From NCBI GenBank assembly GCA_030652255.1, contig JAUSAZ010000171.1, positions 1-64,000 on the forward strand: a stretch of 64,000 nucleotides of DNA, given 5' to 3'. The notes beneath the pieces are model-generated. The model saw only the letters and a list, made by a program, of their open reading frames with translations, searched no databases and was not told the DNA's origin. The stretch is from Myxococcales bacterium. GTDB taxonomy: Bacteria > Myxococcota_A > Polyangia > Polyangiales > Ga0077539. Made by a program: the position numbers and the translations under genes. This document shows, piece by piece, positions 1-64,000 of this stretch. Each line of letters begins with the position of its first letter. Positions within the stretch are counted from its first letter, which is position 1.

Positions 1-235
1 TTCGCGCGCCCGGCTGCCGCAGGGTTAAACCCACGGCAGCCCAGGGAAAGCCCGCGGCGGGCTGGTCACTGTGCCGGGAGATCGGACAGGCCGCGTGCGG
101 CCTTCACCTTGGCTGCCGTGGGTTTCAACCCGCGGCAGCCGGGCGAGCGAAGGTGAGAGGATGGCTGGGGATCCGCGCGATGGCTCGTCACCCCAGCCAG
201 CAAGCGCTCTACGCACGATGAGGGCAACGATGAGC
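1..235. repeat. Dispersed palindromic element, family A copy 1 (truncated by window edge)
   Basis: Reverse complement closely matches 48268-48505. Contains hairpins ggctgccgtgggtttcaacccgcggcagcc and agcccgcggcgggct..aggccgcgtgcggcct. Confidence 0.8.
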
Positions 236-312
236 ACTCGTGGGGGAGGGCGGGGGTGGGGGCTCGCGCAGGCGTGTACCCAACTCGTCAGGCCACCGCT
301 CTAACGGGGGGA

Positions 313-1755
313 TCAGCGCCGGCGCGGGCCGAGGAAGCGCCACGCCGCGGAGACGAAGTCCGACGGCAGCACGTGCCCGTCGCCGTCGCGCAGGGCCGTC
401 TGGGTGACCGCGCCCACGGCCGCCATGCGCGCCTCCAGCTCGCAGGTGTACTGCACCGACACCAGCGGGTCGCGGGTGCCGTGGGCCAGGTAGCCCGGCG
501 GCATGCGGCCGTCGGTGCGCAGGGCCACGGGCTTCTCGGCGCCGCTGCACGCGCACCAGCCCGGGCGGGTGCGCAGCGTGGCGCAGGTGCTGCCGCTCCC
601 CTCGAAGGAGCAGCTCCAGGTGCTGGCGCAGCGGTTGAGCCCGCCGCTGCTGGTGGCGTAGGCGGCGATGCGGTCGGCCAGCGCCGAGGCGACCAGCGTC
701 GCGAAGAAGGCCCCGTTGCTGTGCCCGAGCGCGTACACGCGGCCCGCGTCGACGCCGTACGCGCGCCGCGCCTCGACGATGAGCGCGCGGGTGAGCACGA
801 GGTCCTCGTTGGCCGTCGGGCTGCCGTTGGGATAGGTCTCCCAGTAGGTCTCCTCGGTGCGGTGATCCCAGTCGCCCGAGGAGCGGTAGCGCGAGCTCGG
901 CGCGAGCACGATGGCCCCGTTGGCGTTGGCCACGGCCTGGGCGTCGCTCTCGTCGAAGACCCCGGCTCCCGACCCGTTGGTGCCGTGGAAGAGCAGCAGC
1001 AGCGGCGGCGCGGCGCCGCGGGAGGCGGGCACGTAGACGGTCACGTCGCGCGCGTTGCCGTTGACCCGGATGGTCGCGGCGCTGCGCCCCGTGCGGGTGG
1101 GGAGCGTCCCGGTGTAGACCACCGGATCATCGGCGGGGATCGTCCCGGTGTCGCGCGTCACGTCGACCACCACCGGAACATCGCGGGGGGTGCCCACGTC
1201 GATCGGGCTGCCCACGTCGCGGGGGGTGCCCACGTCGACGCGGGGGGTGCCCGCGTCGGCGACCCCGGGGGTGCAGCGGGGCACGTAGCCCGCCTCGGCG
1301 TAGCAGTCGTTGTCGCGGTCGCAGAAGCAACGCGCCTCGCCCGGCCAGCAGTGGCGCACCTGCCCCGCCGCGTTGCGCGGCTCGCCCGTGGAATCCCGAA
1401 ACACCGCCTCGTAGATACAAGCAGGTATGTCGATGGATATGGGCGCGTCGACGCCGACGTCGCGGGGGACGCCAGCATCGAAGGCGACGCCGACGTCGCG
1501 GGGGAGGCCTGCGTCGCGGGCGGCGCCGAGGTCTGTCGGGGGCGCCGCGTCGGGTGGGGGCGGTACGTCGGGGGCGGTGCCCGGGCGGTCGGGGACGGGG
1601 GCGTCGGGGGCGCGCGGGGTGTCGCGCGCGACGCCGCGGTCGGGGGCGGCGTCGACGATGAGGCTCATGGCCCCAGCGTCGATGTCATCCGCCGGGACCA
1701 CCTCGCAACCCGAGGCGCCAAGGAGGCAGAGCGTGAGCGCGACGCGGGTGTTCAT
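313..1755 (-). CDS. Lipoprotein with PHB-depolymerase/LpqC-like alpha/beta-hydrolase esterase domain
   Basis: Signal peptide with lipobox (LCLLGASGC), Asp/Val/Pro-rich linker, then PPLLLLFHGTNGSG, GHSNGAFFA and HGTRDPLV motifs. Confidence 0.85.
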   Translation of the reverse strand: MNTRVALTLCLLGASGCEVVPADDIDAGAMSLIVDAAPDRGVARDTPRAPDAPVPDRPGTAPDVPPPPDAAPPTDLGAARDAGLPRDVGVAFDAGVPRDVGVDAPISIDIPACIYEAVFRDSTGEPRNAAGQVRHCWPGEARCFCDRDNDCYAEAGYVPRCTPGVADAGTPRVDVGTPRDVGSPIDVGTPRDVPVVVDVTRDTGTIPADDPVVYTGTLPTRTGRSAATIRVNGNARDVTVYVPASRGAAPPLLLLFHGTNGSGAGVFDESDAQAVANANGAIVLAPSSRYRSSGDWDHRTEETYWETYPNGSPTANEDLVLTRALIVEARRAYGVDAGRVYALGHSNGAFFATLVASALADRIAAYATSSGGLNRCASTWSCSFEGSGSTCATLRTRPGWCACSGAEKPVALRTDGRMPPGYLAHGTRDPLVSVQYTCELEARMAAVGAVTQTALRDGDGHVLPSDFVSAAWRFLGPRRR

Positions 1756-1833
1756 GACGGGGTCTATCGGTAGGCCAAACGCGCGGGCGCCACAAGGGCG
1801 GGCGCCGGCCCCGGAGTACGACCGCGACGACCG

Positions 1834-2664
1834 TCACCGGGGGGGGTAGGTCACCTGCACCGTGACGGGACCGGCCCCGAGGGCGCCCGACAGCGTCGCC
1901 TCGATGCGCACCAGCAGGTTGCCCGCGGGCGCGAGGCTGAAGCGCGCGCCGGTGAAGGTGAGCGTGCTCACGGTGTCGTCGAAGGCGCGAATCTCACAGG
2001 GCTGCGTCAGCACGGCGTTGTTGTTGAAGGTGTACTGCCCGTTGGCGAACGAGAAGCCGACCGTACAGTTGGCGCGGCTGCTCCCGCCGGGGAACGCCTC
2101 GGACGTGAACACGAACTGCTGCCCCCCGGCCGGCGCGCCGGTGGGCGGCGTTCCGAAGTAGGCCGAGCCCTCGGTCATCTGCGTGGTCATCCCGGCTCGT
2201 TCAAACGAGAGCGCGACGTCGGTGGGAGCCGTCAGCTCGCTCGGGGTCGGGAGGGTCGGCGCCGTCGAGGCGTCGCCGCTGTTGCTCGCAACGCAGCTCT
2301 CGATCGGGGTCATCATCGATTGGCAGCCCGCGAAGACGCCGTCGCCGATCATCGCGCAGGTGCTCCCCTGCGAGCGGGCCGCGCACGAGAGGTACCCCTC
2401 GATCAGCGTCTGGCACGTCGCGGGCGCGCCGAAGAGCGTCGCCGCCAGCTCGGACTCGCAGGTGCTCGACGTGGTGCAGCCCTGGCTCCGTGAACGGCTG
2501 CAGATCGTGTCGATGTTCCCCCTCGGCGTCGCGGCGCCGCCGGTGTCGCCGCTCACCCCGCCGTCGCCCGTCCTCGGGGGGTCGCTGGCGCTCCCGCCGC
2601 AGCCGAGCGCGCACGTCACGGCCAACACCCCGAGCACACCGAGTCTATTCTTCGTGGTCTTCAT
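1834..2664 (-). CDS. Hypothetical lipoprotein
   Basis: Start taken at MKTTKNRLGVLGVLAVTCALGCGGS (lipobox); upstream ATG in the ORF track gives no signal peptide. Confidence 0.75.
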   Translation of the reverse strand: MKTTKNRLGVLGVLAVTCALGCGGSASDPPRTGDGGVSGDTGGAATPRGNIDTICSRSRSQGCTTSSTCESELAATLFGAPATCQTLIEGYLSCAARSQGSTCAMIGDGVFAGCQSMMTPIESCVASNSGDASTAPTLPTPSELTAPTDVALSFERAGMTTQMTEGSAYFGTPPTGAPAGGQQFVFTSEAFPGGSSRANCTVGFSFANGQYTFNNNAVLTQPCEIRAFDDTVSTLTFTGARFSLAPAGNLLVRIEATLSGALGAGPVTVQVTYPPR

Positions 2665-2827
2665 CGTCTCAGCTCTCCTGAGCGCACCGGCGCGCTCGCG
2701 ACGGAGGCAGACAGCAGCGGCCATGCCGCGCCGCTTTCCCGGGCGATTGGCGGTGGGCGGGCGCCCGGGACCGTAACAGCGCTGCAACGCTGCGTGGCGC
2801 GGGTGTCGTGTAGGCTCCGCGGCCGCC

Positions 2828-3667
2828 ATGGCCACCACCCCCGACATCATCGGAACCACCACCGACCCGCTCCCCTTCACCTACGACGCCCAGCGCACCA
2901 CGCTCTACGCGCTCGGCATCGGGGCCACCGCCGCGGAGCTCGACTACCTCTACGAGCGCCGCGGGCCGAAGGTGTTCCCCACCTTCGCGGTGATCCCCGC
3001 GTACGACGCGCTCATGGCCGTGATGGCGCGCTCGGACATCTCCTTCGACAACGTGGTGCACGGCCACCAGAAGGTCTCCGTCACGCGCCCGATCCCCCCG
3101 GCGGCGACGCTGCACACGGTCGCCACGGTCGCGGCCGTGTACGACATGAAGAAGATGGCCCAGGTGGTGATCACCACCCGCAGCCACACCGCCGAGGGCG
3201 AGCACCTCTTCGACACCGAGTGGGGCATCCTGGTGCTCAACTCCGGGGGCTTCGGCGGCGAGGCGCCGCCCGCGCGCGAGGGCGGCGCGCCGTCGCGGGC
3301 GCCCGACGCGGTCATCGAGGAGACCACCCGGCCCGAGCAGGCGCTGCTCTACCGGCTCATGGGTGACCTCAACCCCCTGCACGCCGACCCGGACTTCCCC
3401 CTGGTCGCGCGCTTCGACGGAAGGCCCATCCTGCACGGGCTGTGCACCTACGGCTTCGGGATGCGCGCGGTGGCGAGGGCCGTCGCGGGCGGCGACGCCA
3501 CGCGGCTGCGGGAGGTCGGAGCGCGCTTCACCAAGCCCGTGTGGCCCGGCGACACGCTGCGCACCGAGGTGTGGAGCGAGGGCGAGCGGGTGTGGTTCCG
3601 CACGTCGACGAAGGAGCGCGGCGACGCGGTGCTCTCCCACGGCACGGCCCGCCTCTCGGCGGTCTGA
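2828..3667 (+). CDS. MaoC-like dehydratase (hydratase-2 / MFE-2 hydratase type)
   Basis: YALGIGA N-term and DLNPLHADPDFPLVARFDGRPILHGLCTYG hot-dog hydratase motif. Confidence 0.9.
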   Translation: MATTPDIIGTTTDPLPFTYDAQRTTLYALGIGATAAELDYLYERRGPKVFPTFAVIPAYDALMAVMARSDISFDNVVHGHQKVSVTRPIPPAATLHTVATVAAVYDMKKMAQVVITTRSHTAEGEHLFDTEWGILVLNSGGFGGEAPPAREGGAPSRAPDAVIEETTRPEQALLYRLMGDLNPLHADPDFPLVARFDGRPILHGLCTYGFGMRAVARAVAGGDATRLREVGARFTKPVWPGDTLRTEVWSEGERVWFRTSTKERGDAVLSHGTARLSAV

Positions 3668-3671
3668 GCCC

Positions 3672-4877
3672 TCAGCGGCAGTGGGGGTACAGCTCGCCCG
3701 CGCGCAGCGTGCAGGTGCGCGTGCCCTCGCAGGTCACCCCGCCGCAGCAGGGCTGCCCGTTGCCGCCGCAGTCGAGGCATCCCGGGATGGTCGCGACCCG
3801 AGGCAGGCAGGTGCGCCCGGGGTCGCAGCTCCCCTGGTCGCAGCAGGGCTGGCCATTGCTGCCGCAGTCGCGGCACGTCGGCGCGGCCCCCGGGAGCACC
3901 ACGCACGCGCGCCCGCTCTCGCAGCGGCCGAAGTCGCAGCAGGGCTGGCCGTTGCCGCCGCAGTCGAGGCAGACGGCGTACGCGGCGGTGCGGGCGCTGC
4001 ACACCCGACCGGAACCACACACCCCGCCGTTGCAGCACGCCTGGCCGTTGCCGCCGCAGCTCAGGCAGACGGGGGTGGTCCCGACGCGCGGGGTGCACGC
4101 GACGCCGTCGTCGCAGCGGCCGAAGTCGCAGCAGGGCTGGCCGTTGCCGCCGCAGTCCAGGCAGACGGGCGTGCTCCCGGTGCGGGGGGTGCACACGCGG
4201 TCGGTGTCGCAGCGGCCGTTGTTGCAGCAGGGCTGACCGTTGCCGCCGCAGGACCCGCCCACCGGGCCGGTGATGACCATGCCCGTGTCGAGCGCGCCGG
4301 TGTCATGGGCAGGGCCGGTATCCAGCCGCCCGGTGTCGATCGCTCCGGACCCATCGGTCGCGTCGGCGCCCGGGACATCGACGACGGGCGCATCGATGAC
4401 GGGCGCATCGACGACGGGCATATCGACAGCGGGTGCGTCGCTCGCGGGAGGAGTGTCGACAGCGGGCACATCGACGACGGGCACATCGACGACGGGCACA
4501 TCGACGACGGGCACATCGACAGCGGGCACATCGACGACGGGCACATCGACGACGGGCACATCGACGACGGGCACATCGACGACGGGCTCGTCCGTCGTGG
4601 GTGCGTCGTCTGCCAGGGTGTCGAGCACCGCGGTGTCCACGGTCGCGTCGAGCGCGTCGGCGTCCATCGCGTCCATCGCGTCGTCCGATGGGGTGTCCGT
4701 CGCCGCGTCGACGCCGCCGCTGTCCGCTCCGAGGTCGGCCGTCGGGGCGTCGAGGACGCGCCCATCGGCCTCCGCCCCGACGCGCACCGACGGATTCTCC
4801 AGCGCGCAGGAGGCCAGCGCGGCGGCGAGCGCCAGGGGCAGCAACGATCGGGGACGATGGCCTCGCACTGAAGCCAC
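3672..4877 (-). CDS. Lipoprotein with VVDVP tandem repeat linker and six Cys-rich CGGNGQPCC modules
   Basis: Lipobox LAAALASCALE; repeats read directly in translation. Confidence 0.8.
   Translation of the reverse strand: MASVRGHRPRSLLPLALAAALASCALENPSVRVGAEADGRVLDAPTADLGADSGGVDAATDTPSDDAMDAMDADALDATVDTAVLDTLADDAPTTDEPVVDVPVVDVPVVDVPVVDVPAVDVPVVDVPVVDVPVVDVPAVDTPPASDAPAVDMPVVDAPVIDAPVVDVPGADATDGSGAIDTGRLDTGPAHDTGALDTGMVITGPVGGSCGGNGQPCCNNGRCDTDRVCTPRTGSTPVCLDCGGNGQPCCDFGRCDDGVACTPRVGTTPVCLSCGGNGQACCNGGVCGSGRVCSARTAAYAVCLDCGGNGQPCCDFGRCESGRACVVLPGAAPTCRDCGSNGQPCCDQGSCDPGRTCLPRVATIPGCLDCGGNGQPCCGGVTCEGTRTCTLRAGELYPHCR
4376..4590 (+). repeat. 15-bp minisatellite (tcgacgacgggcaca) coding VVDVP units on the minus strand
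   Basis: Direct reading of tandem units. Confidence 0.9.
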
Positions 4878-4959
4878 AGGTTATCCCGCAATCGATTTGT
4901 CCATCACCCAATCATCGGAAAAATGGCGCAATCCATTCCATGTACGATGGGGACACCGC

Positions 4960-4999
4960 TGTGCACGCAGCCCACATGGTCCTGTGTGGATCGTGCACA
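4960..4999. terminator. Imperfect hairpin tgtgcacg..cgtgcaca in AT-richer intergenic DNA
   Basis: 8-bp perfect outer stem plus cccaca/tgtgtgg inner pairing. Confidence 0.3.
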
Positions 5000-5015
5000 A
5001 TGACGGGCGCGCCCA

Positions 5016-6161
5016 TCACACCGCGACGCCCTCGATCATGGAGTCCGTCGCCGTGGGCCACTCGCGCCCCGCGCGAAACCCGGCGCCCTCCAGCAGCGCC
5101 CGCAGCTCGGCCCGGCTGCGCTCCCGGCCGCCGTCGCAGACCACCATCATCTGCATGTCGGCCAGGGCCGCGGGCGAGTCGACGTCGTCGCGCTCCAGGA
5201 GGCTCTCGATGATCAGCACCCGGGCGCCCGGGCGCATCGCCGCGCGCACCGTCGAGAGGATCTTCGCGCACCGCGCGTCGTCCCAGTCGTGGAGGATGTT
5301 CTTGAGGGTGTAGAGCTCGCTCCCCTCGGGGACGCGCGCGAAGAAGTCGCCCACCTCGAAGCGCGCCCGGGCCTCGACGCCGCGCCGCGTGAAGAGCTCG
5401 CCGGCCAGCGGCGCGACGCCCTCCGCGTCGGCCAGGGTGCCCCGCAGGTGCGGGTGCCGCAGCAGGATCTCCGACAGCAGCGTGCCCCGCCCCCCGCCGA
5501 CGTCGCACACGGTCTGCACCTCCGCGAAGGGGTAGCGCGCGGCGACGAGGGGCGCGGTCATCGTCGTGAGGCCCATCATGGCCTCGGCGAAGCAGCGCTC
5601 CTCGTCGGGGTGCGCCGCGAACCAGTCCCACACCCCCGCCCCGTTGGCGTGCGCGAAGCCGCCGCCGCCGGTGCGCAGCACGTGGTCGAGCGCACCCCAC
5701 GCGTCGAGGTTGGAGCGCGACGACCAGTACAGCACCCACTGCCGCGAGCGGGCGAGGGTGCCGCCGCGCAGCGCCGCCGAGAGCCGGGTGTTCTCCCACC
5801 GCCCGTCGCGGCGCAGGCAGAAGAACCCGTCGTGCGCGAGCGCGCGCAGCGTGCGGTAGAGCGCGTCCTCGTGGGCCCCGACGCGGGCGGCGAGGTCGGC
5901 GGTGCCGAGCGGGCCGTCGAGGAGGGCGTCGGCCACCCCGAGGCGCGCCACGGCCCCGAGCATGGCGGTGCGGGCGGCCCCGACGCTGCGCTCGAACACC
6001 GCGAGCTCCGCCGGGGTGATCGCGTCGGTCAGGCGCCGCAGGGCGCGGATGGCGCCGAGCGCGAGGCGCACCACGAGGTCGGGCGGCGCGTCGGGGAAGG
6101 CCGAGCGCCCGACGGGCGAGTCGTCATCGAGGGGGCGGGCATCGCGGGCGGGGGCGTTCAT
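5016..6161 (-). CDS. SAM-dependent O-methyltransferase (methyltransf_2 / hydroxyneurosporene-type)
   Basis: VCDVGGGRGTLLSEIL SAM motif, GDFF, LKNILHDWDDARCAKIL, N-terminal dimerisation region; start MNAPARD. Confidence 0.85.
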   Translation of the reverse strand: MNAPARDARPLDDDSPVGRSAFPDAPPDLVVRLALGAIRALRRLTDAITPAELAVFERSVGAARTAMLGAVARLGVADALLDGPLGTADLAARVGAHEDALYRTLRALAHDGFFCLRRDGRWENTRLSAALRGGTLARSRQWVLYWSSRSNLDAWGALDHVLRTGGGGFAHANGAGVWDWFAAHPDEERCFAEAMMGLTTMTAPLVAARYPFAEVQTVCDVGGGRGTLLSEILLRHPHLRGTLADAEGVAPLAGELFTRRGVEARARFEVGDFFARVPEGSELYTLKNILHDWDDARCAKILSTVRAAMRPGARVLIIESLLERDDVDSPAALADMQMMVVCDGGRERSRAELRALLEGAGFRAGREWPTATDSMIEGVAV

Positions 6162-6250
6162 GGCGGTGGGTGTCTCCGGGCGCGGAGGGTATTCCGGGGC
6201 GCCGCGGCCGCTCAACGACCGACGGAGCACTTACGGTACCGTGCGCCCCG

Positions 6251-7852
6251 ATGAACTCCCTGCTCCGCGAGCAACCGCTGCTCCTCCTCTTCGTCGTCGG
6301 CGCGGCGGGCAGCCTGCTCGGGAGCCTCCGGGTGCGCGGCTTCGCCCTCGGCGTCGCGGCGGTGCTCTTCGTCGGCCTCGCCCTCTCGGCCCTCGACCCG
6401 ACCCTCGCGCTGCCCGACATCGTGCCGCAGCTCGGGCTCGTGCTCTTCGTCTACAGCGTCGGCGTCGCCGGGGGCCCGGCCTTCTTCTCCTCCCTCGGGC
6501 GCGACGCCCTGCGCTCGGGCGCCGTCGTGCTCGCGGGACTCACCGTCGCCGCCGTGGTCACCGCCGCCCTCGGGCGCGCGCTGCACCTCAACGGCGCCAC
6601 CATCGCGGGCCTCTACGCGGGCTCGGTCACCAACACCCCGGCCCTCGCGAGCGTCGTCGAGGCCCTGCGCGGCGCCCCGGCCGCCCGCCTGAGCGACCCG
6701 GTGGTGGGCTACTCCATGGCCTACCCCATGGGCGTGCTCGCGGTGCTGCTCGTGATGCACCTCTTCCGCGGCGCCCGGGCCGCGCCCGCCGCCTCCCCCT
6801 CCGCCGGGCTCGTCACGCGCACCGCGCGCATCACCCGCGACGACGTGATCGGCCGCCCCGCCGAGGCGCTCGCCCGCCACGAGGGCTGGCGCGTGGTCTT
6901 CGGCCGCCACGAGCGCGCGGGCGTCGACCAGGTGGTCTCCGACCTCACCGTGCTCGCGGCGGGCGACCTGGTCACCGTCGTCGGGACCCCCGACGAGGTC
7001 GACCGCGTCGTGGCGCGGCTCGGCGACGCGGCGCCCCAGGCGATCGAGCTCGACCGCAGCCAGCTCGATTTCCGACGGGTGTTCGTGTCGCGCCGCGCGG
7101 TGGTGGGCATGCCCGTCGTCGAGGTGCAGCGCGAGCTCGCGCGCACCTGGGGCGGCCAGATCACCCGCATCCGCCGCGGCGACGTCGACGTGCTCCCCGT
7201 CGACGGCCTCCTGCTCGAGCCCGGCGACCGGGTGCGCGTGCTCGCCCCCCGCGGCCACCTCGACGCCCTCTCGCGCTACTTCGGCGACTCCTACCGGGCC
7301 ATCAGCGAGGTCGACGTGGTCACCGTCGGCGTGGGCATCGCGCTGGGCCTGCTGCTGGGCCGCGTGGAGCTGTCCCCCCTCCCGGGGCTGCGCCTCTCCC
7401 TCGGCGTGGCGGGCGGGCCGCTCGTGGTGGGGCTCGTGCTCGGGCGCCTCGTGCGCACCGGGCCCCTCACCTGGTCGATGCCCTACAGCGCCAGCCTCAC
7501 GCTGCGGCAGTTCGGGCTGCTGCTCTTCTTCGCGGGCGTCGGCACCCGCTCCGGCGCGGCCTTCGCGCGCACCGCGCCCACCCCCACGGGCGCCCTCCTC
7601 TTCGGGGTCGGGGCGCTCGCCACGCTGCTCTGCGCGCTCACCATCGCCCTGCTCGGCCAGCGCGTGCTGGGCCTCGGGGCCGCGCGGCTGCACGGCGTGC
7701 TCGCCGGCGCCCACACGCAGCCCGCGGCGCTCTCCTTCGCGGTCGAGCTCGCGGACTCCGACGAGCCCAACGCGGGCTACGCGCAGACCTTCCCCCTCGC
7801 GACGATCGCGAAGATCCTCATCGCGCAGGTGATCCTGGCGCTCTTCGGCTGA
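6251..7852 (+). CDS. AspT/YidE-family putative transporter with central TrkA-C domains
   Basis: TM segments, GxxxGSVTNTPAL repeats, paired RCK_C-like regions. Confidence 0.85.
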   Translation: MNSLLREQPLLLLFVVGAAGSLLGSLRVRGFALGVAAVLFVGLALSALDPTLALPDIVPQLGLVLFVYSVGVAGGPAFFSSLGRDALRSGAVVLAGLTVAAVVTAALGRALHLNGATIAGLYAGSVTNTPALASVVEALRGAPAARLSDPVVGYSMAYPMGVLAVLLVMHLFRGARAAPAASPSAGLVTRTARITRDDVIGRPAEALARHEGWRVVFGRHERAGVDQVVSDLTVLAAGDLVTVVGTPDEVDRVVARLGDAAPQAIELDRSQLDFRRVFVSRRAVVGMPVVEVQRELARTWGGQITRIRRGDVDVLPVDGLLLEPGDRVRVLAPRGHLDALSRYFGDSYRAISEVDVVTVGVGIALGLLLGRVELSPLPGLRLSLGVAGGPLVVGLVLGRLVRTGPLTWSMPYSASLTLRQFGLLLFFAGVGTRSGAAFARTAPTPTGALLFGVGALATLLCALTIALLGQRVLGLGAARLHGVLAGAHTQPAALSFAVELADSDEPNAGYAQTFPLATIAKILIAQVILALFG

Positions 7853-7855
7853 GGG

Positions 7856-9835
7856 TCAGTTGGGGGTGAAGCGGAAGGCGTTGCCCGCGCCGATGTTGCA
7901 CGTCGGGTTGGCGGCGGAGCAGATGATCGAGCCCTGCGCGCCGCTGCCGCTCTCCAGGCCCACCGTGGGGACGTAGCCCGGGGGCAGCGCCGCGAGGCGC
8001 TGGTAGATGAGGTCGATGGTGCTGCCCGACTCGTTGAGGGCGACCTCGAAGCTCATGTTCGCCGTGCGGTTGGCGTAGTAGGCGACCGAGCTCCAGTGCA
8101 CCAGGAAGCGCCGGCTGGGCGCGGTGCCGGTGACGGCCGTGCAGATGCCCGTGGCGGAGGTGAACAGGTCGGTCCACCACGCGGCGATGACCCCGTTGGG
8201 GAGCGCCGGGTCGGGCAGCAGGCCCTGGAGGTTGCCGGTGACGACGCTCTCCAGGGAGATGAACCCGTTGGTCGACACGTTGATCATCGAGCCCGCCGCG
8301 ACCGTGGAGCCCCAGAACGAGAACGCGAAGGGCAGCGGCACCAGCACCCCGGTGTCGTCCTGGCTCGGGAGCAGCCGCGTCGAGCCCGCGATCGCGCACA
8401 CGTCCACGAAGAGCGTCGCCAGCGTGGTGCGCACGTAGCTGCCCGTCCGGGCCGGCACGCAGGCGCCCCCGGAGCACTGCAGCCCCGCCGAGCACACGCG
8501 CCCGCACGCGCCGCAGTGGAGGTTGGTCGCGAGGCTCACCTCGCACCCGTTGGCGAGGTTGCCGTCGCAGTTGCCGTAGCCCGCGTTGCAGACCGGCGCG
8601 CAGGCGCCGTTGGTGCACGGCGTCGACGACCCGACGTGGCTGCGGCACACCACGCCGCAGGCGCCGCAGTTGGTGGTGTCGGTGTTGGTGTCGCGCTCGC
8701 ACCCGGTGGCCGCGTTGCCGTCGCAGTCGCGGTAGTTGCGCGCCGAGCAGCCGGTCATCACGCACGCGCCCGCCGTGCAGGCCGCGATGCCGTTGGGGAA
8801 GGCGCACGCCCGGCGGCACATGCCGCAGTCGGTGATGGTGTTGAGCCGCGTCTCGCACCCGTCGGCGAGCGTGCCGTTGCAGTCCGCGAAGCCGGCGTTG
8901 CAGGTGCCGATGCCGCACACCCCGGCGCGGCAGGCCCCCACCGCGTTGGGGGGATTGGCGCAGGGCCGGCCGCACCCGCCGCAGTGGGCGGCGGAGGTCT
9001 GCGGGTCGACGCAGGCCCCGGCGCAGGTGAGGTTGGGCGCGTTGCAGGTGACCGTGCAGGAGACCCCCGAGCAGCTCTGCCCGCTGGGGCAGACGCGCCC
9101 GCACATCCCGCAGTTGGCGGGCGCGCTCAGCGGCGCCTCGCAGCCGTCGAGCGGGCTGTTGTTGCAGTCGCCGAAGCCCGCGCTGCAGGTCGTGCGGCAC
9201 ACGTTCGCGCTGCACGCCGGGGTGCCGTTGAGGGCCGGGCCGGAGGGGCAGATGTCGCCGCAGGAGCGGCAGTTGGTGATGGTGCCGAGGCCGACCTCGC
9301 AGCCGTTGCGGGGGTCGTTGTCGCAGTCGGCGAAGCCCGTGCGGCAGGTGACCTCGCAGCGCCCGCCGGCGCACACGGCGGCGCCGTTGGTGGCGTTGCA
9401 GGCGTAGCCGCAGCGGCCGCAGTGGTCGAGGTCGTTGAGGGGGTCGACGCAGTCGCCGGCGCAGAGCACCCGCCCAGCGGGGCACGGGGCGTCGTCGCTC
9501 GGGCCCGTGTCGTCGGCGGGGCCCGCGTCGGCGGCGTCATCGGCGGGGCCCGCGTCGGCGGCATCGTCGGCGGAGCCCGCGTCGGCGGCGTCGTCCGCCG
9601 GACCCGCGTCGACCGCGTCGTCGGCCGGACCCGCGTCGGAGGGGACGTCCGTCACGGCGGGCACGTCGGGGGCCCCGAGGTCGGTGACCGACGGCACGTC
9701 CGCGGGGCCTGCGTCGGCGACGCCGAGGTCGACCACCGGCACGTCGGCCGTCGGGGCACCGAGGTTGAACTCGCCGGTCGGAAAACTACACGCGCCCGTC
9801 GCCGCCGCGATCGCAAGCCAGGTCCACCGCTTCAT
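7856..9835 (-). CDS. Lipoprotein with Asp/Ala/Gly-rich linker and multiple Cys-rich repeat modules
   Basis: Start MKRWTWLAIAAATGACS (lipobox); repeated C..CG..C....GxxxCxxxxC..xCxxGxxDCxxxxxxGCE units. Confidence 0.8.
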   Translation of the reverse strand: MKRWTWLAIAAATGACSFPTGEFNLGAPTADVPVVDLGVADAGPADVPSVTDLGAPDVPAVTDVPSDAGPADDAVDAGPADDAADAGSADDAADAGPADDAADAGPADDTGPSDDAPCPAGRVLCAGDCVDPLNDLDHCGRCGYACNATNGAAVCAGGRCEVTCRTGFADCDNDPRNGCEVGLGTITNCRSCGDICPSGPALNGTPACSANVCRTTCSAGFGDCNNSPLDGCEAPLSAPANCGMCGRVCPSGQSCSGVSCTVTCNAPNLTCAGACVDPQTSAAHCGGCGRPCANPPNAVGACRAGVCGIGTCNAGFADCNGTLADGCETRLNTITDCGMCRRACAFPNGIAACTAGACVMTGCSARNYRDCDGNAATGCERDTNTDTTNCGACGVVCRSHVGSSTPCTNGACAPVCNAGYGNCDGNLANGCEVSLATNLHCGACGRVCSAGLQCSGGACVPARTGSYVRTTLATLFVDVCAIAGSTRLLPSQDDTGVLVPLPFAFSFWGSTVAAGSMINVSTNGFISLESVVTGNLQGLLPDPALPNGVIAAWWTDLFTSATGICTAVTGTAPSRRFLVHWSSVAYYANRTANMSFEVALNESGSTIDLIYQRLAALPPGYVPTVGLESGSGAQGSIICSAANPTCNIGAGNAFRFTPN

Positions 9836-9904
9836 GTCCCGGACGCTACCAGCGTCGGGCGGCCCGAGAAACCGATCCGTGCGGTGATACGTTCCATCGC
9901 ATCG

Positions 9905-11887
9905 ATGCACCGCTGCGCGCTGTTTCTGCTGGTGTTTGCGACGGCCTGCGCCTCGACGCCGCGGCCGGTGCTCGACCCCCGCGGGGCGCAGGGTCCCGAC
10001 GGCGCGGTGCGCCCCGACGCCGACTACGCCGACGCCATCCCCTCCCCGGCGGTGTGGGCCGCGCTCGCGGCGACGCCTGGCCGCGAGCGCCTCGCGCGCA
10101 CCGAGGTGGTGAAGGTCATCGTCGACCTCGACGACCACGAGCGCATCTATTTCCTCCAGTCCCGCCGCTGGGAGATCCACTACTTCTTCGCGGCGCGCTT
10201 CCTCTCCACCGCGCTCAACCCCGTCGAGGACCACGCGGCCTTCAACATCCGCGAGTACCGCCGCCCGGACCGCCGCTTCGTGCTCGGCACCCTCATGCAC
10301 CAGCGCGACACCGACGCCTGGTGGTACGAGCTCGTCGCGGGCGACACCCTCGACGTGCCGCGCACCGTGCGGGTGTTCAACGCCATCCGGGACCGCACCT
10401 GGCTGGGCGACCGGCTGCGCTACCACCCCGTGCCTCCCGCCCACGACGACGCGCGCGCGGACTTCGTCCGGGCCGGCGTGCCGGTGCTCAGCTCCGACGA
10501 GATCTACGCGGGCATGGTGTACCAGCCGGTGAACCCCGGCGTGGCCTTCGGCACGCTGCGCATCATCGACGGCCCGCTCGACCCCGCGCGGGTGCGCCGC
10601 ACCGACGTGCTGGTGCTCGCCCACGCGCCCCTCGACCTGCCCGTCTGCGCCGGGGTGATCACCCAGGAATTCCAGACGCCGCTCAGCCACCTGGCCATCC
10701 TCGCCACCAACCGCGGCACGGCCGACATGGGCCTGCGCGACGCCCTCCAGCACCCGACCGTGCGGGCCCTCGACGGGCGCCTGGTGCAGCTCACGGTGAC
10801 CCCGCAGGGCTGGACCCTCGTGCCCGCCACGCAGGCCGACGCCGAGCGCGCGTGGGAGTCGATGCGCCCGCGGTCGACCTCGGTGCCCGCGCTCTCCTCC
10901 ACCGACCCGGGGCTCCCGGAGCTCGCTCGCCTGCGCCGCGGCGACCTCGGCGTGGCGGGCGCCAAGGCCGCGCAGCTCGGCGAGCTCGCGGCCATCGGCG
11001 GGGCCGTGGCGGTGCCGCGGGGCTTCGTGATCCCCTTCGCGGCGTACCTCGCGCACGGGCAGCGCTCCGGGGCGACGGTGCTGCGCGACGTGATGCTCGC
11101 CGACGCCGCCGCGCGCTCGGACCCCGACCGCCGCGCCGAGCAGCTTCGCCTGCTGCGCGAGCGCATCGCGACGGCCCCGGTGGACCCGGCGCTGCTCGCG
11201 GGGGTGCGGGCGAGGGTGCGGGCGCTCATCCCCTCGCGGCGCATCCGGCTGCGCTCGAGCACCAACGCCGAGGACCTCCCGGGCTTCAACGGCGCGGGTC
11301 TCTACCGCTCCGTGGTGATCGACGCGGGCTCGACCGACGCGGCGCTCGCCGACGCCATCCGCGCCGTGTGGGCCAGCACCTGGAACCTCCAGGCCCACCA
11401 GGAGCGCAGCTTCTTCCGCATCGACGAGTCGCGGGTGGCGATGGCCATCCTGGTGCAGGAGTCCATCGACGACGACGTGGTCAACGGGGTGGCGATCACG
11501 GCCAACCCCTTCAACGAGGGCCGCCCGGCGTACTTCATCAACGCCCAGGTCGCGGGCGATGAAGGGGGATCGGTGACCAGCGCGCGCGCCGACCAGGTGC
11601 CCGAGCAGGTGATCTATTACACCTACGGCGAGGCCGGGGAGTTCGAGCGCATCGCGCGCAGCTCGCTCACCCACGGGGCGGCGGTGCTCACCGAGGCGGA
11701 GCTGCTGCGGCTCGCGGGCGCGCTGCGGGCCATCCACGAGCGCTTCGTGCCCGACCCGTGGGACCACGCGCACGCCATGGACGTGGAGTTCATCCTGCAC
11801 GGGCCGCGGCGCGAGCTCGTGGTGGTGCAGGCGCGGCCATACACCCTCCGGTATGACCAGGGCCGGGCGACGGCCGTGGAGCCGTAA
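9905..11887 (+). CDS. Lipoprotein with PEP/pyruvate-binding (PPDK-N-like) domain
   Basis: Lipobox LFLLVFATACAS; PEP-utilising type segment TPLSHLAILATNRG; RLRSSTNAEDLPGFNGAGLY and VVVQARPYT. Confidence 0.8.
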   Translation: MHRCALFLLVFATACASTPRPVLDPRGAQGPDGAVRPDADYADAIPSPAVWAALAATPGRERLARTEVVKVIVDLDDHERIYFLQSRRWEIHYFFAARFLSTALNPVEDHAAFNIREYRRPDRRFVLGTLMHQRDTDAWWYELVAGDTLDVPRTVRVFNAIRDRTWLGDRLRYHPVPPAHDDARADFVRAGVPVLSSDEIYAGMVYQPVNPGVAFGTLRIIDGPLDPARVRRTDVLVLAHAPLDLPVCAGVITQEFQTPLSHLAILATNRGTADMGLRDALQHPTVRALDGRLVQLTVTPQGWTLVPATQADAERAWESMRPRSTSVPALSSTDPGLPELARLRRGDLGVAGAKAAQLGELAAIGGAVAVPRGFVIPFAAYLAHGQRSGATVLRDVMLADAAARSDPDRRAEQLRLLRERIATAPVDPALLAGVRARVRALIPSRRIRLRSSTNAEDLPGFNGAGLYRSVVIDAGSTDAALADAIRAVWASTWNLQAHQERSFFRIDESRVAMAILVQESIDDDVVNGVAITANPFNEGRPAYFINAQVAGDEGGSVTSARADQVPEQVIYYTYGEAGEFERIARSSLTHGAAVLTEAELLRLAGALRAIHERFVPDPWDHAHAMDVEFILHGPRRELVVVQARPYTLRYDQGRATAVEP

Positions 11888-11937
11888 GGGGGCGGTCGAC
11901 TCCCCATCGTCCCGCGGATCGGGTATCAGCGACGCCC

Positions 11938-13266
11938 ATGAGCAACGTCGAGTTCAGCATGGACAACCAGTGGCTGCCCTTCACGCCCAACCGGCAGTTC
12001 CACAAGGACCCGCGGGTCTTCGTCGCGGCCGACGGGATGTTCTTCACCACGCACGACGGGCGCCGGGTGATCGACGGCGTGTCGAGCCTGTGGTGCGTCG
12101 CCGCGGGCCACAACCGCCGCCCCATCAACGAGGCCATCAAGCGGCAGCTCGACACCCTCGACTACGCGACGGCCTTCCAGGTGAGCAGCGACCAGGCCTT
12201 CCTCGCCGCCGAGCGCATCGCCGCGCTCGCGCCCGGCGACCTCGACAAGGTGTTCTTCTGCAACTCGGGCTCGGAGGCCGCGGACACCTCGCTCAAGCTC
12301 GCGCTCGCCTACCACCGGGCCCGCGGCGAGGGGCACCGCACGGTCTTCATCGGCCGAGAGCGCTCGTACCACGGCGTGGGCCTCGGCGGCATGAGCGTCG
12401 GCGGCATCCCCGCCAACCGCAAGGTCTTCGGCGCCGCGCTGCTGCCGCGCGTCGACCACCTGCGCTTCGCCCACGACCCGGTCAACCACGCGTACGTCCA
12501 CGGCGCCGAGCCCGTCTGGAGCGAGGACCCGCTCGTCGAGCTGGAGACCCGCATCCTGCCCCTGCACGACCCGAGCAACGTCGCGGCCATCATCGTCGAG
12601 CCCGTCGTCGGGAGCGCGGGCTGGTACATCCCCCCGAAGGGCTACCTCAAGCGCCTGCGCGAGATCTGCGACAAGCACGGCATCCTGCTGATCTTCGACG
12701 AGGTGATCACGGGCTTCGGCCGCCTCGGGACGCCCTTCGCGGCGGACTACTACGGCGTCGTCCCGGACATGCTCAACTTCGCCAAGTGCGTGACCAACGG
12801 GGTGATCCCGATGGGCGGCGTGATCTGCCGGGGGAAGCTCTACGACGCCATGATGCAGGGCCCCGAGCACGTGGTGGAGTTCTTCCACGGGTACACGTAC
12901 TCGGGTCACCCGGTGGCCTGCGCGGCGGCCATCGCGACGCTCGACCTCTTCCGCGACGAGGAGCTGTTCACCCGCGCGGGCGCGATGGGAACGGTGCTGG
13001 GCGACGCGATGCACTCGGGGCTGAAGGGCCTCCCCAACGTGGTGGGCCTGCGCACGCTGGGCCTCGCCGGCGCGGTGGAGCTCGCCCCCATCCCGGGCGC
13101 CCCCGGCAAGCGTGGCTTCGAGGTCTTCCTGGAGTGCTTCCACCAGGGCGTGCTGGTGCGCGCCGCCGGGGAGAACCTCGTGCTCGCGCCCTCGTACGTC
13201 GTCGAGCAGGGGCACATCGACCAGATGGTCTCGACCCTCGCGGCCGCCATCAAGAAGCACGCGTAG
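11938..13266 (+). CDS. Class III aminotransferase (beta-alanine:pyruvate / omega-amino acid transaminase-like)
   Basis: WLPFTPNRQF start, FFCNSGSEAADTSLKLA, LIFDEVITGFGRLG, HGYTYSGHPVACAAA. Confidence 0.9.
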   Translation: MSNVEFSMDNQWLPFTPNRQFHKDPRVFVAADGMFFTTHDGRRVIDGVSSLWCVAAGHNRRPINEAIKRQLDTLDYATAFQVSSDQAFLAAERIAALAPGDLDKVFFCNSGSEAADTSLKLALAYHRARGEGHRTVFIGRERSYHGVGLGGMSVGGIPANRKVFGAALLPRVDHLRFAHDPVNHAYVHGAEPVWSEDPLVELETRILPLHDPSNVAAIIVEPVVGSAGWYIPPKGYLKRLREICDKHGILLIFDEVITGFGRLGTPFAADYYGVVPDMLNFAKCVTNGVIPMGGVICRGKLYDAMMQGPEHVVEFFHGYTYSGHPVACAAAIATLDLFRDEELFTRAGAMGTVLGDAMHSGLKGLPNVVGLRTLGLAGAVELAPIPGAPGKRGFEVFLECFHQGVLVRAAGENLVLAPSYVVEQGHIDQMVSTLAAAIKKHA

Positions 13267-13281
13267 CGGCGGTCGCCGCCC

Positions 13282-13932
13282 TCAGCGCGGGCACGGCCGG
13301 GCGCGCGCCGCCGCCATGGCCTGGTCGACGTACACCCGCACCCGCTCCAGCCACTCCTCCCCCAGCGCCGCCTCGCTCATCTGCATGGCGCCGAGCAGCA
13401 CCCGCGTCCCGTCGGGCGCCCGCCCGAGGCGCAGCCGGTACGCGGGCTGGTACTCCATCCCGGGCACCACGCACTCGTCGTCGCCGCAGGTCAACCCGTC
13501 CCCCTCCGCGGCCTGCGCCACCGCCTCCCGCAGCCGCGCGCGCAGGGCCGCGTCGCGAGCCGCCGCTGCCCCACACAGCCGTCGGCTCGATCGACGCACC
13601 GGCGCCCGCCCGCTCGGTGACGCCTCCAGGTAGGTCACGAACACCACGCCGTGCGCCGGGTCGAGGTGCGCCGCGAGCCCGACGCTGCCGTCTGCGAGGC
13701 CGCGCAGCAGCGCCGCGTCGGACCCTTCGGGCGACGGGGCGTCGGGCGACGGGGCGTCGGGCGCAGGGGGTGGGTGATCGTCGAGGGCGGGCGCGTCGAC
13801 GACCGCGGGGGCGTCGACGGGGACGGTCACTGACTGGACGAGCGGCGCGGCGGGGGGCGGCTGCGACGGGCGTCGGCCGCACGCGCCGAGCAGCGCCAGC
13901 AGGGAGATGACGAGGGGCTGTGGGGTGTTCAT
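13282..13932 (-). CDS. Hypothetical lipoprotein
   Basis: Start MNTPQPLVISLLALLGACGRR (lipobox). Confidence 0.65.
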   Translation of the reverse strand: MNTPQPLVISLLALLGACGRRPSQPPPAAPLVQSVTVPVDAPAVVDAPALDDHPPPAPDAPSPDAPSPEGSDAALLRGLADGSVGLAAHLDPAHGVVFVTYLEASPSGRAPVRRSSRRLCGAAAARDAALRARLREAVAQAAEGDGLTCGDDECVVPGMEYQPAYRLRLGRAPDGTRVLLGAMQMSEAALGEEWLERVRVYVDQAMAAARARPCPR

Positions 13933-14059
13933 CGGGGTGCTTCGCCGCGAGGAGTACCGCACCGCGGGGCCTCCCGGGGGAGGCGCAGCGCTCCGTTGAC
14001 GCTGTCGCGCGCGGGGCGATAGCGTCAACGCTTCAACGGGTGGGAGACCAGGGAGCGCG

Positions 14060-15076
14060 ATGAGCCGTAGGCGATGGACGATCGGGGCGGTTCTGCTGGC
14101 GGCGTGCGCGCTGCCCCTCGGGGCGGCGGCGCAGGTGCCGACGACGATGATCCACCAGGGGCGGCTGCTCGACCGCGCGGGGGCGCCCGCGGGCGGCTCG
14201 CAGTCGGTGACCTACCGTCTCTACGACGTCGCCACCGGGGGCGCCGCCCTCTGGACCGAGGCGGTCACGGTGACCCTCGACGACGGGTACTTCTCCGCGC
14301 AGCTGGGCACCACCACCCCGCTCACTCCGGCGGTCTTCGCGGGGCGCACCCGCTACCTCGGCGTGACCGTCGGCACCGACGCCGAGATGACGCCGCGCGA
14401 ACCGATCGGGAGCGTTCCCTTCGCGCTGGTGGCGGGCAACGCCGTCGGGGACATCACCCCGACGAGCATCACCATCAACGGCACCACCGTGGTCGACGCC
14501 ATGGGCCGCTGGACCGGACCGGGCGCAGGCGTCGCAGGCCCGATGGGTCCCGCGGGTCCTGCGGGCCCGGCGGGTCCTGCGGGCCCGGCGGGCCCTGCGG
14601 GTCCTGCGGGCCCTGCGGGTCCGGCGGGTCCGGCGGGTCCGCGCGGCTCGGGCGCGACGCTGTTCCACTCGATGCAGAGCACCTCGGTCGTCGCGCGTGG
14701 GGCCGCCTGGGTCGACGTGCCCGGCACCACCCTGATGATCAACGTCCCCGAGGCCTCCACCGCCGACCTGCACGCCTACGGCTCGGTCACGGGCTCCGGT
14801 GGCTCCGCGGCCAACACCCACTGCGGCTTCCGCTTCGTGATCGGCGCCATCCAATACGGCAGTCCCTCATGGGGCGACGTGATCACCGGCGTGGCCCGCT
14901 CGGGCACCGGCACCTCGGGCTGGTGGCAGCCCTGGTCGATGCGCCGCCAGGTGTTGCTCGCGCCGGGCGCGTACACGGTGAGCCTCCAGGTCACCGGGTG
15001 GGACGGCTCCGACGTGGGCTGCCTGCTCGACGGCGAGGACTACAGCCGCGCGCGCCTCGCCGTCGCCCTGCACTGA
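14060..15076 (+). CDS. Secreted collagen-like repeat protein
   Basis: Signal peptide, then GPMGPAGPAG(PAG)n PRG Gly-X-Y tract. Confidence 0.85.
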   Translation: MSRRRWTIGAVLLAACALPLGAAAQVPTTMIHQGRLLDRAGAPAGGSQSVTYRLYDVATGGAALWTEAVTVTLDDGYFSAQLGTTTPLTPAVFAGRTRYLGVTVGTDAEMTPREPIGSVPFALVAGNAVGDITPTSITINGTTVVDAMGRWTGPGAGVAGPMGPAGPAGPAGPAGPAGPAGPAGPAGPAGPAGPRGSGATLFHSMQSTSVVARGAAWVDVPGTTLMINVPEASTADLHAYGSVTGSGGSAANTHCGFRFVIGAIQYGSPSWGDVITGVARSGTGTSGWWQPWSMRRQVLLAPGAYTVSLQVTGWDGSDVGCLLDGEDYSRARLAVALH

Positions 15077-15101
15077 CCGCCGCCCGATCTCTCTCCTCCC
15101 C

Positions 15102-15332
15102 CTACTTGATCTTCTCGAACAGGTACTCCAGCCCGTTCACCTTGATCTCGTGGACGATGGCCAGCATCCGCCCCAGCTCTCCCTTGGGGAACCCCTGCCG
15201 CGCCATCCACACCACGTAGGGCTCTGGGAGCTCGACGAGCAGCATCCCCTCGTGCCTGCCGTACGGCATCCGGGCGCGGGCCAGTTTCAGCAGGTACGCC
15301 TGGTCTCGGGTGAGGCCCTCGCCGTCGGACAT
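15102..15332 (-). CDS. DUF3820-family protein
   Basis: MPYGRHEGMLLVELPEPYVVWMARQGFPKGELGRML. Confidence 0.85.
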   Translation of the reverse strand: MSDGEGLTRDQAYLLKLARARMPYGRHEGMLLVELPEPYVVWMARQGFPKGELGRMLAIVHEIKVNGLEYLFEKIK

Positions 15333-15342
15333 GGTGCTCCCT

Positions 15343-16566
15343 CTACAGCAGCGGCGTGCCGGTGAGGCAGTGCACGCGGGTGAAGCGCCTCCGCACGGCG
15401 CCGCTCTGGCCGCGGCCCACGGAGACGCTGCGGGGGAAGGGCTCGAGCACGTTCTGCACGCGCTCGAGGGTGTGCCAGCGCTGCCCCGCCGGGGCCATCT
15501 GCGTGCGCGGGCCGGTGAGCACCGCGCTGCCGTACGCCGTCGAGAAGGTGGCGTAGCAGGCGCGGCCGAAGGGCGACGCGAGGTGCTTGCCGAAGTGGTC
15601 GACGTCGGCCGCGATGCGGTCGACCGCGCGGCCGTCGAACATCACGTCGATGAGCGCCCGGCCCGCGGGGAGGTACACGTCGTCGTGGCCGTTGGGGGCG
15701 ACGGTGACGGAGGCGCTGCCCTGGTCGATGTCGAAGGTGATGGGCGAGGTGGTGGGGTTGTCGAAGTACACCCGGCCGTGCAGCCCGAACCACACCGGGA
15801 TCGCCAGCACCGTCGCGAGGATGGGCACCAGCACGAAGCGCACGTCGCGGGTGACGCGCTTGCCGCGCGGCGCGACCTGGACGTGGTGCAGCGCCCCGAG
15901 CTCGCGCATCCACGCCTCGTTGGTGCCGGCGAGGCGCGTGGCGTTCTGCCCGACCTGGAAGGGGAGCATCCAGACGGCGTCGCGGGAGCCCGAGGTGGCG
16001 CCGCGGTGGCGGGCGATGGGCGCGTCGGGCCAGAGCTTCGACAGCGCGAAGAGCGCCGCGAGCGTCACCACGGGCGTCGCCGCGAAGGTGGCCGGCGCGG
16101 GCGCGTACAGCCACGCCAGCGAGAGCAGCAGCGGGAACACCCCCGCGATGCCCAGCCCCAGGAGCCCGTGGAGGAACCCGCGGCGCCCGCCGCCCTTCGC
16201 CGCCGCCTCGCACGCCCGGCAGTACGGGATGTCCATGCGGCGGGTGTAGTGCGTGCGCCCGATGGTGACCGTGGCCGTGGCCACGCGGCGCGTCTCCACC
16301 GGCCCGCAGCAGCACGCGCAGCGGTTGGGCAGCGGCGCGCCCGCGGAGGGCACCTCGACCTCGAACCAGGTCTCCTCGGCGCTCGCGGGCCCCGGCCCCG
16401 CGGGCGTGCGGTATCCCCCGGCGAAGCCCGGCGGCTGCTGCTGGAAGCCCCACTGCCCCTGCCCGGGCGGCTGCTGCGGTGCCTGCGGGGGGAATCCCCC
16501 GAAGCCCGGCGGCTGCTGGGGAAAGCCGCCGAAGCCGTTGCCGCCCTGGTGGTTGCCGAAGCTCAT
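15343..16566 (-). CDS. Membrane protein with Gly/Pro/Gln-rich N-terminus and CxxC motif
   Basis: Start MSFGNHQGG; TM segments; NRCACCCGP. Confidence 0.65.
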   Translation of the reverse strand: MSFGNHQGGNGFGGFPQQPPGFGGFPPQAPQQPPGQGQWGFQQQPPGFAGGYRTPAGPGPASAEETWFEVEVPSAGAPLPNRCACCCGPVETRRVATATVTIGRTHYTRRMDIPYCRACEAAAKGGGRRGFLHGLLGLGIAGVFPLLLSLAWLYAPAPATFAATPVVTLAALFALSKLWPDAPIARHRGATSGSRDAVWMLPFQVGQNATRLAGTNEAWMRELGALHHVQVAPRGKRVTRDVRFVLVPILATVLAIPVWFGLHGRVYFDNPTTSPITFDIDQGSASVTVAPNGHDDVYLPAGRALIDVMFDGRAVDRIAADVDHFGKHLASPFGRACYATFSTAYGSAVLTGPRTQMAPAGQRWHTLERVQNVLEPFPRSVSVGRGQSGAVRRRFTRVHCLTGTPLL

Positions 16567-16573
16567 GCCCGGA

Positions 16574-17869
16574 TCATTCGCCCGCGACGGGCGCCGGGTC
16601 AACGGAGCCCACCCGCCGCGCCGAGCCGAGCGCGGCGACGAGGCACACCGCGCCCACGACGGTGAACCCGAGGGTGAGCGCCGGGGTCATGGCCGCCCGC
16701 GGGATGGCCGCCCCCGCGGCGAGGCCTGCGCGGGCGCGGGCGACGGCGTCCACCGCCGCGCCGAGGGCCGCCGCGCCGAGGGACCACAGCGCGAAGTCCA
16801 TCGCGAGCACCGACACCACGCGCCCGCGCAGCCGGTCGGGCACCTCCGTCTGGATGCGGGTCATCACCGCCGAGCGGAAGGCCATCTGCGACCCGCCGAA
16901 GCACACCAGGCACGCGGCGGCCGCGAGGGGGTGGCGGGTGTACCCGAAGGCGATCACCGCGACGGAGAACATCACCCCCGACACGACGATGTTACGCGGC
17001 ACCGTCGCGCGGGACGAGCGCGCCGTCACCAGCAGGCTCGCGAGCAGCGCGCCCACGCCCGAGGCCGCCGCGAGGGCGCCGTAGCCGCGCGGCGAGGCAT
17101 CGAGCACCACCCGCGCGTAGAGCGGCAGCAGCCGCACGAGCGGCATCCCGAAGACCCCGAGCAGGTAGGCGAGGGCGATGGAGGCCCGCAGCGCCGGGTG
17201 GGCGCGCAGGTACGAGAGCCCCTCGCGCAGCGCGTCGCCCACGGAGCCGCCGTCCCCCGCGCCGCCCTCACGGGCCGGGAGGCGCATGGCGAGCAGCGAG
17301 AGCACCAGCGCGCTGAAGGACACGAGGTTGGCCACGAGGCAGCCCTCGACCCCCACCGACGCGAGCAGCACGCCCCCGAGGGAGGGGCCGACGAGCTGCG
17401 TGACGTTCACCCCGAGGGCCTGGAGGGCGACCGCCCGCGGGATCATCGGCCGCGGCACGAGCGTCGGCATGAGCGCCGCCCGGGCGGTGAGGTTGAGCGC
17501 GTCGAGCACGCCGAGCGCGAGGGCGAGGGCGAGCAGCGAGGCGTAGGTGACGCGGTGCGTGAGCTGGAGCGCCAGGAATACGCCGCTCTGTAAAGCCGCG
17601 AGGGACTGCGTGGCGAGGAGCAGCCGGCGGCGGTCGACGCGGTCGACCAGGACGCCCGCGAAGAGCCCGAGCAGCAGGCGGGGGAGGGCCTGCGCGGCGG
17701 CCAGCAGGCCGAGGCGGGCGGCGGAGCCGGTGAGCTCCACGACGAGCCAGGCCTGGGCGAGCATCTGGATGATGTCGCCCGCCTGCGAGGTGACGAAGCC
17801 CACCCACAGCAGGCGGAAGTTGCGGTGCGCGAGCGGCGCCCAGAGGGAGTCGGAGGGGGCGGCGGTCAT
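16574..17869 (-). CDS. MFS transporter (MFS_3 / enterobactin exporter EntS-like)
   Basis: HRNFRLLWVGFVTSQAGDIIQMLAQAWLVVELTGSA; GVLVDRVDRRRLL; 12-TM pattern. Confidence 0.88.
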   Translation of the reverse strand: MTAAPSDSLWAPLAHRNFRLLWVGFVTSQAGDIIQMLAQAWLVVELTGSAARLGLLAAAQALPRLLLGLFAGVLVDRVDRRRLLLATQSLAALQSGVFLALQLTHRVTYASLLALALALGVLDALNLTARAALMPTLVPRPMIPRAVALQALGVNVTQLVGPSLGGVLLASVGVEGCLVANLVSFSALVLSLLAMRLPAREGGAGDGGSVGDALREGLSYLRAHPALRASIALAYLLGVFGMPLVRLLPLYARVVLDASPRGYGALAAASGVGALLASLLVTARSSRATVPRNIVVSGVMFSVAVIAFGYTRHPLAAAACLVCFGGSQMAFRSAVMTRIQTEVPDRLRGRVVSVLAMDFALWSLGAAALGAAVDAVARARAGLAAGAAIPRAAMTPALTLGFTVVGAVCLVAALGSARRVGSVDPAPVAGE

Positions 17870-19095
17870 CGGGCCATGGCGGCGGTGACGGCGCGGCCCA
17901 CGCGGGTGCGGGGCAGGGCGACGGCGTCGGCGTCGACGAAGCGGCGCCAGGCCTCCAGGGCGTCGGCGAGGTCGTCGACGAAGCCCTCCGCGGCGAGCGG
18001 GTCGAAGCCCTCCTCGAACCACAGCCCGCGCACCGTCACGCGCCGCCGCGCGCGGTCGCGCACGGGCTCGACGCGGCCCACCAGCCGGTCGCCCCAGAGC
18101 AGCGGCAGGGCGTAGTAGCCGAAGCGCCGGAGGTGGGCGGGGGTGTAGACCTCCCAGCGGTAGTCGAAGCCGAAGAGGGAGCGCAGGAGGGCGCGGTCCC
18201 ACACGAAGGGGTCGAGCGGGGCGAGGAGCGTGACGCCGCGCAGCGGGGCGACGTCGGCGGCGCACCCGAGCAGCAGCGCCCGCTCGGACGACAGCGCGTA
18301 GCGCTCGCCGCGCAGGCCCTCGACGGTCACCGGGGCGAGGGTGCCGTCGGCCACGAGCTCGCCCAGCGCCCGGGCGCGCACGTCGGATTTACCCAGGCCC
18401 GTAAACAGCTCCGCCCCGCCGCCGGCCCCGAGGAGCCCGACGGCGCGGTGCCGGGTGAGCAGCCGCGCGCGCTCGGCCTCGGCGGGCGGGAGCGCGGCCG
18501 GGAGCGCGGGGTGCAGCCGGTCGAGGAGGTCGAAGACGCGGAGGTTGCCCTCGCGGCGGGCGATGCCGAGGTGGCCCGACTCGAAGAGGGCCTCGGCGAC
18601 GGCGCGGCCCTCGGAGGTGGGCGCCCAGTACCAGTCGACGGCGGCGGCGTGGGCGCGGGCCATGGCGCGGGTGGCCGTCTCGCCGGACGATCTTACCTGC
18701 GAGAGTATGGTCTCGGCGACCGCGGGGCGTTTGGAGAGGATGCCCAGGGCGTGGCGGGCGCGGGCCTTCGACCAGGCGTGCTGGTGGGCGGGGAGGTCCT
18801 CGACGGGGACGATGTTGAGGGATTTGTTCCAGAGCTCGATGAGGGCGCGGGCGCCGGGCGGGCCGTAGAGGTGCCGCTCGCACCAGCCGCGGGTGTAGCC
18901 CGCGATGCGGGCGTGCAGCACGAGCTCGTGGTTGCGCGCGCCGGGCGCGTCGAGTGGGTCGAACTGGAGCGAGCCGAAGCGCCGCGCCACGGTGAGCACC
19001 GAGTCGGGGTCCGCCGGGAGGGCGCGCGGCGGCGCGAGGAGGTGCCGGCGCACGAGGAAGCGTCGGGCCTGGGCGGCGGAGATCGCGAGGGCCAT
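17866..19095 (-). CDS. Winged-helix DNA-binding protein, AlkZ/YcaQ (HTH_42) DNA glycosylase-like
   Basis: RRFGSLQFDPLDAPGARNHELVLHARI; LLAPLDPFVWDRALLRSLFGFDYRWEVYTPAHLRRFGYYALPLLWGDRLVGR. Confidence 0.88.
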   Translation of the reverse strand: MALAISAAQARRFLVRRHLLAPPRALPADPDSVLTVARRFGSLQFDPLDAPGARNHELVLHARIAGYTRGWCERHLYGPPGARALIELWNKSLNIVPVEDLPAHQHAWSKARARHALGILSKRPAVAETILSQVRSSGETATRAMARAHAAAVDWYWAPTSEGRAVAEALFESGHLGIARREGNLRVFDLLDRLHPALPAALPPAEAERARLLTRHRAVGLLGAGGGAELFTGLGKSDVRARALGELVADGTLAPVTVEGLRGERYALSSERALLLGCAADVAPLRGVTLLAPLDPFVWDRALLRSLFGFDYRWEVYTPAHLRRFGYYALPLLWGDRLVGRVEPVRDRARRRVTVRGLWFEEGFDPLAAEGFVDDLADALEAWRRFVDADAVALPRTRVGRAVTAAMAR

Positions 19096-19175
19096 CGGTC
19101 GGGTGCCGTGCGGCGTAGCACGGAGCGACGGCGCGTTGGCGCTGCGGGCAACTGCGATAGCATCGCGGGAGAGCC

Positions 19176-20678
19176 ATGGACGAACCCCGGGGCCTCGGAC
19201 TGCGTGCGCAATTCGCCCTGGCGCTCCTCGGGACGCTGGCCATCTCCGCGACGCTGGCGCTGGCCGCGGCGCACCCGCTCACCGCGGCATCCGGGCGCAT
19301 CGCGCGGCGCCGCCTCGGGATGACCCTCTCCCGCGCCGTGGCGGGCCAGGTGTCGCTCACCGTCGACCCCACGCACGTGCAGCCGCTGCTCGCGGCCAGC
19401 GTGGGCGAAGGGGGGCTCTCGGGCGCGGCCCTCTACGACAAGAACGGCGTGCTCCAGGCGCTGGTGGGCTCGCTCCAGCTGCCGGTGTCGCAGCACCCGC
19501 CGCCCTTCGACGACGTGCGGGTGTCGGGCGAGGTGATGGCGGTGGTGGTGCTGCTGCCGTCCCGGGGCATCTTCGTGGCCGAGTCGTCGCTCGCGCCCGG
19601 CGCCGCGGAGCGCACGGTGCCCACGGCGGTGCTGCTGTACACGGGCCTCTCGGGGATGCTCGCGCTCGGGGTGGTGTACCTCGCGCTCACCCGCTGGATC
19701 GTGCGCCCGATGGAGGGGCTCACCCGCGCCGCCGAGCGGGTGGCCGCGGGGCGCCGCGACGTGCGCGCCGAGGAGCGCGGGGCGGCGGAGGTGGTGCGGG
19801 CCGCGAGCGCCTTCAACCGGATGACCGACCAGCTCGCGGCGCGGGAGTCCGAGCTGTCGCAGCAGGTGACCGAGCTGGAGAAGGCCAGCGCCGACCTGCG
19901 GCGCGCGCAGGAGCAGGTGGTGCGGGGCGAGCGCCTCGCGATGGTGGGGCGGCTGGCGGCGGGCATCGCGCACGAGGTGGGCAACCCCCTGGCGGCCATC
20001 GTGGGGCTCTCGGACGTGATGCGCGACGGGGGCCTGGAGGAGGACGAGATCCGGGACTTCGCGGGGCGCATCGGCACCGAGGCGCAGCGCATCCACCGGA
20101 CGGTGCGGCAGCTGCTGGACTACGCGCGCGCGGCGCCCGGGTCGGCCGCGCCGCCGCGGATGGACGGCTCCCCGGTGGAGCCCAACGCCGACGTGCGCGA
20201 CGCCATCGAGCAGGTGCGCAAGCTGCTGCAGCCGCAGAAATCGATGCGGGACATCGCGCTGACCGTGGAGGTCGAGGAGGGCCTACCGACGGTGGCCGTG
20301 TCGGGCGACCGCCTGGTGCAGGTGGTGCTCAACCTGGCGATGAACGCCGCCGACGCCATCCGCGGCGACGGTCGCGATCGGGGCCAGGTGGCGCTGCGGG
20401 CGCGCCTGGAGGAGGGCCGGGTGGTCATCGAGGTCGAGGACGACGGGCCGGGCATCCCGGACGCGCTGCGCGAGCGGGTGTTCGAGCCCTTCTTCACGAC
20501 GAAGCCGGCGGGCGAGGGCACCGGGCTCGGGCTGCCGACGAGCGCGGCGATCGTCGAGCAGGCGGGCGGCGCCATCACCGCCCACAGCCGCCGCGACGGG
20601 GGCGGCGGCGCGCGCATGGTGGTCACCCTGCCGGCGGGCCGGGCCTCGGTGATGAGCGGGGCCTACGAGCGGGGCTGA
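19176..20678 (+). CDS. Sensor histidine kinase (HAMP-HisKA-HATPase)
   Basis: AGIAHEVGNPLAAIVGL H-box; DDGPGIP; FFTTKPAGEGTGLGL. Confidence 0.92.
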   Translation: MDEPRGLGLRAQFALALLGTLAISATLALAAAHPLTAASGRIARRRLGMTLSRAVAGQVSLTVDPTHVQPLLAASVGEGGLSGAALYDKNGVLQALVGSLQLPVSQHPPPFDDVRVSGEVMAVVVLLPSRGIFVAESSLAPGAAERTVPTAVLLYTGLSGMLALGVVYLALTRWIVRPMEGLTRAAERVAAGRRDVRAEERGAAEVVRAASAFNRMTDQLAARESELSQQVTELEKASADLRRAQEQVVRGERLAMVGRLAAGIAHEVGNPLAAIVGLSDVMRDGGLEEDEIRDFAGRIGTEAQRIHRTVRQLLDYARAAPGSAAPPRMDGSPVEPNADVRDAIEQVRKLLQPQKSMRDIALTVEVEEGLPTVAVSGDRLVQVVLNLAMNAADAIRGDGRDRGQVALRARLEEGRVVIEVEDDGPGIPDALRERVFEPFFTTKPAGEGTGLGLPTSAAIVEQAGGAITAHSRRDGGGGARMVVTLPAGRASVMSGAYERG

Positions 20679-20682
20679 GCTC

Positions 20683-21990
20683 TCAGGCCTTCGGCTTCGC
20701 CGCCCGGGGCTTCTTCGGCTTCGCCTTCGCCGCGGTCGGCGGGGCCACGGTCGCCGCCCCCGCCGCGGGCTGCGCGCCCACGCGCTCGACGCGCTCCAGC
20801 AGCTCCTTCGCGACGATGACCTCCTTGAAGTAGATGGCCTCCGCGCCCGCGGTCACGGCCTCGTCCTCGGCGCCGCCGCGGAGCTTCCAGGGCACGGCGA
20901 GCACGAGGTTCTTCGGGCCCGCGGCGCCGAGCAGCTCGATGCGCGCCTGGAGCGTGTCCTTGCGCCAGAACCCGAGCACCTCCACCAGGGCCTCGCGCCC
21001 GTCGGGGTGCCGCGCCACGAAGTCGGGGATGAGCACCCCGCGGCCGTCGAGGTCGATGAGCGAGCCTTCGCGGGAGAGCGTCCACGGGGACTTGAGCGCG
21101 GCGAAGCGGTCGAGCACCCACTGCTCCTCCTTCGTGACGTACGCGCCCTTGTCGGGGAGGTGCGAGACGAGCCCGTCCTGCTGCGACACCCGGAAGAGCA
21201 GGTCGCGCTTCTGCGGCCCCCACCGGAGCTCGGCCTCCGCGCGCCACGAGGGGAACAACAGCAGCGCGGGGAGAAATTCCGCGAGCTGGAGCCCGTACTT
21301 GTTCGACTGCTGGAAGACGCTCACCGGACCATCGAGCGTGAGCGACCACCCGCCGCCCTCGGCCCGCTCGGCCTTGTGGATGAGCCGGTAGAACTTCACC
21401 CACCGGAAGAGCTGCCGGAACCGCGCGGGGTCAGCCTCGTCGAGGTGCACCACCAGCCGCGTCGCCCGCAGCAGCGCCGCCTGCGCGAGCGCCAGGTTGT
21501 AGCGCTGCACCAGCGCCTCGCCCGCGAGCTCGGGCGCTTCGGTCATCACCTGCTCGTCCTCGAGGTCGGCGTAGAGCCCCTGCTCCACCGCGGCGACCTC
21601 CACGCCGAGCTGCGCCGCCACCGAAGCCAGCACGTCGTCGCGGGTCACCGGGTGCAGCGCGTCGGCGGTGCGCACCGCGGGGTGCACCCGCGCGGAGGCC
21701 TCGAACACCGCCCGGCGCAGGTCCTGCGGCTCGACGGGCGAGCGCACCTCGTAGGTCGATCGGTCGAAGAGCAGCTTGGCGAGACCGCGGTGCAGCAGGT
21801 AGTCGGTGCCCTCGCCGGTGAGCTCGGCCAGGGCGGCGTCGAGGTCGGCGCGGCGCTTCCCCAGGTGCGCCCGGAAGGTCTCGGCCATCACCCCCGCGAG
21901 CGCCAGCACGTCGGCGTCGCCGGGCGCCACGTAGCGCGGCCGCACCTCGCCCTTCACCACCCGCGCGCGGATGAGGTCAGCGGTAAGCAT
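20683..21990 (-). CDS. DUF790 family nuclease, Bax1-like
   Basis: YLLHRGLAKLLFDRSTYEV; VLIPDFVARHPDGREALVEVLGFWRKDTL. Confidence 0.85.
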   Translation of the reverse strand: MLTADLIRARVVKGEVRPRYVAPGDADVLALAGVMAETFRAHLGKRRADLDAALAELTGEGTDYLLHRGLAKLLFDRSTYEVRSPVEPQDLRRAVFEASARVHPAVRTADALHPVTRDDVLASVAAQLGVEVAAVEQGLYADLEDEQVMTEAPELAGEALVQRYNLALAQAALLRATRLVVHLDEADPARFRQLFRWVKFYRLIHKAERAEGGGWSLTLDGPVSVFQQSNKYGLQLAEFLPALLLFPSWRAEAELRWGPQKRDLLFRVSQQDGLVSHLPDKGAYVTKEEQWVLDRFAALKSPWTLSREGSLIDLDGRGVLIPDFVARHPDGREALVEVLGFWRKDTLQARIELLGAAGPKNLVLAVPWKLRGGAEDEAVTAGAEAIYFKEVIVAKELLERVERVGAQPAAGAATVAPPTAAKAKPKKPRAAKPKA

Positions 21991-23383
21991 CGTGCTCCCG
22001 GCGTCGACCCGACTGGTGCTCCTCGGCCGTGCCCCGGGTGATCACCTCGTACAGGATCGCCGTCTTGCCCTCCTGCCGCCGCAGGATGCGACCGAGGCGC
22101 TGCACGTGCTCGCGCACGCTCGCGGTGCCGCTCAGCACGATGGCCACGCGCGCCTCGGGGATGTTCACGCCCTCGTTGAGCACCCGCGAGGTGACCACCG
22201 CGGGGTAGGCACCCGAGTTGAAGCGCTCCAGCACCTCGCGCCGCTCCTTCACGTCCGTCTGGTGCGTGATCGCCGGGATCAGGAACCTCCGCGCGATGGC
22301 GTACACCGTGTCGTTGTCGTTGGTGAAGATCAGCGTGCGGTCCTTCGCGTGCTGGCGCAGCAGGCCCTCGAGCACCTCCAGCTTGCCCTGCGAGGCCAGC
22401 GCGATGCGCTTCTGCTGCTGGTAGGAGAGCAGCGCCCGGCGGCCCTCGGGGCTGCGCGCGCTCGCCTGGAGGAAGCGCGCCCAGCCGTCGGGCGACGCCA
22501 TGCGGATGCCCTCCGAGGAGACGAAGCCCCGGTAGGTCTCGCGGTGCTCGTTGTAGGCCACGGCCTCCTCGGGGGTGAGGTCGACCATCATCGTCTCGAC
22601 GGAGTACTCGGCCAGGTGGTCGCCCGCGAGCTCCTTGATGCCGCGGCTGTAGACCACCGCCCCGACGCGGTCGTTGAGCAGCGCCTCGCGGCCGTCGCTG
22701 CGCTCCAGCGTCGCCGTGAGCCCCAGCCGGAAGGGCGCGATCGCGCTCTCCGCCGCCCCCAGAAACGACGCCCCGGGCAGGTGGTGGCACTCGTCGTAGA
22801 TGATCAGCCCCCAGCGCGCCCCGAGGCGGTCCATGTGCATCCACGCCGAGTCGTAGGTGCTCACCGTGAGGTCGCCCGGCTCGTGGTAGCCGCCGCCCAG
22901 CAATCCCACCTTCTCGCCGAAGGCCGTGACCAGCACGTCGTACCACTGGTTCATCAGGTCGAGCGTCGGGGCCACCACCAGGGCGCTGCGCTGCGCCACC
23001 GCGATGGCCATCTCCGCCACGTAGCTCTTGCCCGAGCCCGTCGGCAGCACCACCACGCCCCGGTTGCCCGCGGCCCGCCACGCCGCGATGGCCTCGCGCT
23101 GGTGATCGAAGGGCGCGCGCTGCGCACGGTGGGTCACCGCGAGGGCGTTGTACCCGCGGGCCTCGTCGGTGAACCCGATGGCGCCCGCGCGGGCCATGCG
23201 CGTGAGCGCCGTGAGCACCTCGCGGTAGCGCCACGCGGGTGTACGAAACCTGCGCACCCTCGGGTCCCACACGCAGCCGGGCAGCGTCGCGCCCTCGCTC
23301 GCGCCCTCGGCGAAGCCTTCGAGCACGAGCGTGCCGGCGTCGAAGCGGAGGGTGATGCTCGGTGGTGCGGTCATCGGGGCCAT
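21977..23383 (-). CDS. XPB-like DEAD/DEAH DNA helicase
   Basis: PTGSGKS, YDECHHLPG, LGLTATLERSDGRE, HVQRLGRILRR; overlaps DUF790 start by 14 bp. Confidence 0.9.
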   Translation of the reverse strand: MAPMTAPPSITLRFDAGTLVLEGFAEGASEGATLPGCVWDPRVRRFRTPAWRYREVLTALTRMARAGAIGFTDEARGYNALAVTHRAQRAPFDHQREAIAAWRAAGNRGVVVLPTGSGKSYVAEMAIAVAQRSALVVAPTLDLMNQWYDVLVTAFGEKVGLLGGGYHEPGDLTVSTYDSAWMHMDRLGARWGLIIYDECHHLPGASFLGAAESAIAPFRLGLTATLERSDGREALLNDRVGAVVYSRGIKELAGDHLAEYSVETMMVDLTPEEAVAYNEHRETYRGFVSSEGIRMASPDGWARFLQASARSPEGRRALLSYQQQKRIALASQGKLEVLEGLLRQHAKDRTLIFTNDNDTVYAIARRFLIPAITHQTDVKERREVLERFNSGAYPAVVTSRVLNEGVNIPEARVAIVLSGTASVREHVQRLGRILRRQEGKTAILYEVITRGTAEEHQSGRRREHDAYR

Positions 23384-23454
23384 GGACTATCATCCCTGCT
23401 GCGCCACGGCGTCGAGACATTGAATCCGACGCAGGCACAGCGGCGTAGAGCTCA

Positions 23455-24225
23455 GTGAGCGCGCTGCGCGCGACACCCATGATCGACGACCCCACCCTCC
23501 AGAGCATCATCGAGCGCATCGTGTCGGGCACGCCGACGCGGGCCGTCGACGCGGCGCTCGGGGGGCAGCCCGGGGTGCTCGCGGAGGTCGACGCGGTGCG
23601 CGAGGCCGTGGCGTCGCTGGGCCTCGCGCTCGACCCGGTGGCCCCGTCGGCCGCGGCCCGTGCCCGCTTCCTCGACGCCGTCGCCGCCCTCCCGACGCTG
23701 CGCTCGAAGACCGCGGTGGTGGTCGTCGACATGCTCGTCGATCACCTCACGCCGGGCGCCGCGCTGGAGGTCCCCCGCGCCCGGGGCATCGTGCCGGCGC
23801 TCCGTCAGCGCCTCGCCGACGCGCGCGCCGCGGGCCAGCCCGTGGTGTACCTCTGCGACCACCACGAGCCCGGCGACCCCGACCTGCTCTCCTGGCCCGA
23901 CCACAACCTCGACGACCCGCGGGCGAGCGTGTGGCCCGAGCTCGCGCCCGAGGCCTCCGACCTCATCGTGCCGCACCGTCACTACAGCGGCTTCTCGGAG
24001 ACGGCCCTCGACGCCACGCTGCGCGCCGCCGGGGTCGACGCCCTGGAGATCACCGGGTGCATCACGGAGATCCACGTGTACGCGACGGTGCTCGACGCGC
24101 TACAGCGTGGCTACCGGGTGACGGTGCCGCCGGCCCTCCAGGCGGGCTCGTCCGAGCTGGTCGAGCAGGTCATCCTCGGCACGCTGAGCGTGCTGCGGCC
24201 GGTCGACCCCGACATCGCGCGCTGA
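23455..24225 (+). CDS. Isochorismatase-fold protein with atypical active site
   Basis: AVVVVDMLVDHL; LIVPHRHYSGFSETALDATLRAAGVDALEITGCITEIHVYATVLDAL. Confidence 0.85.
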   Translation: MSALRATPMIDDPTLQSIIERIVSGTPTRAVDAALGGQPGVLAEVDAVREAVASLGLALDPVAPSAAARARFLDAVAALPTLRSKTAVVVVDMLVDHLTPGAALEVPRARGIVPALRQRLADARAAGQPVVYLCDHHEPGDPDLLSWPDHNLDDPRASVWPELAPEASDLIVPHRHYSGFSETALDATLRAAGVDALEITGCITEIHVYATVLDALQRGYRVTVPPALQAGSSELVEQVILGTLSVLRPVDPDIAR

Positions 24226-24247
24226 CGGAGTCGTCGACCGCCGACCG

Positions 24248-24510
24248 GAGCACCCGCCCACGCCAACGGTCACCGGCCTCGCCCTCCGAGGGGAGCCCCC
24301 GCCCACGCCCACGTCTGCAGTCCCAGCTCGCGCGGCGGACGCATGGGCCTACGGTGAACCCCGGCCAGCGGGACCGCGCGAGCTTGGACTGCAGACGTGG
24401 GCGTGGGCGGGGGCTCCACCTCGATCGGCGAGACCGGTGACTGCAGGCATGGGCGGAGGCTCCCCTCGATCGGCGAGGCCGGTGATCGTCGGCGTGGGCG
24501 GAGGCTCCCT
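24248..24510. repeat. Long imperfect inverted repeat (left arm 24248-24335, right arm 24374-24462) with an extra direct unit to ~24510
   Basis: Left arm reverse complement ccgcgcgagctgggactgcagacgtgggcgtgggcgggggctcc matches 24374-24417. Confidence 0.85.
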
Positions 24511-24558
24511 CGTCGGACAAAGGCCCATGGCGATAGGGCAGCCGTCGCCCGCGACGCT

Positions 24559-24584
24559 GTAACCGTCCGTCCCCCGGTGGCGCA
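24559..24584 (+). promoter_or_regulatory. Candidate ECF-type promoter GTAACC-N16-CGCA upstream of sigma gene
   Basis: Direct sequence match by eye; resembles Caulobacter SigF consensus as recalled. Confidence 0.3.
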
Positions 24585-24669
24585 CTCCCCTCCGGTGTCT
24601 GCCCAGCTCCTCCATGCGCCCTACGCCTACGCCCTCGCCCTCGGCCTTGGGGTACGGTCGCGCCCGCTG

Positions 24670-25242
24670 ATGTCCGCCGACGACCGCGACGACCGCCTCG
24701 AAGCCTGCATGGAGGTCTTCCTCCAGGGCGACGCGCGCGGCTTCGAGCGGCTCTACCGCCGGCTCGCGCCGCGGCTGCGGGGCTTCCTGCGCGGCCTCTG
24801 CGGCGACCCCGGCCTCGCCGAAGACCTCACCCAGGCGACCTTCCTCAAGGTGCACCAGGCCCGCGAGACCTACCGCCTCGGGGCCCCGGTCGAGCCCTGG
24901 GTCTTCGCCATCGCGCGGCGCACCTGGCTCGATCACCTGCGCTACCGTCGGCGTCGCCCGGAGGCCCTGAGCGCCGACGGTCAGCTGCCCGAGGCCCACC
25001 CCGACGCCGCCGCGCCGCAGGGCTTCGAGGCGCTCTCCGCCGACTCCCTGGAGAAGCTCGAGCGCAGCCTGGAGCAGCTCCCGGCGCCGCAGCGCGAGGC
25101 CATCGTGCTGTTGAAGGTCGAGGGGCTCTCGGTGGCCGAGGCCGCGGACGTGGCGGGCATCACCGCGAGCAACCTCAAGGTGCGCGCCCACCGCGGCTAC
25201 GAGGCGCTGCGCCGGGCGCTCGGCGTGGGGGGCTCGTCGTGA
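24670..25242 (+). CDS. RNA polymerase sigma factor, sigma-70/ECF family
   Basis: RGFLRGLCGDPGLAEDLTQATFLKVHQARETYR; LPAPQREAIVLLKVEGLSVAEAADVAGITASNLKVRAHRGYEALRR. Confidence 0.92.
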   Translation: MSADDRDDRLEACMEVFLQGDARGFERLYRRLAPRLRGFLRGLCGDPGLAEDLTQATFLKVHQARETYRLGAPVEPWVFAIARRTWLDHLRYRRRRPEALSADGQLPEAHPDAAAPQGFEALSADSLEKLERSLEQLPAPQREAIVLLKVEGLSVAEAADVAGITASNLKVRAHRGYEALRRALGVGGSS

Positions 25243-26039
25243 GCGGCTGCGACCGGGTCGTCGACGCGCTCGCCGGGCGCAGCGCCCTCGACGGCGAGCT
25301 CGCGGCCCACGTCGCGCGCTGCGGCCCCTGCGGCGCCATGGTCGCCGCCGACCGCGAGCTCGACGCGCTGACCGTCCCGGCCCCATCGGGCGACGAGGCG
25401 CTCCCGCCCGCCCTGCGCGACGCCCTCCGCCGGGACGCGCGCCCCGTGGCGGCCTTCAGCGCCTGGCGCCGGGCGCTGCCCGCGGCGGCGGTGGCGCTCG
25501 CGGTCGCGGCCGTCGGGCTCCTCGCGCGGCCCCGGGCCGACCTCGCCCACCAGCCCGTCGGGCGCATGGCCCTGGGCGCCGGGGCGGCGGTCGCGGGCCT
25601 CGCGGTCGCGCTCACGCTGCTGCTGCACGGCGGCCGGCGCGGCCTCGGGCTCCCGGCGAGCGTGCGCTGGATCTTCGTGGGCTCGGCGCTCGCGGGCTTC
25701 GCCGCGGTGTCGGCGGCGGTGTCGGTGCCGGTGGAGGGATCGGTGCACCTCGCGGGCGCGGCGGCGTGGCTGGCGCGGCTCGGGTGCGCGCTGCACGGGA
25801 CGGCGCTCGCGGCGCTCGTGGGGGCGGTGCTGTTCTACGGCGCGCGGCGCAGCGCGGCGGTGAGCCCGGCCGCGGCCGGAGCGGTGGCGGGCCTCGGCGC
25901 GGGCCTCGTCGGCGCGCTCGCCCAGCACCTCCAGTGCCCGGTGATGGACCTCGACCACACCCTCGTCGCGCACCTCGCGCCGGTGGCCCTCGGGGCGCTG
26001 CTCGGCGCGCTCGCGGGCCGCCGCTGGCTGGCGCCGTGA
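25239..26039 (+). CDS. NrsF/DUF1109-like anti-sigma membrane protein
   Basis: GTGA overlap with sigma gene; ~6 TM segments; C-term LQCPVMDLDHTLVAHLAPV typical of DUF1109. Confidence 0.78.
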   Translation: MSGCDRVVDALAGRSALDGELAAHVARCGPCGAMVAADRELDALTVPAPSGDEALPPALRDALRRDARPVAAFSAWRRALPAAAVALAVAAVGLLARPRADLAHQPVGRMALGAGAAVAGLAVALTLLLHGGRRGLGLPASVRWIFVGSALAGFAAVSAAVSVPVEGSVHLAGAAAWLARLGCALHGTALAALVGAVLFYGARRSAAVSPAAAGAVAGLGAGLVGALAQHLQCPVMDLDHTLVAHLAPVALGALLGALAGRRWLAP

Positions 26040-26094
26040 CGGCCAGCCCTCTCGAGCTGGCGCCGCGCCCGTCGCCGCGCCCGTCGCCGCGCCC

Positions 26095-26225
26095 TGAAGG
26101 ACGCGGCAACGCGTGCAGCAGTGAAGCCCGCAAGCGGGCTGGTCGCGGTACCTGGACATCGTACAGGCCGTTGCGGCCTTCATCGCTGCACGCGTTGCCG
26201 CGTGTTTCAACACGCGGCGACGGGC
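26095..26225. repeat. Dispersed palindromic element, family A copy 2
   Basis: 26100-26140 pairs with 26164-26203; core agcccgc-gcgggctgg..ctgg.catcg.acaggccg..gcggcctt shared with copies 1 and 3. Confidence 0.8.
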
Positions 26226-26253
26226 GCGGCGACCCCGTGGAAGGGCTGGCGCC

Positions 26254-27093
26254 GTGACGGCCGCTGCGAGCGCGCGCGTGGCGGGCGTCGGCCTCGGGCT
26301 GCGGGCCCCGCTCTTCCGCGACCTGATGACCCGCGCGCCCGCAACGCTGCGCTGGATCGAGGTCTCCCCCGAGAACCACATCGGCCGCGGCGGCTTCTTC
26401 GAGTCGATGCTCGCCGACGCCCGCGGGCGCTATCCCCTCGTGACCCACGGGATCAGCCTCGGGCTCGGCGACCGCGAGGCCCCGCCGCGGGACTTCCTCC
26501 GCGCGCTGCGGGCCTTCCTGGAGGAGGTGGGCTCGCCCTGGCACAGCGACCACCTGTGCTTCGGCGCGGTCGACGGCGCCCACCTGCACGACCTCCTGCC
26601 GCTGCCCTTTACCGAGGCCAGTATTCGCGCGGTGGTCGACCGCGTGGCGCTCCTCGAAGACGCGCTCGGGCTCCCCATCGCGGTCGAGAACATCTCCTGG
26701 TACGCCCACCCCGGCGACGCGGCCATGGGCGAGGCCGACTTCCTCCAGGAGATCACCCACCGCTCGGGCGCCGGGCTCCTGCTCGACGTCAACAACGCCT
26801 ACGTCAACGCCCGCAACCACGGCACCGACGCCCGGGACTTCATCCGCCGCGTGCCCGCCGACCGGGTGGTGCAGATCCACGTCGCGGGGCACCTCACGGG
26901 CGCCGACGGGCTTCGGATCGACACCCACGGCGAGGCCGTCTGCGACGAGGTGTACGAGCTGCTCGCGCTCGCCCTCGCGCGCACCGGCCCGGTGCCCGTG
27001 CTGCTGGAGCGCGACGGGGGCTTTCCCCCCTTCGACGAGCTCGCCGCGGAGATCGAGCGCCTCGACGCCATCGTGCGGGCGGCGGCGCCGTGA
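26254..27093 (+). CDS. DUF692 / multinuclear non-heme iron oxidative (MNIO) enzyme, BufB/MbnB-like
   Basis: GVGLGLRAPLFRDL; WIEVSPENHIGRGG; HSDHLCFG; VENISWYAH; LLLDVNNAYVNARNHG; HVAGH. Confidence 0.9.
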   Translation: MTAAASARVAGVGLGLRAPLFRDLMTRAPATLRWIEVSPENHIGRGGFFESMLADARGRYPLVTHGISLGLGDREAPPRDFLRALRAFLEEVGSPWHSDHLCFGAVDGAHLHDLLPLPFTEASIRAVVDRVALLEDALGLPIAVENISWYAHPGDAAMGEADFLQEITHRSGAGLLLDVNNAYVNARNHGTDARDFIRRVPADRVVQIHVAGHLTGADGLRIDTHGEAVCDEVYELLALALARTGPVPVLLERDGGFPPFDELAAEIERLDAIVRAAAP

Positions 27094-27833
27094 GCGAGCT
27101 CGACGCCGCGCAGCGGGCCCTCGCCGCGGTGTGCCTCGGCGCCCGGGTCGACGAGGCCGCGCTCGCCGCGCTCGGCGGCGACCCGCGGCGCTGGCGGCTC
27201 TACCGCGACCTCGTGCGCAACCGCCTCTGGGCGCTGGCGCTCGAAGGGCTCCCGCGCACCGTCGCGGCGGCGGGGGTCGAGCGCTTCGGTGGGTGGTTTG
27301 CGGACATGCTGGAGCGCGACCCGCCGCGCACCCGTTTCGCGCGCGACGTGGCCCCGGCGCTGGCCGAGCACATCCGCGGGGCGGCGGGCGACGCGCTGGC
27401 GGCCGCCGAGCCGTGGGTCTCCGAGGCGCTCGCCCACGACGTCGCCGAGCACCACGTGGGCCTCACCGCCGACCGCCTCGACCCCTCGCGGGTGACCGAC
27501 TTCGCGATGCACCTCCCCGCGGCGCTCGACCCAGGGCACCGCCGCCTGCGCCTTCGCTGGGAGCGCGTCGACGGTGAATGGACGGAGCGCCCGCGCGCGC
27601 TGCTGCTGCACCGCCACCCGACCCTCCACGGCGTCGAGGCGCTCGCGCTCAGCCCCCTGGCGGCCGACCTGCTCGACGCGCTCGACGAGGGCACCACCCC
27701 CGCGACCGACGCCGTGCGCGCGGTGCTGGGGCGGCACGACGTGGCGGCGGGGGCGGCCTTCATCGAGGGCCTGGCGGCGCTGCTCGCCGAGCTGATGGAG
27801 CGAGGGGTGCTGGTGGGGTCGCGACGGGGGTGA
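27090..27833 (+). CDS. DUF2063-like partner protein, BufC/MbnC-like
   Basis: GTGA overlap with DUF692 gene; GDPRRWRLYRDLVRNRLWALALEGLPRTVAAAGVERFGGWFADMLERDPPRT resembles DUF2063 N-terminus. Confidence 0.7.
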   Translation: MSELDAAQRALAAVCLGARVDEAALAALGGDPRRWRLYRDLVRNRLWALALEGLPRTVAAAGVERFGGWFADMLERDPPRTRFARDVAPALAEHIRGAAGDALAAAEPWVSEALAHDVAEHHVGLTADRLDPSRVTDFAMHLPAALDPGHRRLRLRWERVDGEWTERPRALLLHRHPTLHGVEALALSPLAADLLDALDEGTTPATDAVRAVLGRHDVAAGAAFIEGLAALLAELMERGVLVGSRRG

Positions 27834-27842
27834 GCGAGGGGT

Positions 27843-28598
27843 TCAGCCCTGACCCTTGAAGAGGCAGAGGGTGGCGCCGACGTTGTCGGTCACCACCGAG
27901 AAGGTGCCGATGCCGGGGACGGGCTGCTCCTCCAGGATCACCTTGCCGCCGTTGTTGGTGACGCGGCCGCGGGCGCTCGCGAGCTCGTCGACCACGACGT
28001 AGGTGAGCCAGTGCGTGGGCGCGCCCGGCGGCGCGTCGGAGACCGACGCGACCTCGTTGCCGTTGAGGGTGAAGACCTCCATGCCCGCGGGCATGGTGCC
28101 GGCCTCCCAGCCCAGGAGCTTGCCGAAGAAGGCCTTCGTGCCGGCCGCGTCGGTGGTGTTGATGTGCTCCCAGCAGAACTCGCCGAGGCCCGGCGGGCCC
28201 TCGCGACCGTTCGACTCGCCCGTCGGGCACATCAGCGTGAGCGGCGCGCCCTGCGGGTCGAGGATGACCGCGAAGCGGCCGTAGCCGGGGATGTCACCGG
28301 GGGGCATCATCACCGTGCCGCCGAGGTCGCCCGCGAGCTTCGCCGAGGTGTCGACGTCGGCCACGCAGACGGTGCCGATCCAGTGCGGCGGGGCGCCGGG
28401 CATCGAGTCGAGCGAGGCCATGCCGCCGACGCCCTTCTCGCCGTTCATGATCATCGTGTAGGTGAAGCCGTCCATCGGCATCTCGTCGAACTTCCACCCG
28501 AAGACCTCGCCGTAGAAGCGCTTCGAAGCGGCCACGTCGGGGGTCATGATCTCGCGCCAGATGAAGGTTCCGTTGGGGTTCTTGGACGTCGTGCTCAT
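27843..28598 (-). CDS. VOC family (glyoxalase-like) protein, two tandem domains
   Basis: FIWREIMTPDVAASKRFYGEVFGWKFDEMPM...FCWEHINTTDAAGTKAFFGKLLGWEAGTM. Confidence 0.92.
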   Translation of the reverse strand: MSTTSKNPNGTFIWREIMTPDVAASKRFYGEVFGWKFDEMPMDGFTYTMIMNGEKGVGGMASLDSMPGAPPHWIGTVCVADVDTSAKLAGDLGGTVMMPPGDIPGYGRFAVILDPQGAPLTLMCPTGESNGREGPPGLGEFCWEHINTTDAAGTKAFFGKLLGWEAGTMPAGMEVFTLNGNEVASVSDAPPGAPTHWLTYVVVDELASARGRVTNNGGKVILEEQPVPGIGTFSVVTDNVGATLCLFKGQG

Positions 28599-28704
28599 CG
28601 GTGTGCTCCTCGGGTCGTCGCTCCGCGGCTAAGGGCCCCACTTGGCTCCTCCGGGCGACCACGACCTTGTCCAACGGTCGGGCTCTCCCAGGCAAATTTT
28701 CGGT

Positions 28705-28716
28705 GAACATTTGTTC
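28705..28716. promoter_or_regulatory. GAACATTTGTTC palindrome, candidate LexA-type site
   Basis: GAAC-N4-GTTC in AT-richer divergent intergenic region upstream of mutS2. Confidence 0.25.
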
Positions 28717-28910
28717 CTGTCAGGCGCCAGGGTTGCGGCGATCGCGCGGGTTTGCTACCCAAACCCGCTCCGCACGACAGACCGTACGCCGGCGCCCCAG
28801 TCCTTGGCGGCCTTACCCGGCGATCACCCTCCGCTCACCCCCATCGACCCGCATCCCTGGACTCCGCCCCGGCGCAGTCCGTGCCGCCGTCGTCGCCCGA
28901 GAGACCTCCC

Positions 28911-31325
28911 ATGCAACCGTCCACGAAATCCATCCACGACCTCGAATGGCCCGCGCTCACGGCGCTGCTCGCCGCCCGCGCCCAGAGCGCGCAGGCGCAG
29001 ATGCGCGCCCGCGACCTCGCGCCGTCGGACACCCTCGACGAGGCCCGCGAGCGCATGCGCCGCACCGCCGAGGCCCTGCGCTCCGCCCGCGACGGCGACC
29101 CCATCCCGACGGGCCCGCTGCCCGACGTCACCGACGCCCTCTTGCGCATCGACCGCGTCGCCGAGGTGACCGCCCTCGAGCTGCACTTCGTCCGCGAGGT
29201 GATCCGCACGGCGCACACCATCCGGCGGTGGTCGCAGGCGCGGAAGGCCACCCACCCGGCGCTCGCCGCCGCGCTCTTCAGCGACACGGCGCTCGACCGG
29301 CTGCTGTCCGCGCTCGACCAGGCGGTCGACCCCGACGGCACCCTCGCCGACCGGGCCAGCCCCGAGCTCGCCCGCTGCCGCCGCCAGGTTCACGACATGC
29401 GCGGCCGCGTGGTGCAGCGCCTGGAGGAGTTCATGGCGAAGTACGCCGCCGTGCTCCAGGACCGCTTCTACACGCTGCGCGACGGGCGCTACGTGCTGCC
29501 GGTGCGCTCGGACTCGCACATCCGGGTGCCGGGCATCGTGCACGGCTCGTCGGGCTCCGGGGCGACGCTCTTCATCGAGCCGCGGCCGGTGGTGCTGCTG
29601 GGCAACCAGCTCAAGGTGCTCACCGCGGAGATGGAGCGCGAGGAGGCCCGGGTGCTCATGGAGCTGGCCGAGCGCTGCCGCGGTGAGATCCGCGGGCTGG
29701 AGGAGGCCCACGAGGCCTGCGTGACGGCCGACCTGCTGGGCGCCATCGTGGCGCTGGCCATCGACCTCAAGGCCATCGCGGTGGAGCCCGAGGCCGAGCC
29801 GGTGCTCGACCTGCGGCGCGCGCGGCACCCGCTGCTCGCGCTGTCGGGCGACGGGGTGGTGCCCAACGACCTCGCGCTGCGCTCGGGCAAGGTGCTGGTG
29901 GTGTCCGGGCCCAACGCGGGCGGCAAGACCGTGGCGCTGAAGACCCTCGGGCTCGCGGCCATGATGGTGCGCGCGGGCCTCGCGCTGCCGGTGCAGGAGG
30001 GCTCGCGGGTGGGGTGGTTCGACCCGGTGTTCTGCGACGTGGGCGACGACCAGTCGCTGGCGCGCAACCTGTCGACCTTCAGCGCGCACGTGAGCAACCT
30101 CGCGGAGGTGCTGCGCGGGGTGCGCCCCGGGGCCCTGGTGCTGCTCGACGAGCTCGCCGGCGGCACCGACCCGGAGGAGGGCTCGGCCCTGGCCGCCGCG
30201 GTGCTGGAGACCCTCGCGGCGCGCGGCGCGGCGGTGGCGGTGACCACCCACTACGAGCTCCTGAAGACCCTGGCGGTGCGCGACGACCGCTTCGTCAACG
30301 CCTCGGTGGGCTTCGACCTCGCGACGATGGCGCCCACCTTCGCGGTGACCATGGGCGTTCCCGGCGCGTCGAGCGCGCTGGCCGTGGCGCGGCGCTTCGG
30401 GGTCCCCGAGGACGTGGTCGAGCGCGCCCGGGGGCTCTTACCCGAGCACGCGGGCAGCCGCGAGGACGTGCTGCGTCGCTTGCAGGACGAGGAGCGCGGT
30501 GCGCGGCTGGCGCGCGCGGCGGTAGAGGACGAGTCGCGGGCCATCACCGCGCTGCGGGTGGAGCTCGAGGCCGAGAAGCACGCGCTGCGGGTGAAGGAGC
30601 GCGAGAAGCTCTCGCGCGAGGGCTCCGAGCTGGTGGGCCTGCTGCGCCGGGCGCGCGAGGAGCTGCGCGACGTGCAGGCGAAGCTGCGGCGCAAGAAGGT
30701 CGGCGAGGAGGACGTGCGCGAGGCCGAGCGGGCGGTCAACGAGGTGGCGAAGCTGGCCTCCATCGAAGGGGCGCTGGGCCGAGGACTGGAGGCGCTCAAG
30801 CCCGTCGGGGCGGGGCGGCGCGCGGCGCGCGAGGCCGAGCTGCGCCCCGGGATGAAGGTGTACGTCCCGCGGCTGGGCAACACGGTGGAGGTCCTGGAGG
30901 CGCCGTCGCGGGGGCAGCTGCGCGTGGCGGCAGGGGCGCTGAAGCTGATGGTGGCCGTCGAGGAGGTGCTGCTCGAAGGCGAGGTCGAGGGCGCTGTGGC
31001 GGCGGAGCCGAGGGGCGGCCGGGGCGGAGCGCCGTCGGCGGCGGTGGGCGAGGCGGAGATGGAGCGCGCGCTGCGGGTGGACTCCAACACCTGCGACGTG
31101 CGGGGGCTGCGGGCCGACGACGCGCTCGGGATGGTGGACACCTTCCTCGACCGGGTGCTGGGCATGGGGTCGACGTCGGGGTACGTGCTGCACGGGCACG
31201 GCACCGGGGCGCTCAAGCTGGCGGTGCGCGAGCACCTCAAGCGGTCGCCGTGGGTGCGCGCCTCGCGGGCGGCCGACCCGGAGGACGGCGGCGACGCGTT
31301 CACGGCGTTCTGGCTGAAGGGCTGA
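28911..31325 (+). CDS. mutS2: Endonuclease MutS2
   Basis: VSGPNAGGKTVALKTLGL, LLDELAGGTDPEEGSALA, C-terminal Smr domain (DVRGLRADDALGMVDTFLD...VLHGHGTGALK). Confidence 0.93.
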   Translation: MQPSTKSIHDLEWPALTALLAARAQSAQAQMRARDLAPSDTLDEARERMRRTAEALRSARDGDPIPTGPLPDVTDALLRIDRVAEVTALELHFVREVIRTAHTIRRWSQARKATHPALAAALFSDTALDRLLSALDQAVDPDGTLADRASPELARCRRQVHDMRGRVVQRLEEFMAKYAAVLQDRFYTLRDGRYVLPVRSDSHIRVPGIVHGSSGSGATLFIEPRPVVLLGNQLKVLTAEMEREEARVLMELAERCRGEIRGLEEAHEACVTADLLGAIVALAIDLKAIAVEPEAEPVLDLRRARHPLLALSGDGVVPNDLALRSGKVLVVSGPNAGGKTVALKTLGLAAMMVRAGLALPVQEGSRVGWFDPVFCDVGDDQSLARNLSTFSAHVSNLAEVLRGVRPGALVLLDELAGGTDPEEGSALAAAVLETLAARGAAVAVTTHYELLKTLAVRDDRFVNASVGFDLATMAPTFAVTMGVPGASSALAVARRFGVPEDVVERARGLLPEHAGSREDVLRRLQDEERGARLARAAVEDESRAITALRVELEAEKHALRVKEREKLSREGSELVGLLRRAREELRDVQAKLRRKKVGEEDVREAERAVNEVAKLASIEGALGRGLEALKPVGAGRRAAREAELRPGMKVYVPRLGNTVEVLEAPSRGQLRVAAGALKLMVAVEEVLLEGEVEGAVAAEPRGGRGGAPSAAVGEAEMERALRVDSNTCDVRGLRADDALGMVDTFLDRVLGMGSTSGYVLHGHGTGALKLAVREHLKRSPWVRASRAADPEDGGDAFTAFWLKG

Positions 31326-31347
31326 GCGGCACTTCGACGCAGGAGAA

Positions 31348-31472
31348 GAACCGCAAGGGTCGCAAGGGTCGCAAGGGAGCGACGGGATGGACGGTCAGGC
31401 GCTCCAGCCACTCACGCTGGTGTCGGCTTCAGCCGCTTCTCCCTTGCGACCCTTGCGACCCTTGCGGTTCTC
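31348..31472. repeat. 32-bp perfect inverted repeat made of 9-bp cgcaagggt units; possible bidirectional terminator
   Basis: 31348-31379 is the reverse complement of 31439-31470; lies between convergent genes. Confidence 0.85.
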
Positions 31473-31476
31473 ACTC

Positions 31477-33474
31477 TTACGGCGCCGCCTCCACCCGGAA
31501 CACCCGCGTCGTGCCCGCCAGCGGCACCACCCGCACCCCCGCCCAAGGCAGCGACCAGGGACCCGTCGGTGAGTCCTGGATGAGGTACGCCGCGCCGCCC
31601 TCCGAGAGCCACCGCCGCACGTGGGCCTCGGAGCGCGGGTGCGTCCCCGGGTCGAGGCCCAGGTTCACGATGCGCACGTCGCGGCGGTCGTGGATCACGA
31701 GCGCGTTGTCCATCGCGTAGCCCCCCATCAGCAGGAAGCGCCGCTCGGGGATGCGCTCGAGCTCCGCGGTGCGCTCGTCCTGGGCGGCGCGCACGGTGAG
31801 CACGGCGCGGCGGTCGATGCCGAGGGTCACCGCGCTGCCGTACGCGAGGCAGAGCGCCGCCACCACCGCCGCGAGCTCCGACCATACCCGCTCGGGTAAT
31901 CCCGGCCGCGGGGACGCGACCCGGGGACGCGCCGCCAGCAGCGCCAGCAGCGAGAGGCCCAGCATCACCGGCAGCAGGTGCGTGAGCGTGCGCCGCGCCC
32001 CGAGGGCGTCGTCGGGCTGCGATCCGAGCCACCACGCCCCCGCGGCGCCCGCGACCACCCAGAGCGCGAGGTGCGCCCGGCGCCAGGGGAGGCGCTCTAC
32101 GGCCAGGGCCGCGAGCACCATGGCGCAGGGCGCGAGGATGGTCAGGTAGCGCACGTTGAGGAAGGGGTTGCCCCACACCGCGGAGGCCCACTCGCGCCCG
32201 CGCAGCGACCCCACGAGGAGCAACCCCCCGCACACGCCCGCGGCGGCCAGCCAGGTGGCCCGCCGGGCCGAGCGCCCGGCCCCGTCGCCCAGGGCGCGGT
32301 GCGCCGCGAGGGCGGCGGCGAAGACGGGGGTGCACTCCAGCAGCGAGCGCACGCACCAGCCGTTGTGGACGTTGCCGAGCACCCGGTCGGGGCGCGTGAA
32401 GTTGGGGATGTCGAGCATCCCGAGGTCGAGGACGTAGCCGTAGAGGGCGCGCACCACGTGGCGCAGGGCGTAGCGGTCGGGGAGGTCGGCGACGGTGGCG
32501 ACCATCGCGGCGCACCCGACGATGGCGACCACGGCGACCACCGAGCGGCGGGCGAGCCAGAGCAGGGCGCCCACCACCAGGAGGAAGACCGCGACGACGC
32601 GGAGGGTGTTGAGGTAGGGGGCGAGGTCCTGCCCCATGGCGCCGCCGCAGTTCTGGGCGTTGCAGGGGCCGTAGGAGAAGAGGCTCGGGGCGCCGAAGCG
32701 CACCCGGTTGACCGCGCGCATCAGGGCGATCGCGGGCGCGCTCGCGAGCGCGAACACGGCGAGGTGCAGCGCCCGGTCGCGCCACCGTGGGGCGAGCGCG
32801 AAGGAGACGCCCACCGCCGCCCAGGAGAGCCCCGCGATGACGTGCGAGCCGAGGGCGAGGCTGGCCGCGAGGCCCGCGGCGGCGGCGAAGGCGAGGGCGC
32901 GCCGGGGGTGCGCGTCGAGGCCGTGCTGCTGGGCGCGCAGGCGCAGGTACACGGCCGTCACCAGGAAGGCCCCCGCGGGCACGAAGGGGCAGATGGTGGT
33001 GGACCACATCAGCCACGAGGTGCCCGTGACGAGGGCGTACGCGGCGCCCACGGCCACCGCGCGGCGGCCGGTGAGCCGGTGCACCGTCGCGTAGGTCATC
33101 AGGGCCGCGAGGAGCTCGAGAGCCCAGAGGGCGCGTATGGTTCCGCGGAAGCCGCCGAGCCACATGGCCGGGGCGAGGAGGTAGGTGAGCGGGGCGGGGT
33201 AGATGCCCCAGATGCGCCCGCGCGCCGCGACGAACCACAGCGTGCACGACTCGGTGTTGGTGCGGATGTCGTCGCCGTTGAAGAAGCCGATGGAGCCCGT
33301 CTCGGCCACCGAGCGCACCTGCTCGAACCACGTCATCGCGTCGACGTCGAAGTTCGAATACCAGGGCAGCCACGGCAGGACGCCCAGCATCGCCACCACC
33401 AGCGGCGCCAGCGCGCGCAGGGCCACCCCGTCGCGCCACGGGCCCGCCTCCGCGCAATCGGGTTCGCCCGTCAT
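31477..33474 (-). CDS. Multi-TM membrane protein, glycosyltransferase-39-like
   Basis: LPWLPWYSNFDVDAMTWFEQVRSVAETGSIGFFNGDDIRTNTE then many TM helices. Confidence 0.65.
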   Translation of the reverse strand: MTGEPDCAEAGPWRDGVALRALAPLVVAMLGVLPWLPWYSNFDVDAMTWFEQVRSVAETGSIGFFNGDDIRTNTESCTLWFVAARGRIWGIYPAPLTYLLAPAMWLGGFRGTIRALWALELLAALMTYATVHRLTGRRAVAVGAAYALVTGTSWLMWSTTICPFVPAGAFLVTAVYLRLRAQQHGLDAHPRRALAFAAAAGLAASLALGSHVIAGLSWAAVGVSFALAPRWRDRALHLAVFALASAPAIALMRAVNRVRFGAPSLFSYGPCNAQNCGGAMGQDLAPYLNTLRVVAVFLLVVGALLWLARRSVVAVVAIVGCAAMVATVADLPDRYALRHVVRALYGYVLDLGMLDIPNFTRPDRVLGNVHNGWCVRSLLECTPVFAAALAAHRALGDGAGRSARRATWLAAAGVCGGLLLVGSLRGREWASAVWGNPFLNVRYLTILAPCAMVLAALAVERLPWRRAHLALWVVAGAAGAWWLGSQPDDALGARRTLTHLLPVMLGLSLLALLAARPRVASPRPGLPERVWSELAAVVAALCLAYGSAVTLGIDRRAVLTVRAAQDERTAELERIPERRFLLMGGYAMDNALVIHDRRDVRIVNLGLDPGTHPRSEAHVRRWLSEGGAAYLIQDSPTGPWSLPWAGVRVVPLAGTTRVFRVEAAP

Positions 33475-33614
33475 GACGTCACCGCCCGGCCGTTGGCACA
33501 CCCCGGCGCAGCCCGCCTCGTGTCAGGACGGCCGTAATCGTCGCAGAATACTGTGTTCCCCATTGTCCCCAGGTGCGCTCCTCGGGGCCGGGCCTACGCA
33601 CGAGCCGTACCGCC

Positions 33615-34874
33615 CTACGGCCAGAGCGCGAGCAGGCGCCGCGCGCGCACCGCCGCCTCGCCGCCTCGCGCCGCCGCCTCGACCACCGCCTCGCGCGCCG
33701 GGCGGCCGATGCGGGCCAGCGCCTCCGCGGCCCACACCGCGCAGCCCTCGTCGCCCAGCAGCCGCGCCAGCGAGGGCGCCGCCCGCGGGTCGACCGCCGT
33801 AGCCTGCGCGAGCGCCGCCGCCGCCCCCTGCCGCGCCAGGGGGAGCGCGTCGTCGAGCCGCGCGATCACCCCGTCGGCGCCGCGCGGGCTCAGCGCCGCG
33901 AGCGCCTCGGCGACCCGCGACCGGGTCTCGTACTCGGGCTGCGCGAGCCCTCGGGTGAGCGCCGCGATCACCCCGTCGTCGACGCGCTCGGGCCGTCGCC
34001 GCGCGAGCTGCGAGAGCGTCCACGCGGCGGCGTAGCAGCGCCCGGGGTCGTCGCCGTCCAGGGCCGCGCCCGCCGCGGGAAGGGCCTCCGCCGCGAGGTC
34101 GAAGCCCCCGTCGATGGCCGCGAGCGCCGTCGTCGCGTGGATCGCGGTCTCGCGCCGCAGCAGCAGCGGGACGAGGTCGGGCGCCGCCTCCGCGGGCGCC
34201 TTCACGAAGGAGAACACGTACGCCGCCCGTCGCGAGAGCTCGTCCCCCGCGCGCAGCAGCGGCGCTACCGCCGGGGCCGCCCGCTCGCCCTGTCGCACCA
34301 GCGCCTTCGCCGCGGCGTGTTGCACGTCGGGCTGCGCGTCGCCGAGGGCGGCGATGAGGGCGGCGGTGGCCGCGTCGTGGTCGATGGAGCCCAGCGCCTC
34401 GACGGCCGCCTCGCGCAGCGCGAGCGGTCCTACGCCCACCCGAATCGCCACGAGGGGCGGCACCGCCGAGGGCGATCGGCTGAGCCCCAGCGCCCGCGCG
34501 GCGTACACGGCTGTCGGGGGACCGTCGCCGAGGCACGCCGCCGCGGGCCCGACGCCTGGCTCGCCCAGGGCGCCGAGGGCGTTGGCCGCCGCCCACTGGA
34601 GCGCCGCGCGCCCGCGCTCACGGCGCAGCACCTCAACAAGCGCCGCGGCCGCGGCCGGCGTGGCGAAGCGCCCGATGGCGCCGATGAGGGCCTCGATCAC
34701 CTTGAGGTCGCGCTCGTATGTGAGCTGCGCGGCGAGGGGCGCCACCGCGGCCGCGTCGCCGAGGTTGCCCAGCGCCCCGGCGGCCCGCCGTCGGGCCTTC
34801 GGGTCGACCGAGGTGAGCGCCGCGAGCAGCTTTGCGGGGTCGTTCTTCGGGGACTTCGTCCGGGGGGTGGCCAT
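33615..34874 (-). CDS. HEAT-repeat domain protein
   Basis: Repeated ALG.LGDAAAVAPLAAQL-type units; start MATPRTKSPKNDPAKLL. Confidence 0.85.
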   Translation of the reverse strand: MATPRTKSPKNDPAKLLAALTSVDPKARRRAAGALGNLGDAAAVAPLAAQLTYERDLKVIEALIGAIGRFATPAAAAALVEVLRRERGRAALQWAAANALGALGEPGVGPAAACLGDGPPTAVYAARALGLSRSPSAVPPLVAIRVGVGPLALREAAVEALGSIDHDAATAALIAALGDAQPDVQHAAAKALVRQGERAAPAVAPLLRAGDELSRRAAYVFSFVKAPAEAAPDLVPLLLRRETAIHATTALAAIDGGFDLAAEALPAAGAALDGDDPGRCYAAAWTLSQLARRRPERVDDGVIAALTRGLAQPEYETRSRVAEALAALSPRGADGVIARLDDALPLARQGAAAALAQATAVDPRAAPSLARLLGDEGCAVWAAEALARIGRPAREAVVEAAARGGEAAVRARRLLALWP

Positions 34875-34959
34875 CGCGGGACCAGATGTACACCCGACGG
34901 TGATGCCCCTGCGCCGGACCCTTCCGCGCCTGCTCGTCCATGGGGTAGCCTCCGCGCCG

Positions 34960-36759
34960 ATGAACCACCTGGGAACGTGGGCCTCGCGCCTCGCGCTTGC
35001 GTCGCTCCTTGTCGGCTGCAAGGACGACCCCGCGCCCGCCGACGCGGCCGTCGCCGACGCGGGCTCCGCCGACGTGGGCCTCGACGCGGGCTCCGCCGAT
35101 GTCCCCGCGGTCGATGTCCCCGCGGCGGTCGACCAGGGCGCCGACGCGGGCGTCGCGAGCGACACCGGCCGCCCGGTTCCGTACAACGGCCCCGACGACT
35201 GGTGCCCCGGGCGCGACCACTGCCGCGCGACGGGCGACAACCGGCTCTACGTGGGCGCCGGGCGCGCGCTCATCAACCCCACCCTCGTCGAGACGCAGTT
35301 CGAGGACCTCAACGGCGACCACGAGTGGCAGCGCAACGAGCCCTTCACCGACGTCAACGGCAACGGGCGCTTCGACGCCTTCTGGATGGCGGGCTTCGGC
35401 AACGCCCGCGCCGCGCGCGGCATCCACGACGACCTCGAGGTGCGGGCGATCGCGTTCCGCTACAACGACACCACGGTGGCCCTCGCGGTGCTCGACGCCG
35501 TCGGGTACTTCATCAACGACATGGACGCCGTGCGCGCCGACCCGATGCTCGCCGGGCTCGGCATCGACCGGGTGATCATCGGCTCGACGCACGTGCACGA
35601 GGGCGTCGACACCATCGGCCTCTGGGGCCCGACGGCGAGCCAGACCGGGCTCAACCGCGAGTACCAGACGCTCACCCACCAGCGCGTCGCCCAGGCCGTG
35701 CGCCAGGCCGTGATGGCCCTGCGCCCTGCCCGGATGCGCGTGGTGCAGGCGGCGCCCACCGACGCCATGGGCGACACCCGGGCCTACGTCAACGACACCC
35801 GCGACCCGGTCATCTACGACCCCACGCTCACGGTGGTGCGCTTCACCGAGGCCGACAGCCCGCAGACGCCCATCGCCACGTGGATCAACTGGTCGGCGCA
35901 CCCCGAGTACGCGGGCTCGCGCAACGACCAGATCAGCGCCGACTACGTGCACTGGCTCCGCGAGGTGACCGAGATGGGCGACGCCGCCCGCGGGCTCCCG
36001 GGCCTCGGCGGCACCACGGTGTTCGTCAACGGCGCCCTCGGCGGCCAGGTGGGCCCCGGCGGCACGCGCGTCCCCGGCGCCGACGGGATGGTCGTCGCCA
36101 ACGCCGGGCTCCCCAAGGCCGAGGCCGCGGGGCGCAACATCGGCCGCTTCGCCCTCGAGGCCCTCGCGCGCGACGGCGTCGATATCCCCAACGGGGACCT
36201 CTCGCTCTCCTACCGCACGGCGCCCATCGCCGCGGAGGTCGAGAACATCGGCTACCACGCCTACTACCTCACCAACGTCTTCGCGCGCGACCTGCTGTAC
36301 TTCGACATGGCGCGGCCCTTCGACGAGACCAACGTCCCGTGGGTGCGCTCGCGGGTGACCTACCTCCAGGTCGGCCCGGTGGGCACCGTCACCGCGCCGG
36401 GCGAGCTGCACCCCGACCTCTGGGTGGGCACCCGCGACCTGCGCTGGTCGTGGGGGCAACCCCCGCTCACGCCGATGCTGCCCAACTCGCCCGACCTCTC
36501 CACGGCGCCCGCGCCGCCGTACCTCCGGGACCTCGTGCTGATGAACCCCGGCGTGCGCTACGCCTTCGTCTCGGGGCTCACCGAAGACTTCCTCGGGTAC
36601 ATCGTGCCCACGTACAACTTCCTCCTCGACCCGGTGACGCCGTACCTCAACGAGCCCGCCGGCGATCACTACGAGGAGACCAACTCCATCGGCCCGGGGT
36701 CGCAGCGCTTCCTCTACGCCCCGATGGAGTCCATCGTGCGCTGGCGCCCGTCGCCGTGA
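34960..36759 (+). CDS. Lipoprotein, neutral/alkaline non-lysosomal ceramidase N-domain-like
   Basis: Lipobox ASLLVGCKDD; VGAGRALINPT, DLEVRAIAFRYNDTTVALAVLD, IIGSTHVHEGVDTIGLWG. Confidence 0.78.
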   Translation: MNHLGTWASRLALASLLVGCKDDPAPADAAVADAGSADVGLDAGSADVPAVDVPAAVDQGADAGVASDTGRPVPYNGPDDWCPGRDHCRATGDNRLYVGAGRALINPTLVETQFEDLNGDHEWQRNEPFTDVNGNGRFDAFWMAGFGNARAARGIHDDLEVRAIAFRYNDTTVALAVLDAVGYFINDMDAVRADPMLAGLGIDRVIIGSTHVHEGVDTIGLWGPTASQTGLNREYQTLTHQRVAQAVRQAVMALRPARMRVVQAAPTDAMGDTRAYVNDTRDPVIYDPTLTVVRFTEADSPQTPIATWINWSAHPEYAGSRNDQISADYVHWLREVTEMGDAARGLPGLGGTTVFVNGALGGQVGPGGTRVPGADGMVVANAGLPKAEAAGRNIGRFALEALARDGVDIPNGDLSLSYRTAPIAAEVENIGYHAYYLTNVFARDLLYFDMARPFDETNVPWVRSRVTYLQVGPVGTVTAPGELHPDLWVGTRDLRWSWGQPPLTPMLPNSPDLSTAPAPPYLRDLVLMNPGVRYAFVSGLTEDFLGYIVPTYNFLLDPVTPYLNEPAGDHYEETNSIGPGSQRFLYAPMESIVRWRPSP

Positions 36760-36812
36760 CGCAGCTTTACCGCAGCTCGTAAAATCACCCTTCAGCCCGG
36801 AGCACCCCCATC

Positions 36813-37868
36813 GTGATCGTCAGGAACACCGCACTCGTCCTCGCCGCCCTCAGCCTCGCCGCGTGCAGCAGCGACCCCGCCGCGCCCGCCGACGCCGGCA
36901 CCCCTCCGGCGGACACCGGCCCGGCGGACACCGGCCTGACCGACGCCGGCCCGGCGGACACCGGCCCGACGGACACCGGCCCCGCGGACACCGGCCCGGT
37001 GGTGCGGCGCTGCAACGTCAACGGCGGCGACTCGTGCTTCGAGCTCCCCACCGTCCCGGTGATGGCCAACCCGGGCATGGGCATGGCCCCCGTGGCGCCC
37101 AACTTCGACTGCGACCTCCCCGCCGTCACCACAACCACGGCGGCGCTCTCGATCTCCGGCCGCGTCGACGACTTCCAGACCGACGCCCCCGTGGCCAACG
37201 CGACGGTGGACGTGTTCTCGGGGCTCAACTACCTCGGGGCGCCCGTCGCCACGGGCATGACCAACGCCCTCGGCATGTACACCGTGACCGTGCCCGCCGG
37301 CACCATGGGTCCGCTCTCCTGGCGGGTGCGCGCCACCGAGACCCTCGACACCTACCTCGTCAACGACACCGTCGACCTCACCCGCGCCGCCATCACGGGC
37401 AGCAACCGCAACTCGGTCACCCAGACCACCGCCGGGCTGCTCACGGCGCTGCTCGGCCAGACGCGCCGCGACGGCACCGGCATCGTGGCGGGCGAGGCCC
37501 TCGACTGCCAGCGCCGCGACCTCATCGGCGCCATCGCCACCATCTCGAGCACCTCGTCGCGCGGCACCAACGCGCCCCCCACCTTCGTCGCCGACGCGCA
37601 GGTCTACTACTTCTCCGCGACCTCCGGCCTCCCGACGAGCCGCAACGCCGCCACGATGACCAACGTGACGAGCTCCAACGGGCTGTACCTGTCGATCCAG
37701 ATCCCGCCGTCGAGCACCGCGACCTACTACGCCCAGGTGTGGGGCTTCCGCACGCAGGCCGCCGTGGCGATGGGCGCCGCGGGGCTCTCGCTGCTCTCCG
37801 AGGTGCCCGTGCGGGTGCTCCCGGACGTGCTCGTGACGGTCAACCAGCAGCCCCTGCGCACCCCTTGA
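36813..37868 (+). CDS. Lipoprotein with DTGPADTGP linker and carboxypeptidase-regulatory-like domain
   Basis: Lipobox LAALSLAACSSD; SGRVDDFQTDAPVANATVDVFSG. Confidence 0.78.
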   Translation: MIVRNTALVLAALSLAACSSDPAAPADAGTPPADTGPADTGLTDAGPADTGPTDTGPADTGPVVRRCNVNGGDSCFELPTVPVMANPGMGMAPVAPNFDCDLPAVTTTTAALSISGRVDDFQTDAPVANATVDVFSGLNYLGAPVATGMTNALGMYTVTVPAGTMGPLSWRVRATETLDTYLVNDTVDLTRAAITGSNRNSVTQTTAGLLTALLGQTRRDGTGIVAGEALDCQRRDLIGAIATISSTSSRGTNAPPTFVADAQVYYFSATSGLPTSRNAATMTNVTSSNGLYLSIQIPPSSTATYYAQVWGFRTQAAVAMGAAGLSLLSEVPVRVLPDVLVTVNQQPLRTP

Positions 37869-38698
37869 GCGACCAGGCCAGCGACCCCCGGCGGGCGCTC
37901 CCCATCGGGGTCTTCGACTCGGGTCTGGGCGGGCTCACCGTGGTCCGCCAGATACGCCGGCTGTGCCCGCAGGAGGACGTGCTCTACCTGGGCGACACCG
38001 CCCGCGTGCCCTACGGAACCCGCTCGGCGCAGACGGTGCTGCGCTACTCCCGGGCCTGCGCGCGGGCGCTGGTCTCGCGCGGCATCAAGCTCCTGGTGGT
38101 GGCGTGCAACACCGTGAGCGCCGTGGCCCTCGACATGCTGCGCGTCGAGCTCGACCTCCCGGTGCTCGGGGTGATCGAGCCCGGCGCCGGGGCCGCGGTC
38201 GCCGCCACGCACCGCCACCGCGTCGGGGTGCTCGCCACCGCCGGCACCATCGCCTCGGGCGCGTACCCGCGGGCCATCGCGTCGCGCTCGTCGCGCACGG
38301 AGGTCTTCGGCCGGGCGGCGCCGCTGCTGGTTCCGCTCGTGGAGGAGGGCTGGCTCGACGGCGAGGTGCCGCGGCTGGCCGTGGCGCGCTACCTGGAGAC
38401 GCTCGCGGCCTGCGACGTCGACGTGGTGGTGCTCGGGTGCACGCACTACCCCGTGCTGCGCGAGCTCATCGCGGGGGAGGCGAAGCGGGTGCTGGGCGCG
38501 CACGCGTCGGTGGTCGACAGCGCCGAGGCGACCGCAGAGGAGCTGCGGGACTTCCTCGCGGCGCGGGGGCTGGGCGCGGCGAAGGCGGGCGACGGGCGCC
38601 TGCGGATGCTGGTCACCGACCGGCCGCAGAGCTTCGCCGAGGTGGCGTCGCGCTTCCTCGGGCACCCGGTGGACGAGGTCGAGCAGATCGACCTGTGA
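37865..38698 (+). CDS. murI: Glutamate racemase (TTG start)
   Basis: IGVFDSGLGGLTVVRQI, YLGDTARVPYGTRS, VVACNTVSA, VLGCTHYPVL. Confidence 0.93.
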   Translation: MSDQASDPRRALPIGVFDSGLGGLTVVRQIRRLCPQEDVLYLGDTARVPYGTRSAQTVLRYSRACARALVSRGIKLLVVACNTVSAVALDMLRVELDLPVLGVIEPGAGAAVAATHRHRVGVLATAGTIASGAYPRAIASRSSRTEVFGRAAPLLVPLVEEGWLDGEVPRLAVARYLETLAACDVDVVVLGCTHYPVLRELIAGEAKRVLGAHASVVDSAEATAEELRDFLAARGLGAAKAGDGRLRMLVTDRPQSFAEVASRFLGHPVDEVEQIDL

Positions 38699-39148
38699 GT
38701 GGGGAGGGGTCCTGTGCCGTCACTGCGAGTCGGTCTGATCATCGGGACCAGGCATGTGTTCGATGCCTTCATTCCCCCCGCCACCGATATGCCCTTTCTG
38801 CTCCGTGAGCCGCTCGACGGAGCGATCGGCCTCGGACCTGATTGCCGACTCCTGATGTGGGAAGAGGGGCAATGGAATCTGCATTTCAATCTGAAGCTGC
38901 CGATTCAACTTTCGCGCGCCACGATCGGGGAACACCCCAAGGTGCTTCTCGACACGGCCGCGATCAGCACTCAAGGGGAATCCCTTGGCGATGGGTGGTT
39001 TCGGCTGGCATTGAAGGTGGGCGATCGAGGCAGAGTTGATATCAATGGTCCGATCGAGTGGCATGTGCTGTTCCATGTGATCGAAGAGACCAGACAGGCA
39101 TCATTCGAGCTCACGATCTGGGAGTCGGTACCTGGTAGGAGCGCCTGA
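38699..39148 (+). CDS. Hypothetical protein of anomalous (lower) GC
   Basis: Open frame of 149 aa; composition clearly below flanking genes. Confidence 0.5.
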   Translation: MGRGPVPSLRVGLIIGTRHVFDAFIPPATDMPFLLREPLDGAIGLGPDCRLLMWEEGQWNLHFNLKLPIQLSRATIGEHPKVLLDTAAISTQGESLGDGWFRLALKVGDRGRVDINGPIEWHVLFHVIEETRQASFELTIWESVPGRSA

Positions 39149-39362
39149 ATTCTGGCGGGCGGAACAGTGAACGTTCGGCCGCGCGTCGCGGCTCCACGTG
39201 TCAGTTCAGACCCCAGCGCGACGACGAGTGACAACTCTGGCCGCGGTCGCGGCGGGACGGTGAACTGTTGCAGGCGCTCCGCTGGGAGAGAGCCGCACCC
39301 CCGGCAACAGGGCGCCTGTCCCCCATTGCCCGCCGGGGCCCATCGGCGTTTCACTCCCGCAC

Positions 39363-40010
39363 ATGACCCGACCGCTGCTCCCCCTCGTCGCCGCGCTCGC
39401 GCTCGCCGCGTGCGCCCACAGCACCGCCCCGTGCCCCGCGGACACCACCGCGCACGCCGCCGCGGGCGCCACCGCCGACTCCGTCGCGTACGTCCCGACG
39501 CGCGCCGACGGGTCGCCCGCGCCCGCCACGCTGCGGATCACCAGCGAGGGCTTCGCCGAGGGCGCGGTCATCCCGCTGCGCGCGGTCTTCGGCGGCTTCG
39601 GCTGCACCGGCGAGAACCGCTCGCCCGCCATCCAGTGGTCGGGCACCCCGGAGGGCACCCGCTCCTTCGCGGTGGTCGTGCACGACCCCGACGCCCCCAC
39701 CGGCACCGGCTTCTACCACTGGATCGCCTACGACCTCCCCGCCGACACCCGCGCGCTCCCCGACAACGCCGGCGCCGAGGGCGCGCTCCCCGCGGGCGCC
39801 CACGCCGGCCGCAGCGACTACGGCGCCACCAGCTACGGCGGCCCGTGCCCCCCGCCGGGCCCCGCGCACCGCTACCGCTTCAACGTGTACGCCCTCGACA
39901 CGCCCGCGCTCGGCGCCCCGGAGGGCAGCAGCGCCGCGCTCGTGCGCTTCATGCTCCGCGGCCACGTGCTCGCCCACGGAACCCTCACCGGCACCTACGG
40001 CCGACCGTAG
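39363..40010 (+). CDS. YbhB/YbcL-family Raf kinase inhibitor-like (PEBP) lipoprotein
   Basis: CTGENRSPAIQWSGTPEGTRSFAVVVHDPDAPTGTGFYHWIAYDLP; GGPCPPPGPAHRYRF. Confidence 0.92.
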   Translation: MTRPLLPLVAALALAACAHSTAPCPADTTAHAAAGATADSVAYVPTRADGSPAPATLRITSEGFAEGAVIPLRAVFGGFGCTGENRSPAIQWSGTPEGTRSFAVVVHDPDAPTGTGFYHWIAYDLPADTRALPDNAGAEGALPAGAHAGRSDYGATSYGGPCPPPGPAHRYRFNVYALDTPALGAPEGSSAALVRFMLRGHVLAHGTLTGTYGRP

Positions 40011-40106
40011 CGAGCACCGCCTCGACGCCATCATACACAGCCCGGTAAACCCGCGCTCGGCCGCCGCCCTTGCGCGCGCGGCGCCCATCGGTGAATCTCC
40101 CTCCCG

Positions 40107-40958
40107 ATGCGCCGACACCTCACCGCCCTGCTCGCGCTGCTCGTCGGCCTGGCCGCGCCCGCGGTCGCCCCGGCCCAGCAGCACCGCCGACGGCCCGCGG
40201 CCCGCCCCCGCATCAGCCTCTCCAGCTACCGCGCCATCAACCAGCGCTGGCACAGCCCCGCCGCCATCCCCGCGGCGCGCTTCACCAGCGACGGGCGCTT
40301 CGTCCTGCGGCTGCACTCGCTCAACGGGCTCGGCTCGGCAGAGGTCACCCCCGAGCGCCAGGACGGCGGCTTCGACGACGCCCAGCGCGCCGAGGTCGCC
40401 CGCGTGCTCAGCGACCGGCGCACCGGCGCCAACGCCCCCATCGACCGCCGGCTCATCGACGTCATCTACCAGATCGCCCGCCACTTCGAGGTGGGGCAGG
40501 TCAACGTGGTGTCGGGCTACCGCCGCGAGTCGCGCAACAGCAACCACTCCCTCGGCCGCGCCGCCGACATCGTGCTCCCGGGCGTCGGCGACGAGGCCGT
40601 CGCGGCCTACGCGCGCAGCATCGGCTTCCTCGGCGTGGGGGTGTACCCCATCAGCGGATTCGTCCACGTCGACGTGCGCGCCCACAGCTACTTCTGGGTC
40701 GACCGCAGCGCCCCCGGCCGCACCGCCCGCCGCTCGCGCTCGCGCTCCCGACGGCGCCGCGGCGGCGGGATGCAGGAGGTCCACGGCACCCTCGCGCAGC
40801 AGGCCGACGCCCGCGCCCGCGCGCTCGGGGTGATCCCCCTCGGCGGCACCGCGACGGCGACGGCTGCGCCCGCACACGAGGGCGCCGACGACGGCGACGG
40901 CGACGACGGCGACGACGAGCAGCCCAACGCCCCGCAGGTCGCGCCGAGTGGCGGTTGA
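40107..40958 (+). CDS. DUF882/YcbK-like murein peptidase (M15-type)
   Basis: VVSGYRRESRNSNHSLGRAADIVLPG and GFVHVDVRAHSYFWVD. Confidence 0.88.
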   Translation: MRRHLTALLALLVGLAAPAVAPAQQHRRRPAARPRISLSSYRAINQRWHSPAAIPAARFTSDGRFVLRLHSLNGLGSAEVTPERQDGGFDDAQRAEVARVLSDRRTGANAPIDRRLIDVIYQIARHFEVGQVNVVSGYRRESRNSNHSLGRAADIVLPGVGDEAVAAYARSIGFLGVGVYPISGFVHVDVRAHSYFWVDRSAPGRTARRSRSRSRRRRGGGMQEVHGTLAQQADARARALGVIPLGGTATATAAPAHEGADDGDGDDGDDEQPNAPQVAPSGG

Positions 40959-42900
40959 CGTAGAGGTCGAGGCCCTCGTCGCGCGGGCCGAGATCGACCA
41001 GGCCGCCGCCCTCGCCGTCCACCGCAAGCAGTGGCGCCGCGCCGCCGAGCTGCTCTCCTCGCTGGGCCGCGTGGCCGACGCGGCGGTGGCCGCGGCCGAG
41101 GGCAACGAGTGGCGCCTCGCCATGGACATCGCCCTCCAGGCCTCGGACGAGCAGGTGCTCGGCGCCCTCTGCGCGCGCCTCGGTCATGACCCCGGGCGGG
41201 TGGCCCAGGCGGCGGCGCAGGCGCGGCTCGCCCGGCGCGACGACGTGGCCGCGCGGCTGCTCGAAGAGACCCAGCCCCTGGAGGCCGCGGAGACCTGGTA
41301 CGCCCGCGGGGAGTACGCGAAGGCGGCGCCGTGCTTCGAGCGCGCCAACGACCCGGCGCGGGCGGCGCGCGCGTGGGAGCAGCACCTCGCGCAGACCCCG
41401 GACGACGCCCCCGCGGCGCTGCGGCTGGGCGAGCTGCGGGCCCGGCAGGGCGACGACGAGGGGGCCGTGCGGGCGCTCCAGGCGGCGGCGAAGGTCGAGG
41501 CGGATGAGTCCGTGATGGCGAAGCTCGCCGCGGGGATGTGGCGCCTCGGGTACCCCCACGCGTCGCGCTACTGGATCGCCCGGCTGCGCGACCGCGACGC
41601 CTCGTGGCCCGTGGAGCCCGAGGCCTACGCGAGCCACCTGCCGCGGGCCGAGGGGGCGGCCAAGCGCTACGCGGGGCGCTACCGGGTGGTGCGCGAGGCG
41701 GGCTCCGGCGCGACGGGGCGCGTGCTGGAGGCCGTCGACGAGCTCACCGGCGACACGGTGGCGCTCAAGGTGCTGACCGTGAGCGACGACCGCAGCGCGG
41801 CCTTCGGGCGCTTCGTGCGCGAGGCCGAGCTCGCCCGCACCCTCGATGATCCGTGCCTGGTGCGGATGCGCGCGCTCGACCCCGAGGGGCCCACCATCGT
41901 CTACGACTGGATGCCCGGCGGAACCCTCTCGGCGCGGGTGGGTTCGATGCCGCTGCGGGAGGTCGGGCGGGTGACCCTGCGGCTGCTGCACGCCCTCGAG
42001 ACCCTGCACCGGCACGGGGTGGTGCACCGCGACGTGAAGCCCAGCAACGTGCTCTTCGACGCGGCGGGGCAGGCGCGGCTGGGCGACCTGGGCGCGGCGC
42101 ACCTCGGGGACCTCGGCGCGACGGTGACCGGCGGGCTCGTCGGGTCGCTCCCGTACATGGCCCCCGAGCAGATGACCGGCGCGCCGGTGAGCGCCTCGAC
42201 GGACCTCTACGCCCTGGGCTGCGTGGTCTTCGAGATGCTCACCGGGCAGGCGCCCTTCGGCGGCCCGGACTACATGGCGCAGCACCTCGGGGAGCCTGTT
42301 CCGAAGGTGACGGAGCTGTGCCCGCGGCTGCCGGCGACCTTCGACGACGCGGTCGCGACCCTGATGGCGAAGTCGCAGGACGACCGCCCCCAGGACGCCA
42401 CCGAGGCCCGCGCGCTGCTCTCGGCGCTGCCGTGGGAGCTCACCGATGAGCTGGTGCTGGAGCGCCCGGTGCCCCGCAACGACCGCCGCTCGTCCGTCCC
42501 GCCCCCGCCGATGGACCGCGACGAGTCGCAGCGCGTCCGTGGTGTCGACGGCTGGGAGGACGCCTTCACGGGCGCCCGCCTCGCGCGGGTGACCACCTTC
42601 CGCGGGGCGCGCGATCGGGTGCTCGCGTGGGCCCGCAGCGGCGCCCCGGAGCTGCAGACCGTGCTCGACCTGGACGAGGGCCCCACGGAGGACGCCTGGT
42701 GGCTCGCGGCGGTGAGCGCCACCACGGCGATGAGGGAGGTTCCGCCGCTGGCGCGGGAGCGGGCCCTGCGGGCGCTGGAGGCGGTGGGCGTGTCGCCCCT
42801 GGTGGCGGTCGACCTCCGGGTGGCCTGGGACGGCGACGACGCGGTGGTCCCGCTGGCGGCGGCGCTCGCGGCGATGGGCGTTCACGCCGCGGCGGAGTAA
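40948..42900 (+). CDS. Serine/threonine protein kinase with N-terminal repeat region (GTG start)
   Basis: VALKVL, HRHGVVHRDVKPSNVLF, LGDLGAAHLG, GSLPYMAPEQMTG. Confidence 0.88.
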   Translation: MAVDVEVEALVARAEIDQAAALAVHRKQWRRAAELLSSLGRVADAAVAAAEGNEWRLAMDIALQASDEQVLGALCARLGHDPGRVAQAAAQARLARRDDVAARLLEETQPLEAAETWYARGEYAKAAPCFERANDPARAARAWEQHLAQTPDDAPAALRLGELRARQGDDEGAVRALQAAAKVEADESVMAKLAAGMWRLGYPHASRYWIARLRDRDASWPVEPEAYASHLPRAEGAAKRYAGRYRVVREAGSGATGRVLEAVDELTGDTVALKVLTVSDDRSAAFGRFVREAELARTLDDPCLVRMRALDPEGPTIVYDWMPGGTLSARVGSMPLREVGRVTLRLLHALETLHRHGVVHRDVKPSNVLFDAAGQARLGDLGAAHLGDLGATVTGGLVGSLPYMAPEQMTGAPVSASTDLYALGCVVFEMLTGQAPFGGPDYMAQHLGEPVPKVTELCPRLPATFDDAVATLMAKSQDDRPQDATEARALLSALPWELTDELVLERPVPRNDRRSSVPPPPMDRDESQRVRGVDGWEDAFTGARLARVTTFRGARDRVLAWARSGAPELQTVLDLDEGPTEDAWWLAAVSATTAMREVPPLARERALRALEAVGVSPLVAVDLRVAWDGDDAVVPLAAALAAMGVHAAAE

Positions 42901-42966
42901 GGGCCCACGGCGTCGGACCGGAGGGAAACTGGAGGCCCCCGGGGGGATCTGCTAGGCCCTCCCCCC

Positions 42967-44304
42967 ATGCGGATCGGGCGGGCGGAGTCGTTGCGTTGGG
43001 GCCTCGCGGTGGCCCTGCTGTGCGCGCGCGGGGCCCACTCGCAGGTGCCGCCGCGGCGGCTGCCGGTGAGCGGGCCGGTGGTGGCCGAGGCCCTCTCCGC
43101 GGGCGCGGCGGCGGACCGCTCGGACGGCACCGTGCTCCCCGCGGCGGCGCGCTCGCTGCGCATCGAGCGCGAGGGCGAGGTGGTGCGCTCGCGGGCGGAC
43201 ATCGAGTCGGCGCGGCGGGGCACCCTGGCGCGGGGCGCGCGGCTCGCGGTGCACGAGGCCACGCAGGGCCGCGGGTGCCGCTCGGCGTGGATCCGCATCG
43301 ACGTCGACGCGTGGGTGTGCGCCGACGGGGCGACGCTCACGGCCGACGGACCGCGCGCGGTGGCGCAGCCCGTGGTGCGCGAGGGCGAGGTGGTGCCGTA
43401 CCAGTACGCCTTCGCGACGCACGCGGGCGTGCGCACCTACCGTCGCATGGAGGACGTCGCCGAGGAGAACTGGGCCGAGGAGCTGGAGCGGGGGATGTCC
43501 GTCGCCGTGGTGGGCACCGCGCGCATCGACGGGTCGACCTACGTGCACACCGCGAGCGGTCGCTGGGTGTCCATGCGCGACCTGTCCTTCGCGCGCCCGA
43601 GCGAGCGCGTCGGGATCTTCTACGAGCCGGGCGAGTCGGTGTCGTCGGTGGGCTTCTTCCGCGCCAACACCCGCGCCTGGCCCACCGCGGAGTCGGCGCT
43701 GCGCGACAGCGGTCCGTCAGGCTCGTCGGTGGCCTTCACCCGCCGCGAGGTGGCCCACGTCCGCGAGGAGCGCGTGCTGCGGGGCATCCGCTTCGCGCGC
43801 CTCGACGGGGGCTGGGTGCGCGCCTCGGTGCTGATGCGCCCCGCGGTGGGCGCCGTCCCCGCGGGCCTCGGGGGGCGCGAGCGCTGGGTGGACATCGACC
43901 GCGCGACGCAGGTGCTGGTGGCCCTGGAGGGCTCGACGCCGGTGTTCGCGACGCTGGTCTCCACCGGGCGGGGAGAGCACCCGACGCGGGCGGGCGAGCA
44001 CCGGGTGTGGTCGAAGCTGGCGACGACGGACATGTCCAACGCGGGCGACGCGGACATCATGACGGCGACGGCGCTGTACACGGCGGCGCGGGTGCCGTGG
44101 GTGATGTTCTTCCACGAAGACCAGGGGCTCCACGGGGTGTTCTGGCACGACCTCTTCGGGCGGCCGCGCTCGCACGGCTGCGTCAACATGGCCCCGCGCG
44201 ACGCGGCGTGGCTGTTCCAGTGGGCGCCCCCCGCGCTGCCGCCGGGGTGGACCGCGGTGCTCCCGACGGCCGCCGACCCGGGGCTGCGGGTGCGGGTGCG
44301 CTGA
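42967..44304 (+). CDS. L,D-transpeptidase (YkuD) catalytic domain protein
   Basis: C-terminal FGRPRSHGCVNMAPRDAAWLFQW. Confidence 0.88.
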   Translation: MRIGRAESLRWGLAVALLCARGAHSQVPPRRLPVSGPVVAEALSAGAAADRSDGTVLPAAARSLRIEREGEVVRSRADIESARRGTLARGARLAVHEATQGRGCRSAWIRIDVDAWVCADGATLTADGPRAVAQPVVREGEVVPYQYAFATHAGVRTYRRMEDVAEENWAEELERGMSVAVVGTARIDGSTYVHTASGRWVSMRDLSFARPSERVGIFYEPGESVSSVGFFRANTRAWPTAESALRDSGPSGSSVAFTRREVAHVREERVLRGIRFARLDGGWVRASVLMRPAVGAVPAGLGGRERWVDIDRATQVLVALEGSTPVFATLVSTGRGEHPTRAGEHRVWSKLATTDMSNAGDADIMTATALYTAARVPWVMFFHEDQGLHGVFWHDLFGRPRSHGCVNMAPRDAAWLFQWAPPALPPGWTAVLPTAADPGLRVRVR

Positions 44305-44500
44305 GAAGGTCGGCACAACCCTGCTGCGCCCCCCGATCCAGCGGTCGGCCGCGCTCGAAATACCCCGCGTATGTCTCGCGCGGCCCCCCTCGTCTCGGGG
44401 TGCTCGCGACGGGTTGTGCCGACCTTCTGATACTCATTGGACGTCAGGGTTACCGCATTCAGGGGAGACCTTCAGGCCGACACGCGTCGAAGCACGCGCT

Positions 44501-44947
44501 GACCTCACCCCCGCTGCCGCGATGCCCCTCTCCATGAATGGTTCACTTCGGGACACATCTCCCGGAACGGCTTGTTTCCAGGCACTTCGCGCCAGTGCAA
44601 GCCGTCGCACGTTGCCGGGGTTCGGGCGTTGGCCCTCACCCCGGGCAATAACAAGGGACGCCCCGGACAATGTCCGGGGCTTTGCCGGACCGGAACTCGC
44701 TCGACCTTCCGGAAGGTGCAGGCGACGAGCAACAGATTGCAGGGAATCGGCGTCCCTGCTCGACAGCCCCGGACCACGTCCGGGGCGTCCCTTGTTATTG
44801 CCCGGGGTGAGGGCCAACGCCCGAACCCCGGCGACGTGCGACGGCTTGCGCCGCCACCAGACGCCTGAAAACAAGCCACTCCAGGAGATGTGTCCCGAAG
44901 TGACCATTCATGGAGAGGGGCTGCGCGGCAGCGCGGGGTGAGGTCTA
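44501..44947. repeat. Nested long inverted repeat, family B copy 1
   Basis: 44601-44667 pairs with 44779-44845 (67 bp, one mismatch seen); outer arms 44501-44583 / 44863-44947 share atgaatggttcacttcggg..acatctccc. Confidence 0.9.
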
Positions 44948-46341
44948 CGCCGCCGGCCCAGCGCGACCAGTGCCGCGCCCAGCAGCAGCGCCCAGGCCCC
45001 GCGACCGCGCGACCCGCTGCCGACCACGCCGCAGCCGCAGCCCGGATCTTCCGGCGCCATGAGCCCGGGGTCGACCTCCTCCGCGGTGGGCTCGTCCTCG
45101 CCCACGTCCTCGAATTCCGCCGCGTCCTCCTCCACGCCTGCGTCGTCGCCCGCGTCCTCCTCCATGCCCGCGTCGTCGCTGCCGACATCACTGCCGACAT
45201 CACTGCCGACATCACTGCCGACATCACTGCCGACATCATTGCCGACATCACTGCCGACCTCATTGCCGACATCATTGCCGTCATCGGTGGCCGTCACCAC
45301 GGCGGGGCGCGCGCCTGCGTCCGCCGCGCAGGCCCCCTCGTCGACCTGGCCGTCGCAGTCGTCGTCGAGGCGGTTGCACGTCTCCGCCCGTGGGACCACC
45401 TGACCCGTGCACCCGCCCCACGCCCCCGCCGCACACGCCTGGGTGCCGCCGCGGCAGATGCCGCGCCCGGAGGTGCCCGCCGGGCCCGTGTAGCAGGCGC
45501 GGCTGAGCCCGTCGTCCACCCGGCCGTCGCAGTCGTCGTCGAGCCGGTTGCACGTCTCCGCCCGCGGGACCACCTGCCCCGAGCAGCCGCCCCAGCGCCC
45601 CGCGCCGCAGGACTGCGACCCGTTGCGGCAGATGCCGCGCCCCGCCGTGCCCGACGGGCCCGTGTAGCAGCCGCGGCTCAGGCCGTCGTCCACCCGGCCG
45701 TCGCAGTCGTCGTCGCGGTTGTTGCACGTCTCCGCGCTCGCCACGCACGCGCAGGTCGCCCCGGGGCTCGTCCCGTAGGCGCCCTGGGAGGTCCACGCGC
45801 CGACGGAGCTGGTGCAGCGGCCGCGGTAGGAGTCGATCGAGGTCGCGGTGCGACGCCAGCCGAAGTGCAGGTGCGGGCCCGTGGAGCTGCCCGAGCTCGC
45901 CGAGCGCCCGATGGTCTGCCCGCAGTTCACCCGCTGGCCGCGCGACACCGCCAGCGACCCGCGCCGCATGTGGCAGTAGATCGTGTACGCGCCGTCCGAG
46001 TGCCGGATCTGCACGTAGTTGCCGCAGCGTCCGCCGCACGAGTTGCCCAGGCCGCCGTAGTCGGCGCAGCCGTCGTTGGTCGCCGAGACCACCCCGTCGG
46101 CGCTCGCCAGCACCGCGGTGCCCAGCGGCACCGGGAAGTCCGTGCCGGAGTGCCCGTCGTAGCAGCGGCTGCCGCAGTTGTAGTCCCGGCAGCCCGACGA
46201 GCCGCCGTTGTTGTCGAAGCCGTAGCGCACCGAGGGCGCCGACGTCAGCGGCCGCCGGTGGCGCACCTGCGCCGAGGCACCGACGGACACCAGACCCAGG
46301 CAACAGCCCATCACCCACGCCCGCGACCCGGGGCGGGTCAC
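44908..46341 (-). CDS. Secreted M23 metallopeptidase with MopE-like CN.LDDDCDG.VDDG repeats and MYXO-CTERM-like C-terminus
   Basis: GHSGTDFPVPLGTAVLASADGVV...HLHFGW; three DDDCDG units; PGCGCGVVGSGSRGRGAWALLLGAALVALGRRRR. Confidence 0.88.
   Translation of the reverse strand: MTRPGSRAWVMGCCLGLVSVGASAQVRHRRPLTSAPSVRYGFDNNGGSSGCRDYNCGSRCYDGHSGTDFPVPLGTAVLASADGVVSATNDGCADYGGLGNSCGGRCGNYVQIRHSDGAYTIYCHMRRGSLAVSRGQRVNCGQTIGRSASSGSSTGPHLHFGWRRTATSIDSYRGRCTSSVGAWTSQGAYGTSPGATCACVASAETCNNRDDDCDGRVDDGLSRGCYTGPSGTAGRGICRNGSQSCGAGRWGGCSGQVVPRAETCNRLDDDCDGRVDDGLSRACYTGPAGTSGRGICRGGTQACAAGAWGGCTGQVVPRAETCNRLDDDCDGQVDEGACAADAGARPAVVTATDDGNDVGNEVGSDVGNDVGSDVGSDVGSDVGSDVGSDDAGMEEDAGDDAGVEEDAAEFEDVGEDEPTAEEVDPGLMAPEDPGCGCGVVGSGSRGRGAWALLLGAALVALGRRRRPHPALPRSPSP
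45181..45285 (+). repeat. 12-bp tandem repeat (acatcactgccg) coding DVGS units on the minus strand
   Basis: Direct reading. Confidence 0.9.
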
Positions 46342-47180
46342 GGCGACGCCTCGAGGTCGCGCGCCGACAGCCGCACCAGCGCCCCGTCGCGGTGCGCCAG
46401 GACCGCCAGGCCGTCGCCCGACAGCACCGGGTGGCGCACGCCCGGCAGCGAGCGCCGCGGCGCCCCGTCGAGCCCCAGCGCGTGCAAGCCCGCCTCGTCC
46501 TCGAAGACCAGCGCGTCGCCGAAGACCACCGGCGCGCCAGGGCCCATCGGCAGCGGGCTCCCCGGCGGCACCGCCCACGGCCGCGGGGCCTCGCCGGCGC
46601 GCACGCGGTAGAGCGCCGGGTGCCCCTCCGGGCTCGCCACCACCACCACCTCGCTGCCGTCGGGCGAGAGCGCGGGGCACCACGCCGGGGTCAGCCCCGG
46701 GGCCAGCGGCGACGCCACGCCCGTGCGCAGGTCGAGGCGCACCAGGGAGAGCGTCGGGGGGTCGCCCTTCGTGTAGACCACCGCCGTCCCGCGGGAGTCG
46801 AGGCTCAAGGGACCGAAGACCTCGCGGTCGAGCTCCACCGCCGGGGCGTCGGGCGACGCGCGGCGGGTGAGCGTGTGCGCGCGGGTGAGCGTGAGCACCG
46901 CCGTGGAGCCGGGGATCCATCGCAGCTCCAGGACGTCGCCGCCCTGCACCGGGCGCCGCCCCGCGCGGGTGAGCCACGCCGGGTGCACCACCCGGTCGGC
47001 GTCGGACTCCGGCTCGGCGGGCAGCACGCTCGCCACCAGCGCGTCGCCGTTGGCGGCCACGTCGAGCACCACCTCCGCGGGCGCCCGGAGCGACAGCGCC
47101 TCCACCGGCCGCGGCGCCTCCGTCGTGCGCGCGCAGCCCGCCGCCAACAGCACCCCGATGACCACCGCGCTCGCCTTCAT
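46338..47180 (-). CDS. Lipoprotein with TolB/PD40-like beta-propeller repeats
   Basis: Lipobox GVLLAAGCART; PAWCPALSPDGSEVVVVASPEG. Confidence 0.75.
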   Translation of the reverse strand: MKASAVVIGVLLAAGCARTTEAPRPVEALSLRAPAEVVLDVAANGDALVASVLPAEPESDADRVVHPAWLTRAGRRPVQGGDVLELRWIPGSTAVLTLTRAHTLTRRASPDAPAVELDREVFGPLSLDSRGTAVVYTKGDPPTLSLVRLDLRTGVASPLAPGLTPAWCPALSPDGSEVVVVASPEGHPALYRVRAGEAPRPWAVPPGSPLPMGPGAPVVFGDALVFEDEAGLHALGLDGAPRRSLPGVRHPVLSGDGLAVLAHRDGALVRLSARDLEASP

Positions 47181-48205
47181 CCGCGTCGTCCCTTTCGCGC
47201 CTTCAGCGCCAGCTTCTCGGCCCGCTCGGCCCGCAGCACCGCCTGCTCTGCGAGCTCCGCGTGCAGCGTCACCCACGACCGTACCCGCTCGGACGAGAGC
47301 GCGCCCGCGGCCACCCCCGCGCGCACCGCGCAGTCGGGCGTGGCCGCGTGGTCGCAGTCGGTGTAGCGGCACCCGGCGGCCGCAGCGCTCACCTCCTCGA
47401 ACATGGCGTCGAGCGCCGCGAGGGTGCCCCCGTCGGCCCAGGGCTCGAGGCCCCGCATCCCCGGCGTGTCGACCACCACGCCGCCGCCGGGCACCACGAA
47501 CATCTCCCGGTGCGTGGTGGTGTGGCGGCCCTTGTTGTCGAAGGACCGCACCGCCCCCGTGGAGGCCCGCTCGCCGCCCATCAGGGCGTTGACCAGGGTG
47601 CTCTTGCCGACGCCGGACGATCCCACCAGGGCCACCGTGGCGCCCGGCGGGATGAGGGCCCGCAGCGCGTCCATCCCCTCGCCCGTACGCGCGCTCACCA
47701 CCACCGTGGGCGCCATCACGGCGGCCTGCGCGCGGAAGGCCGCGACGTCGCTGCACCGGTCGGCCTTGGTGAGCACCAGCGTGGTCTCGGCGCCGCTCGT
47801 GGCCAGCGCGAGGAGGTAGCGCTCCAGCCGTCGGTGGTTGAAGTCCCCGTCGAGCCCGGTGGCGACGAGCACCCGGTCGACGTTGGCCGCGATCACCTGG
47901 GGGCGGGTCTCCTGCCCCGACGCGTGGCGGACGAACTGCGTCCGCCGGGGCAGGAGGCGCTGCACCAGCCAGTCGCCCGCGGTGGGGCGGGCGAGCGCCC
48001 AGTCGCCCACGGCGGGCGGCTCGGAGAGGGTGTTGGCCAGGGGGCCGTTGCGCACGCCCTCGCGGGTCCAGAGGGTGACGGCGATGCCGTGCGAGGCCGC
48101 GACGCGCACGGGCTGTAGCGCCCCCGCCTCGTCGTCGAGGCCGGAGGCGTAGGCGTCGGTCCACCCGATCGCGGCGAGCGGATCGGGGATGGGGAGTTGA
48201 GTCAT
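47177..48205 (-). CDS. rsgA: Ribosome small-subunit-dependent GTPase A
   Basis: VALVGSSGVGKSTLVNAL, DNKGRHTTTHREMFVVPGGGVVVDTPGMRGLE, C-terminal zinc motif CRYTDCDHAATPDCAV. Confidence 0.94.
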   Translation of the reverse strand: MTQLPIPDPLAAIGWTDAYASGLDDEAGALQPVRVAASHGIAVTLWTREGVRNGPLANTLSEPPAVGDWALARPTAGDWLVQRLLPRRTQFVRHASGQETRPQVIAANVDRVLVATGLDGDFNHRRLERYLLALATSGAETTLVLTKADRCSDVAAFRAQAAVMAPTVVVSARTGEGMDALRALIPPGATVALVGSSGVGKSTLVNALMGGERASTGAVRSFDNKGRHTTTHREMFVVPGGGVVVDTPGMRGLEPWADGGTLAALDAMFEEVSAAAAGCRYTDCDHAATPDCAVRAGVAAGALSSERVRSWVTLHAELAEQAVLRAERAEKLALKARKGRRG

Positions 48206-48222
48206 CGGAGCAGCGAGCCTGT

Positions 48223-48718
48223 GGGCCCCCTCACCGCGCTGCCGCGCGCCCTCACCCCCGCGGGGCGCTCATCGTTGCCCTCATCGTGCGTAGAGCGCTT
48301 GCAGGCTGGGGTGACGAGCCATCGCGCGGAACCCCAGCCATCCTCACACCTTCGCGCCCGGCTGCCGCGGGTTGAAACCCACGGCAGCCTAAGGTGAAGG
48401 CCGCAAGCGGCCTGTCCGATGTCCAGGCACAGTGTCCAGCCCGCCGCGGGCTTTCCCTTGGCTGCCGTGGGTTTCAACCCGCGGCAGCGGGGGCGCGAAG
48501 GTGTGCGGGTAGCTCGGAACCCGCAGCCTACAAGCGGTTCGCGCACGAAGAGGGCAACGATGAGCGCGGGGCGGGGGCAAGGGCTCAGGGGAGTGACAGG
48601 TTCGCGAACGGACTGAACACGCCGAAACCCTTCAGTCCACGACCCACCTCGCCAACGTCGGAGCCCTTGCCCCCGCCCCGCGGGGGTGAGGGCGCGCGGC
48701 AGCGCGGTGAGGGGGCCC
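48223..48718. repeat. Repeat island: 45-bp perfect terminal inverted repeats (48223-48267 / 48674-48718) enclosing family A copy 3 (48268-48505) and a further hairpin
   Basis: gggccccctcaccgcgctgccgcgcgccctcacccccgcggggcg and its exact reverse complement. Confidence 0.9.
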
Positions 48719-48755
48719 GCGCCTCCGGCGCGCGCGCATCGTCGATTGAAGGGGG

Positions 48756-50912
48756 TCATGCCCGCGGGTGCGCCGACACTCGCACGGGCTCCGGCTCGGC
48801 CGCAACGCTCCGGGCCGGCGGGGGAATGCTCGCCGAGCCGGTGGTGGTCATCGCCGCGACGGGCAGCACGATGCAGAAGGTGGTGCCCTGCGGGGTGCTC
48901 GCGCGCAGCTCGATGCGCCCGCCGGCGGACTGCACGATGCGCTGCGAGATGGCGAGCCCGAGGCCCGTGCCCTGGGTCTTGGTGGTGGAGAAGGGGATGA
49001 AGAGGTTCTGGCGCATGGAGGGGTCGATGCCGGGGCCGCTGTCGCGCACCAGCACCTCGACGAAGGTGCCGCGCGAGCGGGTGCGCACCACGATGGTGCC
49101 GACGCCCTTCATCGCCTCCATCGCGTTGCGGATGAGGTTGAGCAGCACCTGCCGGAGGTGCTCCGGGTCCATGCGCACCGAGGGGAGCTCGTCGCCGGGC
49201 TCGTGGGAGAGCACCAGCTCCGCGGGGATGTCGTTGCGCACCAGCTGCAGCGTGCGCTCGACCACGCTCGACACGTCCAGCAGCGAGGGGTTGCCCCGGT
49301 ACGGCCGCGCGTAGTCGAGGAAGGAGCTCACCACCCGGTCGAGGCGACCGACCTCCTCGACGATGATCCCGATGAACTCCCGGTGGTCGGAGCCCGCGGG
49401 CATGGTCGACTCCATCCACTGCGCGGCGCCCTTGATGGCCCCGAGGGGGTTGCGGATCTCGTGCGCGAGGCCCGCCGCCATCTCGCCGAGGGCCGCGAGG
49501 CGGTCGCGCTCCTTGATGCGCGCGTAGAGCCGGGTGTTCTCCACCACGATGGCCACCTGCGCGGCCAGGCCCTTCAAGATCGGGAACTCGTCCCCCGAGT
49601 AGGCGTCGCGCACCCGGTCGTCGCGCACCGTGAGCAGCCCGAGCAGGTCGTTGCCCTCGCCCTCCAGCGGGAGCACCACCGAGGCCGAGAGCGACTCCAT
49701 CGCGTGCGCGAGCTCGGCGATGGACTCGCCCTCGCGGGTCTCGCCGAGCTCCCGGCGGTCGTCGGCGTCGCGGTCGAGGTGCTCCTTCACGGCGATGCCG
49801 TGGCTGCGGGCGTGGTCGATGAGCGCGCGCAGCGAGGCCAGGTCGATGCGCCGCGCGGCGGAGTCGCCGAGCTGCGCCAGGAGGTCGAGGCCCTTGCGGT
49901 CGGCGTCGACCAGGTAGAGCGACGCGGCGGTCACCCGGCGCGATCGGTCGAGGCCGTCCATGAGCACCCGGCCCATCTCGTCGGGCTCCAGGGCGTGCGC
50001 GAGGCGACGGCGCAGCTCGTTGATGGAGGTCTCGAAATCGTGGCGCTCGCCGAAGAAGAAGCGGGCGATCTGGGCCTCCATCTTGTCGCGCAGCGGGTCG
50101 AAGAGGATGAGGATCACCAGCGACGCCACGATGGCGTTGAGGAAGTACGGCCCCTCGTGGCGGTGCGCGCGGTCGGTGAGCACCTGCCAGTCGACGAGGC
50201 GGTAGTAGATGCCCGCCAGCACGAGGGCCAGCGCGGTGAGCACGACGAAGCGCCCGGCGAGCTCGTAGAGGTCGATCACCCGGCGGCGCTCGATGACCTC
50301 GGAGAACATGTAGAGCACCGCGAGCACGAGGATCGACCCGACCGGCGGGAGGTTGGCCGCGACGACCCGGTTGACCATGAAGGGCACGAGGTCGGCGGTG
50401 GTGACCAGGGTGGCGAGCACCCCGACGCCGACGAGGTAGCGGGCGCGGCGGCGCTCCTGCTGCGAGGCGACGGCGCGGCCGCGGGTGGAGAGGGCGCTCA
50501 CCGCGGCGATGAGCAGGCCCACGACGTAGGCCAGGATGACCGCGCGGATGACGGCGCCGGTGATCTTCTGGGTGAACCACGGCGACGCGACGAGGGCGAG
50601 CATCGGGACCAGCAGCCGGGTGGCCCACTTGTCGAGCGCGGAGGGCTGGTCGGGCGCGTCGAGGCTGAACCCGCGGAGGAAGCGCACGCCGGTCTGCGGG
50701 AGGAGCACGGCCATGAGCCCGGCGAAGCGCGATAGCAGCCCGCCGCCGGTGCGCGCCTCCAGGAAGGTCGCGAGGTACCAGACCGCCACGTTGGTCGCGA
50801 ACATGATGAAGAGCCAGTGGGGCCGCCGCTTGCGCGAGCGCAGCAGCACCTTGGTGGCCATCGCGAAGGCGATGAGGGCGGAGAAGAGCGGGGTCCAGAG
50901 GGCGAGGCTCAT
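48756..50912 (-). CDS. Membrane sensor histidine kinase with GAF-like region
   Basis: Start MSLALWTPLFSALIAF; GLAHEIRNPLGAIKGAAQWMEST; DSGPGIDPSMRQNLFIPFSTTKTQGTGLGLAIS. Confidence 0.92.
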   Translation of the reverse strand: MSLALWTPLFSALIAFAMATKVLLRSRKRRPHWLFIMFATNVAVWYLATFLEARTGGGLLSRFAGLMAVLLPQTGVRFLRGFSLDAPDQPSALDKWATRLLVPMLALVASPWFTQKITGAVIRAVILAYVVGLLIAAVSALSTRGRAVASQQERRRARYLVGVGVLATLVTTADLVPFMVNRVVAANLPPVGSILVLAVLYMFSEVIERRRVIDLYELAGRFVVLTALALVLAGIYYRLVDWQVLTDRAHRHEGPYFLNAIVASLVILILFDPLRDKMEAQIARFFFGERHDFETSINELRRRLAHALEPDEMGRVLMDGLDRSRRVTAASLYLVDADRKGLDLLAQLGDSAARRIDLASLRALIDHARSHGIAVKEHLDRDADDRRELGETREGESIAELAHAMESLSASVVLPLEGEGNDLLGLLTVRDDRVRDAYSGDEFPILKGLAAQVAIVVENTRLYARIKERDRLAALGEMAAGLAHEIRNPLGAIKGAAQWMESTMPAGSDHREFIGIIVEEVGRLDRVVSSFLDYARPYRGNPSLLDVSSVVERTLQLVRNDIPAELVLSHEPGDELPSVRMDPEHLRQVLLNLIRNAMEAMKGVGTIVVRTRSRGTFVEVLVRDSGPGIDPSMRQNLFIPFSTTKTQGTGLGLAISQRIVQSAGGRIELRASTPQGTTFCIVLPVAAMTTTGSASIPPPARSVAAEPEPVRVSAHPRA

Positions 50913-51001
50913 GGCGGGCGCAGGGTAGCGCGCCCGGGCTCCGGCCGCGGGCGTGGCAGCACCTTGAAGGGGATGCACGCGCGCGGTGTAGAGTCCGACC
51001 C

Positions 51002-53566
51002 GTGCTCCGACCGTCGCTGCTCGCGCTCGCCCTCCTCTCGTTCGCTGGCTGCGCCGACCCGACGCCGTTTCGCTGTGACCGCGTCGGAGCCTCGTGCGAC
51101 GCCCCCGGCGTGTGCGTCGAGGGCTACTGCGCCGTGCCCGCGGCGGAGTGCGCCGCCGGCCGCAGGTACACCCGCACCGCCGCCGCGCCGGGCGCCTGCG
51201 TGCGCGTGACCGACGCCGGCGCGGACGCCGCCCTCGACGCCCCCGCGATCGACGCCGCCGCCGAAGACGTCGTCGACGGCGGGAGCCCCGACCTGCCGCT
51301 GGACATCACCGCCGCGGACGTCGAACCCGACGCCCCCGCGGACGTGCCCGTGGCCGTCGATGTGCCCGTGGTCATCGATGTGCCCGTGGCCATCGATGTG
51401 CCCGTGGCCATCGACGTGCCCGTGGCCATCGACGTGCCCATCGCCGTCGATGTGCCCGTGGCCATCGATGTGCCCATCGCCGCGGACGTGCCCGTGGTGG
51501 CGCCCGGCAACGTCTCCTTCCGTCGGCCGATCTCCTCGCCCGGCAGCGACGTCGCGGTGCTGGGGATGGCCGTCGGTGACATCGACGCCGACGGCGTCCT
51601 CGACGTGGGCGTGGCCCGTAACGACAACCGGGTCGAGCTCTTCCGGGGCGCCGGGGACGGCACCTTCGCCTCGATCGCGATCGTCCCGACCCCGGGGTTG
51701 CGGGCGCTGGTGCTGGCCGACTTCGACGACGACGGCCGCGCCGACCTGGTCACGCTCGGCACCGACGTGCTCATCCGACGCGCCCAGAGCAACGGGACCC
51801 TGGGCCCGCCCGTGATGCTCGCGCCCTCCATGGGCGGCACCACCCTGCGCGTCGGCCAGGTGATCGGCACGCCCGCCCGCGACCTCGTGGTGGGGCTGCC
51901 CGAGGTCAACCAGGTCATGGTGATCCCGGAGGTGCTCGGGGTCGGCGGCCCGGTGACGCGCTTCACCACGCCCGTGCGCCCCGACACCCTGGAGCTCGTC
52001 GACCTCGACCGCACCCCCGACGGGATGGACGAGGTCATCGTCCTGAGCGGCAACGCCGCCGTCGGAAATCCGCAGGTGGCCGTGCACGCGGGCGGCACGG
52101 GCGGTCCCTCGATGGCCAACCACCGCACGCTGCTGCCCGTGAACAGCCGCGCGATCCGCGCGCGGGCGCTGGTGATCGGCGACTACGACGGCGACGGCTT
52201 CCGCGAGCCCGTGGTGGTCGACGACAGCGGGATCACCTTCCTCGGCAACCCCCGCAGCATCGAGCTGACCGCCTTCGGGCGCATCCCGCTCGCCACCCCG
52301 GTGCACGGCGGCGCCTCCGGTCACCTCGACGGCAACGCCCTCTCGGACTTCGTGCTCATGGGCGAGGGCGACGGGCTCGTGCACCTCTTCCGCGGACCCT
52401 ACACCGGCACCCCGACGCCCGACCCCTACGCCGTGCCGGGGGCGGTCGTCGCCACGGCCACGGGGCGCTTCAACCGCGACGACGCCGTCGACGTGCTCGT
52501 GTACGCCAACGGGCTCCACGTGCTCGCCGGGAACCTCGACGGCACCCTCGCCGCGCCGCGCGCCTACCGCACCTGCCCGGCGCCCGCCGGCACCGCCGTC
52601 GCGGACCTCGACGCCAACGGCACCAACGACGTCGCGGTGCTCTGCGGCACGGCGAACGTGCTCAACGTGCACACCCTCACCAGCGCCCTGGCCCCGGTGG
52701 GAATCACCTCGCTCCCGCTCGGCTTCATGGCCACCGACGTGACCCTCGGGCTCATCAACGGCGACGCCCTCCCCGACCTGCTGCTCTGGAGCCGGGCGGA
52801 CCGGCGGGCGCAGGCCGCGCTCATGGTCGGCGGCGCGCTCACCACGCGCAGCCCCTTCGCGGCGGGCACGCGGATGGCGCTCGGGCCGCTCAGCGACGCC
52901 GCCGGGCTCGACCTCGCCCTCGTCAACGGCAGCCGCGTCACGACGCTGAGCAACCTCGACGCGGTCTTCAGCGAGGTCTCGACGGACGAGGACGCCGCGC
53001 GCACCTACGTCGACGTGCAGGTCGCGGACTTCGACGGCAACAGCCGGGTGGAGGTGCTCGCGCTCGACGGCGCGCGCGGTGCGGTGGTGTCGACCGGGAC
53101 CAACCCCGCCGGCAGGCTCGACCCCACCAGCCGGGTGTACCCGATGCGCGCCAACGCGCGGCGCTTCCTCGCGGTGCCCATGGGGGGCGGGGACGGCGTC
53201 GACCTCGTGGCGGCCTTCAGCGACGGCGCCGACGTCGAGGTGTACCGCCTGGCGACCACGGAGCTTCGGGTCGTCGGCCGATCGGCCACCACGGGCTCGT
53301 CGCTGATCGGCCTGACCGCGGGCCGGGTCTCCGCCGACGCCTGCGCCGACGTGGTCACCCTCACCGCGGGCGGCGAGCGCATCGACGTGCACGCGGGCGA
53401 CTGCGGCGGCGGCCTCGGGCGCCACGTGGGGATGCCGACCTTCGCCGCTAGCCACGTCACCCTCGCCGACGTCGACCGCGACGGCGCGCAGGACCTCGTC
53501 GTCGCCCACGGCCTCGGGCCCACGCGCACGGCGTATTTCTCCGTGTGGCGCAACACCGCGCGGTAG
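51002..53566 (+). CDS. FG-GAP/VCBS-repeat lipoprotein with DVPVAI tandem repeat linker (GTG start)
   Basis: Lipobox LALLSFAGCAD; repeated DxDxDGxxD units. Confidence 0.85.
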   Translation: MLRPSLLALALLSFAGCADPTPFRCDRVGASCDAPGVCVEGYCAVPAAECAAGRRYTRTAAAPGACVRVTDAGADAALDAPAIDAAAEDVVDGGSPDLPLDITAADVEPDAPADVPVAVDVPVVIDVPVAIDVPVAIDVPVAIDVPIAVDVPVAIDVPIAADVPVVAPGNVSFRRPISSPGSDVAVLGMAVGDIDADGVLDVGVARNDNRVELFRGAGDGTFASIAIVPTPGLRALVLADFDDDGRADLVTLGTDVLIRRAQSNGTLGPPVMLAPSMGGTTLRVGQVIGTPARDLVVGLPEVNQVMVIPEVLGVGGPVTRFTTPVRPDTLELVDLDRTPDGMDEVIVLSGNAAVGNPQVAVHAGGTGGPSMANHRTLLPVNSRAIRARALVIGDYDGDGFREPVVVDDSGITFLGNPRSIELTAFGRIPLATPVHGGASGHLDGNALSDFVLMGEGDGLVHLFRGPYTGTPTPDPYAVPGAVVATATGRFNRDDAVDVLVYANGLHVLAGNLDGTLAAPRAYRTCPAPAGTAVADLDANGTNDVAVLCGTANVLNVHTLTSALAPVGITSLPLGFMATDVTLGLINGDALPDLLLWSRADRRAQAALMVGGALTTRSPFAAGTRMALGPLSDAAGLDLALVNGSRVTTLSNLDAVFSEVSTDEDAARTYVDVQVADFDGNSRVEVLALDGARGAVVSTGTNPAGRLDPTSRVYPMRANARRFLAVPMGGGDGVDLVAAFSDGADVEVYRLATTELRVVGRSATTGSSLIGLTAGRVSADACADVVTLTAGGERIDVHAGDCGGGLGRHVGMPTFAASHVTLADVDRDGAQDLVVAHGLGPTRTAYFSVWRNTAR
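51355..51500 (+). repeat. 18-bp-class minisatellite coding DVPVAI units
   Basis: gatgtgcccgtggccatc-type units in tandem. Confidence 0.88.
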
Positions 53567-53647
53567 CAGCCGGGGGCATGGGCGCGGTTGACAGCCCGAC
53601 CCCCTGGGGTAGTGAGGTCCCCGCCCCCACCGATAGCCCTCCGGACG

Positions 53648-54754
53648 ATGAACCTCCCGCTCCGCCCACGGTATGTCCTGATCGACGCGCTGCGCGGGGT
53701 CGCGGCGTGCGCCGTGATGCTCTACCACTTCACCGGCGGCGACCTGCGACCGGGCCTCACCCGGCTCTTCGGCGAGACGGTGCTCCGCGGGATGCACCAG
53801 GGCTGGCTCGGGGTGCAGGTGTTCTTCGTGCTCTCGGGCTTCGTCATCGCCAACACCATCGGCGACCGGCTGATCACCGCCGGCGACGCGCTGCGCTTCG
53901 CGTTACGCCGCCAGGTAAGGCTCGACCCGCCGTACTGGGTCTCCCTCGCGCTCACGGTGCTGGTGCCGTGGGTCACCGTCGCGCTCGGCTACCGGGGACG
54001 GCCGCTGCCGTCGCTGGGGGTCCTCGCGGCGCACGTGCTGTACCTCCAGGAGATCCTGCGCCTCCCGACGCTGCAGCCCGTGTACTGGACCCTCGCCATC
54101 GAGGTGCAGTTCTACATGGTCTTCGTGGCGGCGCTGGCGGCGCTGCGCCTCGCCCCGCGGGGGGTCGCGCCGTGGCTGGTGCTCGCCTCCGCGCTGCCCT
54201 CCCTCGACGCCTCGATGCACTGGCGCTTCCTGCACGGGTGGTTCATCCCGCACTGGTACCTCTTCGCGCTGGGCGCCTCGACCTACTGGGTGACCAGGCG
54301 CCGCCTGCCGCTCGCGCCGCACCTCGCCGTGCTCGCGTGGGCCGTCTGGCAGGGCGTGCACTTCGACCGCCTGGAGCCCATCGGCGGCGGCGCGGCGGTG
54401 CTGCTCCTCACCGTGGCGGGCCGCGTCGGGGGCCTCGAATCGTGGCTGCGCGCGCGGTGGCTGCAGTTCGTGGGGCGGGTGTCCTACGGGGTGTACCTCC
54501 TGCACCCGCTGGCGGGCGCGCAGGCGCGCTGGCACGTCGGCGTCCACGTCGACCTGCGCACGGGGCCCGGCGCGCTGGCCGTGCTCGTCGGCGCGGTGGC
54601 CCTCACCATGGTGCTCGCCTGGGCGATGCACCGCGCCGTGGAGGCGCCCGCGATGCGCCTCGCGGCGAAGTTCCGGTGGTGGCACGGCGACCGCGAGGGG
54701 GCCGCGCCCGGCTCAGGGGGTGCGAGACCTCACCCCCCGGCCCCCTCTCCATGA
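53648..54754 (+). CDS. Acyltransferase family 3 membrane protein
   Basis: IDALRGVAACAVMLYHF; VFFVLSGFVIANTI; start MNLPLRPRYVLIDALRG. Confidence 0.9.
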   Translation: MNLPLRPRYVLIDALRGVAACAVMLYHFTGGDLRPGLTRLFGETVLRGMHQGWLGVQVFFVLSGFVIANTIGDRLITAGDALRFALRRQVRLDPPYWVSLALTVLVPWVTVALGYRGRPLPSLGVLAAHVLYLQEILRLPTLQPVYWTLAIEVQFYMVFVAALAALRLAPRGVAPWLVLASALPSLDASMHWRFLHGWFIPHWYLFALGASTYWVTRRRLPLAPHLAVLAWAVWQGVHFDRLEPIGGGAAVLLLTVAGRVGGLESWLRARWLQFVGRVSYGVYLLHPLAGAQARWHVGVHVDLRTGPGALAVLVGAVALTMVLAWAMHRAVEAPAMRLAAKFRWWHGDREGAAPGSGGARPHPPAPSP

Positions 54755-54912
54755 ATGGTTCACTTCGGGGCACATCTCCCGGAACGGCTTGTTTCCAGGC
54801 ACTACGCGCCGATGCAAGCCCTGGCGCGTAGTGCCTGGAAACAAGCCGTTCCGGGAGATGTGTCCCGAAGTGAACCATTCATGGAGAGGGGGCTTTGGGG
54901 GTGAGGTCTCGC
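54722..54912. repeat. ~89-bp stem / 12-nt loop inverted repeat, family B copy 2
   Basis: 54722-54810 pairs with 54823-54912 with only a few differences. Confidence 0.93.
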
Positions 54913-54944
54913 GAGGCCGGAGGACACCCCGCGTGGCCGGGCCC

Positions 54945-57900
54945 TCACCCCCCGCGCACCCGCGCGATGAGCCTCGGCCGCAGCGTCTGCGCCGCGATCA
55001 CGGCGTCGAGGCTGCCCACCTTCAGCGCCCGCTCGACGGTGTGCACCCCGTCGAACTCCTTCGCGATGGCCGACTGCGCCTTCGCCTGCGCGGCCTTGAG
55101 CACCCGCTCGTGGTCGCCCGCGGCGCCCGCCCGCGCGTGCTTCGGCGCGGCCTCCAGCGCCCGGCGCGCCGCCACCACCTCCGGGTCGGCGTCGGCGCGG
55201 CGCCGCACCAGGCCCGGGAACACCACCGCCGCCGCGGGGCCTCCGCCGATCACGCTCGCGAAGGAGCCCTGCAGCGCCAGCGCCTCCACCGCGGGGTTGA
55301 GCGCCCGCGAGAACACCACGTAGGCGCCGCCGTGGTAGCGCGACACCACGCAGAACACGAAGGTGCCCTCGAAGTTCACCACCGCGCGGCCGATCTCCGC
55401 GCCGTGCTCGAGCTGTAGCTGCCGCAGCGAGTCGGGCGAGCCGTCGAAGCCCGACAGGTTGGCGAGCACCACCACCGGGCGCGCGCCGCTCGCGGCCGAG
55501 ATGGCCCGGGCGACCTTGCGCGATGACAGCGGGAAGAGGGTGCCGCTGGTCCAGTGGTCGGGGCCGTCGGCGGGGGCGTCGCCGCGGCGGGCCACCGGGC
55601 GCGACTCGATGCCGATGCAGCACACCGGGTCGCCGCCGAGCCTGCCCTCCCACACCACCGCGCTCTCGGCGCCCTGCCACGCCGCCCAGCGCTCCAGGGC
55701 ATCGGTGTCCTGGTCGAGCACCGCGCGCATCACCGGCCGGATCGCGAAGGGCCGCTTGCGACCCGGGTTGGTCGCCTCGTCGAAGATCTCCCCGACGGTG
55801 CGGTAGCCCTCGTCCCCCTCGTCGCCGTAGGGCGCGAGGGTCACGTCGCGATCCACCGGGTCGAGCGTGGCCGTCCGCCGCGGGCGACGCTCGCCCGGCG
55901 CCACCGCCGTCAGCGCCAGGTGCCGGAACAGCACCCGGTACGCCGCCGTCAGGTCGGCCGCGAAGTACTGGGCCTCGCCGTTGGGGCCCATCACCCGCTC
56001 GTACCCGCCGATGCCGTTGTTGTCCTCCGCCGCGACGCTCCCGGCGTACTCCAGGGCCCGCTTGCCGGTGAGCAGCATCGCGCCCTGCGGCGTCATGATC
56101 AGCGCCCCGCGGCAGTGCAGGAGCATCGTGGCCTCGGCGTTCCAGTAGCTCTGGGCGCCCACGTTGATGCCGTCGACGATGACGTGGATGGTCCCGCGCG
56201 CCTGCGTGAAGCGCACGATGCGGGCGAGCACCCGCGCGGTCCAGTCGAGGTTCTCGGTGCCGCTGTCCATGGCGATGCGGGCGCCGCTCGACACGGCCAC
56301 CCACTCGACGGGCATCCCCTCGCGCTCGGCGAGGTCGAGGGCCGCGATGATGCGCCGGCACTCGGGCTCCGCGAGGGAGCCCATTGCCCGCGTGGGGTCG
56401 CCCACCAGCAGCACCCGGGAGAGCCCCTCGGGGAAGGGGTCGAAGCGGCTGGTGACCACCCCCACGACGATGCACGCGGCGTTGTGCCCGAAGGGGCGCT
56501 CGGCGGGCACGAGGCGCTCGCCGTCGGGCGCGAGGTCGAGCTCAGTGAAGGTCCCCGGGGGGAAGGGGCCCGCGTCGTCGTCGCGGGAGAGCGCCCGCAG
56601 GAGCTCGTAGGGGTAGAAGAGCCCCTTGCGCCGCGCCTCGACGATGCGTCGCTCGTCGGCGGTGAGGGCGCTCACGGGCTCGGCGTCGGGGTCGGCGGTG
56701 GTGAGCGTCGCGCCGTGGCCCGTGGGGTTGGTCCACTCGACCTGCACCGGGCGGCCGTCGCGGTGCGCGGGGTCGGGGCGGCGCGCGCGGAGGATCATCT
56801 TCTCCAGCCCGAGCCCCGCCGTCGCGGGCGCGAGACGCCGGGTCACGGTCATCATCTCCTCGCGGGTGAGCGTGAGCAGCGGGCGCGTGAAGACCACGAG
56901 GCGGTTCCAGAAGGGCTTCGGGTCGCGGGCGCGCACGGCCTGGGCGTCGCGCATGGCGTGGAGCGCCGTGAGGTACACCCGCTCGAAGCCCGGGATGGAG
57001 CGCAGCGCGCCCGTCGCGGGGTCGTACTCGGGGTCGATGCGCTCGACCTCCACGATGCACACGAGGCGCTCGTCGGAGGGGTCCTGCCGGGAGCGGGCCA
57101 CGGCCAGGAAGACCTCGCCGGGCGCGGGCAGGCGCTCCAGCTCGAAGGCCCGCAGGCGCGCGATCTCGCAGGCCTCGACCCGCGCCGGGTGGAAGTCCCG
57201 CAGGAACACGTCCTCCGCGAACTCCCCGTCCCCGCGGCGGGTGAAGGTTCGGCTCAGTCGCCCGGCCTCCACGTTGCCCCAGGTGACCGAGAAGCGCTCC
57301 ACGCCCCGCGGCATCCCCGCGAGCCGGGCGGCGCCGTCGGCGTGGAGCTCCGCGAGCCACTGCGCGTCGGGCTCGGCCACGAAGACGTCGACCTCCACCG
57401 CCTCCCCCGCGACGGGCGCGAGGCGGTCGAGCGCGAGCGCCGCGTCCGCGATCATCTCCGCCGGGCTCGACAGCACCGCCACGATGGCCCCTTCGGGGGC
57501 GCGGTAGAGCGCCGCGGTCGTGTCGTCGTCGAGGGCCCGCTCCCGCTCGGCGCGCGGGTGCATCCGCCGGGTGAGCAGGGCCAGCAGCTTCTCCCGCGGC
57601 GCCCGCAGCGCGAGGGCGGGGGCCACCGGCACCAGCGCCAGCAGCGCCCCGTGCGGCAGCTCGTCGAGCTCGGCGTAGATGGCAGCCCGCCGGGCCGCCG
57701 CCGCGTCGCCGTCCTCGCCCCGGATCGCCACGAGCCGCGCGAAGGCCTCGGCGGCGGCGCGCCCGAGGGTGCGGGCCTGCGCCGACTGCCGCGGCCGGTC
57801 GCAGAGGTGATACACCACGGTGTATGCCGCCTCCGAGAGGGCGCGGTCGCGGTGCACCACGATGGCCGCGAAGGCCTCCAGGCGCTCGCGCAGCTCGGTG

Positions 57901-60422
57901 CGCTCCTCCTCCGTGGCGTCGCCGCGGTCGTCGCGCACCGCCGCGGCGAGCGCGCCGTGGATCACCCGGTCGCGCAGCGCGAGCGCCCGGTGGGCCTGCA
58001 GGACGCGCAGCGTGGCGTCGTCGTGGCGGGCGGCGGCGTCGGCGTCGCGCACCTCGTGCCAGAGCAGGGCCGCGCGCACCTTCGCGACGAAGCCGTCGGG
58101 GAAGCCCTGGGCGCTGCCCCGCCGCGGGCGCAGGTAGCGCGCGAGGTGGTCGACCGGCGCGACGCCGTCGGGGCCGCGGGCGGTGTCGAAGAGGCGCTCG
58201 TGGGAGACGTAGGCGTCGAGGAGGCGGGCGAGCTCGGCGCGGCCGAGGCGCACCTTCGCGTCGCGCAGCAGCCCGAGCGAGCCGTTGACCTCGCGGGCGG
58301 GGAAGTCGTACCCGAGCACCGTGCCGAGGCGCAGGGCGCTGGCGCGCTCGCCGGGGTCGGTGGGGGCGTCGGCGCGCAAGGGGGCGAGGCCCTCGACGGA
58401 GGACCAGCGCTCGGCGTCTCGGCCCTCGATGACGGCGAGGCACTGCCCCGCGGTGACCAGCGACGAGGGGCCCACGAGCAGCCGCCCGATGCGCCCGGCG
58501 ACGGGGGCCTCGATGGCGACCTCCATCTTCATGACCTCCAGGGTCATGAGCCGCTCGCCCTCGGCGACCATGGCGCCCTCGCGCACGCAGACCTCCGTCA
58601 CCGCCGCGGGGACCGGGGCCACCACGCGGCCGTCGGAGGCGCGCGCGAGCCGGTGCGCCACGCTGTCGACCTCGACGTGCAGCGCGACGGGCGTGACCAC
58701 CTGCACCACCGCGAGCCGGCGGCCGTGGAGGGTGAGCACCGCGGTGCCGGGGCCGGTGGCCTGGTAGGTGACGTCCGCCGACTGGCCCGCGCAGGTGACG
58801 CGGTAGCGGTCGGGCCCGGAGGCGAGCACCTCCAGGGAGAGCGAGGCCCCGCCGACGGCGAAGCGGAAGGTGCGCGGCTCGGCCTGCGGCACGTTGGTGG
58901 GCATGCCGCGGTGGGCGTGGAGCATCACCTCGGCGATCTCGTCGGCGCGGGCGCGCTGGTGCTCGCCGATGGCGGCCGCGACGAGGGCGGCGTCGAGGTG
59001 GCGGCGGGCGAGGGCCTGGGTGCGCTCGGCGATGTGCTGGTCGAGCCAGCGGGTGGTGACGCGGGCGTCGCGCAGGGCGTCGTGGGCGACGAGCTCGAGC
59101 AGCAGCGAGCGGTTGGAGGCGCCGCCCTCGATGGCGACGGTGCTGCGCGCGAGGGCCTCTTCCAAGCGGGCGAGGGCGTCCTCGCGGGTGGGCCCGGAGG
59201 CGATGACCTTGGCGAGCATGGAGTCGAACTCGCCGGGCACCACGTCGCCCGCGACGAAGCCCGAGTCGACGCGCACGCCGGGGCCCGTGGCGAGCTCGAA
59301 GCGGATGAGCCGGCCGGCGCTCGGGCGGAAGCCCTCGTCGGGGTCCTCGGCGTTGAGCCGGGCCTCGACGGCGTGGCCGCGGGGAGGGGGCAGCGACGCG
59401 GGCAGCGCCACGCCGCGGGCGACGTCGATCTGCATCCCGACGAGGTCGAGGCCCGTCACGCACTCGGTGACCGGGTGCTCCACCTGGAGCCGGGTGTTCA
59501 TCTCCAGGAAGTAGAAGCCCGAGAGGTCGGGCCGCACGAGGAACTCCGCCGTCCCCGCGTTGACGTACCCGCTGGCCCTGGCGATGCGCACGGCGGCGGA
59601 CTTGAGCTGCTCCTCCAGGGCGCCGAGGCCCGGCGCGGGGGCCTCCTCCAGCACCTTCTGGTGCCGGCGCTGCATGCTGCAGTCGCGGGTGCCCACGGCG
59701 TGCACGGTGCCGTGGGAGTCGGCGATGATCTGCACCTCGACGTGCCGCGCCTCCGGGGCGAAGGACTCCACCAGGAGCGTCGGGTCGCCGAAGGCCGAGC
59801 GGGCCTCGGCCGAGGCGCTGGCGAAGGCCGCGGCGACCTCGTCGACCGCGCGCACGATGCGGATCCCCCTGCCCCCGCCGCCCGCCGCGGCCTTGAGCAG
59901 CACCGGGAAGCCGATGCGCGTCGCGTGGGCGGCTGCTTCGGCGGCGTCGGCGACGGGGCCGCCGCTCCACGGGGTGACCGGGACGCCGTTGTCCTCGGCG
60001 ACGCGCTTGCCGCCGATCTTGTCGCCCAGGAGGCGCATCGAGCTGCCCGACGGGCCGATGAAGACGAGGCCCGCGTCGGCGCAGGCGTCGGCGAAGTCGG
60101 GGCGCTCGGAGACGAAGCCCCAGCCGGGCCAGACGGCGTCGCAGCGCGCCTCGACGAGCAGGGAGATCACCCGCGGCACGTCGAGGTAGGCGCTGCGCAG
60201 GGCGCCGGTGGAGCCCGGGACGAGGGCGTCGCCGAGGAGCACGGCGTCGTCGGCCTCGCGCACGAACATCGCGTCGCGGTCGGGGTGCGTGTAGAGCGCG
60301 ACGACCTCCATGGGCTCGCGGTGGCAGCGGGACCACGCGCGCGCGGCGCGCAGGAAGCGCACGGCGGCCTCCCCCCGGTTGACGACCCCGACGCGGCGAA
60401 ATGGGCGGTGGAGGAGGGACAT
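54945..60422 (-). CDS. Single-chain acetyl-CoA carboxylase (BC - BCCP - central - CT), eukaryote-type architecture, 1825 aa
   Basis: Start MSLLHRPFRRVGVVNRGEAAVRFLRA; biotin carboxylase KAAAGGGGRGIRIV, EMNTRLQVEHPVTE; BCCP EVMKMEVAIEAPVAGRIG; C-terminal carboxyltransferase region. Confidence 0.9.
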   Translation of the reverse strand: MSLLHRPFRRVGVVNRGEAAVRFLRAARAWSRCHREPMEVVALYTHPDRDAMFVREADDAVLLGDALVPGSTGALRSAYLDVPRVISLLVEARCDAVWPGWGFVSERPDFADACADAGLVFIGPSGSSMRLLGDKIGGKRVAEDNGVPVTPWSGGPVADAAEAAAHATRIGFPVLLKAAAGGGGRGIRIVRAVDEVAAAFASASAEARSAFGDPTLLVESFAPEARHVEVQIIADSHGTVHAVGTRDCSMQRRHQKVLEEAPAPGLGALEEQLKSAAVRIARASGYVNAGTAEFLVRPDLSGFYFLEMNTRLQVEHPVTECVTGLDLVGMQIDVARGVALPASLPPPRGHAVEARLNAEDPDEGFRPSAGRLIRFELATGPGVRVDSGFVAGDVVPGEFDSMLAKVIASGPTREDALARLEEALARSTVAIEGGASNRSLLLELVAHDALRDARVTTRWLDQHIAERTQALARRHLDAALVAAAIGEHQRARADEIAEVMLHAHRGMPTNVPQAEPRTFRFAVGGASLSLEVLASGPDRYRVTCAGQSADVTYQATGPGTAVLTLHGRRLAVVQVVTPVALHVEVDSVAHRLARASDGRVVAPVPAAVTEVCVREGAMVAEGERLMTLEVMKMEVAIEAPVAGRIGRLLVGPSSLVTAGQCLAVIEGRDAERWSSVEGLAPLRADAPTDPGERASALRLGTVLGYDFPAREVNGSLGLLRDAKVRLGRAELARLLDAYVSHERLFDTARGPDGVAPVDHLARYLRPRRGSAQGFPDGFVAKVRAALLWHEVRDADAAARHDDATLRVLQAHRALALRDRVIHGALAAAVRDDRGDATEEERTELRERLEAFAAIVVHRDRALSEAAYTVVYHLCDRPRQSAQARTLGRAAAEAFARLVAIRGEDGDAAAARRAAIYAELDELPHGALLALVPVAPALALRAPREKLLALLTRRMHPRAERERALDDDTTAALYRAPEGAIVAVLSSPAEMIADAALALDRLAPVAGEAVEVDVFVAEPDAQWLAELHADGAARLAGMPRGVERFSVTWGNVEAGRLSRTFTRRGDGEFAEDVFLRDFHPARVEACEIARLRAFELERLPAPGEVFLAVARSRQDPSDERLVCIVEVERIDPEYDPATGALRSIPGFERVYLTALHAMRDAQAVRARDPKPFWNRLVVFTRPLLTLTREEMMTVTRRLAPATAGLGLEKMILRARRPDPAHRDGRPVQVEWTNPTGHGATLTTADPDAEPVSALTADERRIVEARRKGLFYPYELLRALSRDDDAGPFPPGTFTELDLAPDGERLVPAERPFGHNAACIVVGVVTSRFDPFPEGLSRVLLVGDPTRAMGSLAEPECRRIIAALDLAEREGMPVEWVAVSSGARIAMDSGTENLDWTARVLARIVRFTQARGTIHVIVDGINVGAQSYWNAEATMLLHCRGALIMTPQGAMLLTGKRALEYAGSVAAEDNNGIGGYERVMGPNGEAQYFAADLTAAYRVLFRHLALTAVAPGERRPRRTATLDPVDRDVTLAPYGDEGDEGYRTVGEIFDEATNPGRKRPFAIRPVMRAVLDQDTDALERWAAWQGAESAVVWEGRLGGDPVCCIGIESRPVARRGDAPADGPDHWTSGTLFPLSSRKVARAISAASGARPVVVLANLSGFDGSPDSLRQLQLEHGAEIGRAVVNFEGTFVFCVVSRYHGGAYVVFSRALNPAVEALALQGSFASVIGGGPAAAVVFPGLVRRRADADPEVVAARRALEAAPKHARAGAAGDHERVLKAAQAKAQSAIAKEFDGVHTVERALKVGSLDAVIAAQTLRPRLIARVRGG

Positions 60423-63400
60423 CAGGCCTCGGATTCCTTCTGCGGGTGGGCGAGCGGGCGCCCCTCGAAGAGCCAGCGCGCGAAGCCCGCGAGCCAGAGC
60501 CCATCGGGGCCCTCGCCGACGTCGACGCGGCCCTCGCGGGCGCCCGCCACGAAGCGCCGCGTGGCGTCGGAGCGGTGGTGGGTGAGCGCGTCGAGCGTGG
60601 CCATCAGCACGGCGTGCTCGGGGGTGCCGCCGCAGCGGGCGGTCCAGGCCTCGACGCGGCGGGCGAAGTCGGGGTCCGGGGCCGTCGGGCGCTCGTCGGC
60701 GGGCGACGGGCCGAGGCCGTTGATGGCGTCGATGACCACCTGCTTGCGCTCCTTCAGCGGGAGCGAGCGCAGGGCGTCGGGCTCGATGGGGCGGCCGATC
60801 CAGATGTCCTGGCGGCCATACCCGATCGGGAACTCGATGCGCTGGGACAGCTCCTCCACGGGGAGGGCACCGACGAAGCGCACCGGCACGATGGGCGCGC
60901 CCACGGCGAAGGCCATGTCGATGAAGGCCGAGCTCATCTTCACGACCGGCGCCCGGCAGGAGAGCCCGCGGGTGCCCTCGACGTGCACCATCGCGCTCTT
61001 GCCGCGCTGGGCCATCTCCTGCGCCAGCTCGCCGATGATGCGCATGAGGGACTCGCGGTCCTCGCGGTCGAAGAAGGTGATGAGCTGCGGGTCGGTGATA
61101 CCGGGGTAGGTAAAGCTCTGGCGGATGAGCTCGCCCACCCACGACCCGCGGTGCTCGGCCTTGGCGAGGGTCACGGTGGCGGTGCCCGAGAGCGCCGAGG
61201 CGAGCACGGAGAATAGCAGCGACTCGACCGCCACCTGGTGGTTGGCGAGGTAGAGGCAGCTGCGCCCGCGCACCGCCGCGAAGGCCGCCGGGTCGGCGAT
61301 GACCACGTCGCCGATGAAGCGCTCGATGAGGCCGTAGTAGAGGTCCTCGACGGGCCACGGGCCGATGCCGAAGCGCTCGCGCCAGTGGGCCTCGACGGGG
61401 GAGAGGTCGAGGGAGGCCGCAGCGCCGTCGGCCACGCGCACGGCGTCGCCCTCGCGGGTGACGCGCAGGAAGTGCCTGCGCAGCGGGCGCATGGCGACGG
61501 TGGCGCTGGCGAGGTCGTCGGCCGGGCGCACGGTGCTGGGGTGCACGTAGGCGCGAGCGGCGACGTGGTCACGCACGGCGACCTCGGCGATGAGGTCGCG
61601 GCCCGGGGCGACGCCGTAGATGGCCGCAACGTTGCCCGGCAGCCAGTCGCTGGGCTTCACGTCGGCGGGCGCGGCCACGGTGGCGTCGCCCTCGGCGCGA
61701 GAGAGGCGCAGGCCCGGCACGAAGCGCCCGTCGCGCAGGAAGGCGCGGCGGTCGAGGCGGCTGGCGCGGCCGATGGGCCCCTTGGGGAGCAGCACCTCGA
61801 CGAGGGTGAGCGCCACGCGGACGCTGCCGTCGACGACGAGCTGGATGTCATGCTTCGGGAAGCGGGCCTCGCCATCGAAGCCTGCGAAGCGCACCTCGAC
61901 GCGGCCTTCACCCGATGACGGGACCTCGCCGTAGAGGGTGAGCGTCGGGATGCGGTAGGGGTAGCCGACGAGGTCGTCAGCGATCTCCGGCGACCACTGC
62001 GAGAGCGCGTCGTGGGGGATGGCGTGGGTGAGCGCGTCGAGCAGCCCCTGGTGCAGCGCCCCGCGGGGGACGCCGCGCAGGGCGAGATCGACGAGGGCCG
62101 TCGAGCCGCGCGAGCCCAACTGCCACGAGCGCAGCATCTGGAACGCGGGGCCGTGGAAGAGGGCCGCGGAGGCGTAGGGATCCTCCGCGGGGACGGCGTC
62201 GGTGAGGGGCGCGAAGACCGCGGGGGGAGCGGGGTAGCGGGCGTCGAGGAGCACCCGCCCGGAGGCCACGGGCTCGAAGCGCGAGAGCGCCGCCTCGCGG
62301 GCCTCGCGGAAGGCCGAGAGGGTCACCTCGCCTGCGGGCTTCACCTCGGTGCGCAGCCGCACGGGCGTCCCCGCGAAGGGCAGCCAGCGGTGCACCTGCA
62401 CGTCGGCGAGCCCGACGACCTTCTGCCCCGCGGTGGCGACGGCGCCTGCGAGTCGGTCGACCATGGACATCATCGGCAGCGCGGGCAGCGTCCAGGTGGG
62501 GCGGTGATCGCCCAGCCAGGCGTCGACGGAGGGGTCGAGGGTCTCTTCGCTGCCGGGAGCGGGGCCCTTCGGCGGGCGCGGCGGCTCGGCCCCCGGCACG
62601 ATGCGCATCGCCAGCTGGCGCGTGTGATAGATGCGCTTGCCGTCGACCCAGAGCGAGCCCTCGGCCACGGCGAAGGGGATGCCGCCCTCGCGGCCCACTT
62701 CGAGGATCGCGATCTCGGTGGTGATGCGCTTGTTCTTCGGGACCACCTGGCCGCGGTACTTCCAGGTGGCCGGGCGGCCGACGGCGACGGGCTCGAAGCG
62801 GGGGTTGTCCACCCCGTCGGCCATCGCGCGCTCGATCATCGCGAACTGGAGCAATTGCACCAGGGCCTCGATGCCCAGCGAGCCGGGCTGCACCGGGTCC
62901 TGGAAGAAGTGGGCCTTGAAGAACCACTCGTCGTAGCGGACGTCCTTCTCGGCGCGGGCCCAGCCGAGGCCCTTCTTGCCGCCGGCGGGCTCCCAGGCCG
63001 TGATGCGGTCGAGCATGCAGAGCATCGGCGCGGGGAGGCGCAGCGACCCGTCGAAGTACTTCGCCGGGCGGGCGCGCAGGTCGATGCGCACCTCGGAGGG
63101 AGACTCGATGCGGGTGCGGTCTTCGGGGGTGACGGGCAGGCCCACCTGGTTGACGAAGGCCTCCGCGGGGAAGAACCCGAAGACGGTGTTCATCTTGTAG
63201 ACGAGGGTGGCGCCGACGAAGCACTCGACCTCGAAGGACTCGATGATCATGCCCGCCGAGCGGGAGACGTCCGTGACCTTCACCCGCGTCCGCAGGGTGC
63301 CCGCGTCGGGGAGGATCTCCGCGGAGAAGGTCCCGGTGCCGTCGAGGTTGCGGAAGAGCAGGTCGACGTCGGTGGTGAGCGCGCTGCCGATGTAGCTCGC

Positions 63401-64000
63401 CAGCCAGCCGCAGGGCTGGAGGGCGGCCTCCATCAGCACGCAGTACGGCATCGTGGGGTGGCCGTTGAGGTCGAAGTACCAGGCGTCCGGGGGGATGTCG
63501 TACTCGGCCTCGATCACCCCGCCGGGCTGGAGCACGCCGAGCGGCGCGTCGGCGCGGGTGATGCGCGACATGAAGTGGTAGGGCGGACCGGGCAGGCGCG
63601 CGACGCCGCGGGGGCTGTCGAAGCGCGTGTACATCGGCCCGAAGGCCGCGGAGGGGCGGCCCCAGGCGCACGCGATGAGCGACGCGTAGTCGAAGGGAAA
63701 ACCCTCGACCACGGCGACGGCTTTGGGCTCGACGTAGCCCGCGAGGCCGCCGAGGCGGCGGAGGTCCATCGTGCGGTGGGCGGGGTCGGAGCCGGGGACC
63801 ACGGGCAGCCGGGCCCAGTCGTCGAGGGGCCACGCGGGCACGAGGCGAAGGCCCACGCGCCGGGCGTGGAAGGCCTTGCGGCCGTCGACGGTGCACAGGA
63901 GGTCGGCGTAGACGGTGGGCACCGGGCCCGCGATGACCTCCTCGATGAAGATCTCGTAGATGAGGTGCCGCGAGGCCGGGGTGGCCTGCCCGCGGCAGCG
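60422..64000 (-). CDS. PUFA synthase subunit, Pfa3/PfaC-like C-terminal part: DH - DH - DH-like - AGPAT (5' end beyond window)
   Basis: LIYEIFIEEVIAGPVPTVYADLLCTVDGRKAFHARRVGLRLVP; DAWYFDLNGHPTMPYCVLMEAALQPCGWLASYIGSAL; KAHFFQDPVQPGSLGIEALVQLLQ; NHQVAVESLLFS and VEGTRGLSC acyltransferase motifs; frame open to window edge. Confidence 0.9.
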   Translation of the reverse strand, partial: RCRGQATPASRHLIYEIFIEEVIAGPVPTVYADLLCTVDGRKAFHARRVGLRLVPAWPLDDWARLPVVPGSDPAHRTMDLRRLGGLAGYVEPKAVAVVEGFPFDYASLIACAWGRPSAAFGPMYTRFDSPRGVARLPGPPYHFMSRITRADAPLGVLQPGGVIEAEYDIPPDAWYFDLNGHPTMPYCVLMEAALQPCGWLASYIGSALTTDVDLLFRNLDGTGTFSAEILPDAGTLRTRVKVTDVSRSAGMIIESFEVECFVGATLVYKMNTVFGFFPAEAFVNQVGLPVTPEDRTRIESPSEVRIDLRARPAKYFDGSLRLPAPMLCMLDRITAWEPAGGKKGLGWARAEKDVRYDEWFFKAHFFQDPVQPGSLGIEALVQLLQFAMIERAMADGVDNPRFEPVAVGRPATWKYRGQVVPKNKRITTEIAILEVGREGGIPFAVAEGSLWVDGKRIYHTRQLAMRIVPGAEPPRPPKGPAPGSEETLDPSVDAWLGDHRPTWTLPALPMMSMVDRLAGAVATAGQKVVGLADVQVHRWLPFAGTPVRLRTEVKPAGEVTLSAFREAREAALSRFEPVASGRVLLDARYPAPPAVFAPLTDAVPAEDPYASAALFHGPAFQMLRSWQLGSRGSTALVDLALRGVPRGALHQGLLDALTHAIPHDALSQWSPEIADDLVGYPYRIPTLTLYGEVPSSGEGRVEVRFAGFDGEARFPKHDIQLVVDGSVRVALTLVEVLLPKGPIGRASRLDRRAFLRDGRFVPGLRLSRAEGDATVAAPADVKPSDWLPGNVAAIYGVAPGRDLIAEVAVRDHVAARAYVHPSTVRPADDLASATVAMRPLRRHFLRVTREGDAVRVADGAAASLDLSPVEAHWRERFGIGPWPVEDLYYGLIERFIGDVVIADPAAFAAVRGRSCLYLANHQVAVESLLFSVLASALSGTATVTLAKAEHRGSWVGELIRQSFTYPGITDPQLITFFDREDRESLMRIIGELAQEMAQRGKSAMVHVEGTRGLSCRAPVVKMSSAFIDMAFAVGAPIVPVRFVGALPVEELSQRIEFPIGYGRQDIWIGRPIEPDALRSLPLKERKQVVIDAINGLGPSPADERPTAPDPDFARRVEAWTARCGGTPEHAVLMATLDALTHHRSDATRRFVAGAREGRVDVGEGPDGLWLAGFARWLFEGRPLAHPQKESEA

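Follow-up and report, generated by a model that had tools for sequence, protein, structure and literature searches.

A maturase operon that lacks a precursor gene raises the question of what its enzymes act on. Such an operon lies at positions 24,670 to 27,833 of the window, the whole analysed stretch of 64,000 nucleotides from a Myxococcales bacterium. The four coupled genes and two GTGA overlaps (sigma/NrsF and MNIO/partner) claimed in the earlier note were recovered at exactly the same coordinates, and HMM matches agreed with all four of its gene identities. The ECF sigma factor (24670..25242, + strand) matched Sigma70_r2, PF04542 (E 5.6e-18) and PF08281 (E 2.1e-12). The NrsF anti-sigma factor (25239..26039, + strand) matched PF06532 (E 6.2e-15, 56 bits against a cut-off of 26.8) and was the single NrsF copy of the window's genome. 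It carries an N-terminal H-x3-C-x2-C finger (H24, C28, C31) and a membrane domain with Cys183 and Cys233, 50 residues apart; an ECF sigma factor with a PF06532 anti-sigma factor bearing paired cysteines is the composition expected of SigF/NrsF. The MNIO (DUF692) maturase gene (26254..27093, + strand) is intact and its product matched PF05114 (MbnB_TglH_ChrH) over residues 11-274 (E 2.4e-90, 302.8 bits against a cut-off of 25), a full-length family domain with the metal-site residues kept.

Since single-sequence searches with the MNIO partner (27090..27833, + strand) gave weak scores, this protein was examined by profile and structure. HMM searches matched it to NGO1945_C, PF22106 (E 1.1e-6, 29.4 bits), above the cut-off of 27, and to DUF2063, PF09836 (E 7.6e-5, 23.4 bits), under the cut-off of 27.2, which the orthologue of the sister species passes with 33.7. 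A partner-family profile built from 23 relatives matched NGO1945 (3DEE) with an E value of 6e-11, and the sole PDB fold matches of the AlphaFold model (pLDDT 93.8) at E < 1e-3 were 3DEE and TglI (8HI7, 8HCI), both MNIO partners. The predicted fold thus resembles both that of TglH-TglI (8HI7) and that of NGO1945 (3DEE), while sequence identity to TglI and NGO1945 is just 12-14%. The HMM and fold matches identify the protein as a PME-type 1 partner (DUF2063 and an RRE-like, NGO1945-like C-terminal domain). The earlier note had staked its reading on a family match for this protein, and PF22106 provides it.

Analysis of the upstream region revealed a SigF-type promoter sequence, GTAACC-N16-CGCA (24559..24584, + strand), 111 bp ahead of the sigma start codon. 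It departs at one position from GTAACC-N16-CGAA, the SigF motif of Caulobacter (PMC3511200), and none of 500 shuffles contained an equally good site; the site is also the sole match to TGTAACCGN15CGNA in the window's genome. We infer from this sequence that the operon is autoregulated by its sigma factor. Together with the HMM matches, the promoter bears out the earlier placement of an MNIO and DUF2063 partner under a SigF/NrsF pair. The segment ahead of the promoter (24225-24560) is filled with short repeats, GC-rich and in both inverted and direct orientation (CCCACGCCCACGTCTGCAGTCC-like), a copy of which occurs elsewhere in one of the related genomes (G003).

The gap between the NrsF and MNIO genes is occupied by a dispersed palindromic (MITE-like) element of 199 bp (26045..26243), whose inverted arms of 63 nt are 87% complementary. 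It is flanked by an exact direct repeat of 19 bp, GGCTGGCGCCGTGACGGCC, a target-site duplication whose left copy (26026..26044, + strand) contains the NrsF stop and whose right copy (26244..26262, + strand) contains the MNIO GTG start. The family has 56 matches in the window's genome, the best at 98%, and direct repeats of 9-13 bp also flank some other copies. About 12 of the copies are long (82-98%) and about 30 are shorter relatives of about 100 bp, many of them at contig ends; a further member lies in the window at 48353-48453 (- strand). The earlier description of the gap (26040-26253) as a palindromic repeat without a Cys-rich secreted small ORF was confirmed, as neither strand holds an ORF with a signal peptide and Cys motifs. 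We therefore rejected a concealed precursor, whether in the gap or on the opposite strand, and no genuine precursor ORF, which would have overturned the earlier note, was found inside the locus. A search for structured RNA in the gap gave no Rfam match.

The window's genome (G000, 234 contigs) was compared with the related genomes G001 to G005, of which G001 (Myxococcaceae MAG GW715_bin.15) is a sister species and G005 belongs to another genus of the family; the genomes of the genus compared are fragmented assemblies. In G001 the syntenic contig C22 carries, in order, sigma, NrsF, precursor, MNIO, partner and mutS2. The sister sigma factor is 83% identical with an identical start, the NrsF cysteine pair is kept, and the two MNIOs are sisters in the tree with 85% identity and support 100/99. 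The sister precursor (165 aa, 10 Cys) has an N-terminus of lipoprotein type, and its stop lies 3 bp ahead of the MNIO start. Synteny in relatives thus upheld the earlier expectation of a precursor in exactly this gap, but not of a DUF2282 (BufA-type) one, since this Cys-rich lipoprotein has no Pfam or NCBIfam match. Because the sister operon carries the gene at this very place, the syntenic comparison shows that the window lineage lost a Cys-rich lipoprotein precursor by deletion. Among 65 related loci in GTDB genomes, at tblastn sensitivity, sigma and NrsF genes adjoin an MNIO gene in the sister operon alone.

The order of events can be read from the same junction. Virtual removal of the element and one repeat copy leaves the NrsF and MNIO genes overlapping by GTGA, like the other two junctions, with no space for a gene; the 19-bp duplication therefore implies that the ancestral junction was GTGA-overlapped. 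In G003, whose mutS2 is 97.4% identical, the NrsF-MNIO junction lacks both the element and a precursor. The repeat thus did not displace the precursor, and the loss to repeat insertion suggested earlier is refuted in that order: the junction sequences show precursor loss first and element insertion second.

The window's genome contains three MNIO genes, and the genome-wide search for orphan precursors proposed in the earlier note found a stand-alone homologue. A precursor-leader profile detected it at positions 1545-2009 of contig C163 (E 1.5e-15), where it encodes 154 aa with 9 Cys, diverges from a phytochelatin synthase gene (E 1.2e-84) and has no MNIO gene on its contig. Its top score to the sister operon precursor was 376, followed by 360 for the precursor of contig C5, and the sister operon precursor in turn matched the C163 gene best (376; next 303). 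Relocation of the lost gene to C163 was nevertheless rejected: the precursor tree did not group the two with resolution, and G001 yielded no phytochelatin synthase for comparison. A search of plasmids gave no match to the C163 precursor. Contig C5 carries a complete cassette of precursor, MNIO and partner beside multicopper oxidases, in a copper island, and its MNIO is 81% identical to that of the window. The same C5 protein (L046) is 100% identical to one from another species of the genus (G004:C96, L045), so the contig may owe its presence to recent transfer or to misbinning. Two further stand-alone precursors occur in G001, on C195 and C133 (L164, L165); one lies beside a methyltransferase gene and the other is flanked by genes for a TonB receptor and a cation ATPase. 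"DUF692 without a precursor" is therefore true of this locus and not of its genome. Of the options put forward earlier, a trans-encoded precursor now has a concrete candidate, loss to repeat insertion has fallen, and modification of something else is unsupported.

The reading to which we give slightly better than even chances, on the sequence comparisons, is that of a SigF/NrsF-controlled maturase-only operon whose cis precursor was deleted and whose enzyme pair now acts on a precursor in trans. A deletion of about 0.6 kb removed the cis Cys-rich lipoprotein precursor and brought the NrsF stop together with a new GTG start for the MNIO; the palindromic element later entered the junction, duplicating 19 bp and preserving the start codon. 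NrsF would sense metal or thiol stress and release the sigma factor, which would transcribe the operon that encodes it, the MNIO and partner genes included. The pair would most likely oxidise Cys of a trans-encoded precursor, from the C163 gene or the related C5 copper island, and the product, once exported and lipidated, would serve in the envelope as a buffer for copper or a comparable soft metal. Against this reading, the C5 MNIO could process the C163 precursor alone.

Action in trans and decay are near even as accounts of the pair, the former at about even chances and the latter a little under them. A decaying remnant, in which precursor and promoter were deleted, the substrate-less enzymes are on their way out and the sigma/NrsF pair is retained for another regulatory role, is a serious competitor to which we give rather less than an even chance. 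It fits the syntenic series: the locus is full in G001, precursor-less in the window, reduced to a 5' MNIO fragment in G003, and in G002 NrsF is followed directly by a glyoxalase gene with no cassette, an absence compatible with loss or with never having had one. The element is predicted to fold into an RNA hairpin of -175 kcal/mol (z -11.9) that covers the MNIO start region, and NrsF is found family-wide apart from MNIO genes. The sister precursor, moreover, has its own SigF-type promoter, deleted in the window. The sigma promoter site is kept in G001 and a related site precedes the sister precursor; the pattern AACCGTN12-14GGCGNACT, chosen after seeing the sites, has one match in the window's genome (sigma), two in G001 (sigma and precursor) and none elsewhere in the five genomes, and control patterns gave one match.

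Selection evidence argues the other way. Neither the MNIO nor the partner gene has a stop or frameshift, and the MNIO keeps all 31 of 31 near-invariant polar residues defined from 66 homologues. Its dN/dS against G001 is 0.27, a value that covers the whole split from G001 and not just the time since loss, and its branch is as long as that of the G001 orthologue, with no rate difference between the lineages. With one outgroup the partner showed faster evolution than its orthologue (37 vs 16, p 0.005), which would suit decay; with two others it did not, and relaxed selection on it was rejected as outgroup-dependent (1/3). The loss in G003 is not specific to this operon, because its contigs C1064 and C1001 show some five large deletions across 8 kb relative to the window's genome, one every one to two kb, through genome reduction or an assembly fault; for that reason, the disappearance of both the enzymes and the orphan precursor from G003 was not counted as a functional link.

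No good SigF-type site precedes the C163 precursor; the best, at -265 with two mismatches, was matched by 11% of shuffles, and SigF control of this gene was rejected. An element, GTYACG-N13-CGRCTAG, lies upstream of the precursors of C163, C5, G001:C133 and G004:C134; it was derived from those same sequences, control patterns match equally often, and its sharing may reflect just common ancestry. Given that the C163 gene has no good SigF-type promoter and has this other element in common with C5 and G001:C133, induction of the enzymes may not be accompanied by that of the substrate. A stand-alone precursor of G005 (C60, L166, about 5520) has a perfect GTAACC-N16-CGAA site; it lies near putative egtB/egtD-like ergothioneine synthesis genes, named from sequence. 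A broader form of action in trans, a shared hub in which a single MNIO/partner pair matures several lipoprotein precursors whose solitary genes are spread over copper and phytochelatin islands, we consider unlikely, at around one chance in four; if it held, enzyme and substrate supply would stand under different promoters.

It is very improbable that the pair now modifies substrates of another kind, outside this family of lipoprotein precursors: the faster partner evolution seen with one of three outgroups would suit such a change, but no candidate was found and ancestral-type precursor homologues persist in the genome. Least probable of all is a precursor missing only through assembly error, which the fragmented 234-contig assembly and the poor assembly of palindromes would favour, but the MNIO N-terminus is altered (MTAAASARVAG vs MARVEG) and G003 has the same junction without the palindrome.

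Judged by its genes, the locus belongs to the known MNIO-PME1 class (the bufferin, oxazolin and 'captophorin' kind) under SigF/NrsF control. The Caulobacter crescentus SigF regulon comprises sigF-nrsF with CC3254-CC3257 and CC2907-CC2905 (DUF2282-DUF692-DUF2063) (PMC3511200), and the operon resembles it in its ECF sigma and NrsF genes with DUF692/DUF2063 genes and in its GTAACC-N16-CGAA-type promoter; the NrsF cysteines are spaced as in Caulobacter C131/C181 (PMC3511200). In contrast to Caulobacter, all genes form one + strand operon without a DUF2282 precursor or DoxX, and NrsF has the extra N-terminal finger. As in bufferin clusters, an MNIO is followed by a PME-type 1 partner, and stand-alone precursors are described there too; unlike bufferin and HvfABC clusters, there is no cis precursor, and the precursors of the genus carry SCGQ.G.CG-type motifs (SCG..GxCG). 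A DUF2282 or EGKCG identity was rejected for these, no Pfam or NCBIfam match being found, and the DUF2282 precursor that precedes the MNIO in Buf1 is absent from the window. Curated NCBIfam cut-offs were not reached for MNIO_BufB (272.6 bits vs 310) or for the HvfABC/oxazolin (Buf_EGKCG) proteins HvfB (280.4 vs 360) and HvfC (38.8 vs 142), and they place the locus outside both the DUF2282 bufferins and the EGKCG oxazolins. The cognate precursor general to RiPP clusters is present in the sister operon and has its candidate in trans on C163.

The MNIO-PME1 architecture and the Cys-Gly motifs of the candidate precursors recall the captophorins or thiooxazole metallophores (fontiphorin, oxazolin; PMC13097082), which are defined by copper binding and conversion of Cys to 5-thiooxazole, with an absorbance near 305 nm reported for oxazolin (PMC13097082). 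The system differs from them in that its candidate precursor is encoded in trans. Like the RiPP-lipoprotein hybrids (DAG-RiPPs, NedA; PMC12636315), the candidate precursors have a predicted signal of lipoprotein type that closes with a conserved Cys; unlike them, they have a different core motif, and lipidation is predicted from the signal. Stand-alone bufferin precursors and MNIO clusters without a recognisable precursor have been reported in surveys (PMC12452194), as have lipoprotein RiPPs (PMC12636315), so what is new here is the combination and the documented loss. An absent neighbouring precursor need not signal a new substrate class, a warning for genome mining. Whether MNIO pairs act across loci was left open (PMC12452194), and it is directly testable here because one close species group shows a complete operon, a precursor-less operon, a remnant and a cassette-free locus together with named trans candidates.

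Other MNIO genes showed further arrangements. A second MNIO clade, 37% identical, is represented on G000:C65 (L052 6602-8951) and G001:C182 (L053 6481-8929), with a long lipoprotein-like protein encoded downstream on the opposite strand that combines Asp/Val repeats with a Cys-rich end (CGGANSC..NCAGLNTCTGYTC) and is probably the precursor of that MNIO. On G001:C26 (L048 10139-11791) a precursor gene lies immediately ahead of a radical SAM gene, several kb from its own MNIO.
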